In this document: one piece after another, positions 1-37,127 of the stretch
Layout of the letters: each line of letters begins with the position of its first letter
Position numbering within the stretch: the first letter of the stretch is position 1
From: Dehalococcoidia bacterium
GTDB taxonomy: Bacteria > Chloroflexota > Dehalococcoidia > GIF9 > AB-539-J10
Length of the DNA stretch: 37,127 bases
Assembly: GCA_030611085.1 (NCBI GenBank)
Contig: JAUWQI010000013.1
Coordinates: 1-37,127, forward strand
Direction: 5' to 3'
The notes under the pieces: generated by a model
The model's database searches: none
Told to the model about the DNA's origin: nothing
The model's input: only the letters and a program-made list of their open reading frames with translations
Program-made: the position numbers and the translations under genes

Positions 1-50
1 AGATAGTTTATGAAGATAACTCTCTGAAAAATCGTTTTGAGCCGCTTCCT

Positions 51-140
51 TGTCATTCAGAGCCCGCCCCTCCCTGTCATGCTGAGGGAGCGACGCGACC
101 GAAGAATCTCGCTCAAGATAAACTCCGCGAAGAATCTCAC
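51..140 (+). repeat. GAAGAATCT-family repeat abutting the carA start codon
   Basis: TGTCATTCAGAGCCC...TGTCATGCTGAGGGAGCGACGCGACCGAAGAATCTCGCTCAAGATAAACTCCGCGAAGAATCTCAC, ATG 2 nt downstream. Confidence 0.9.
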
Positions 141-141
141 C

Positions 142-1428
142 ATGGCTAAAAAGGCAATTTTAGTTCTTGAGGATGGCTCGGTTTACGAAGGCAATGCCTT
201 TGGTGCTGAGACTACTACCTACGGCGAGGTGGTCTTCAATACCAGCATGACTGGTTATCAGGAGATGCTGACAGACCCTTCCTACGCTGGCCAAATTCTA
301 GTGCCTACCTATCCTTTAATCGGCAACTATGGCATCAGCCAGAGCGATTTTGAATCCAGGCAAATTCAGGTAAGGGGCTTTGCCGTTCGAGAATATTGCT
401 CCCAACCCAGCCACTGGCAAAGCACCCGCACTTTACATGAATTTCTTGTAGCTAATGGCATCCCTGGCATAAGCGGCATAGATACCCGTGCTCTAACCCG
501 CCACATAAGGTCAAGCGGAGTGATGATGGGAATCATTACATCAGAAATGACGGCTGAGGAGGCATTAAAAGAGCTAAAGGACTTGCCTAAATATGATTTC
601 ACCGATTTTGTTCATCAGGTTAGCACAGAAAAATCGTATGCGTGGCAATCCAATACGCCTGTCACTGCGGATTCTTCTCTTCGTGTCATTCTGAGCGAAG
701 CGAAGAATCTCACCGCTCAGGACAGGCTCCTCGACCGAAGAATCTCGCCCAGGACAGACTCTGCGAAGCAATCGCACATCATAGTCATTGACTACGGTTT
801 GAAATACAACATACTGTGCATCCTAACTCAATTTGGCTGTCAGGTGACTGCTGTTCCTTGTACCACCTCAGCAGAGGACATTTTAGCATTGAATCCCGAT
901 GGCATCGTTCTTTCCCCCGGTCCTGGCGACCCTGCTCTCCTAGATGATATAACGGAGACAGTGAGAAAGCTTATAGGTAAAAAGCCGATAATGGGAATAT
1001 GCTTGGGGCATCAGCTCATAGGCAGAGCTCTAGGAGCTAAAACTTTCAAATTAAAGTTCGGACATCGTGGCGGCAACCATCCCGTCCGTGACTTAGCCAC
1101 CGGCAGAGTTTATATCACTGCTCAAAATCATGGCTATGCCATAGATGCCGATACCGTGAAAGGGGGACTTGAGGTCAGCCACATAAACCTAAATGATGGC
1201 ACAGTAGAAGGGCTTCGGCACCGTGATTTGCCCATTCTATCAATTCAATATCACTCCGAAGCCTCCCCAGGTCCTTGGGACAATATGTATCTATTTGAGC
1301 GATTTCTGGAGATGGTGGGGATTTCTAAAAGCGGTACACAAAAGCAATTAAAGAGAATCGGTGGAATTGGTGCTGATGAAGGAACTTCAGGACGAGAGCA
1401 CGATAGGTGGATTTATGGGGAAGGTTGA
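142..1428 (+). CDS. carA: Carbamoyl-phosphate synthase small subunit (glutaminase)
   Basis: MAKKAILVLEDGSVYEGNAFG... and glutaminase motifs SPGPGDP, GICLGHQL, QYHSE. The ORF track starts at 37, but residues 1-35 are translated repeat; ATG at 142 is in frame and matches the normal CarA N-terminus. Contains an in-frame repeat-derived insertion (about 684-774). Confidence 0.95.
   Translation: MAKKAILVLEDGSVYEGNAFGAETTTYGEVVFNTSMTGYQEMLTDPSYAGQILVPTYPLIGNYGISQSDFESRQIQVRGFAVREYCSQPSHWQSTRTLHEFLVANGIPGISGIDTRALTRHIRSSGVMMGIITSEMTAEEALKELKDLPKYDFTDFVHQVSTEKSYAWQSNTPVTADSSLRVILSEAKNLTAQDRLLDRRISPRTDSAKQSHIIVIDYGLKYNILCILTQFGCQVTAVPCTTSAEDILALNPDGIVLSPGPGDPALLDDITETVRKLIGKKPIMGICLGHQLIGRALGAKTFKLKFGHRGGNHPVRDLATGRVYITAQNHGYAIDADTVKGGLEVSHINLNDGTVEGLRHRDLPILSIQYHSEASPGPWDNMYLFERFLEMVGISKSGTQKQLKRIGGIGADEGTSGREHDRWIYGEG
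684..774 (+). repeat. GAAGAATCT-family repeat inside carA
   Basis: GTGTCATTCTGAGCGAAGCGAAGAATCTCACCGCTCAGGACAGGCTCCTCGACCGAAGAATCTCGCCCAGGACAGACTCTGCGAAGCAATC; encodes RVILSEAKNLTAQDRLLDRRISPRTDSAKQS. Confidence 0.92.
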
Positions 1429-1462
1429 CTATGGGAGAGATTTCGAAAGTAGCGGAGGAGAA

Positions 1463-1759
1463 ATGGCCAAAAAATACACCATAATGCAGGAGCCTAATTA
1501 CCCTGAAGAAGGCTATACAGTCAGGGTGATAGCTTTGCCTGGGTGTATTACCTATGGGCGAACCAGAGGAGAGGCTCTGGAAAGAGCTAAAGAGGCAATA
1601 GAAGGTTTCATTGAAGGACTGCAAAAGGCAGGCGAGCCAATTCCTGAGGAGGTCACTCCTGCAGAATTAGAGACGGTGAAGGAGCAAACAATCAAGATAA
1701 GGGGGCATTATGGCAAACATATTGGTTATCGAGAGCGGGGAAGGGAGACCTTTAAGTGA
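1463..1759 (+). CDS. HicB-like antitoxin-fold protein (orphan)
   Basis: MAKKYTIMQEPNYPEEGYTVRVIALPGCITYGRTRGEALERAKEAIEGFIEGL: HicB/UPF0150-like pattern; no HicA adjacent. Start chosen at internal ATG 1463 (ORF opens at 1361). Confidence 0.7.
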   Translation: MAKKYTIMQEPNYPEEGYTVRVIALPGCITYGRTRGEALERAKEAIEGFIEGLQKAGEPIPEEVTPAELETVKEQTIKIRGHYGKHIGYRERGRETFK

Positions 1760-2849
1760 GGTTGAGTTTACTGAGGAGGCTAAGTTGCAGAGTTATTTGG
1801 AGGAACATCCATCCTTAATTCCCATAGAGGACATAGATGAAAACGCGGCTCCTTTACTGTGCATCGGGAGGGAGGTCGGCGTTCCCTCGGGCTCTATAGA
1901 CCTGCTCTTTATTGGCAAAGATGGGGTTTTAACAGTAGTGGAGACGAAGTTAGCTAAAAATCCTGAGGCTCGCCGCACAGTTATAGGGCAGATAATTGAA
2001 TATACCTCCTACATTTATGACTGGACTGCGGATGATATTTATAGAGCAGCCGATGAGTATTTCTCAAAATCAGACAAAGCACCTGCAAATTACAGAGGGC
2101 ACACGCTTGATGAGGTTATGGAAAAATTCAGCGGGGGTGATTTTTCAGCCGATGAAATTAAAAAAGATGTTGAGCAGAACCTGCGCAGTGGCAAAATTCG
2201 GCTGTTAATAGCAGTAGATAAGCTCGTTGAGCCATTGAGGGCAACCGTTACCTTCCTCAACGAAAACAGCAACTTTGATATCTACTTGCTTCAGGTAAGG
2301 AACTTTGAGGAAAGCGAAGCAAGAAAGGTTTTGATTCCAACTCTATTTGGATATACCAAACCTCAGCCAGGGAAAGGCGAAATGAGAGTCCCTTCAACCG
2401 AGCAAAATTTCTTCGAGGATGTAAAACAAAAATGTGATGGGGAGACACAAGAGCTTATCAAGAAGCTATATGAGTTTACTAAGGAAAAAGCAGTCAAAAT
2501 AGGATGGGGAACGGGAGCAGCTAGGCGCTCGTTTATCTTTCACGGGGTTAAGCCAGGATTGTCTATCTTTACTCTTTTCTCCAATGGGTCGATGTGGGTC
2601 AATGTAGGCTGGGCAGAAACATGGGAGAAGATGTTAGGCAAGGAGAAGAAATATGCCTTGTTAAACTTTTTTATGACAAAGCTGGGGCAGATTCTACAAA
2701 CTAATGTTCCAAAAACCAACACTCCAATGTTTACTCCGCATATAAAGAGCCTTGCCGAACGGGATAAGATGGAGCAATTTGAGGAGGCAATTTTGTCCCT
2801 ATGCCAGAAAGTGGAAATCAGCGAATATGAAGTTGAAAGTCCAGCATAA
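1710..2849 (+). CDS. NucS/DUF91-like PD-(D/E)XK nuclease family protein
   Basis: N-terminal GSIDLLFIGKDGVLTVVETKLAKNPEARRTVIGQIIEY matches the D...ExK core of NucS/DUF91-type nucleases. Overlaps the preceding gene by about 50 nt. Confidence 0.7.
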   Translation: MANILVIESGEGRPLSEVEFTEEAKLQSYLEEHPSLIPIEDIDENAAPLLCIGREVGVPSGSIDLLFIGKDGVLTVVETKLAKNPEARRTVIGQIIEYTSYIYDWTADDIYRAADEYFSKSDKAPANYRGHTLDEVMEKFSGGDFSADEIKKDVEQNLRSGKIRLLIAVDKLVEPLRATVTFLNENSNFDIYLLQVRNFEESEARKVLIPTLFGYTKPQPGKGEMRVPSTEQNFFEDVKQKCDGETQELIKKLYEFTKEKAVKIGWGTGAARRSFIFHGVKPGLSIFTLFSNGSMWVNVGWAETWEKMLGKEKKYALLNFFMTKLGQILQTNVPKTNTPMFTPHIKSLAERDKMEQFEEAILSLCQKVEISEYEVESPA

Positions 2850-2858
2850 GGAGAAACA

Positions 2859-3494
2859 GTGCTTAAGCTATTTTTAGACATTGAAACCTTGCCAGGGGAG
2901 GAGTCCTTGAAAGAAGAGTTCGGTGAAAAGGGATGGGGCAAAAGTCAGCTAGACGGGGACTATGGGCAAATCCTTTGTGTTGGTTACATTAAGGAAACCC
3001 CGGAAGACATAACCCAAGAAGTCATAAAAGGAGATGAATCTCAATTGCTAAGAAGGCTTCAGAAAGGAGGGGAAGGATTTATCCCCAACCCTACAAAGCG
3101 AGGCGAGCCTGAAATACTCCGAGGGTTTTGGGAGATGGCAAAGGATGCTGACCTGTTCATCGGTCACAATGTCTTAGATTTCGATATTAAATTTATCATG
3201 AAGAGGTCGATAATTCATCAAGTAAAACTGACAAAGGAGATTAGCTTTGCAAGATACCGTAACGAGCCTGTCTACGATACCATGCATGAGTGGGAAAGAT
3301 GGAGTGGTTACATAAGCCTTGATAAGCTGGCAAAAATTCTGGGATTTGAGTCCGCAAAGGAAGAGCTAGATGGAAGCAAGGTCTATGATTATTACATAGA
3401 AGGCAGGCTTGAAGAGATATATGCCTACTGCATGGCAGACGTGGAGCTTACCAGGAAGATTTATAACAGGATAAACTTCGTTGAGGAAAAGTAA
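2859..3494 (+). CDS. DEDDy-type 3'-5' exonuclease (PolB-exonuclease-like / RNase H-like)
   Basis: DIETLPG (ExoI), GHNVLDFDIKF (ExoII), YCMADVELTRKIY (ExoIII, YxxxD). GTG start; TAA directly followed by carB ATG. Confidence 0.75.
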   Translation: MLKLFLDIETLPGEESLKEEFGEKGWGKSQLDGDYGQILCVGYIKETPEDITQEVIKGDESQLLRRLQKGGEGFIPNPTKRGEPEILRGFWEMAKDADLFIGHNVLDFDIKFIMKRSIIHQVKLTKEISFARYRNEPVYDTMHEWERWSGYISLDKLAKILGFESAKEELDGSKVYDYYIEGRLEEIYAYCMADVELTRKIYNRINFVEEK

Positions 3495-6400
3495 ATGTCC
3501 AAAATCTCTAAGGTCTTAGTCATTGGCTCGGGTCCGATAATAATTGGGCAGGCGGCGGAGTTTGATTATTCGGGAACTCAGGCGTGTCGAGCGCTGAGGG
3601 AAGAGGGTGTCACCACAGTTCTGGTGAATTCAAACCCGGCTACCATAATGACTGATGAGGGCATTGCTGACATTGTCTATATTGAGCCGCTTACAGTGGA
3701 TGTTTTAGCTCGTGTAATTGAGAGAGAGCGGCCTGATGGCTTATTGCCTACCCTGGGGGGACAGACAGGATTAAACCTGGCAGTGGAAATAGCTGATGCT
3801 GGAATATTGGATAAATATAATGTCAGGCTGCTGGGAACATCTATTGAAACCATCAAGAAGGCTGAGGAAAGGTCTTTATTCAAGAAGCTTCTTACTGATA
3901 TTGGTGAGCCCGTGCCTCAGAGCGCCACAGTAAAATCGGTGGCAGAAGCCAAAGAGCTGGCGAAGTCCATTGGTTTACCTCTCATCGTCCGCCCTTCTTA
4001 TACCTTAGGCGGCACTGGAGGTGGCATTGCCTATACTATGAAACAGCTTGAAGCTGTAGTCACCAATGGCTTAGATTGCAGCATGAGCCATGAAGTTTTA
4101 GTGGAGCAATGTCTTCTGGGCTGGAAGGAAATTGAATACGAAGTTATGCGGGACGCTGCTGATAACTGCATCACCATCTGCAATATGGAAAACATTGACC
4201 CTATGGGGGTGCATACTGGCGACAGCATCGTAGTAGCTCCCAGCCAGACTCTTAGCGATAAGGAATACCAGATGCTCAGGTCAGCCAGTCTGCGAATTAT
4301 CCGGGCTTTGGGTATTGAAGGTGGCTGCAACGTACAGTTTGCCCTTACCCCCAGTCCAATAGTTGCGGAGAAATGGGCTCCCGACCAGAGGGAAGTTACA
4401 AAAAGCGAATACTATGTAATTGAAGTTAACCCCCGTGTCAGCCGCAGCTCAGCTTTGGCCAGTAAAGCCACCGGTTATCCTATCGCCCGAGTGGCAGCCA
4501 AAATAGCTATAGGAAGAAGGCTTGATGAAATACCTAACAAAGTTACTGGAAGGACACTAGCATCTTTTGAGCCAGCTCTGGATTATTGCGTGGTTAAAAT
4601 CCCGAGGTGGCCTTTTGATAAATTTGCTTCAGGTGATAGGGAAGTTGGCAGCCAGATGAAAGCTACTGGCGAAGTGATGGCTATTGATAGGTGTTTTGAA
4701 GCAACTTTGCAGAAGGCAGTGAGATCTTTGGAGTTCAGTAATCGCACTCTCCTTTGGGAAGACCCTGGCTGGAGCAAGAGGGAAGGACTTGATGGCTACC
4801 CACTTAACCCCAACGATTTGAGGGTGTGGGCAATTATGGCGGCTCTGAGAAGGGAAGCCGCGCCCGAGGAGCTTTCCCAGCGCACTGGAATAGACCCCTG
4901 GTTTATTTACAAGTTTCAGAACATCGTCAATATGGAGAGGCGACTTCTCTCCGAGCCGCTGAACCCCGAGCTTTTGCTGGAGGCAAAACGGCTTGGCTTT
5001 TCTGATGAGCAAATTGGCACCTTAGCTGATAGGTTAATGGAGCAGGTAAGACAAACTCGCCATGAGTGGCACATTCGCCCGGTGTATAAGAAGGTGGATA
5101 CCTGCGCTGCTGAATTTGATGCCGAAACTCCTTATTTCTACAGCACTTATGAGAAAGAGAATGAAGCTGAACCGCTGGAAGGCAAGAAAGCCGTAGTCAT
5201 TGGCAGTGGTCCCATACGCATTGGGCAGGGAATTGAATTTGACTATTGCTGTGTCCACTCCGCCTGGGCACTTCAGGAAGTGGGAATAAAAAGCATTTTG
5301 GTTAATTCCAATCCAGAAACGGTTTCCACCGATTTTGATACCAGCGATAGACTTTACTTTGAAGCTTTAGATGAGGAGAGCATCCGAGATATACTGGAGA
5401 ACGAGGGTCTTGCGAGTGAAGCGGGTGGATTTCTGGAAAATCCTGCGAGTTTTTTGGGTGAAAAGCAACCTCCAGCCTCTATCGTGCAATTCGGTGGGCA
5501 AACAGCTATCAACTTAGTTGAGCCATTGGCTCGCAGTAACCTGCCGATACTTGGCTCTGGTGCTGATGCTATAGATATAGCTGAAGACCGTCATCGATTT
5601 GAAGATTTCCTCGATAGGCTTGGCATTCCCCAACCGCCAGGCGCTGGCGTCTCATCCATTGAAGAGGCATTAACTATAGCTAGCTCTCTAGGCTATCCCT
5701 TGCTAATACGTCCTAGCTATGTTTTAGGTGGTAGGGCTATGGAAATTGTACACGATGAAACTGAGCTAATTCGCTACCTGACCTTAGCTCTAGAACTAGA
5801 TAGTCACCACCCTGTCCTCATTGATAAATATCTGCAAGGCAAGGAGGTTGAGGTAGATGTCGTTGGCGATGGAGAGAGGGTGCTTATCCCCGGCGTAATG
5901 GAGCATATTGAGCGGGCTGGCGTGCATAGCGGCGATTCTATTGCAGTTTACCCCGGTGTGGATTTAACTGAAAATGAGGTAAATACCATGGTGGATTACG
6001 CCACCAGAATCGGGTTAGCTCTTCAGGTCAAAGGATTGATAAACATACAGATGGTGATTGTGCCTGAAAATGGTTCTTCTTCCATATATGTTCTTGAAGT
6101 AAACCCTCGAGCTAGCCGGACTGTCCCCTTCATCTCGAAAGTAACTGGTGTGCCTCTGGTGCGAATTGCCATCAAAGTAATGGCTGGCATTAGCTTAAAA
6201 GAGCAGGGCTACAAGGGAGGATTATGGAAGAGGCAGAAGCTGATAGGCATAAAGGCTCCTGTTTTCTCCATGTCCAAGCTAACCGGGGTGGATAATTATC
6301 TTGGTCCTGAAATGAAATCCACAGGTGAGGTTATGGGAGTTGACTACAGTTTTGACGCTGCCCTGATTAAGGCGCTTATAGCTGCGGGGTTGATGTTGCC

Positions 6401-6821
6401 ACCAAAAGGCAGCCTGTTGCTCAGCATCGCGGATAGAGATAAAAGTGAAGCACTTCCCATAATTAAGAAGTTACATCAACTCAGCTATGGGCTTTATGCT
6501 ACAGAGGGGACCGCGACTATGATTGAATCTGCGGGGCTTCCGGTGAAAATGGTAACCAAGAAGCTAAGCGAGGGGCATCCTAATGTCGCAGATGTTATTC
6601 AGGATGGCTCTGCTAACGGGGTGGTTAATACTGTTACGGGAGGGCGAATTTCTTTGAAGGATGGCTTTGATATTCGGCGTGCCGCTACAGAAAGAAGGAT
6701 ACCCTGCTTCACCTCGTTGGATACTGCCCGAGTGGCTATAGAAGCGCTGGCAAGTACCAGTCAAGTTTTTAATGTGCAACCGCTCAGGGAATACCTAAAG
6801 GGAAGAAATACGAAATACTAA
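3495..6821 (+). CDS. carB: Carbamoyl-phosphate synthase large subunit
   Basis: Full-length duplicated ATP-grasp protein: [65 protein letters not shown]-terminal MGS-like domain. Confidence 0.97.
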
Positions 6822-6897
6822 ATCCGAAATCCTAAAAGTTTGGAATTTAGAATTTTGAAATTGTTTAGAATTTAGATATTAGAATTTAGGATTTATT
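6806..6897 (+). repeat. AT-rich 'AAATCCTAAATACGAAAT'-family repeat filling the carB-pyrK gap
   Basis: AAATACGAAATACTAAATCCGAAATCCTAAAAGTTTGGAATTTAGAATTTTGAAATTGTTTAGAATTTAGATATTAGAATTTAGGATTTATT; overlaps carB stop and abuts pyrK ATG. Confidence 0.85.
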
Positions 6898-7902
6898 ATG
6901 CAGTCCCTGTGCACTATAACTTCTAATGTGGAAATCTCGCCTGGCGTGCGGCTTATGTGGGTTGAAGCGCCAGATATAGCTGTTGCAGCTCAGCCAGGGC
7001 AATTCATTACGGTGCGCTGTGAGGATTTTATGTTACGCCGTCCCCTCAGCATACACCAGGTCTCACCCCTGTCCTCCCCCTCGACGGGAGGTGAGGCTAG
7101 TCCTGAGCGTAGCGAAGGAACTGGGGAGGGTGAGATTGCCATACTATTCCAGGTAGTAGGCAAAGGCACTCTTTGGCTGTCACAGCGGCAAATAGGGGAT
7201 AAAATAGATGTTCTGGGTTCTTTGGGAAAGGGATTTAGCATCCCCTCTGGCATTGCGAGGCGCAAAGTGCCGAGGCAATCTAAAAACTTGCTACTTGTGG
7301 CTGGGGGTATTGGCATTGCACCGCTCATCTTCCTGGCTCAGTTTGCTTCATCCCAGCATTCGATAACTCTAATTCACGGAGCGCGCACAGCTGCCCAGAT
7401 TTACCCCCTTTTGCCATTGCGAGCCCTTCGTTCCCCCTGTCATTCTGAGCCCTTCACTGTCATTGCGAGCGAAGCGAAGCAATCTCATCTCGCTCAGGAT
7501 AAACTCCGCGAAGAATCTCACCCCTCCGAACAGGCTCCGCGAAGCAATCTCTCTCCTTTGCCGCAGGAAATTCGATTCATCCCCATCACTGAAGATGGTA
7601 GTACGGGCAGAAAGGGCATGGTTACTGATATTCTGCCTGATTTCTTGGATTGGGCTGATCAGATATATGCTTGTGGGCCTGTAGATATGTATAAGGCAAT
7701 GTTGGAATTAACTTGTCATTCTGAGCGAAGCGAAGAATCTAAGCTAAAGAAATGTCAGGTTTCCCTTGAAGTGAGGCTAGGATGTGGCATCGGAGCTTGC
7801 TATGGCTGCACCATAAATACCAAAGGGGGATTAAAGAAAGTGTGCCAAGATGGCCCAGTATTTGAATTAGATGATATTCTATGGGAGGAAGTGAGAGTGT
7901 AA
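6898..7902 (+). CDS. pyrK: Dihydroorotate dehydrogenase electron transfer subunit (FAD / 2Fe-2S), carrying several repeat-derived insertions
   Basis: RRPLSIHQV, LLLVAGGIGIAPL, YACGPVDMYKAM, CGIGACYGCTINTKGGLKKVCQDGPVF. At 334 aa it is longer than a typical PyrK because of low-complexity repeat peptides. Confidence 0.92.
   Translation: MQSLCTITSNVEISPGVRLMWVEAPDIAVAAQPGQFITVRCEDFMLRRPLSIHQVSPLSSPSTGGEASPERSEGTGEGEIAILFQVVGKGTLWLSQRQIGDKIDVLGSLGKGFSIPSGIARRKVPRQSKNLLLVAGGIGIAPLIFLAQFASSQHSITLIHGARTAAQIYPLLPLRALRSPCHSEPFTVIASEAKQSHLAQDKLREESHPSEQAPRSNLSPLPQEIRFIPITEDGSTGRKGMVTDILPDFLDWADQIYACGPVDMYKAMLELTCHSERSEESKLKKCQVSLEVRLGCGIGACYGCTINTKGGLKKVCQDGPVFELDDILWEEVRV
7062..7134 (+). repeat. Third type of palindromic repeat (CTCACCCCTGTCCTCCCC...CTGGGGAGGGTGAG) in pyrK
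   Basis: Ends are near inverted complements; interior CCTGAGCGTAGCGAAGG. Encodes SPLSSPSTGGEASPERSEGTGEGE. Confidence 0.8.
7250..7281 (+). repeat. Short CAATCT-type repeat in pyrK
   Basis: GCATTGCGAGGCGCAAAGTGCCGAGGCAATCT, cf. GTCATTGCGAGCGAAGCGAAGCAATCT. Confidence 0.7.
7413..7550 (+). repeat. Compound GAAGAATCT/CAATCT repeat in pyrK
   Basis: GCCATTGCGAGCCCTTCG...TGTCATTCTGAGCCCTTCACTGTCATTGCGAGCGAAGCGAAGCAATCTCATCTCGCTCAGGATAAACTCCGCGAAGAATCTCACCCCTCCGAACAGGCTCCGCGAAGCAATCT. Confidence 0.92.
7714..7740 (+). repeat. Minimal 27-bp GAAGAATCT repeat in pyrK
   Basis: TGTCATTCTGAGCGAAGCGAAGAATCT encoding CHSERSEES. Confidence 0.92.
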
Positions 7903-7932
7903 CCAGTCACTCTATCATCACAAATTTTCCAT

Positions 7933-7960
7933 TGTCATTCTGAGCAAAGCGAAGAATCTC
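7933..7960 (+). repeat. Minimal GAAGAATCT repeat, intergenic pyrK-yjbQ
   Basis: TGTCATTCTGAGCAAAGCGAAGAATCTC. Confidence 0.9.
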
Positions 7961-7997
7961 TTCAAGTGGGGCGAACTCTTTAGAAGGAGGTAAGAAT

Positions 7998-8417
7998 ATG
8001 ACCGTAGTTACAAAAGACATCACATTTCAAACAAAGGGGAATTGCGACATCATCGATATAACTCCTCCGGTGGCAAAGAGGGTAGAAGAATCGGGAGTAA
8101 GCGATGGGATAGTCACCGTATTCATATCTGGCTCAACAGCGGGAGTAACAACTATTGAGTATGAGCCAAATCTTCTTTCCGATTTTAAACAAATGTGGGA
8201 TAAGGTGATACCTCAAAATATCCCTTACGAGCACAACAAAACTTGGGGAGATGGGAACGGCCATTCCCATGTGCGTGCTTCTTTGCTCAGTGCTTCACTG
8301 GCCATACCTTTTGTAAATAGGAAATTAACTTTAGGCACCTGGCAGCAGATAGTTTTCGTCGATTTCGATAACCGCTCAAGGTCGCGGAAAATAGTGCTCC
8401 AAATCATGGGCGAGTGA
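7998..8417 (+). CDS. YjbQ/UPF0047 family protein (secondary thiamine-phosphate synthase-like)
   Basis: GIVTVFISGSTAGVTTIEYEP...GNGHSHVRASLLSASLAIPF...GTWQQIVFVDFDNRSRSRKIVLQIMGE is characteristic of YjbQ. Confidence 0.9.
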   Translation: MTVVTKDITFQTKGNCDIIDITPPVAKRVEESGVSDGIVTVFISGSTAGVTTIEYEPNLLSDFKQMWDKVIPQNIPYEHNKTWGDGNGHSHVRASLLSASLAIPFVNRKLTLGTWQQIVFVDFDNRSRSRKIVLQIMGE

Positions 8418-8514
8418 ACCAGCTTAACACTGCAATTTGGTGTAAAATAAACACTGGAGCAGTTGGGGATCGGGAGACGCAACAACAATTCATAGCTGAA
8501 AGGAGGTTTGTATT

Positions 8515-9000
8515 ATGGCAATGGGAAGATGGAGGCGAGAGCGTGAACTTATTCCCTGGAGACCTATCAGGGAAATAGACGAAATATTCGATGAGATGGA
8601 ACATCATTTTGAGGATGTTTTTGGTCGGCCTTTCTTCCCGGTAACATGGAAGCGAGCTCCTGCGGTGAGGGCATGGTCGCCGCCCCTGGAAGTGTTTGAA
8701 AGGGAAGATGAATACATCGTGAAAGCTGAACTTCCAGGGATGAAAAAGGAGGAGATTGACATCTCAGTCATAGGAGATACCTTGACTATCAAAGGTGAGC
8801 GAAAGACTGAGAAAGAAGCTAAAGAAGAGGATTACTATCTGTGTGAGCGTTGCTATGGCAGCTTCGAGAGGTCTCTTTCCTTGCCCACCGCTGTGGAAAC
8901 TGGAAAGGTAGAGGCTAAGTACGAGAATGGTGTTTTAGAGATAAAACTACCTAAAATTCCTGAAGCTAAGCCTAAACGAGTTGAGATTTCTGTTAAGTAG
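8515..9000 (+). CDS. Hsp20 / alpha-crystallin small heat-shock protein
   Basis: PPLEVFEREDEYIVKAELPGMKKEEIDISVIGDTLTIKGERK...GSFERSLSLPTAVETGKVEAKYENGVLEIKLPK. Confidence 0.95.
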   Translation: MAMGRWRRERELIPWRPIREIDEIFDEMEHHFEDVFGRPFFPVTWKRAPAVRAWSPPLEVFEREDEYIVKAELPGMKKEEIDISVIGDTLTIKGERKTEKEAKEEDYYLCERCYGSFERSLSLPTAVETGKVEAKYENGVLEIKLPKIPEAKPKRVEISVK

Positions 9001-9105
9001 AATTTGCAATCTTCTGCTTCTCAACCTCATAGACAACAGGCTGAAAAGGAAATTGTAATAGCTTAGAGATTATCAAAAGGGGGACCAAGATATAGGAGGT
9101 GACCA

Positions 9106-9618
9106 GTGAATTTAAAAGCTCTACACAAACTGAGGTATGGTTTATATGTGGTAAGTTCTAGGAAGGACGATAGATTTAATGGATTGATTGCCAATGGGAT
9201 AACACAGGTCAGCGCTGTGCCAGCTAATTTTGTTGTTTCTATAAACAAGGAGAATCTTACCTATGAATTTATCAAAGCAAGCAAGGTGTTATCGATTGCG
9301 GTTCTTTCCAAAGAGGCTCCCTTGGAGTTCATCGGCCGCTTTGGCTTCAAATCAGGGAGGGAGATAGATAAATTTGAGGGCGTAGACTATAAGGTAGGCA
9401 AAACTGGAGCACCCATAGTTCTGGATAACACACTAGCTTATGTAGAAGCCAATGTTATCAATGAAGCAGATCTGGGAACTCACACTATATTCATAGCGCA
9501 AATGGTGGATACTGCAATCATCAAGGAAGGTGAGCCAATGACATACGACTACTATACTGATGTTTTACGGGGACCCACATCTAAGAGAGCACCACTTTAC
9601 TTTGAACAGATGTGGTAA
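9106..9618 (+). CDS. Flavin reductase-like (FMN-binding) protein
   Basis: LHKLRYGLYVVSSRKDDRFNGLIANGITQVSAVPANFVVSINKENLTYEFI: N-terminal domain of Hrb-type proteins. GTG start. Confidence 0.88.
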   Translation: MNLKALHKLRYGLYVVSSRKDDRFNGLIANGITQVSAVPANFVVSINKENLTYEFIKASKVLSIAVLSKEAPLEFIGRFGFKSGREIDKFEGVDYKVGKTGAPIVLDNTLAYVEANVINEADLGTHTIFIAQMVDTAIIKEGEPMTYDYYTDVLRGPTSKRAPLYFEQMW

Positions 9619-9700
9619 AGAGCTGGCAATACCCTATTTGTGAGTCTAGTAAGAACTTTTCGGGCAAATTAAACAGGGCGTATCAGAGTAAGGAGGGGTA

Positions 9701-10387
9701 ATGGATACTAAAGCATTGCACCAGATAAGTTATGGTTTATATCTAATAAGCTCGCGCAAAGGAGGTAAACTTAATGGGCAAATTGCCAACACCCTGTTTC
9801 AAGTTACCTCCGAACCACCCACTATTGCAGTGTGCATCAACAAACAGAACTTCACTCACAGTTTTATTCATGACAGCCGTGTTTTCACAGCCTCGATTTT
9901 ATCCCAAGATACACCTCTACGTTTTATAGGGGACTTTGGTTTCAAATCAGGAAGGGATGTCAACAAACTTGCCCAAGTGAATTACAAGATAGGAAAAACT
10001 GGAGCTCCCATAGTTCTGGAGCATGCCTTGGCCTATGTGGAGGCAGAGGTTATCAATGAAATGGATGCTGGAACCCATACCATTTTTCTAGGGAGATTGT
10101 TGGAGGCGGAAACTCTAAAGAGTGGTGAGCCCATGACTTATGCCTACTACCATGAAGTGAAACGTGGCTCCACACCTAAGACAGCCCCCACATTCATAAA
10201 AGAAGAGAAAAAGGTTAAGAAATTGGCTAGATACAGATGTACTGTTTGCGGCTATATATATGACCCTGAAGAAGGTGACCCCGATGGCGGAATAGCCCCC
10301 GGAACTTCCTTTGGACAGATACCAGATGACTGGGTCTGTCCCGTGTGCGGTGCAAGAAAAGACCAGTTTGAAAAAATGGAGGAATAA
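9701..10387 (+). CDS. Flavin reductase-rubredoxin fusion (high-molecular-weight rubredoxin, Hrb-like)
   Basis: N-terminal flavin reductase domain paralogous to the previous ORF; C-terminal [47 protein letters not shown] rubredoxin. Confidence 0.93.
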
Positions 10388-10389
10388 AA

Positions 10390-11274
10390 ATGGAACTTAA
10401 GGGAAGCAAGACTGCCGAGGCCTTACAAAGAGCTTTTGTTTCAGAAACGCAGGCGCATAATAGATATACATATTTTGCCGTTGCCGCCAAGAAAGCTGGT
10501 CTTGAACAAGTAGCTGACATATTTTCGGAGGTAGCTTTAAATGAAGCAGAACATGCCGAGCATGAGTTCAATTTCCTCGGTGGTATTGCAGATGCCGAGG
10601 AAAACTTGAAAGCAGCGGCCAGACGTGAGCACTATGAATGGACTGAGATGTATCCCGAATTGGGAAACATAGCGTGGGAAGAGGGCTTTACCGAAATTGC
10701 TGACTTTTTTCAGAGGATGAGCAAAGTTGAGAAAAAACATGAGAAATTATTTCTCCAACTGCTAGAAAACTTGGAAAGGGGTCAAGACCTGGAAGGGAGG
10801 ACAGTAGGACATTCTGCCGTTGAAATGGCTCAGCTCATGTTGCCCCATCAGGCTAACCCCGCGGGATATGTGCACGGTGGGGAATTAATGAAGATGATGG
10901 ATAATGCTGCTGGCGTTGTAGCCTGCCGCCATGCTCGTACTAACGTTGTGACTGCTAATGTAGAGGAAATAAATTTTCACCACCCTGTGCGTGTTGGAGG
11001 CCTGGTTCTAATACACGCGCAGCTCACTTTTGTCAGCCGGTCATCTATGGAAGTTCGCATAGAGCTTGAAACAGAAGATCTTGTCACAGGATTCAGATTG
11101 CAAGCCCTGACCGCCTACTATAACATGGTAGCCCTGGATACTGAGGGGAGACCTATGCGCGTACCATCTCTAATAATAAGCACCGAAGAGAAAGAGAAGC
11201 TCTTCAAGGAAGGACTGGCAAGATACAGAAATAGAAAGAAGAGGAAAGCGCGGATTGAAAAAGTAGAGGAGTGA
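10390..11274 (+). CDS. Rubrerythrin-type ferritin-like domain fused to an acyl-CoA thioesterase (hotdog) domain
   Basis: N-term: KTAEALQRAFVSETQAHNRYTYFAVAAKKAGLEQVADIFSEVALNEAEHAEHE. C-term: LMLPHQANPAGYVHGGELMKMMDNAAGVVACRHARTNVVTANVEEINFHHPVRVGGLVLIHAQLTFVSRSSMEV. One uninterrupted ORF. Confidence 0.9.
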   Translation: MELKGSKTAEALQRAFVSETQAHNRYTYFAVAAKKAGLEQVADIFSEVALNEAEHAEHEFNFLGGIADAEENLKAAARREHYEWTEMYPELGNIAWEEGFTEIADFFQRMSKVEKKHEKLFLQLLENLERGQDLEGRTVGHSAVEMAQLMLPHQANPAGYVHGGELMKMMDNAAGVVACRHARTNVVTANVEEINFHHPVRVGGLVLIHAQLTFVSRSSMEVRIELETEDLVTGFRLQALTAYYNMVALDTEGRPMRVPSLIISTEEKEKLFKEGLARYRNRKKRKARIEKVEE

Positions 11275-11278
11275 TGAC

Positions 11279-11674
11279 ATGACAATGATAGAAAACCTGA
11301 GCAAAGAACAATTAGAAGGGATATTAGAAGCAATACCGGTAGAAATTTCTTTCGTTGATGAAAATGGTTTAGTTAAATTTTGGAATAAACACGAAACGAG
11401 GATTTTTAAACGGCCGGTTTCTGTAATTGGGAAATCAGTTCAAAATTGCCACCCAAAGCAGAGCGTGGATAAAGTAAACCAAATATTGTCTGATTTTAAG
11501 GGTGGCAAAAGAAATTCAGCGGAATTTTGGATAAATCTTGGGGAGAGGAAGGTATATATTAGATATTTTGCTGTGCGGGATAAAGCAGGAAGGTATCTAG
11601 GCACACTGGAAGCCACTCAGGATATCACGAAGATAAAAGAGATTGAAGGAGAAAGAAGACTTTTAGAATATTGA
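11279..11674 (+). CDS. Stand-alone PAS-domain protein (similar to the PAS module of DUF438 proteins)
   Basis: LEGILEAIPVEISFVDENGLVKFWNKHETRIFKRPVSVIGKSVQNCHPKQSVDKVNQIL...YFAVRDKAGRYLGTLEATQDITKIKEIEGERRLL. Confidence 0.85.
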   Translation: MTMIENLSKEQLEGILEAIPVEISFVDENGLVKFWNKHETRIFKRPVSVIGKSVQNCHPKQSVDKVNQILSDFKGGKRNSAEFWINLGERKVYIRYFAVRDKAGRYLGTLEATQDITKIKEIEGERRLLEY

Positions 11675-11944
11675 AAGGTGAGTAAGGCGAAGCCAAGAGA
11701 AATAAGCCTATAGTGTACTGGGGAGGAGGAATTGACTGGAACAAACGGTTATTTGACGAACTCAGAATTCTCTCGGATGGCATCCACAACTTCGCTTAGC
11801 AGCATTCTTGCCCAATAACGGAAAGGAGGTAGTAAGGATGGGAGCAAAGTTACTTACAACTCCCTAGGATGAAGTTAGACACAATGAATACTTTAGATTC
11901 TTCTGGAGCAGTAGATAAAACGACGGAAAAGGAGGTAGATAAAA

Positions 11945-12442
11945 ATGGGTAACAAAGGAAAAGAAATCGTCAAGATGAACGTCGATGAGTTAATCGATAA
12001 ACTTAACAGGGCTTTTGCGGATGAGTGGCTGGCATACTACCAGTACTGGGTAGGCTCGAAAGTAGTTAGAGGACCGATGAAGGAAGCGGTTATTGCTGAA
12101 CTCACAGAACATGCTGGTGATGAGCTTCGGCATGCTGAGATGCTCACAGGGAGGATAATACAACTTGGTGGCACACCCATTCTAAAACCAGAAGACTGGT
12201 ATAAGATGACGAATTGCGGATACGATGCTCCAGAAGACCCTTCTGTAAGAGTTATATTGGAACAGAATATAAAGGGCGAGCGGTGTGCAATTGATGGGTA
12301 TAATCGGCTGCTTGAAACCACCAGAGATAAAGACCCAGTTACCTACAACATTGCGCTCCAGATTCTCCAAGATGAAATAGAGCATGAAGAAGACCTTCAA
12401 GCCCTCTTGGAGGATATAGATAAAACGACGAAAGGGAGGTAA
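11945..12442 (+). CDS. Ferritin-like / Dps-like (bacterioferritin-type) diiron protein
   Basis: MNVDELIDKLNRAFADEWLAYYQYWVGSKVVRGP...EHAGDELRHAEMLTGRIIQLGG...ILQDEIEHEEDLQALLEDI. Confidence 0.88.
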   Translation: MGNKGKEIVKMNVDELIDKLNRAFADEWLAYYQYWVGSKVVRGPMKEAVIAELTEHAGDELRHAEMLTGRIIQLGGTPILKPEDWYKMTNCGYDAPEDPSVRVILEQNIKGERCAIDGYNRLLETTRDKDPVTYNIALQILQDEIEHEEDLQALLEDIDKTTKGR

Positions 12443-12446
12443 GGAA

Positions 12447-12794
12447 ATGAAATTTGGAGACATTCTAAAAAACAAAGAGGCTGAGGGGAAGGAGAAACAT
12501 GTCCCTGTTATCGAGGTTGGCAAGGGAAAGGGTGAGAAGGGCGCAGACATTGTACATGTTGTAGTGGGGAAGGAAACTCCTCATCCCAATACCGTAGAAC
12601 ATCATATTGTTTGGATAGAGCTGTATGGAGTGAAGAAAGACGGGCAGGTAGTAGACCTGGGCCGTTCCGCCTTTGCGCCTTCCTATACCAACCCCAATGT
12701 GAGGTTTCAGGTGCCAGTGGGAGAATTCAGGTCCTTCTGTGCTCTTTCCTACTGCAATATACACGGTTTATGGGAAAACTGCATAGAAGTTTGA
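12447..12794 (+). CDS. Superoxide reductase (neelaredoxin/desulfoferrodoxin C-terminal type)
   Basis: EKHVPVIEV, HPNTVEHHIVWIELYG, FCALSYCNIHGLWEN metal-site motifs. Confidence 0.93.
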   Translation: MKFGDILKNKEAEGKEKHVPVIEVGKGKGEKGADIVHVVVGKETPHPNTVEHHIVWIELYGVKKDGQVVDLGRSAFAPSYTNPNVRFQVPVGEFRSFCALSYCNIHGLWENCIEV

Positions 12795-12834
12795 AGAACC
12801 TATCCTGAGCATAAAATAAGGGAGGTGACTACGA

Positions 12835-13422
12835 GTGATAGTAGTAGACAAACCAGCGCCAGATTTTGAGGGGACAGCATACTTCGAGGGAAAAGTGCAA
12901 CAGGTAAAATTATCTGATTACAGAGGCAAATGGGTTTTGGTTTGCTTTTACCCCGGTGATTTTACCTATGTGTGCGCTACAGAAGTTGCCGGGATAATAA
13001 GAAACTACGAAAGTTTAAGGCAGTTTGGAGGGCAGGGTATTGCTATAAGTGCGGATTCTGTTCATTCCCACAAGGTTTGGGCAGAAACTAGCCCAGCGAT
13101 AACCGCTGCTCTGAAGGAAACAGGGAGGAAGCTTCCGCCAATGCCCATGGTGGCTGACCCAACTTTTGAGATAGGTAGAAAATATGGAGTTGTTGACGAG
13201 GATGCGGGCGTTGAAACTAGGGGCAGATTCATTGTAGACCCTGATGGCATAGTAAGAGGTTATGAGGTGTTGAATGCCACCGTTGGCAGAAATCTGGAAG
13301 AGACATTCAGGCAATTACAAGCTTTCAAATTTGTCAGGGATACGGGCAAAGTTACGCCCGCGGGATGGAAACCAGGCGAAGAGGGGATAGAACCGACAAT
13401 AGAAAACGCCGGCAAGATTTAG
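12835..13422 (+). CDS. Peroxiredoxin (AhpC/TSA family)
   Basis: DYRGKWVLVCFYPGDFTYVCATEVAGIIRNYESLRQFGGQGIAISADSVHSHKVW...GRFIVDPDGIVRGYEVLNATVGRNLEET. GTG start. Confidence 0.93.
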   Translation: MIVVDKPAPDFEGTAYFEGKVQQVKLSDYRGKWVLVCFYPGDFTYVCATEVAGIIRNYESLRQFGGQGIAISADSVHSHKVWAETSPAITAALKETGRKLPPMPMVADPTFEIGRKYGVVDEDAGVETRGRFIVDPDGIVRGYEVLNATVGRNLEETFRQLQAFKFVRDTGKVTPAGWKPGEEGIEPTIENAGKI

Positions 13423-13694
13423 TGAATAGAGGCTATACGAATTACGGTCATTGCAATTCTTAGGATAGAGTCTGACTTAAGGGCAGTGATTATCCTTTGC
13501 TTATTCGTCTTGAACTTCATCCTTCCTGCAAGCTTCTTGCCTAGTACTTTGCTGCTGAGCCCGCACTAATCAGACCGGTGATGCCACCGCTACAAACCCC
13601 CTCACTAACCCCATGGTAAGCAATAAAAATAAGAGTTCAATAGCTCAGGCTCTTGGTTTTGGCTACATTTAATATTTAATCAGAGTTTAAGCAT

Positions 13695-13723
13695 TTGACA
13701 AATTAGTAAGAAAAATCATACAA
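13695..13723 (+). promoter_or_regulatory. Candidate sigma70-type promoter upstream of the ABC permease gene
   Basis: TTGACA (13695-13700), 17-nt spacer, ATACAA (13718-13723), about 40 nt upstream of ATG 13762. By eye only. Confidence 0.35.
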
Positions 13724-13761
13724 CACTGATTCGGCGCTAGAGCTATAATAGGAGGAGGAAT

Positions 13762-14988
13762 ATGTTAAAAAATTTAAGGATTTCTTTCTTCTTAGCTTAT
13801 AAATCCATAACCAGAGGCAGGAAAAGCATCTCAATTGCGCTTGTTGTAATTATGATTATGATTTTTATTCTTCTTGGCTTTGTTTCTTCTATTTTACTTG
13901 GCGTAACAGATGCAATGAACAGGCAGATGATAGAGAATATGTACGCAAACATAGTTATCGAACCGGGAGAGGATGAAGACTATATTGTAAAGGCACCTTT
14001 GTTACAGAGAAAGATTAATAATATTCCCGGAGTAATAGGTAGTGCAGCCCATTATATTGTTCCAGCGACATTTACTTATGATGAAAATAAAGATGGCAAA
14101 GATGTTAAAACTGCCCTCTGGACAGTAGACTCTATTAAGCCGGAAGAGGAAATAAGAGTGACTGATATTCACCAGCACATGGTAGCTGGTGAATATCTGG
14201 AGGAGTCGGACCGCCAGGAAATTATTTTGGGACGAGAGATATCTGGTGGATATGGAGCCCAACTTCCGATAAAGTCTCTGGGTGGGGTGAAAGTAGGTGA
14301 TGAGATAACTTTGACTTTTAATAATGGTGTTCAAAGAGACTATGGAGTAAAGGGAATATTTAGCGCAAGTTTTCCTCTCGTTGATATACAGGCTTTTATT
14401 ACAGAAAGGGAGATGGAGTCTGTTTTAGGGGTACATAATAGAGCTTCAGAAATCCTGGTTAAAATTGAGCAAACTGGTCAAGAGGGAAGATACATTGAAG
14501 AACTTAGAAGAATTGGATTAGTAAAGGAAAAGATTCATCCCTGGACAGATTATATAGGGATGTTGTCGAGTGTAATTGACAGCCTTGGTAAGGTCAGATT
14601 GATGATTGCCGGATTTTGCTTAGTCGTAGCAGCTTTGGTTATCTATGTTATTATCTTTATTGATATTACTCATAAAAGAAAGCAGATTGGCATTTTAAAG
14701 GCCCTCGGCTTAGGGAAGGGGATAATCATTAATTCTTATATCCTGCAGGCTCTGTTCTACGCCATCTTAGGAATAGGATTGGGGCTGGCTGCAATCCATT
14801 TCTTACTCATACCTTATTTTGCCAGCCATCCTCTGGTTTTTCCTTTGGGATTTGTTAGTTTGGTTATGACTAAAAATTTGTTAATTTTTAATAGCCTAGT
14901 TCTATTCGTTGTCGCCCTCATTGCTGGTTTTATCCCTTCTTGGCAAACTGCTAGAGAAAATATCTTAAAAGCGATTTGGGGAAGGTAG
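13762..14988 (+). CDS. ABC transporter permease (FtsX/MacB-like)
   Basis: N-terminal TM + periplasmic domain and C-terminal TM block: DITHKRKQIGILKALGLGKGIIINSYILQALFYAILGIGLGL. Confidence 0.88.
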   Translation: MLKNLRISFFLAYKSITRGRKSISIALVVIMIMIFILLGFVSSILLGVTDAMNRQMIENMYANIVIEPGEDEDYIVKAPLLQRKINNIPGVIGSAAHYIVPATFTYDENKDGKDVKTALWTVDSIKPEEEIRVTDIHQHMVAGEYLEESDRQEIILGREISGGYGAQLPIKSLGGVKVGDEITLTFNNGVQRDYGVKGIFSASFPLVDIQAFITEREMESVLGVHNRASEILVKIEQTGQEGRYIEELRRIGLVKEKIHPWTDYIGMLSSVIDSLGKVRLMIAGFCLVVAALVIYVIIFIDITHKRKQIGILKALGLGKGIIINSYILQALFYAILGIGLGLAAIHFLLIPYFASHPLVFPLGFVSLVMTKNLLIFNSLVLFVVALIAGFIPSWQTARENILKAIWGR

Positions 14989-14997
14989 CTCGCTGTA

Positions 14998-15678
14998 ATG
15001 ATTAAAGTTGAAAATCTAAAAAGGATTTATCCCAGCAAAGTACCGGTAGAAGCTCTTAAAGGGATAACTTTTGAAGTTGAAAAGGGAGAGATTTTAGGCA
15101 TAATGGGACGAAGTGGAGCTGGTAAATCAACCCTGCTTCACCAACTTGGTTTGCTAGACAACCCAACCAGCGGCAAAATCATCATTGACGATGTTGATGT
15201 TCTTAAGTTATCCGATTCCGGGAAGAAACAATTCAGATTAGAGAGGCTGGGTTATATTTTCCAGGAATATACTCTTATACCGGAATTGACTGCTTTAGAG
15301 AATGTTTATTTGCTCTCGTGGGCTAACAGCAAAAACAGAAAGGATTATAAGAAAGCTGCTATAGAGTGCTTAGAAAGGGTGGAATTGGGGCATAGATTAC
15401 ATCATCTTCCCCATGAGCTTTCAGGAGGAGAACAACAGCGAGTGGGGATAGCCCGAGCTTTGGTTAATAACCCTAAGGTATTATTTGCCGATGAGCCTTG
15501 TGCTACTCTGGACAGCGAGTCAGCAGAAGCAATCCTTAAACTGTTAACTGAATTAAACAAAGAATTAGGCCAAACTGTTGTTATGATTACTCACGAACCA
15601 GAAGACAAAAGGTACGTGGAGAGAATCATTTATCTAAAGGATGGACTGATTGAGAAGGAAGAAAGGACAGTGTTATAG
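14998..15678 (+). CDS. ABC transporter ATP-binding protein (LolD/MacB-like)
   Basis: Walker A GRSGAGKST, signature LSGGEQQRVGIARAL, Walker B VLFADEP. Confidence 0.95.
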   Translation: MIKVENLKRIYPSKVPVEALKGITFEVEKGEILGIMGRSGAGKSTLLHQLGLLDNPTSGKIIIDDVDVLKLSDSGKKQFRLERLGYIFQEYTLIPELTALENVYLLSWANSKNRKDYKKAAIECLERVELGHRLHHLPHELSGGEQQRVGIARALVNNPKVLFADEPCATLDSESAEAILKLLTELNKELGQTVVMITHEPEDKRYVERIIYLKDGLIEKEERTVL

Positions 15679-15700
15679 CCTGCTTCCCCAAAAGCAGGCT
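15677..15700 (+). terminator. Hairpin after the ABC ATPase gene (terminator-like, no clear U tract)
   Basis: AGCCTGCTT-CCCCAA-AAGCAGGCT perfect 9-bp stem; followed by AAACGAAAC rather than a T run. Confidence 0.45.
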
Positions 15701-15887
15701 AAACGAAACATGCTATTTTGCGGTTTAAATTAAAGTTGCTATTATAATAAATGTGCAGTTTGTCAAAAATGAGGTGCTATTGGTGTAATCATACCAAAAT
15801 AGGAGCCCCAAATTAGCCATTTTGCTGATTACAGGATGAAGATAGCAAAGTAAACTCATAATGTAGAGAAGAGAGAGGTGAACAAAG

Positions 15888-17075
15888 ATGAAGAAATGGC
15901 TCAGTCTAATAGTAGCGATTTGCTTGCTTAGTGTAGTATTCGCCGGGTGTGCTAAGTCTCAAACCACAGCTCAAGATACTGTCGAGGTTACCCGAGGTGA
16001 TTTAGTCATAGGCATCTCTATCAGCGGCAACTTAGAAATGCCTCATAAGACAAATCTATCATTTGGCACTGCTGGCATGGTAAAGGAGATAGCCTGTGAT
16101 GAAGGAGACAAAATAAGCAAGGACCAGGTATTAGCCAAACTCGATGTTCCCTCTCTTGAGGCAAGTGTAGCGATGAGACAGGCGGAGTATGACATGGCTG
16201 AATTACGACTCATGCAAACAATCTATCCCCATTTTACCAATACCTACGGTACCGATTTACCCGCGACATGGCTGGCTTTGGGTGATGCTCAGGATAAAGT
16301 AGAAGAGGCCCAGGAACTCTTGAAGCAAGGGAAAATCGAGGAGGCACAAATCTTACTGGAGCAAGTTAAAGAGAGTTTAGATAAGGCGGAAAGAAAATCG
16401 CAATCCAGACGATTGGATTTACCTCTCTCGGTTAAATTGGCGGAGCTGCAAGTGGACCAAGCCGAAGCAGTCTTGGATATGGCTAAGGCTGAGTTAGCCA
16501 AAGCAACCATCATTGCTCCTTTCGATGGCATAGTGACCGATGTTGTGATAAACGAAGGGCAGCAGCTCTCAGCTATGACTTATGCCAATCCAGCAATATG
16601 TCTGGTTGACACCAGTGAGATAAAGATGAGCGGCTCCATTGATGAAATAGATATCTCCGAGGTGGGGCTAGGTCAGGAGGCAGATATTACTTTAGACGCA
16701 TTGCCTGATAAAGAAGTGAAAGGCAAGGTAACCTTTATCTCTCAAGCAGGCACAGTTCAGACAGGAGTGGTATCTTATAAAACTACCATAACTTTGGAAA
16801 CCCCCAACAAGGAACTCCGGGATGGCATGAGCGCCACCGCCGATATCGTCCTCGACCGTCGTGAAAATGTATTACTGATACCAAATCGCGTTATCCAGGG
16901 TTCCCTGGATAACCCTTCGGTGGAAGTTGTCGTGGGTGAGCAGACTGAGAAAAGACAGGTTACTTTGGGCTTATCGGATGGAATGAATACCGAGGTTTTG
17001 TCTGGGCTCGAAGAAGGTGAGGAAGTGGTGTTGCCTCATGTATCACAATTTCCCTTCATGCCTTTTGGTGGATAA
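15888..17075 (+). CDS. MacA/HlyD-family periplasmic adaptor lipoprotein
   Basis: Lipobox-like LLSVVFAGCAKS; EVTRGDLVIGISISGNLEMP, ATIIAPFDGIVTDVVINEGQQLS, RVIQGSLDNPSVEVVVG. Confidence 0.92.
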   Translation: MKKWLSLIVAICLLSVVFAGCAKSQTTAQDTVEVTRGDLVIGISISGNLEMPHKTNLSFGTAGMVKEIACDEGDKISKDQVLAKLDVPSLEASVAMRQAEYDMAELRLMQTIYPHFTNTYGTDLPATWLALGDAQDKVEEAQELLKQGKIEEAQILLEQVKESLDKAERKSQSRRLDLPLSVKLAELQVDQAEAVLDMAKAELAKATIIAPFDGIVTDVVINEGQQLSAMTYANPAICLVDTSEIKMSGSIDEIDISEVGLGQEADITLDALPDKEVKGKVTFISQAGTVQTGVVSYKTTITLETPNKELRDGMSATADIVLDRRENVLLIPNRVIQGSLDNPSVEVVVGEQTEKRQVTLGLSDGMNTEVLSGLEEGEEVVLPHVSQFPFMPFGG

Positions 17076-17103
17076 ATGATTAGGAATGTTTAGCAATTCA
17101 GTT

Positions 17104-17240
17104 TGTCATTCTGAGCCCTTCGCTTCTTGTCATTCTGAGGGAGCGAAGCGACTGAAGAATCTCGCTCAGGACGGGCTCCGCGAAGAATTTAGACCCTTCG
17201 CTATCGCTCAGGGTGACAATTGGACGGTCAGGGTGACAAG
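17104..17240 (+). repeat. GAAGAATCT-family palindromic repeat (full-length type), intergenic between adaptor and ATPase
   Basis: TGTCATTCTGAGCCCTTCGC...TTGTCATTCTGAGGGAGCGAAGCGACTGAAGAATCTCGCTCAGGACGGGCTCCGCGAAGAATTTAGACCCTTCGC...CTCAGGGTGACAA. Confidence 0.9.
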
Positions 17241-17255
17241 TAAGGCGATGGGCAA

Positions 17256-17918
17256 GTGATTGAGTTAAATAATCTGGCAAAGGTATATAGAGCGGGTCGG
17301 ACGGAGATTCCTGCTCTGCGGGGAATAAGCTGTCGCATCGAGGCAGGAGAGATGATATCTATTACAGGTCCGTCTGGTTCGGGCAAATCTACTTTGATGA
17401 ATATCCTCGGCTGTCTCGATAAACCCACTTCGGGGCGATATCTTTTGGAGGAAATTGAGGTAAGTAAGCTCAATGATAATGAATTAGCCGAGATAAGGAA
17501 TAAAAAAATAGGCTTTGTCTTCCAAAGCTTTAATTTATTGTCTCGAAATACAGCTCTGGCTAATGTAGAATTGCCGCTTATTTACAGTGGGAGCAGCAAT
17601 CGGAGACAAAGAGCTTTACAAGCATTGGAATCTGTAGGGCTGGCTCACCGAGCCAGCCATAAGCCAAGTGAGTTAGCTGGGGGCGAACAACAGAGAGTAG
17701 CCATAGCTCGAGCACTGATAAATAACCCCTCTCTTATTTTAGCTGATGAACCCACAGGCAATCTTGATACCCAGACTAGCAAGGAAATTATGCTTCTTTT
17801 CCAGCAGTTGAATCAGCAGGGGATAACCATTGTTTTGGTTACCCATGAGCCAGATATTGCCGCTTATACCCAACGCACTATTAAAATTCGGGATGGTCAA
17901 ATAGAAGGAGATGTTTAA
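17256..17918 (+). CDS. MacB-type ABC transporter ATP-binding protein
   Basis: [53 protein letters not shown] start. Confidence 0.95.
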
Positions 17919-17927
17919 CGACCCGTC

Positions 17928-18042
17928 TGTCATTCTGAGCCCTTCGCCTCCTGTCATTCTGAGGGAGCGAAACGACCGAAGAATCTTGCTCAGGATAAAC
18001 TCCGCGAAGAATCTAGACCCTTCGCTAGCGTTCAGGGTGACA
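17928..18042 (+). repeat. GAAGAATCT-family palindromic repeat (full-length type), between ATPase and permease
   Basis: Near-identical, same orientation as the 17104 copy; ends TGTCATTCTGAG / TTCAGGGTGACA are imperfect inverted repeats. Confidence 0.9.
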
Positions 18043-18062
18043 GGTAGTTTTCAAATAGAACA

Positions 18063-19312
18063 ATGAAACTGTGGGATTGCTTCGCCACCGCTCTGCGTAC
18101 TTTGTCCAGCAATAAGCTGAGGTCGGCTTTAACCATGCTGGGCATTTTAATTGGCGTAGCTGCTGTTATCTCAGTGATATCTTTAGGTAGGGCACAGCAA
18201 GTTCAGCAGAGAGAAGCATTTGCGTCCCTGGGGTCTAATCTAATATATGTCATGCCTGGTGCCCCCAGTGGCATGGGTGGGATGGGAGGAACGATGGGCA
18301 CCGCGGTAACACTAACACTGGAGGATGCTGAGGCAATCGCTCGTAACGCCCCTTCTGTAGCTGCAGTGGCACCGGTAGTGCAAACCACAGCTCATATATA
18401 GTGGCCGGAGGGGAAAATATGGGAACCATGGTTGCTGGAGTGACCCCTGAATACCAGTGGGTTAACAATCTTACTCTGGCCCAAGGCAGTTTCATCAGCG
18501 AGCAAAATTACAAAGGAAGGTCAAGAGTGGTTGTCTTGGGACATCAGATAGCTGAAACCTTATTTGGTTCAATGCATCCTGTGGGACAAACTGTAAGGAT
18601 TGATGGACGCCAATTCAAGGTTATTGGTGTGCTGGAAAGTAAAGGGAGTACTTTTGGGGTTGAGGATTTAGTGGTTCTTGCTCCTTTATCCACGGTGCAA
18701 TCAACTTTGGTATCTCAGCAAGTAAGTAGCATAGGGCACAGTGTCAGTGCTATCAGCATTCAGGCTAAAAGTAGCGATGAGATAAACTCCGCTAGAGAGG
18801 AAATTACCAATATCTTGCGTCAGCGCCATCACCTCAGAGAGGGGGAAGATGATGACTTCACTGTCATAAGTATGGAAGCTATGAGTGGCATCGCTGAGCA
18901 AGTGCTGGGAATTGTGCAGATTATCCTTGGAGCTATAGCTGGCATCTCACTGCTTGTTGGCGGCATTGGCATTATGAATATCATGCTGGTTTCGGTAACT
19001 GAGCGCACCAGAGAGATTGGGCTGCGGAAGGCATTAGGGGCAAAGCGCCGCGATATTTTAACTCAATTTCTCACTGAAGCTGCCGTGCTTAGCCTCTGCG
19101 GTGGTGCTATAGGGGTAGGTATTGGTTGGCTTATAGTTAAAATCATGTCTATTGTAGCGGCAAATGCCGGTTTCCCCTTCCCTGCTATGCTTCCGGGTGA
19201 TGTCATTGCCTTAGCGGTGGGAGTATCAATCGTTATCGGGCTTGTTTCTGGCATTTATCCAGCGGTTAGAGCAGCGCGACTCAACCCCATTGAGGCTTTA
19301 CGCCACGAATAA
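18063..19312 (+). pseudogene. MacB-type ABC permease split into two ORFs (18063-18401 and 18401-19312) by a frameshift at a short TA repeat
   Basis: ORF1 ...APVVQTTAHI*; ORF2 VAGGENMGTMVAGVTPEYQW... Removing one TA from CATATATAG restores TTAHIVAGGENMGTMVAG. C-term ...TREIGLRKALGAKRRDILTQFLTEA, YPAVRAARLNPIEALRHE. Could be a real split, phase variation, or a sequencing/assembly error. Confidence 0.8.
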
Positions 19313-19343
19313 AAAGAAATTTAAAAATCAAAAGTCAAAATGA

Positions 19344-19371
19344 AGATTGCTTCGTTTCACTCGCAATGACA
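19344..19371 (-). repeat. Minimal CAATCT-type repeat, 3' of the split permease
   Basis: AGATTGCTTCGTTTCACTCGCAATGACA (reverse orientation). Confidence 0.88.
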
Positions 19372-19417
19372 TTACTTTTCAATTTTTGCTCTGTATTTTT
19401 GCATTTTAATCTTTTAA

Positions 19418-19987
19418 CTAGCTTTTCCCTTGAATCAAGGATAGAAACTCGGAGCGAGTAACCGCTTTACTGCGGAAACTTCCCCTTACAGCCGAGGTTA
19501 TCATAGTCGTCCCTGGCTTTTTAATTCCTCGCATAATCATGCACAGGTGCTCTGCTTGGATAACCACGCCTACACCATCGGGATGGAGAGTTTCAAAAAT
19601 GGTGTCGGCAATTTGCTTGGTCATCCTCTCCTGAAGTTGGGGCCTTTTGGCGAATATCTCTACCACTCTGGCTAGCTTGCTTACTCCCACTACTTTGCCG
19701 CCAACAGCAGGAACATAACCTACATGAGCCACCCCGTAGAAGGGAAGGAGATGATGCTCGCACATAGAATAGAAGGGGATATCTCTCAAGATTACCATTT
19801 CATAATGCCCCGCCTCGAAGCCTACTGATAGCTCAGCCCTGGGGTCAGCATCCAATCCAGAAAAAAGCTCGGCATACATTTCAGCCACTCGCCGTGGAGT
19901 GTCTTTCATGCCTTCTTTAGAAAAGCCTTGGCCAATAGCCTCAATTAAAGAAGCTGTGGCAAGTTTGACTTTATCTTGGTCAATCAT
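19418..19987 (-). CDS. folE: GTP cyclohydrolase I
   Basis: GMKDTPRRVAEMYAELFSGL, FYSMCEHHLLPFYGVAHVGYVP, LSKLARVVEIFAKRPQLQERMT. Confidence 0.96.
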   Translation of the reverse strand: MIDQDKVKLATASLIEAIGQGFSKEGMKDTPRRVAEMYAELFSGLDADPRAELSVGFEAGHYEMVILRDIPFYSMCEHHLLPFYGVAHVGYVPAVGGKVVGVSKLARVVEIFAKRPQLQERMTKQIADTIFETLHPDGVGVVIQAEHLCMIMRGIKKPGTTMITSAVRGSFRSKAVTRSEFLSLIQGKS

Positions 19988-20554
19988 CTAAATCCCTCGC
20001 TTTACAAATCTCACGCTATTCTTATCTGTGGTGGCGTAGAATTCAGCACCAAGGTAGAGAAGCGGCTTTATCTTGTTTAAGTCAAGTACCTGTTTTTCAG
20101 TGAAGACCTCTTCGAGGAGATGCACCACCACAATTTCGCCCACAACCCAAATATGGTCACCGTAGGCTTTGCTATCTACCAGCTTGCATTCATAAGCAGC
20201 ATAGGCGTCTTTTAATATAGGCACCCCTGTCTTTAAGGGCTTCTCTTTCTTGATATTAAGCCTTTCAAATTTGTTTATCTCCTGTCCTGGAGTGCCACCA
20301 ACAAAAGCGGCAAGTGAAGCTTTCTCAAAAGGTATAAAGTTAATGCCAAACTCCCTGCTTTCAGTGATAAGCTGATAAGTGAATCTCTTGGGTGAAATAG
20401 AGACACCGTAAAGGGGTGGATTAACGGAAATCGAGCTATGCCACGCAGCAGTCATAGCATTATCTTTGCCTCCAGCACTAGCGGTAACTATAACTGCTAC
20501 CTTAGGATAATGCTGGCTAAATCCTGCGATATTCTCTGTGATAATCTTCGGCAT
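19988..20554 (-). CDS. Flavin reductase family protein (FMN-binding split barrel)
   Basis: YPKVAVIVTASAGGKDNAMTAAWHSSISVNPPLYGVSISPKRFTYQLI. Confidence 0.9.
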   Translation of the reverse strand: MPKIITENIAGFSQHYPKVAVIVTASAGGKDNAMTAAWHSSISVNPPLYGVSISPKRFTYQLITESREFGINFIPFEKASLAAFVGGTPGQEINKFERLNIKKEKPLKTGVPILKDAYAAYECKLVDSKAYGDHIWVVGEIVVVHLLEEVFTEKQVLDLNKIKPLLYLGAEFYATTDKNSVRFVKRGI

Positions 20555-20612
20555 ATTTCCTGAAAAGTAAAAATCAAAGATAAAGAATCAAAATGACAAA
20601 CCTTCCATTTTT

Positions 20613-20748
20613 GTCAAATTCTAATATCTAAACTCCAAATCCTAAACAAATTCCAAATTCAAATACCAAAACCCCCTTTGTTTTGAATTTTTGTCATTAG
20701 TGCTTCGATATTGTTTAGAATTTAGGATTTCGTGCTTAGGATTTATCA
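20613..20748 (-). repeat. AT-rich repeat family copy downstream of thrC
   Basis: Reverse complement gives AAATCCTAAGCACGAAATCCTAAATTCTAAACAATATCGAAGCACTAATGACAAAAATTCAAAAC...TTTTGGTATTTGAATTTGGAATTTGTTTAGGATTTGGAGTTTAGATATTAGAATTTG; matches 36841-37046. Confidence 0.9.
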
Positions 20749-21803
20749 TGTCCATGGGTAAACCCTAACGCTTCCTCAATCGCAGTCAGGTCAGCAGGAA
20801 GCTCAAGTAAAGGTGGAGCATATTTAGCTGGCACATCAGGGTCCTTCAGGCCTGTTCCCGTGATGATGCAGACTACTCTCTTGCCAGAAAAGTCTTCTTT
20901 TTTTGCCAGCTTGATAAGTCCAGCCACGGAGGCAGCCGAAGCTGGCTCACCAAAAACGCCCTCCTGGGTTGCGGCTAATCTGTAGGCGTTTATAATTTCA
21001 TCATCGGTGACGCAGTCGATAATGCCACCCGACTCATCTCGGGCAGCCACTGCCTTCTGCCAGCTAGCTGGGTTGCCAATACGAATGGCTGTGGCAATGG
21101 TCTTAGGGCGCTTAACAATTTTGCCTCGTACTATAGGTGCGGCACCTGCTGCCTGGAAGCCCATCATTTTAGGAGTATGGCTTGCCTTGCCCATTTGATA
21201 GTACTCGACAAATCCTTTCCAGTAAGCAGTGATATTGCCAGCATTGCCCACGGGTATAAAGAGATAATCGGGAGCATCACCAAGAGCATCCACGATTTCA
21301 AAAGCGGCAGTTTTTTGACCTTCGATGCGATTGGGATTTAAGGAGTTAACCAGGGTGACCGAATATTTTTGGGTTAAGGCACGCACTATCTGCAATGCCT
21401 GGTCGAAATTACCTTTTATGTTTATGATTTGAGCATCGTAAACGATGGCTTGAGCCAGTTTTCCCATAGCTATCTTTCCTTTGGGAATGATAACGATGGT
21501 TTTAAGTCCAAATCTAGCTCCGAAAGCTGCTGCTGAGGCACTGGTATTGCCAGTGGAGGCACAGATGATACTGGAGCTGCCGCCTTCCATAGCTTTAGCT
21601 ACTGCCACTACCATACCTCGGTCTTTAAACGAGCCAGTGGGGTTACAACCCTCAAGCTTGAAGTAAAGTTCACCGCACCCAAGCTCTTTCTCCAGGCTTC
21701 GTGACCGTACTAGAGGCGTATCTCCTTCGCCAAGCGTGAGCATAGGCGTAGCTGGAGTAATGGGGAGAAAATCCTGATATCTAGCTAGAACGCCTTGCTT
21801 CAT
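20736..21803 (-). CDS. thrC: Threonine synthase (PLP-dependent)
   Basis: [62 protein letters not shown]. Confidence 0.95.
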
Positions 21804-23095
21804 CCTTCGACCCTGATAAAATTTGAGACTTCGTTTACTACTGCCAGCTGTTTTACTTCCTCAAGAGCTTTCTGCACTGCCTTTTCCTCTGCGGGATGAG
21901 TCATGATAACAAGCACAGCGGTTTGGGCTGCCAGGTCACTCTCTTTCTGAATAACCGCGGAGATGCTAATAGAGTTATCGCCCAAAACTCTACTAATTTG
22001 AGTCAAAACGCTAGGGCGGTCAGCCACATTCATCCTGAAATAGTAGCGTGTCTTTATATCCCTCATAGGCTTAATTGGTAATTCCTGATTTAGCTGTAGT
22101 TCAGGAACATAGTTTGCCCCATGGCAAATATCTCTAGCTATAATCAAGGCATCAGCTACAATAGCGCTAGCGGCTTGCGAAGCTCCGGCGCCTTGCCCGG
22201 AAAAGACCAGGTCGCCAGCTAAGTCTCCTTCCACTTGAATGGCATTATAAACACCGTCTACCTTAGCTAACTGAGAATCCTCAGGAATGAAGGCAGGATG
22301 AACACGCACCTCGATTGTCCCATTATCCCTCTTGGCGATAGCCAGAAGCTTGATAGCATAACCAAATTCCTTTGCGTAGCGGAAATCGCTAGCCTGGAGG
22401 CGAGAAATCCCCTCACAATATATATCTTGAGGGTCAACACGAGTGTGGAAAGCCAGGGTGGATAAAATAGCCAATTTATAAGCAGCATCCATTCCTTCAA
22501 TGTCGTTAGCTGGGTTGGCTTCAGCATAACCTAATTTTTGAGCTTGCTTTAGGGCTGTAGAAAAATCCCATCCTTCCTGTGACATCTGTGTCAAAATATA
22601 GTTGGTAGTGCCGTTGAGGATAGCATAAATAGTGGAGATGTCGTTAGCCGCCAAATCTTGTTGAAACGGAGATATAAGTGGTATGCCACTACCTACACTT
22701 GCCTCATAGCGAAGTTGAAGGTTGTGTTCTTTGGCTGAAGATAGCAACTCATACCCATGCTTGGCGATTACTTCCTTGTTGGCAGTGACCACATGCTTTC
22801 CATTGCTTATAGCTTGTTTTATATATTCTAAGGCTGGGTGCTCACCTCCGATAACTTCAATCACTATGTCTACTTCAGGGTCGGTGGTAACTTCCTCAAT
22901 CCTATCTGTCATTGCGAGCGAAGCGAAGCAATCTAGCCGTGCTTTATTTACATCTCGCTCCAGTACTTTCTTCAAAACAAGCGGAGCTCCTATTTGCTCA
23001 GCTAATTTGTTTGATTTGTTAAGTAGAATTTTAGCTACTGCGCTGCCAACAGTGCCCAATCCCAGCAAACCAACGCCAATATCTCTTCTGCTCAT
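21800..23095 (-). CDS. hom: Homoserine dehydrogenase with ACT domain; contains a short in-frame repeat-derived segment
   Basis: [44 protein letters not shown]-terminal ACT ([22 protein letters not shown]). Repeat segment [16 protein letters not shown]. Confidence 0.95.
22907..22934 (+). repeat. Minimal CAATCT-type repeat inside hom
   Basis: TGTCATTGCGAGCGAAGCGAAGCAATCT; in hom it encodes (minus strand) [10 protein letters not shown]. Confidence 0.92.
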
Positions 23096-23099
23096 GGCA

Positions 23100-24338
23100 T
23101 CATCTCCTTTGCAAGACCCTCGCTATAGCCAGGTTCTCCTTTTCTTCATTAAGGTAATTGTTAATAGTGCTGGTTTCCCTTTGCATCTGAAGCCACTCAG
23201 TAAAGTCGTTTTGTGCTAGCCCCTTTCTAACTTCGTTGCTAAGTTCATGTTCACCCTTCCCCAAAACTCTAACTATCCAATAACCACCGGTAGTCTGAAC
23301 TGATTTATCTTTAACTGGTTCGCTGATAACATTCAAGTCAAGATTAAAGACAACTTCGTTGAAGGCATCACCGAAATCATTGCTCTCTTTTTCTTCCTCT
23401 TTCAGCCAGCCTAGATCGCCACCGTTATCCTTGCTTGTATGCTGAGAATGTTCTTTGGCTAACTCAGCGAAATTCTCATCGGTTAACTCATCCTCAACTT
23501 TGTCAGTCTCCTGCTTACTACCTAGCAATATTGCTCTGGCTTTTATCCCTTTCTCCTCATCTTTATTGGTAACCTCTATCAGCCAGTAGCCAATGCTTTT
23601 GGGTGTCGAATTATCGTAAATCTTGCTTAATTCATTCGACTCGGAGCTGAAAACAGCATCTCCAATCAAGGTGTTCGGCATTAGCTCTTGGGGTAGCCAG
23701 TCCAAATCGCCCTCAGCTTGAGGATTACAGGAGAACTCATCGATAAAGGCAGCGAAATCTTCACCACTCTCGCTTCTAGTTACCACTTCATCAGCTACCT
23801 TGTTGCTTTCCACTAGCATCACCTGGATATGTGCCTGTTCCATTGAATCAGGTAGCTGAGAGCCAAAATAGTTATCAAGGAGTTTTTCCCTTAATATTGC
23901 AACAGCTACTATATCTCGAAATGCTTTGCTATTGGGCACTTCGTTTTCTTTCATCTGCTCCTCTATCTCTTGGGCCCCGACGCTTATCCCTAAGCTTCCA
24001 GCCCCTTGCCGAACCAACTCATCTTGCACAATCTGATTGGTGACAAGGTTAGCCATATAATAAAGCTGAGATGGCTGCAAACCCTTAGTATAAGCATCAA
24101 TCATCTTCACATAGTAACCCATATTAAACGAGGTGTCATTTACCTCTATCACAACCTCGCGAAAAGGCTTAATTTTATCATTATAGGCTCCGTATCCTAC
24201 ATAACCTAGAATGCCTGCCAGGAAGACAGCGGCAGCGATTATTATGACTCGGCGTATCCTGGTTTGGCGCTGCCATTTGGAGAGCTGGCGCTTAGAGGGG
24301 GCTTGCTTGAGCTTAATTTTCTTTTGCTTCTTTGCCAA
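23100..24338 (-). CDS. PpiC/SurA/PrsA-type peptidyl-prolyl isomerase with N-terminal TM
   Basis: N-terminal TM VIIIAAAVFLAGILGYVGYG; parvulin motifs AKEHSQHTSKDNGGDLGWL, FIDEFSCNPQAEGDLDWLP. Confidence 0.85.
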   Translation of the reverse strand: MAKKQKKIKLKQAPSKRQLSKWQRQTRIRRVIIIAAAVFLAGILGYVGYGAYNDKIKPFREVVIEVNDTSFNMGYYVKMIDAYTKGLQPSQLYYMANLVTNQIVQDELVRQGAGSLGISVGAQEIEEQMKENEVPNSKAFRDIVAVAILREKLLDNYFGSQLPDSMEQAHIQVMLVESNKVADEVVTRSESGEDFAAFIDEFSCNPQAEGDLDWLPQELMPNTLIGDAVFSSESNELSKIYDNSTPKSIGYWLIEVTNKDEEKGIKARAILLGSKQETDKVEDELTDENFAELAKEHSQHTSKDNGGDLGWLKEEEKESNDFGDAFNEVVFNLDLNVISEPVKDKSVQTTGGYWIVRVLGKGEHELSNEVRKGLAQNDFTEWLQMQRETSTINNYLNEEKENLAIARVLQRR

Positions 24339-24355
24339 GGGCTACAACTCCTATC

Positions 24356-24479
24356 TGTTATTCTGAGTCCTGTGACCAAAGAATCTCACATATGGACTCC
24401 TCGCGGAGCCTATCCTGAGCAAGATTCTTCGGTCGCTTCGCTTCCTCAGAATGACAGGAAGTGGAGGGCTCAGAATGAG
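24356..24479. repeat. Compound, head-to-head GAAGAATCT repeats between the foldase gene and tRNA-Pro
   Basis: TGTTATTCTGAGTCCTGTGACCAAAGAATCTCAC...CTCCTCGCGGAGCCTATCCTGAGCAAGATTCTTCGGTCGCTTCGCTTCCTCAGAATGACAGG...CTCAGAATGAG. Confidence 0.88.
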
Positions 24480-24546
24480 ATTTCTCATTTGACAACTATT
24501 GCCTCAGTAACTCTGTTATGATAGCATACTGAGGAGGGTTAAGCGA

Positions 24547-24620
24547 CGGGGTGTAGCGCAGTCTGGTAGCGCACCTGAATGGGGTTCAGGTGGTCAGAGG
24601 TTCAAATCCTCTCACCCCGA
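24547..24620 (+). tRNA. tRNA-Pro (anticodon GGG)
   Basis: Acceptor CGGGGTG/CACCCCG, D-arm GCGCAGTCTGGTAGCGC, anticodon arm CCTGA-ATGGGGT-TCAGG, T-arm AGAGG-TTCAAAT-CCTCT; CCA not encoded. Confidence 0.96.
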
Positions 24621-24699
24621 CTTTCGAATTTTGTTACAGAGAGCTGGGATTTAATGTCAGATGCCAGCCACTTTTCCACACAAATCAGCATGGAGCTAC

Positions 24700-25881
24700 T
24701 TAGCTCTCCGTGCTCTTTATTTCCTCTTCGTGTCCCTTCTTGAAGTATTCAGTCCCAAAGGCGCTGAGTACCCCCACGACCAATCCCAGCACCAGAGCAA
24801 TACCAGTGTTTCTCCCTTTGTGAGGTCCCACGGGTCTCTCAGGCACTGGAGCAACTACAGCAACCCGAACCACAGCATCCTGCGCCAGAGCTGCTACTTT
24901 CACTTCGGCTACCTTGCTGTCAAGTGTGGTATATGTCTCCCATGCAATGTCCCTTGACTTTTCCAATTCTCGCTGCCTGGCGCTTTCCTGCTCTAACTCT
25001 CCCTCTAATTGGAGAATCTCCTGCTGCAGCTTACTAATAGACTGTCCTCGTGTAGTCCCTGACCTGGCCTCCAGCGTAGAAATCAGGGCGTCAACATCAT
25101 CCAGGCTGGTATTGAGGCTAGAAAGCTGGTCCATGGAGATTTGAAGTTCAGTGGGCAGGGTGGTAAAAGCCCTGGTTTGAAGAAGGATAAAAGACAGGCT
25201 GTTGGCTGCGATGGAGGTGGGCGATGAGGAACCAGCCTCAATTTGCTCACGAAGAGACTTGACCTGACAAAGCACCTCTTTGTCGGCTATCTGCCAACTT
25301 AGCTCACTAATACGGTTATCGCTGATAAAATCTGCTAACGCTCCCTGTTTCTCTTCATATTCTTTCCTGGCAGCGTTTGCCTGAACCTGTAGCTGCTCCG
25401 GCGTCTGGAGGATGCCACTGTAGAGGCTGTTAACATGGCTTTCATAAGACTTCGCCCAGGCATTGGCAATAGCTGCTGCCTTCCGAGGGTCAGTAGATTT
25501 AACCGAAATCTCAATAAAATCGCCCTGGTCTCTCACCTGCACCTTATCCAGTATACTCTCTGCCCCTCGCTCCCCAGGCTCGAGCTTATCTCCCAATTGT
25601 TCAATCACCTGGGTAGCTATAGTGCTGGATTTTACTAAGGCAACCAGGGCTTTGTGCTGTGAAGCAACATCCTGTTCTAAAGAGGTCCTGTACTTAGGCT
25701 CAAAGACAATCTCGGACCGGGCCTTGGTAACAAGCACCGCTGCTCTGGCTTCGTAGGTAGATGGCGAAAGAAAGCTAACCAGTCCGGCTATAAATGCCGC
25801 TATCACAGTGATAGTAACTATCAGCTTCCAGTGCCTGCGCAGCACGCTAATATATTTCCGCAGATCAACCTCGCCTTCCAT
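24700..25881 (-). CDS. Wzz/chain-length determinant (polysaccharide co-polymerase)
   Basis: VDLRKYISVLRRHWKLIVTITVIAAFIAGLVSFLSPSTYEARAAVLV; C-term PVPERPVGPHKGRNTGIALVLGLVVGVLSAFGTEYF. Start set at MEGEVDLRKY; ORF extends to 26007. Confidence 0.9.
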   Translation of the reverse strand: MEGEVDLRKYISVLRRHWKLIVTITVIAAFIAGLVSFLSPSTYEARAAVLVTKARSEIVFEPKYRTSLEQDVASQHKALVALVKSSTIATQVIEQLGDKLEPGERGAESILDKVQVRDQGDFIEISVKSTDPRKAAAIANAWAKSYESHVNSLYSGILQTPEQLQVQANAARKEYEEKQGALADFISDNRISELSWQIADKEVLCQVKSLREQIEAGSSSPTSIAANSLSFILLQTRAFTTLPTELQISMDQLSSLNTSLDDVDALISTLEARSGTTRGQSISKLQQEILQLEGELEQESARQRELEKSRDIAWETYTTLDSKVAEVKVAALAQDAVVRVAVVAPVPERPVGPHKGRNTGIALVLGLVVGVLSAFGTEYFKKGHEEEIKSTES

Positions 25882-25973
25882 ATTATGTCCTTTCAAGCCT
25901 TTTCTCCAAGTTGCCTTGTGAAGGGTATTATGCCATGATTGTAACAGACTTACTATCTTGTGGATAGGGAAAT

Positions 25974-26783
25974 TTGACTTTTCTTCAAGGTTTGATTCTG
26001 GGTGCAATTCAAGGGGTAACCGAATGGCTGCCCATAAGTAGCGAGGGGATAACTAGCCTCGTTCTGGTTAATGTCTTTCACTTGCCTCTCTCTGAAGCGG
26101 TATTTCTGGCTTTGTGGCTCCACGCTGGCACTCTGTTTGCCGCAATATATTATTTCCGCCAGGAGCTTGTAATCCTTGCCCGGCAGTTACCTGCCTATGT
26201 TCGGGATATTCGCCACTTTAACACTTCTCCACAAAGTAATCTCATCACCTTCCTCATTGTAGCTACTTTAGCAAGTGCGGCCATCGGTGGCCCCTTACTT
26301 CTCCTGGGTTTGGATAAGTTGGAATTTTCAGGTTCGCTAGCCACGGCGATTATCGGCTTGTTCTTAATCATTACCGGGATTGTGCAAAAATGTGCTCTTA
26401 GCAAAAGGAATTTAGAGGATAAATCGGTAGGGTTGAAGGATAGCTTACTTGTCGGGGTAGTGCAGGCTTTTTCAGTCCTGCCTGGCCTCAGCCGCTCCGG
26501 GCTAACCGTTTCCGTTCTTCTATTCCGCCAGTATAGAACTGAGCAAGCCTTGAAGTTAAGCTTCCTACTGAGCATCCCGGTAGTTTTGGTGGCTGTGGTG
26601 GGTCTGGGACTCATGGGAGAGGTGAATTTCAGCTCTGGGGCAATTTCCGGTATTTTGAGTTCTGCCCTTCTGGGATTCCTGACAATTAAGGGACTTATGA
26701 GATTTGCCTTAAAGGTTCCTTTCTGGGGATTCTGTATTTTTCTGGGCATATTAAGCCTGGTGCCCTGGCTTTTAAGCCTGTAA
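25974..26783 (+). CDS. uppP: Undecaprenyl-diphosphatase (BacA/UppP)
   Basis: GLILGAIQGVTEWLPISSEGI, LPGLSRSGLTVSVLLFRQ; TTG start. Confidence 0.93.
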   Translation: MTFLQGLILGAIQGVTEWLPISSEGITSLVLVNVFHLPLSEAVFLALWLHAGTLFAAIYYFRQELVILARQLPAYVRDIRHFNTSPQSNLITFLIVATLASAAIGGPLLLLGLDKLEFSGSLATAIIGLFLIITGIVQKCALSKRNLEDKSVGLKDSLLVGVVQAFSVLPGLSRSGLTVSVLLFRQYRTEQALKLSFLLSIPVVLVAVVGLGLMGEVNFSSGAISGILSSALLGFLTIKGLMRFALKVPFWGFCIFLGILSLVPWLLSL

Positions 26784-26787
26784 ACTA

Positions 26788-28608
26788 CTATAAATGGTTA
26801 GTGCACATCTCTGAGAGCTTGTCTTGTATCTTTCCATAATCTCCGGCGTTGACTATTTTCTCCATCTCCAGGATATCCTCTTTGAATCTGGCGATGTCCA
26901 ATTTAGAGTTTTTAACCACCAGAATCTTTTTATGCTCGGTGGGTAACGCCTCCTCACTATCCCAAAACAGCTTTTCGTGCAGCTTCTCCCCCGGTCGAAT
27001 GTCGCTAAACTCGATAGGAATATCCTTTTCTGGCTCAAAACCAGACAGCTTTATCATGTTTCTTGCCAGCTCCAGTATGGGCACCTGTTCCCCCATATCG
27101 AGAACGAAGATTTCTCCTCCCTCACCCATAGCTCCAGCCTGGATAACCAATTGCATTGCCTCGGGAATAGTCATAAAATAGCGAGTCATCTCAGGGTGGG
27201 TAATAGTTACTGGTCCCCCGTGGGCAATTTGCCGCCTGAAAGTAGGAACCACGCTGCCACTCGAATCAAGCACATTGCCAAATCTTACTATCATGAACTT
27301 AGTTGAGCCATCCTGAGCCAGAGCCTGCACCAACCTTTCTGTCAGTGCTTTAGAGGTGCCCATCACGCTGGTAGGCTCAACCGCCTTATCAGTAGAAATA
27401 AAAACAAAGCTCTCCGCCCCAGATTGAATAGCAGCCTCAGCCACCGTCTTGGTCCCAAGTAGATTGTTCTGAACCGCCTCAATCAGGTTTGTTTCCATTA
27501 AGGGCACATGCTTATAGGCAGCGGCATGGAAAACAACGGAAGGTTTATACTGGTCAAAAATAGCTTTTGTTCTCGGCTGGTTAGTGATATCGGCAACAAC
27601 TGGTATCGCTGCGCTAAAGTGGTGCTCGGTTAAAAACTCCTGCTCGATTTCAAACAGGCTGCCCTCACTCTGGTCAATCATAATGAGAGATGACGGCTGT
27701 AGTCGGCTTATCTGACGGCAAAGCTCGGAGCCGATGGAGCCGCCAGCTCCGGTCACCAGCACCGGCTTGCCCGAAATATAGCCAGCAATCTTTTTTAGGT
27801 CTACCTCCACAGGCTCTCGTCCCAGGATGTCTTCTACTCCGACCTCCCGAATTTGCGCAACGCCGACCGTGCCATTAATTATCTGGTAAATTCCAGGTAA
27901 GGTCTTGCACTTCACCCCTGCCTCCTGACACTGGAAGAAAACATCCCGAATCACTTCCCTGGAGATGGTAGGCATGCTGATAATCACCTCTTCAATTTGA
28001 TACTTATTGATTAATTCCCGGAGATGCTTCCGTGTCCCCAGCACTCTCACACCATGGATACGCAGTCCCTGCTTTCCTGGGTCATCGTCTATTAACCCCA
28101 CTGGTTGGTAGGCAAGCTCAGGACGCATAAGCATTTCACGGAGGATAGTCTCACCCGTATCACCAGCGCCAACAATCAGGATAGGCTTTGTTGTTGGGCT
28201 CAGAAGGTTTTTAGGTCGTAGCTCCCGTATACCTCGCTGTACAAACCTGGCGCCAGTGATTAAGGCTACAGTCAAAAACCCGTCCAATGCTACTACGGAG
28301 CGGGGAAAGGGAGCACGGTAAATAAAGAAGATAATAACTACTACCGCTAGTGTGCCCAGAACGCTGGCCCAAATTATAATGGAGAAGTCCCTCACGCCGG
28401 CATAACGCCACATTCTACGGTAGAGACCGGAGAAGTAGAATATGATGATTTTAGCTCCCAGAACCGGCACGATGAAGGTCTTAATAAGCACCAATTGCTC
28501 AGGGGGAATACTAAAATCAAATCTTAAGAAGAAAGCCAGAGCGAAGGCGGCGGCCAACAGAGCGATATCGCCGAGAATTTCTGGGATATTACGGCGGTTT
28601 ATTCTCAT
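26788..28608 (-). CDS. CapD/FlaA1-like nucleoside-diphosphate-sugar epimerase/4,6-dehydratase
   Basis: N-terminal TM region, CoA-binding-like ILIVGAGDTGE, SDR VLVTGAGGSIGSELCRQI, HAAAYKHVPLME. Confidence 0.94.
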   Translation of the reverse strand: MRINRRNIPEILGDIALLAAAFALAFFLRFDFSIPPEQLVLIKTFIVPVLGAKIIIFYFSGLYRRMWRYAGVRDFSIIIWASVLGTLAVVVIIFFIYRAPFPRSVVALDGFLTVALITGARFVQRGIRELRPKNLLSPTTKPILIVGAGDTGETILREMLMRPELAYQPVGLIDDDPGKQGLRIHGVRVLGTRKHLRELINKYQIEEVIISMPTISREVIRDVFFQCQEAGVKCKTLPGIYQIINGTVGVAQIREVGVEDILGREPVEVDLKKIAGYISGKPVLVTGAGGSIGSELCRQISRLQPSSLIMIDQSEGSLFEIEQEFLTEHHFSAAIPVVADITNQPRTKAIFDQYKPSVVFHAAAYKHVPLMETNLIEAVQNNLLGTKTVAEAAIQSGAESFVFISTDKAVEPTSVMGTSKALTERLVQALAQDGSTKFMIVRFGNVLDSSGSVVPTFRRQIAHGGPVTITHPEMTRYFMTIPEAMQLVIQAGAMGEGGEIFVLDMGEQVPILELARNMIKLSGFEPEKDIPIEFSDIRPGEKLHEKLFWDSEEALPTEHKKILVVKNSKLDIARFKEDILEMEKIVNAGDYGKIQDKLSEMCTNHL

Positions 28609-28679
28609 CGGCTGCTAGCTCCTCAGGCTACCTTCAAAAATTGAAATTTTGGGTAGCATTGCCACATTTCCTTTAGTTC

Positions 28680-29078
28680 CTATATGCGCACCTCTCTTAG
28701 CTTCATAGTCTCTGCCATGAAGGAGAAATGCTTATCTCGGTGGAGTAAAGGACAGGCGTAATGAGTGGCTAGCACAGCTATTAAAATATCAGCCAGGGGA
28801 ACGATAATTCCTGCCTTTCTCAATTTGAATCCCATCTTATAGCTTTCTTCCCAAGCAGCCTCATCTAGTTGGAGCAGGGGAAGAGCCTTGAAATCATCGT
28901 ATAATTGGTTATACTCGTTTTGTGACCTTGCCCCCCGTAAAGTTTCCAAGATTACAATTTCGGTGGTGGCAACTTTATCCTGTAGGATAAGCGATTTTAC
29001 TCTATCCTCTACAGCCTTCTCTCCCTTGAAATAGAGCACCCATACGGTGGTATCTATCAAAAACCTTTCAAAATTCAT
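28680..29078 (-). CDS. VapC-like PIN-domain toxin
   Basis: FLIDTTVWVLYFKGEKAVEDRVKSLI...IVILETLRGARSQNEY...PLADILIAVLATHYACPLLHRDKHF. Confidence 0.88.
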   Translation of the reverse strand: MNFERFLIDTTVWVLYFKGEKAVEDRVKSLILQDKVATTEIVILETLRGARSQNEYNQLYDDFKALPLLQLDEAAWEESYKMGFKLRKAGIIVPLADILIAVLATHYACPLLHRDKHFSFMAETMKLREVRI

Positions 29079-29316
29079 CTTCTCTCATTTTCTCTACATC
29101 ATCTTGGCTGATGTCCACTGCCGCACTTCCGAAAAGACTTGCCAGATGCTCTCTCCGTTTCTTTCTTATCAACTCTCTGAGGGATAGATTAACTAGCTCC
29201 TTCTTGGTTTTTGTCTGAGTCAAACTTCCTGCTTCTTTCAAAAGTGTTTCATCTATGTCTATTGTAGAACGCATAATGCACCTCTCTGTAGCACATAATA
29301 AGGAAATATTTGGCAT
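29068..29316 (-). CDS. VapB-like antitoxin
   Basis: MRSTIDIDETLLKEAGSLTQTKTKKELVNLSLRELIRKKRREHLASLFG; overlaps vapC start. True start probably the internal MRSTID. Confidence 0.85.
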   Translation of the reverse strand: MPNISLLCATERCIMRSTIDIDETLLKEAGSLTQTKTKKELVNLSLRELIRKKRREHLASLFGSAAVDISQDDVEKMREDEF

Positions 29317-29358
29317 CTGTCAAGAGCACATAATTGGAGATTGTTTAGCAACCCTATC

Positions 29359-29377
29359 TGTCATTCTGAGCCCTACG
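29359..29377 (+). repeat. Truncated GAAGAATCT-family repeat end
   Basis: TGTCATTCTGAGCCCTACG. Confidence 0.65.
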
Positions 29378-29446
29378 AGTGTCCACTAAAGTGTCCACCA
29401 TCTATCTGAACTAGAGCATATGTCATCTGGTGAAATCAAGCTTCGT

Positions 29447-30571
29447 TTATTCTCGTAAGTTAGACACTACTTCCTTCAAAGTTTGAACCACAAAATCAAT
29501 TTCTGGCTCACCAAGATTGTTATAGAAAGGCAGGGCAATCGTCCGCTCGGAGATATGCTCGGTAACCGGGAAATCGCCGTTCTTAAAGCCAAACATCTCT
29601 ATATAAAAGGGCTGCAGGTGAATCGGGGTGAAGTAGTTGCTGCATCCTATACCTCGCCCTTTTAATTCTCGAAGAATTTCATCACGATTCTCTCTAGAAT
29701 ACCTGTCTGCCAGCACAACGACATAAACGAACCAGCTCCTTTTCACCTCTGGAGAGCTGCAGGGTATTCTCACCTCTTGCCAATCCTCCAATCTCGCATT
29801 ATACATCTGGGCTACTCGCTCTCTTTTTGCCAGAAGCTCCTCTATCCTTTCCAGTTGAGCGATACCTAAAGCACAATTTATATCACTAAGGCGGTAGTTA
29901 TATCCTAATCTTTGATGCTCAAGCCAGGCATCGCTCTCTCCTCTGCCCTGATTTCTCATACTGCGGCACAAGTCAGCTATTTCTCTGTTATTGGTAACAA
30001 TGATTCCACCTTCCCCGGTAGTCATCTGCTTATTAGGATAGAATGCAAAGGCTGCTGCCTCGCCGAAAGTCCCCGCCTTCCTCTCTTTATACTCTGCTCC
30101 CAAAGCCTCGCAGCTATCCTCTATTAAGTTCAAATGATGCTCTGTGGCAATCTGCTCCAGCTTATCCCACTCAGCGGGATAGCCAAAGATATCTACTGCC
30201 AGGATGGCTTTCGTCCTTTCAGTTATTCGTGCCTCAATACGATTGACATCAATATTCAATGTCAACGGGTCTATATCAACAAAAGTGGGTTTTGCTCTTT
30301 CAAATAAAATGCAGTTAGCCGAGGAAATGAAGCTGAAAGGGGTAGTGATAACCTCATCACCCTCTTTTATCCCCAAAGCTCTCATTATAAGATGCAGCGC
30401 GCTGGTGCCGCTATTTACAGCAACGGCGTATTTCGTCCCCACGAATGTAGCCATTCTGGTCTCGAATTCGACCAACTTCGGCCCCAGGCTCAAATTGGGC
30501 GTTTTCAGCACCTGGGTGACATAATTTATCTCCAGCTCAGTGATATCAGGACTCGATAATGGAATTTGCAT
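29447..30571 (-). CDS. DegT/DnrJ/EryC1 PLP-dependent sugar aminotransferase
   Basis: MQIPLSSPDITELEINYVTQVLKTPNLSLGPKLVEFE...IEDSCEALGAEYKERKAGTFGEAAAFAFYPNKQMTTGEGG. Confidence 0.95.
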   Translation of the reverse strand: MQIPLSSPDITELEINYVTQVLKTPNLSLGPKLVEFETRMATFVGTKYAVAVNSGTSALHLIMRALGIKEGDEVITTPFSFISSANCILFERAKPTFVDIDPLTLNIDVNRIEARITERTKAILAVDIFGYPAEWDKLEQIATEHHLNLIEDSCEALGAEYKERKAGTFGEAAAFAFYPNKQMTTGEGGIIVTNNREIADLCRSMRNQGRGESDAWLEHQRLGYNYRLSDINCALGIAQLERIEELLAKRERVAQMYNARLEDWQEVRIPCSSPEVKRSWFVYVVVLADRYSRENRDEILRELKGRGIGCSNYFTPIHLQPFYIEMFGFKNGDFPVTEHISERTIALPFYNNLGEPEIDFVVQTLKEVVSNLRE

Positions 30572-30602
30572 AAAAGCTTCCTTACTCTTTCAGTAACCTT
30601 AG

Positions 30603-30890
30603 TTAGGAAAGACGCCTACTTACCTCTCCATAGGCATTCTCTCTGGTACCAACAAATACCACTAACACTGTTTCCCCTTTCTCAATGCTATAAAGAATCC
30701 GATATTGCGGCCGATGTCCAAAGTGATAGGATGAAAGCCCCTTTAACTTGCCATGCAAGGGCTCACCCGCAGTTTGTGGGACAACAGCGATTTTCGGCAG
30801 ATGTTGATGAAACACGGACTGTCTTACCTGAGGGGGTAATTTTTTCAGGTCCCGCTGAGCTGCCGGCGAAAGCGTAATCTGACAGCTCAC
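30603..30890 (-). CDS. RelE/ParE-like toxin
   Basis: ITLSPAAQRDLKKLPPQVRQSVFHQHLPKI...GEPLHGKLKGLSSYHFGHRPQYRILYSIEKGETVLVVFVGTRENAYGEV. Confidence 0.88.
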   Translation of the reverse strand: MSCQITLSPAAQRDLKKLPPQVRQSVFHQHLPKIAVVPQTAGEPLHGKLKGLSSYHFGHRPQYRILYSIEKGETVLVVFVGTRENAYGEVSRRLS

Positions 30891-31123
30891 AGTAGGCCTT
30901 GTGCCTCAAATTCCGCTCGTAACTCCTTTAATGTTTTTACATTACCACATTTGAGAGCTTCTTGAGCTTGGCTATACCTATTTCCAAGCATGGCAATGAT
31001 GCTAGAATCGTTTAGGCACTGCTCCCACGCGTTTTTCTCATATTCAGCCTCGAAGCGCTCTCGCTCTTCTGGTGATAGCTCGGCAACAGCACTTAAAATC
31101 TCTTTAACAGAAAGTCCGGGCAT
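30887..31123 (-). CDS. Putative antitoxin partner of the RelE-like toxin
   Basis: Small ORF overlapping the toxin start by 4 nt; MPGLSVKEILSAVAELSPEERERFEAEYEKNAW. Confidence 0.65.
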   Translation of the reverse strand: MPGLSVKEILSAVAELSPEERERFEAEYEKNAWEQCLNDSSIIAMLGNRYSQAQEALKCGNVKTLKELRAEFEAQGLL

Positions 31124-31196
31124 AACTCACCTCCTCAAGCTATTTAATATCATTCTATATCTTATGTTTGCAATATGCCATCTAGCGAAACCCACA

Positions 31197-31805
31197 TCAT
31201 ATTTTCTTCCCTCTGTGCTCCCACTTACCTCTAAAAGTAACCCAAAAGGATAAAAAGATAAGTTTGAGGTCAAGACAGAAGTTCATCCTCTTTACATAGA
31301 GGTTATCATAGCGAAATTTGTTCCTGCGGTCTATATCCTTGGGGGCATAAACCTGAGCTATACCAGTAAGCCCTGGTTTAACCTGGCTCCTGACCCGGTA
31401 GCCGGGGACCTGGGTGATATTCTCGTATCGTATTTTTTCCTCATCCTCAATGCTGAAAGGCAAGGCTCTTGGCCCCACAAAGCTCATATCCCCTTTGAGG
31501 ATATTTATCAATGTTGGCAGCTCATCCATTGCTGTCGCCCGAAGCACCCTCCCCACCTTAGTAACCCGGGGGTCATTTTCAACGAATATCACCAGGTTCC
31601 TATCCTCACCTTTATACTGCATGGTTCGGAACTTTATAGTTTGAAATGGTTTTCCTTTCCTGCCATACCTTTCTTGAAAGAACAAAACAGATCTGCGGTC
31701 TTCCAGATAAATGGCTAGAGAAAAGATAAGCCACAAGGGTGAGGATAGAACCAGTCCCAGAAGTGCCAGGGTGAAATCAAATGCTCTCTTGAGAAAATTC
31801 TTCAT
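31197..31805 (-). CDS. Undecaprenyl-phosphate sugar transferase (WcaJ/bacterial sugar transferase family)
   Basis: KRAFDFTLALLGLVLSSPLWL...FFQERYGRKGKPFQTIKFRTM...LRATAMDELPTLINILKGDMSFVGPRALP. Confidence 0.95.
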   Translation of the reverse strand: MKNFLKRAFDFTLALLGLVLSSPLWLIFSLAIYLEDRRSVLFFQERYGRKGKPFQTIKFRTMQYKGEDRNLVIFVENDPRVTKVGRVLRATAMDELPTLINILKGDMSFVGPRALPFSIEDEEKIRYENITQVPGYRVRSQVKPGLTGIAQVYAPKDIDRRNKFRYDNLYVKRMNFCLDLKLIFLSFWVTFRGKWEHRGKKI

Positions 31806-31816
31806 CTGGCTTAGAG

Positions 31817-32359
31817 CTAAATATCAGGCACCACCACCTTGGGTCGCTCACCCACTTTTTTGCAAGGACTGCCTGCATTTATGCTCCATGGTTGGACATC
31901 TTCAAGCACCAGGCTATTGCTGCCGATGATTGCTCCCTCTCCTATCGTGACATTGGGATGAATAACCACATTGGTGCCGATAAAAGCATCCTTCTCTATT
32001 ACTACTCTGCCAACAATCACATTTCTTTGCTCCTGAGGCAAAGCAGTGGACATCCTCTTCCCGCCGTAATAGGTGTCAGTTCCAGTAAGAATTCTTGAGC
32101 CGCAAGCAATGTCAGCGTAATCACCTACCACCAGCTCTCCTCCACCGATTATGCTGACAAATGAGGCAATGTGGACATATCTGCCGATTTTGATACCTTT
32201 ACCGCCATAGATAAAGGTAAAATCATCAATCATAGAATAATCGCCTATTTCTATTACTTCCGGCTTGATAATCTTCGCCAGAGGATATATCTTCACCTCC
32301 TGTCCGCATCTCTTTAACCTTCCCTTTACCTTCTCCCCCATTTCAATCCAACTTGGCAT
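31817..32359 (-). CDS. Hexapeptide-repeat acyltransferase (WbbJ-like)
   Basis: Hexapeptide repeats: IGDYSMIDDFTFIYGGKGIKIGRYVHIASFVSIIGGGELVVGDYADIACGSRI...IGTNVVIHPNVTIGEGAIIGSNSLV. Confidence 0.9.
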   Translation of the reverse strand: MPSWIEMGEKVKGRLKRCGQEVKIYPLAKIIKPEVIEIGDYSMIDDFTFIYGGKGIKIGRYVHIASFVSIIGGGELVVGDYADIACGSRILTGTDTYYGGKRMSTALPQEQRNVIVGRVVIEKDAFIGTNVVIHPNVTIGEGAIIGSNSLVLEDVQPWSINAGSPCKKVGERPKVVVPDI

Positions 32360-32362
32360 TGC

Positions 32363-32487
32363 CTATAACCTCCAACAATCTATTGGCTAAAACCGGCACT
32401 GAATGGTATTTCATAACATACTCATAGCCTCTCATTCCCATCTCCTGGCGCTCCTCGTCGCTTAAATCACATAGCTCCATGATAGCC
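32363..32487 (-). pseudogene. 3'-end remnant (125 bp) of a glycosyltransferase gene, direct repeat of 33869-33993
   Basis: Minus-strand translation AIMELCDLSDEERQEMGMRGYEYVMKYHSVPVLANRLLEVIGNAKLD* versus AIMELCNLSDRERQEMGMRGYEYVMKYHSVPVLADSLLEAIENTKPS in the intact gene. Confidence 0.9.
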
Positions 32488-32534
32488 TATATATTCTACC
32501 CTTAAATTTGTGAAACCGTTTAGCAATGCCTACC

Positions 32535-32749
32535 TGTCATTTTGAGCCCTTCGCCTTGTGTCATTCTTAGGAAGCACTTCGGCTCTGCACAGTGTAAACT
32601 CCGCGACCGAAGAATCTCCTCTTCAGTTCCTTCAGAGCTTCGGCCCACCAGGATAAACCATGTAGTGAGCGAAACGAATCTATCCGCGAAGAATCTAGGC
32701 CCTTCGCTAGCCTCTTCGCTTTGCTCAGAGCTTCGGCTCAGGGCGACGA
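32535..32749 (+). repeat. Composite/degenerate GAAGAATCT-family repeat
   Basis: TGTCATTTTGAGCCCTTCGCC...CGACCGAAGAATCTCCTC...CCGCGAAGAATCTAGGCCCTTCGCTAGCC...GCTCAGGGCGACGA. Confidence 0.85.
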
Positions 32750-32835
32750 GATAAACAATCTCAATTTGTCGCCTTTGCTATCCCCTGCTGTTTTTAGAGA
32801 ACCGCATAAGTTTCTGAAACCTTTTCCTACATTCA

Positions 32836-33066
32836 TTATTTCTTTAGTAGCTCGTTAAAGCTTTCAAGGGAAATATAAGCATCACGGATTAAAGACCTTA
32901 GTAGCCCTCGGTCTAAAGCCCTATGTTCCGGAACGGATAAAGTGGTTATCATACCCTCTTTCTTCATGATGATATGTCTGCTTTTAGCCCTTCTTACAAC
33001 TTTCCAGCCATCTTTCTCAAAGGCTCTAATAGCCTCCTTACCTGAAATTACCGGCAACTTCGCCAT
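32836..33066 (-). CDS. hicA: HicA-like mRNA interferase toxin
   Basis: MAKLPVISGKEAIRAFEKDGWKVVRRAKSRHIIMKKEGMITTLSVPEHRALDRGLLRSLIRDAYIS. Confidence 0.9.
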   Translation of the reverse strand: MAKLPVISGKEAIRAFEKDGWKVVRRAKSRHIIMKKEGMITTLSVPEHRALDRGLLRSLIRDAYISLESFNELLKK

Positions 33067-33272
33067 TAGACGGTTATCTCAATCGAAGCCAGTTCTTTCC
33101 TCTCAGAAATCAAATCCTCATCAAGAACAGATAAACAGCCCTTAATAGCATCTTTAATATTCTCAATTGCCTCTTCTATGGTATTTCCCTGAGAATGGCA
33201 CCCTGGGATGGCGGGACAATGGGCTATATAGCCAAAGTCCTCGCCCTTTTCAATCACTATCCTATAGACCAT
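33066..33272 (-). CDS. hicB: HicB-like antitoxin
   Basis: MVYRIVIEKGEDFGYIAHCPAIPGCHSQGNTIEEAIENIKDAIKGCL; shares one nt with hicA. Confidence 0.9.
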   Translation of the reverse strand: MVYRIVIEKGEDFGYIAHCPAIPGCHSQGNTIEEAIENIKDAIKGCLSVLDEDLISERKELASIEITV

Positions 33273-33320
33273 ATGAGCCTCCTTTCAAAGCCGACGATTT
33301 CCTTCGCTGGTTCGGCCTAC

Positions 33321-33446
33321 CTAGCGAAATCTTATACCATCCTTATAAAGGGTGACCAGCTTTCCCTGGAATACTTCTAAATCATGGCTATGAAAGCAAT
33401 TTTCTACCAGCCCGTAGCTAACATTTTCGTCTATGACGAGCTTCAT
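33321..33446 (-). CDS. Truncated DUF5615 (PIN-like) protein, 41 aa
   Basis: Not in the ORF track. MKLVIDENVSYGLVENCFHSHDLEVFQGKLVTLYKDGIRFR*: N-terminus resembles DUF5615 proteins (MKLxIDENV); ATG is immediately after the DUF433 stop codon. Confidence 0.55.
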   Translation of the reverse strand: MKLVIDENVSYGLVENCFHSHDLEVFQGKLVTLYKDGIRFR

Positions 33447-33659
33447 CTAAGGGGCTACCTTCTCAGTGGAGATGTACGCCGCATATTCGAGGCAAGCCAG
33501 GATATCCTCGTGTTTAAGTCGCGGGAAGTTCTTTAATATGGTGTCATAATCCTCGTTAGCCGCCAAATGACTGAGAACTACATGTACTGGAATGCGAGTG
33601 CCCTTGATGCAGGGCTCCCCAGCACAGATATTTGGGTTCGAAGTAATCCTCGGATTCAT
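33447..33659 (-). CDS. DUF433 family (antitoxin-like) protein
   Basis: NPRITSNPNICAGEPCIKGTRIPVHVVLSHLAANEDYDTILKNFPRLKHEDILACLEYAAYI. Confidence 0.92.
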   Translation of the reverse strand: MNPRITSNPNICAGEPCIKGTRIPVHVVLSHLAANEDYDTILKNFPRLKHEDILACLEYAAYISTEKVAP

Positions 33660-33827
33660 TTTTACGCCTCCATTTTGCCGCTAATCGCTGCTGTTATTTT
33701 AGCTTGCAAGCTTCCTTGCGCCAGAGTGTCGCTGCTTTCTGGGGAAACAACTAGAATTATACACCCCTTCATTCATTCATTGTGGTCACCTCAAGATACT
33801 TGCTAAGTCTGGTTGGGCGGGCTTCGG

Positions 33828-35084
33828 CTAACATAGCTTGGCAGGGTGTGCCGACGGCTTGGTATTTTCTATAGCCTCCAACAAGCTATCGGCCAAAACC
33901 GGCACTGAGTGGTATTTCATAACATACTCATAACCTCTCATTCCCATCTCCTGGCGCTCTCTATCGCTCAGGTTACATAGCTCCATAATAGCCTTTGCCA
34001 TTTCCTCGGCATCTTCTGGTGGCACTATTATGCCACAGTTTGCCTCGGCTACAGGATTATTTATTGAATTTGCGCCCCAGATTATCGGCCTAGCACTCGC
34101 CATGTAATCAAAGAGCTTATTAAAGCTCAGGCCATATTTATACAAATCTGATTTCCTTACACATGCCGCAGCAATGTCAATAGCTTTCAGAAGCTCAGGC
34201 ATTGCATTTTTCGGGATTGACTTGTGGAAACTTATATTACTTAATTCCTCAGCTTTCCCTACCAACCTTTCCTTTTCCGGCCCATCACCCACCAGCAGAA
34301 AATGAGCTTTATCCGCTCCCCTTTCTTCAAGTAGCTTTGCCACCTCAATTATTGTATCCAGGGCATTCGCTATGCCATGGGCGCCGGTGTAACCTACCAA
34401 AATCTTTCCACTCGATTTGAAGCTGGAGATAAGTTCATCTAGCTCCTGAGGTAACTGAGCTCCGGTATCGGAGAATAATTCAGGGCTTACGCCATTTGGT
34501 ATATAGACAATCTTATTACCGGGAATGCCCAATCCTGTTATGTATTCTGAGGCTTTAGGCAAAAGAACAATGATTTTCTTTGCCCTGTGGTAAAGGAACT
34601 TTTCCAGGGCTCTCAGCAGCCTTACCACAGAACTTTTGCTGCTGTAGCCGCCTATCTCCACGAAAGTTTGCGGCCACAGGTCACGAATCTCAAGTATGAA
34701 CCTTGCCTTCTTTAATTTAGCCAGAAACCATCCGACTAACCCGGCAAATGGGTGGGGGGATGATGCCAGAATCACATCGGGCTTTTCTTTAAGCCGAAGT
34801 CCAAAAGGAATGACACGAAAGCTGTAACTCAGCATATTTAAAACCCTTCGCCAGTCATTGCCACCATAGTAAGGAGAGGTCCGAATCCAGACGAACTCTA
34901 CCCCGTTTATATTCTCCCTGCGGTAATTTTGCTTCCCCTCAAGCCTTTCCTCTTTCCTGGTGCGATGGCTGAAGCTGGAGGCAAAGATAGTAACCTGGTG
35001 TCCCCGCTTTGTAAGTTCCCTGGCAAAGTCAAAATGCCTCGTGCTGCCTGGCGTATCAGGAGGAGTAGCATAATGGTTAAGCAT
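33828..35084 (-). CDS. Glycosyltransferase family 4 (WcaI/WbuB-like)
   Basis: PPDTPGSTRHFDFARELTKRGHQVTIFAS...RDLWPQTFVEIG...VYIPNGVSPELF...KLFDYMASARPIIWGA. Confidence 0.93.
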   Translation of the reverse strand: MLNHYATPPDTPGSTRHFDFARELTKRGHQVTIFASSFSHRTRKEERLEGKQNYRRENINGVEFVWIRTSPYYGGNDWRRVLNMLSYSFRVIPFGLRLKEKPDVILASSPHPFAGLVGWFLAKLKKARFILEIRDLWPQTFVEIGGYSSKSSVVRLLRALEKFLYHRAKKIIVLLPKASEYITGLGIPGNKIVYIPNGVSPELFSDTGAQLPQELDELISSFKSSGKILVGYTGAHGIANALDTIIEVAKLLEERGADKAHFLLVGDGPEKERLVGKAEELSNISFHKSIPKNAMPELLKAIDIAAACVRKSDLYKYGLSFNKLFDYMASARPIIWGANSINNPVAEANCGIIVPPEDAEEMAKAIMELCNLSDRERQEMGMRGYEYVMKYHSVPVLADSLLEAIENTKPSAHPAKLC

Positions 35085-35092
35085 CCAGATGT

Positions 35093-35488
35093 TTATTGCA
35101 ACACCCTCTCAACTTGTGCAAAAATTCTCCTGGCAATTTCCAACGCCTTTTGGGCATCTTCTTTCGTCGGTTCACCATGAGGCAGAAGACCGATATCTGG
35201 GAGATAGCGAGATTCGACATAAACCTCGCTAAGGAAGTCTAAGTCACTTATGTTAACCTTGAGGAGGAAGTTTAGTTGGCTTAATTTCTGATAGAGGAAG
35301 CCTAAATCATGAGTTCTTGGTGGAGCTGTTCCCTGTTGAAATAAAAGTCCTTTAAATACCTTTTCTACAAATTGTTGGGTATGAAAGCACACTAGGCGAT
35401 AAACGCCTTCATTCATTAAGGCTGCTATTGCCTTAAAGTCATCCAGCGCATAATCAAACCAGGGATTTTTCCCTTTCATATAAAACAC
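35093..35488 (-). CDS. HEPN-domain protein (toxin-like)
   Basis: WFDYALDDFKAIAALMNEGVYRLVCFHTQQFVEKVFKGLLFQQGTAPPRTHDLGFLYQKL...VESRYLPDIG; overlaps MNT gene. Confidence 0.85.
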   Translation of the reverse strand: MFYMKGKNPWFDYALDDFKAIAALMNEGVYRLVCFHTQQFVEKVFKGLLFQQGTAPPRTHDLGFLYQKLSQLNFLLKVNISDLDFLSEVYVESRYLPDIGLLPHGEPTKEDAQKALEIARRIFAQVERVLQ

Positions 35489-35816
35489 TCCCCTTCTCTA
35501 GTATATCCTTGATAAATAGGGAGCCCTCTTGGGATAAAAACTTCACTTCATTTGGGGTAAGAATAATAACATCTATAGGGACATTTCGCTTTATTCCTCT
35601 TAGTGCTTGGGCCCTTCGATAAAGTCTCTTTGTCTTAGTTTCCTTAATGATAAGAAGGTCTATATCGCTCCATTCATGCATTCTACCGGTTGCCAGGGAG
35701 CCAAAGAGGATTATTTTCTCCGGCTGATATTTCTCTACAACTATGGCTATAATCCGGCGTAGTTCCTCTTCTAAAACTTCCTTCCGCTGTGTAGTAGTCT
35801 GCGTATTCAGTCCCAT
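35454..35816 (-). CDS. MNT minimal nucleotidyltransferase (antitoxin-like)
   Basis: PEKIILFGSLATGRMHEWSDIDLLIIKETKTK: GSx10DxD nucleotidyltransferase motif. Confidence 0.9.
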   Translation of the reverse strand: MGLNTQTTTQRKEVLEEELRRIIAIVVEKYQPEKIILFGSLATGRMHEWSDIDLLIIKETKTKRLYRRAQALRGIKRNVPIDVIILTPNEVKFLSQEGSLFIKDILEKGSVLYEREKSLV

Positions 35817-35899
35817 TGACTCCTTGTCGATGTGCTTTCAGGTGCTCCAATTGCTATTGTATGGGCTTTTCATGCTATTCTCAAGGTAAGCAAAGCCCC

Positions 35900-36349
35900 T
35901 CATATAAATCCAGGAACTGCAAACTGCTCCAAAAAGTCTGCCGGGGTAACAATGTGCAGCCCTGACTTTTCGCTGATGCCGGGATTGTCAAAGAAATGTT
36001 TATCTCCGGTGATTAGATAATCCGGCTGTGCCGCTACTGCCGCAGCCAGGATAGGAGCATCCTCAGCGTCTATTACCTTAGTCCAGTAGGTAGTTTCTTT
36101 GGGTGTTGGGTCTTTCACAATTTCGGGAGGAGTATTTATCAGCAGCTTCCTCAGGGCGGGAAGTGCCGCGGGAAGTTTCTCATTGATAGTACGCACCACT
36201 TCCTCCTGCACTTGCTGTGATATAACCACCTTCAGCTTGCCTTCGATAAAATATTGCAGGATTGTCCCCGGTGTCCCTGATGAGGAATATAGTCCAGAGA
36301 AAATGACATTACTATCTAAGAACACACGGGACTTAGACTTTGGTTGCAT
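35900..36349 (-). CDS. PIN-domain putative toxin (COG1569/PIN_3-like)
   Basis: SRVFLDSNVIFSGLYSSSGTPGTILQYFIEGKLKVVISQQVQEEVVRTI...DAEDAPILAAAVAAQPDYLITGDKHFF. Confidence 0.88.
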   Translation of the reverse strand: MQPKSKSRVFLDSNVIFSGLYSSSGTPGTILQYFIEGKLKVVISQQVQEEVVRTINEKLPAALPALRKLLINTPPEIVKDPTPKETTYWTKVIDAEDAPILAAAVAAQPDYLITGDKHFFDNPGISEKSGLHIVTPADFLEQFAVPGFI

Positions 36350-36656
36350 AGCGTTCGCTAACGAGCTCCTGCCTCACTTGGCGGCCTGCTTTTTGGAGCT
36401 CCTCTTCAGCGATTCCAGAGCGCTTAAAAACCTCACGGATTTCCTTTAGTGCCTCCAGTGCGACTACTTTTTTGGGACTAGCCACAAGAACAGCACCCTC
36501 TAAGGTCAGTTCCAGCTTATCACCTGGCCCAACTCCGAGCTGCTCACAGACCTCCCTTGGAAGAGTGATTTGTCGCTTGGGACGCAATACCACATCTATA
36601 ACCTTTTTCTCTGCCATGCTGCTTTCCCCCATCGTTGGAAGTAGGATATAAGACAT
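36333..36656 (-). CDS. AbrB/MazE (SpoVT)-type antitoxin
   Basis: KKVIDVVLRPKRQITLPREVCEQLGVGPGDKLELTLEGAVLVASPKK; overlaps PIN gene. Likely start at internal MAEKKVID. Confidence 0.85.
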   Translation of the reverse strand: MSYILLPTMGESSMAEKKVIDVVLRPKRQITLPREVCEQLGVGPGDKLELTLEGAVLVASPKKVVALEALKEIREVFKRSGIAEEELQKAGRQVRQELVSERYATKV

Positions 36657-36744
36657 CCTACGCCATAATTATCTCAGAGAGGTTCAAGGCATGTCAACAT
36701 TTTGTACTCGTTCATATGATTAGTGATACTCTGCATCCTCTCAT

Positions 36745-36794
36745 TGTCATTGCGAACAGCGAAGCTTCGAAGCAAACCCTAAGGTAAGATTGCC
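36745..36794 (+). repeat. Degenerate CAATCT-type repeat
   Basis: TGTCATTGCGAACAGCGAAGCTTCGAAGCAAACC...AGATTGCC. Confidence 0.7.
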
Positions 36795-36840
36795 ACATCT
36801 TCACATCTTGGTTGGGGACAAGCCCCGACCCTACGACAAA

Positions 36841-37046
36841 GGAAATCCTAAGCACGAAATACGAAATGCTAAACAATATCGAAGCACCAATGACCAAAAT
36901 TCAAAACAGAATAGGTTTTGGTATTTGAATTTGGAATAATGTCATTGCGAGGAACGAAGCAATCTCAATTTGTTTAGAATTTTGAAATTAGTATTTAGGA
37001 TTTTAAGCACTTAGGATTTAGATATTCGAATTTAGAGTTTAGATGT
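36841..37046 (+). repeat. AT-rich repeat family copy (interrupted by a nested CAATCT-type repeat)
   Basis: AAATCCTAAGCACGAAATACGAAATGCTAAACAATATCGAAGCACCAATGACCAAAATTCAAAAC...GGTTTTGGTATTTGAATTTGGAAT, then nested element, then TTGTTTAGAATTTTG...GATATTCGAATTTAGAGTTTAGATG. Confidence 0.9.
36940..36967 (+). repeat. CAATCT-type repeat nested in the AT-rich repeat
   Basis: TGTCATTGCGAGGAACGAAGCAATCTCA. Confidence 0.9.
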
Positions 37047-37088
37047 CAACAGCCGTAGTGGGAGAGCGTTTATTAACTACTAAAAAAT

Positions 37089-37115
37089 GTCACTCTGAAC
37101 GAAGCGAAGAGTCTA
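37089..37115 (+). repeat. Minimal GAAGAATCT-family repeat at window end
   Basis: TGTCACTCTGAACGAAGCGAAGAGTCT. Confidence 0.85.
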
Positions 37116-37127
37116 AAGAAGATTCTT

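Follow-up and report, generated by a model that had tools for sequence, protein, structure and literature searches.

The window analyzed here, a stretch of 37,127 nucleotides from a Dehalococcoidia bacterium (contig JAUWQI010000013.1), contains a gene that seems to join a rubrerythrin to an acyl-CoA thioesterase. This raises the question whether such a protein is genuine and, if so, what the two domains would do together. The gene and the regions of its product are as follows.

10390-11274, forward strand: fusion gene, one unbroken ORF with an ATG start, 294 codons and no internal stop
10390..10785, forward strand: rubrerythrin (ferritin-like diiron) domain, residues 1-132, delimited by Pfam, ligand alignment and model helices
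10786..10803, forward strand: short linker, residues 133-138 (QDLEGR), domain limits from Pfam and PDB search
10804..11274, forward strand: ACOT7-type hotdog acyl-CoA thioesterase domain plus C-terminal helix, residues 139-294

Pfam identified a Rubrerythrin domain (PF02915) at residues 10-124 (E 5.5e-21, 75.8 bits; cut-off 22.8) and a 4HBT domain (PF03061) at residues 159-232 (E 6.4e-18, 65.3 bits; cut-off 20.6), and no Pfam match to a rubredoxin or RUBY_RBDX domain was obtained within the fusion protein. In a PDB sequence search the first half of the protein matched rubrerythrins and the second half mouse ACOT7 (6vfy, E 1.4e-53), with the ACOT7-type hotdog domain proper spanning residues ~139-285. 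Similarity to NCBIfam models was partial: the rubrerythrin equivalog (NF045767) scored 129 bits versus a cut-off of 200 bits, and the YciA-type thioesterase 54 bits versus a cut-off of 162. Because both scores are below the cut-off, the whole protein is covered by no curated NCBIfam family. AlphaFold2 modelling of the monomer, built with 21 fusion sequences, yielded a best model with a mean pLDDT of 91.9 and a pTM of 0.78 (the remaining four models were weaker, 66.7-73.8). In this model four long helices are followed by the hotdog and then by a C-terminal helix, and the linker region (residues 121-150) has a pLDDT of 88-93. The top Foldseek match was the C-terminal domain of human ACOT7 (target-normalised TM 0.96, rmsd 1.2, 41% identity). 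The protein is a genuine combination of a rubrerythrin and an ACOT7-type thioesterase that has no rubredoxin domain. A preliminary description had claimed a single 294-aa ORF in which a rubrerythrin is followed by a hotdog instead of a rubredoxin domain. The uninterrupted frame and the search with the two Pfam families bear this out, and the structure prediction that it proposed as a check shows the ferritin-like helices and the hotdog together in a confident model (one of the five models being confident).

Faulty assembly, or read-through from one gene into the next, is rejected in view of 29 homologous fusion proteins in 28 genomes (two are clipped by contig ends) and of the selection acting on both halves, which also counters the concern, voiced in the preliminary description, of a missing stop or a frameshift. 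For the six pairs with unsaturated dS, dN/dS was 0.04-0.20 for the rubrerythrin half and 0.02-0.12 for the thioesterase half; both halves are under purifying selection. The fusion was detected in eight of the 294 genomes sampled from the window's class and in three of the 400 sampled from its phylum. It was also present in seven of 149 genomes of the class of a Deltaproteobacteria-labelled carrier (one clipped by a contig end) and in nine of 297 genomes of the phylum of that same carrier. A scan with one genome per species required near-exact peptide patterns and is therefore not exhaustive; among the best 80 of the 248 related loci, full-length fusions were present in MAGs labelled Dehalococcoidia, Deltaproteobacteria or Syntrophobacterales. 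The fusion is real, conserved and uncommon, and occurs in uncultured anaerobes of two phyla. Carriage by phages and by plasmids was considered and rejected: a viral scan returned just two relatives, both rubrerythrin-only, and no plasmid record covered 80% of the query.

All 28 fusions usable for the thioesterase tree fell on one side of a branch (90/86), where they adjoin stand-alone thioesterases that are mostly from the same class. The nearest kin in this tree are the stand-alone thioesterases L145-L154 and L219, which are 48-58% identical to the fused domain and are encoded in the window's class and, in one case, in the sample of the second phylum (G610). In the rubrerythrin tree the fusions lie outside the main body of 94 stand-alone rubrerythrins and form two weakly separated groups; this tree needs two changes, the split being weakly supported and several branches long. 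A recent swap inside the rubrerythrin clade of the class was unsupported, since the rubrerythrin tree sets the fusions apart and the thioesterase tree unites them. As judged from these trees, the simplest, though unproven, reading would be that the fusion arose once and later spread from one phylum to the other.

Alignment to Desulfovibrio vulgaris rubrerythrin (1b71) placed the diiron ligands of the window protein at E19, E52, H55, E80, E83, E114 and H117, which we take to be the counterparts of E20, E53, H56, E94, E97, E127 and H130 of the D. vulgaris protein. The full set of seven ligands was present in 25 of the 29 fusions. The four departures are L196 (Q83), L218 (D83), L117 (8952-9848, G034; A114 and Q117) and L119 (6599-7537, G029; K19, C55 and D83). 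Seven Deltaproteobacteria-type rows of the alignment have a one-residue gap between E80 and E83, indicating that the helix geometry may differ in these proteins. The thioesterase catalytic pair N156 and D171 and the HGG motif at 162-164 were invariant in all 29 fusions, L117 and L119 included. Catalysis by mouse ACOT7 involves Asn24, located in its first hotdog, and Asp213, located in its second (PMC2698920); according to the PDB-search alignment, the equivalents of both residues are located within the single hotdog of the window protein. Loss of catalytic residues in both domains, which had been named as an argument against the fusion, was not seen. The diiron sites of L117 and L119, both belonging to the window's own family, are clearly damaged. 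The combination of such sites with an intact thioesterase site shows that strict coupling between the two activities is not required.

The genes surrounding the fusion in the window, which are all read in the same direction, were assigned as follows; Hrb, the high-molecular-weight rubredoxin of Moorella thermoacetica, consists of a flavin reductase and a rubredoxin.

9106..9618, forward strand: flavin reductase domain protein, GTG start, 54% identical to the Hrb flavin domain
9701..10387, forward strand: Hrb-type flavin reductase-rubredoxin protein (Pfam Flavin_Reduct and Rubredoxin)
11279..11674, forward strand: PAS-domain protein (Pfam PAS_10), starting 4 bp past the fusion stop
11945..12442, forward strand: ferritin-like protein (Pfam)
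12447..12794, forward strand: superoxide reductase (SOR) with a desulfoferrodoxin domain (Pfam)
12835..13422, forward strand: peroxiredoxin (AhpC/TSA, 1-cysPrx_C; Pfam)

Only 2 bp separate the end of the Hrb gene from the ATG of the fusion. Homologues of the PAS-domain protein, a possible redox or O2 sensor, are also present at L111-L114, L116, L117 and L119. All neighbors that the preliminary description had listed (a rubredoxin-fusion protein, SOR, ferritin and peroxiredoxin) were recognized by Pfam. Further upstream in the window, at 6898-7902, an ORF of 334 aa resembles by sequence a dihydroorotate dehydrogenase electron-transfer protein. A repeat of ~28 nt (like GTCATTCTGAGCGAAGCGAAGAATCT) is found inside this ORF at 7095, 7457 and 7713 and once more after the gene at 7932; it is a small repeat element within a coding gene.

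Within the stretches fetched around the 13 Chloroflexota loci, Hrb or rubredoxin was encoded near the fusion at 11, a flavodiiron protein likewise at 11 and SOR at seven, and IscS/IscU, SufB/C, a TrxR-like gene and DUF438-hemerythrin-PAS genes were recurrent. Together with the window cluster, this supports the peroxide-defence setting that had been proposed. In relatives of the class that are devoid of the fusion, the nearest stand-alone rubrerythrin was situated among the same cluster genes at all eight loci examined, which indicates that the fusion holds the place of a classical rubrerythrin there; the single one of these loci that was scanned with Pfam, L155, has the C-terminal rubredoxin domain. 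Two further arrangements were observed. At L116, the immediate neighbor of the fusion is another rubrerythrin (8367-8870, G047), which has a rubredoxin domain. At L156 (8764-10158, G195) seven separate rubredoxin-domain matches are arranged in a row beside an Hrb flavin domain, which suggests either several rubredoxin genes in an array or one protein with multiple rubredoxin domains.

The 16 Deltaproteobacteria-type loci had no Hrb, flavodiiron protein or SOR homologues near the fusion; hence, the redox link in cis holds for Chloroflexota only. The neighbors at these loci include two-component systems, a Sir2 gene, a histone-deacetylase-like gene and a CoA-transferase. An acyl-CoA dehydrogenase gene precedes the fusion on the same strand in G708 (70 bp upstream) and in G687 (about 250 bp upstream); these two are close orthologues and the adjacency therefore counts once.

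These observations bear on two alternative explanations of the fusion. According to the first, the thioesterase would be the working enzyme and the rubrerythrin domain mainly a sensor or dimerization module that switches or scaffolds the thioesterase upon oxidation of the diiron site. Such a division of labor would agree with the invariant thioesterase site next to the damaged ligands of L117 and L119, with the lack of redox neighbors for fusions outside Chloroflexota, and with the better conservation of the thioesterase half, whose identity to the window protein exceeded that of the rubrerythrin half in nearly all pairs (e.g. 64% versus 48%). We nevertheless regard it as unlikely, because the seven diiron ligands are kept in most fusions, the rubrerythrin half is under strong purifying selection, and the same cluster holds a stand-alone rubrerythrin in relatives. 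According to the second, the fusion would only secure co-expression of two stress activities, with neither substrate nor regulatory coupling between them. The co-directional and tightly packed genes of the cluster, and the two members that tolerate a damaged diiron site, could be explained in this way, but persistence of the fusion over two phyla as one group in the thioesterase tree (90/86) seemingly goes beyond the needs of co-expression, which makes this explanation quite improbable.

The genome that contains the window (1.16 Mb, 83% complete) encodes no PF02915 match other than the fusion, one further 4HBT match, a single, weak flavodiiron-type match above the cut-off, and nine acyl-CoA dehydrogenase matches. 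At least one acyl-CoA dehydrogenase was encoded in every carrier genome examined; since most non-carriers encode them as well, their presence in carriers is background and not proof. When carriers and non-carriers were compared for the number of acyl-CoA dehydrogenases, phylogeny being ignored, p was 0.009 for raw counts and 0.057 per Mb. The count was dropped as a marker of carriers, as the effect per Mb is weak and kinship is ignored.

Altogether, we lean, with reserve, towards a bifunctional oxygen-stress enzyme, an H2O2 reductase served by rubredoxin in trans and an acyl-CoA thioesterase, which would jointly ease a stalled oxidation of acyl-CoA. From what is known of the two families, the N-terminal domain would reduce H2O2 to water at its diiron site and the C-terminal ACOT7-type hotdog would hydrolyze acyl-CoA to the free acid and CoASH through its Asn/Asp site. 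A separate rubredoxin would act in trans in place of the missing domain; in the window, the Hrb-type protein is its most likely source. Oxygen may stall or autoxidize the acyl-CoA dehydrogenase/ETF machinery, and the likely benefit would be that one protein removes peroxide and also relieves the build-up of acyl-CoA by freeing CoA. That peroxide defence and acyl-CoA turnover are linked, as had been suggested from the domain combination, is plausible in view of the conserved fusion, its two intact active sites, the acyl-CoA dehydrogenases of the examined carriers and the adjacency in one lineage. Thus, of the original suggestion the architecture and the setting stand and the link itself is plausible; L117 and L119 show that it need not be a strict one.

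Two more specific forms of such a link can be considered. In a peroxide-gated acyl-CoA hydrolase, the diiron site oxidized by H2O2 would allosterically open or close the thioesterase. We consider this decidedly unlikely; if true, a single protein would contain a switch through which its redox state directly controls acyl-CoA flux, and anaerobic fatty-acid oxidizers would thereby shed acyl-CoA and regain CoA when oxygen appears. Alternatively, as the preliminary description had proposed for oxidized acyl groups, both domains might share a substrate: the diiron site would reduce hydroperoxy-acyl-CoA or otherwise attack the chain, and the hotdog would then release the acid, in a clean-up of oxidized lipids. 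A domain of a peroxide-reducing type is indeed physically joined to one of an acyl-CoA-hydrolyzing type, and acyl chains are the substrates of some other ferritin-like diiron enzymes. However, the ligand set is that of an ordinary H2O2-reducing rubrerythrin, there is no evidence for a fatty chain fitting into the diiron pocket, and nothing found here indicates oxidized lipids as the target; to this possibility we assign the lowest probability of all. For the bifunctional oxygen-stress enzyme that we favor, recurrence of the fusion in two phyla of anaerobes bearing acyl-CoA dehydrogenases leads to a testable claim, namely that anaerobic fatty-acid degraders exposed to oxygen combine the removal of peroxide with the release of acyl-CoA. 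The fusion is also a concrete candidate partner for Hrb in these uncultured bacteria.

In the published rubrerythrin architectures consulted, the rubredoxin domain is either C-terminal, N-terminal or absent (PMC5114695, PMC7482061), which supports the initial impression that the present one is not standard. No description of a rubrerythrin-thioesterase (hotdog) fusion was found by text searches of a collection of open-access papers, and the titles and abstracts of open-access papers on rubrerythrin and acyl-CoA thioesterase or hydrolase concerned no such fusion. As far as we could find, a rubrerythrin with a metabolic hydrolase as partner domain is undescribed.

Compared with classical rubrerythrin (D. 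vulgaris Rbr, PDB 1b71/1lkm), the fusion has the same N-terminal ferritin-like domain and the same seven diiron ligands, but a hotdog thioesterase takes the position of the C-terminal rubredoxin domain. The absence of a rubredoxin domain from a diiron protein is shared with the rubredoxin-less rubrerythrins (sulerythrin, ferriperoxin and the aerobic-type rubrerythrins). These are one-domain proteins, the aerobic-type group forming a separate lineage (PMC5114695), whereas the fusion adds a second enzyme domain and, in Chloroflexota, has rubredoxin encoded nearby. With the ACOT7/BACH-type thioesterases (mouse ACOT7, 6vfy/2q2b; bacterial 1vpm and NmACH) it has in common the hotdog fold, the Asn/Asp pair, the HGG motif and the C-terminal helix. 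Enzymes of this type assemble as hexamers of hotdogs or trimers of double hotdogs. ACOT7, however, is a tandem double hotdog over which the catalytic pair is split, and the fusion has both residues in a single hotdog joined to a diiron domain. Finally, the gene upstream of the fusion encodes the same pair of domains as M. thermoacetica Hrb. Hrb, for which the original reference is cited in PMC7482061 and PMC9364112, is known to work with a flavodiiron protein that has NO reductase activity; its pairing with a rubrerythrin-thioesterase is only proposed here.
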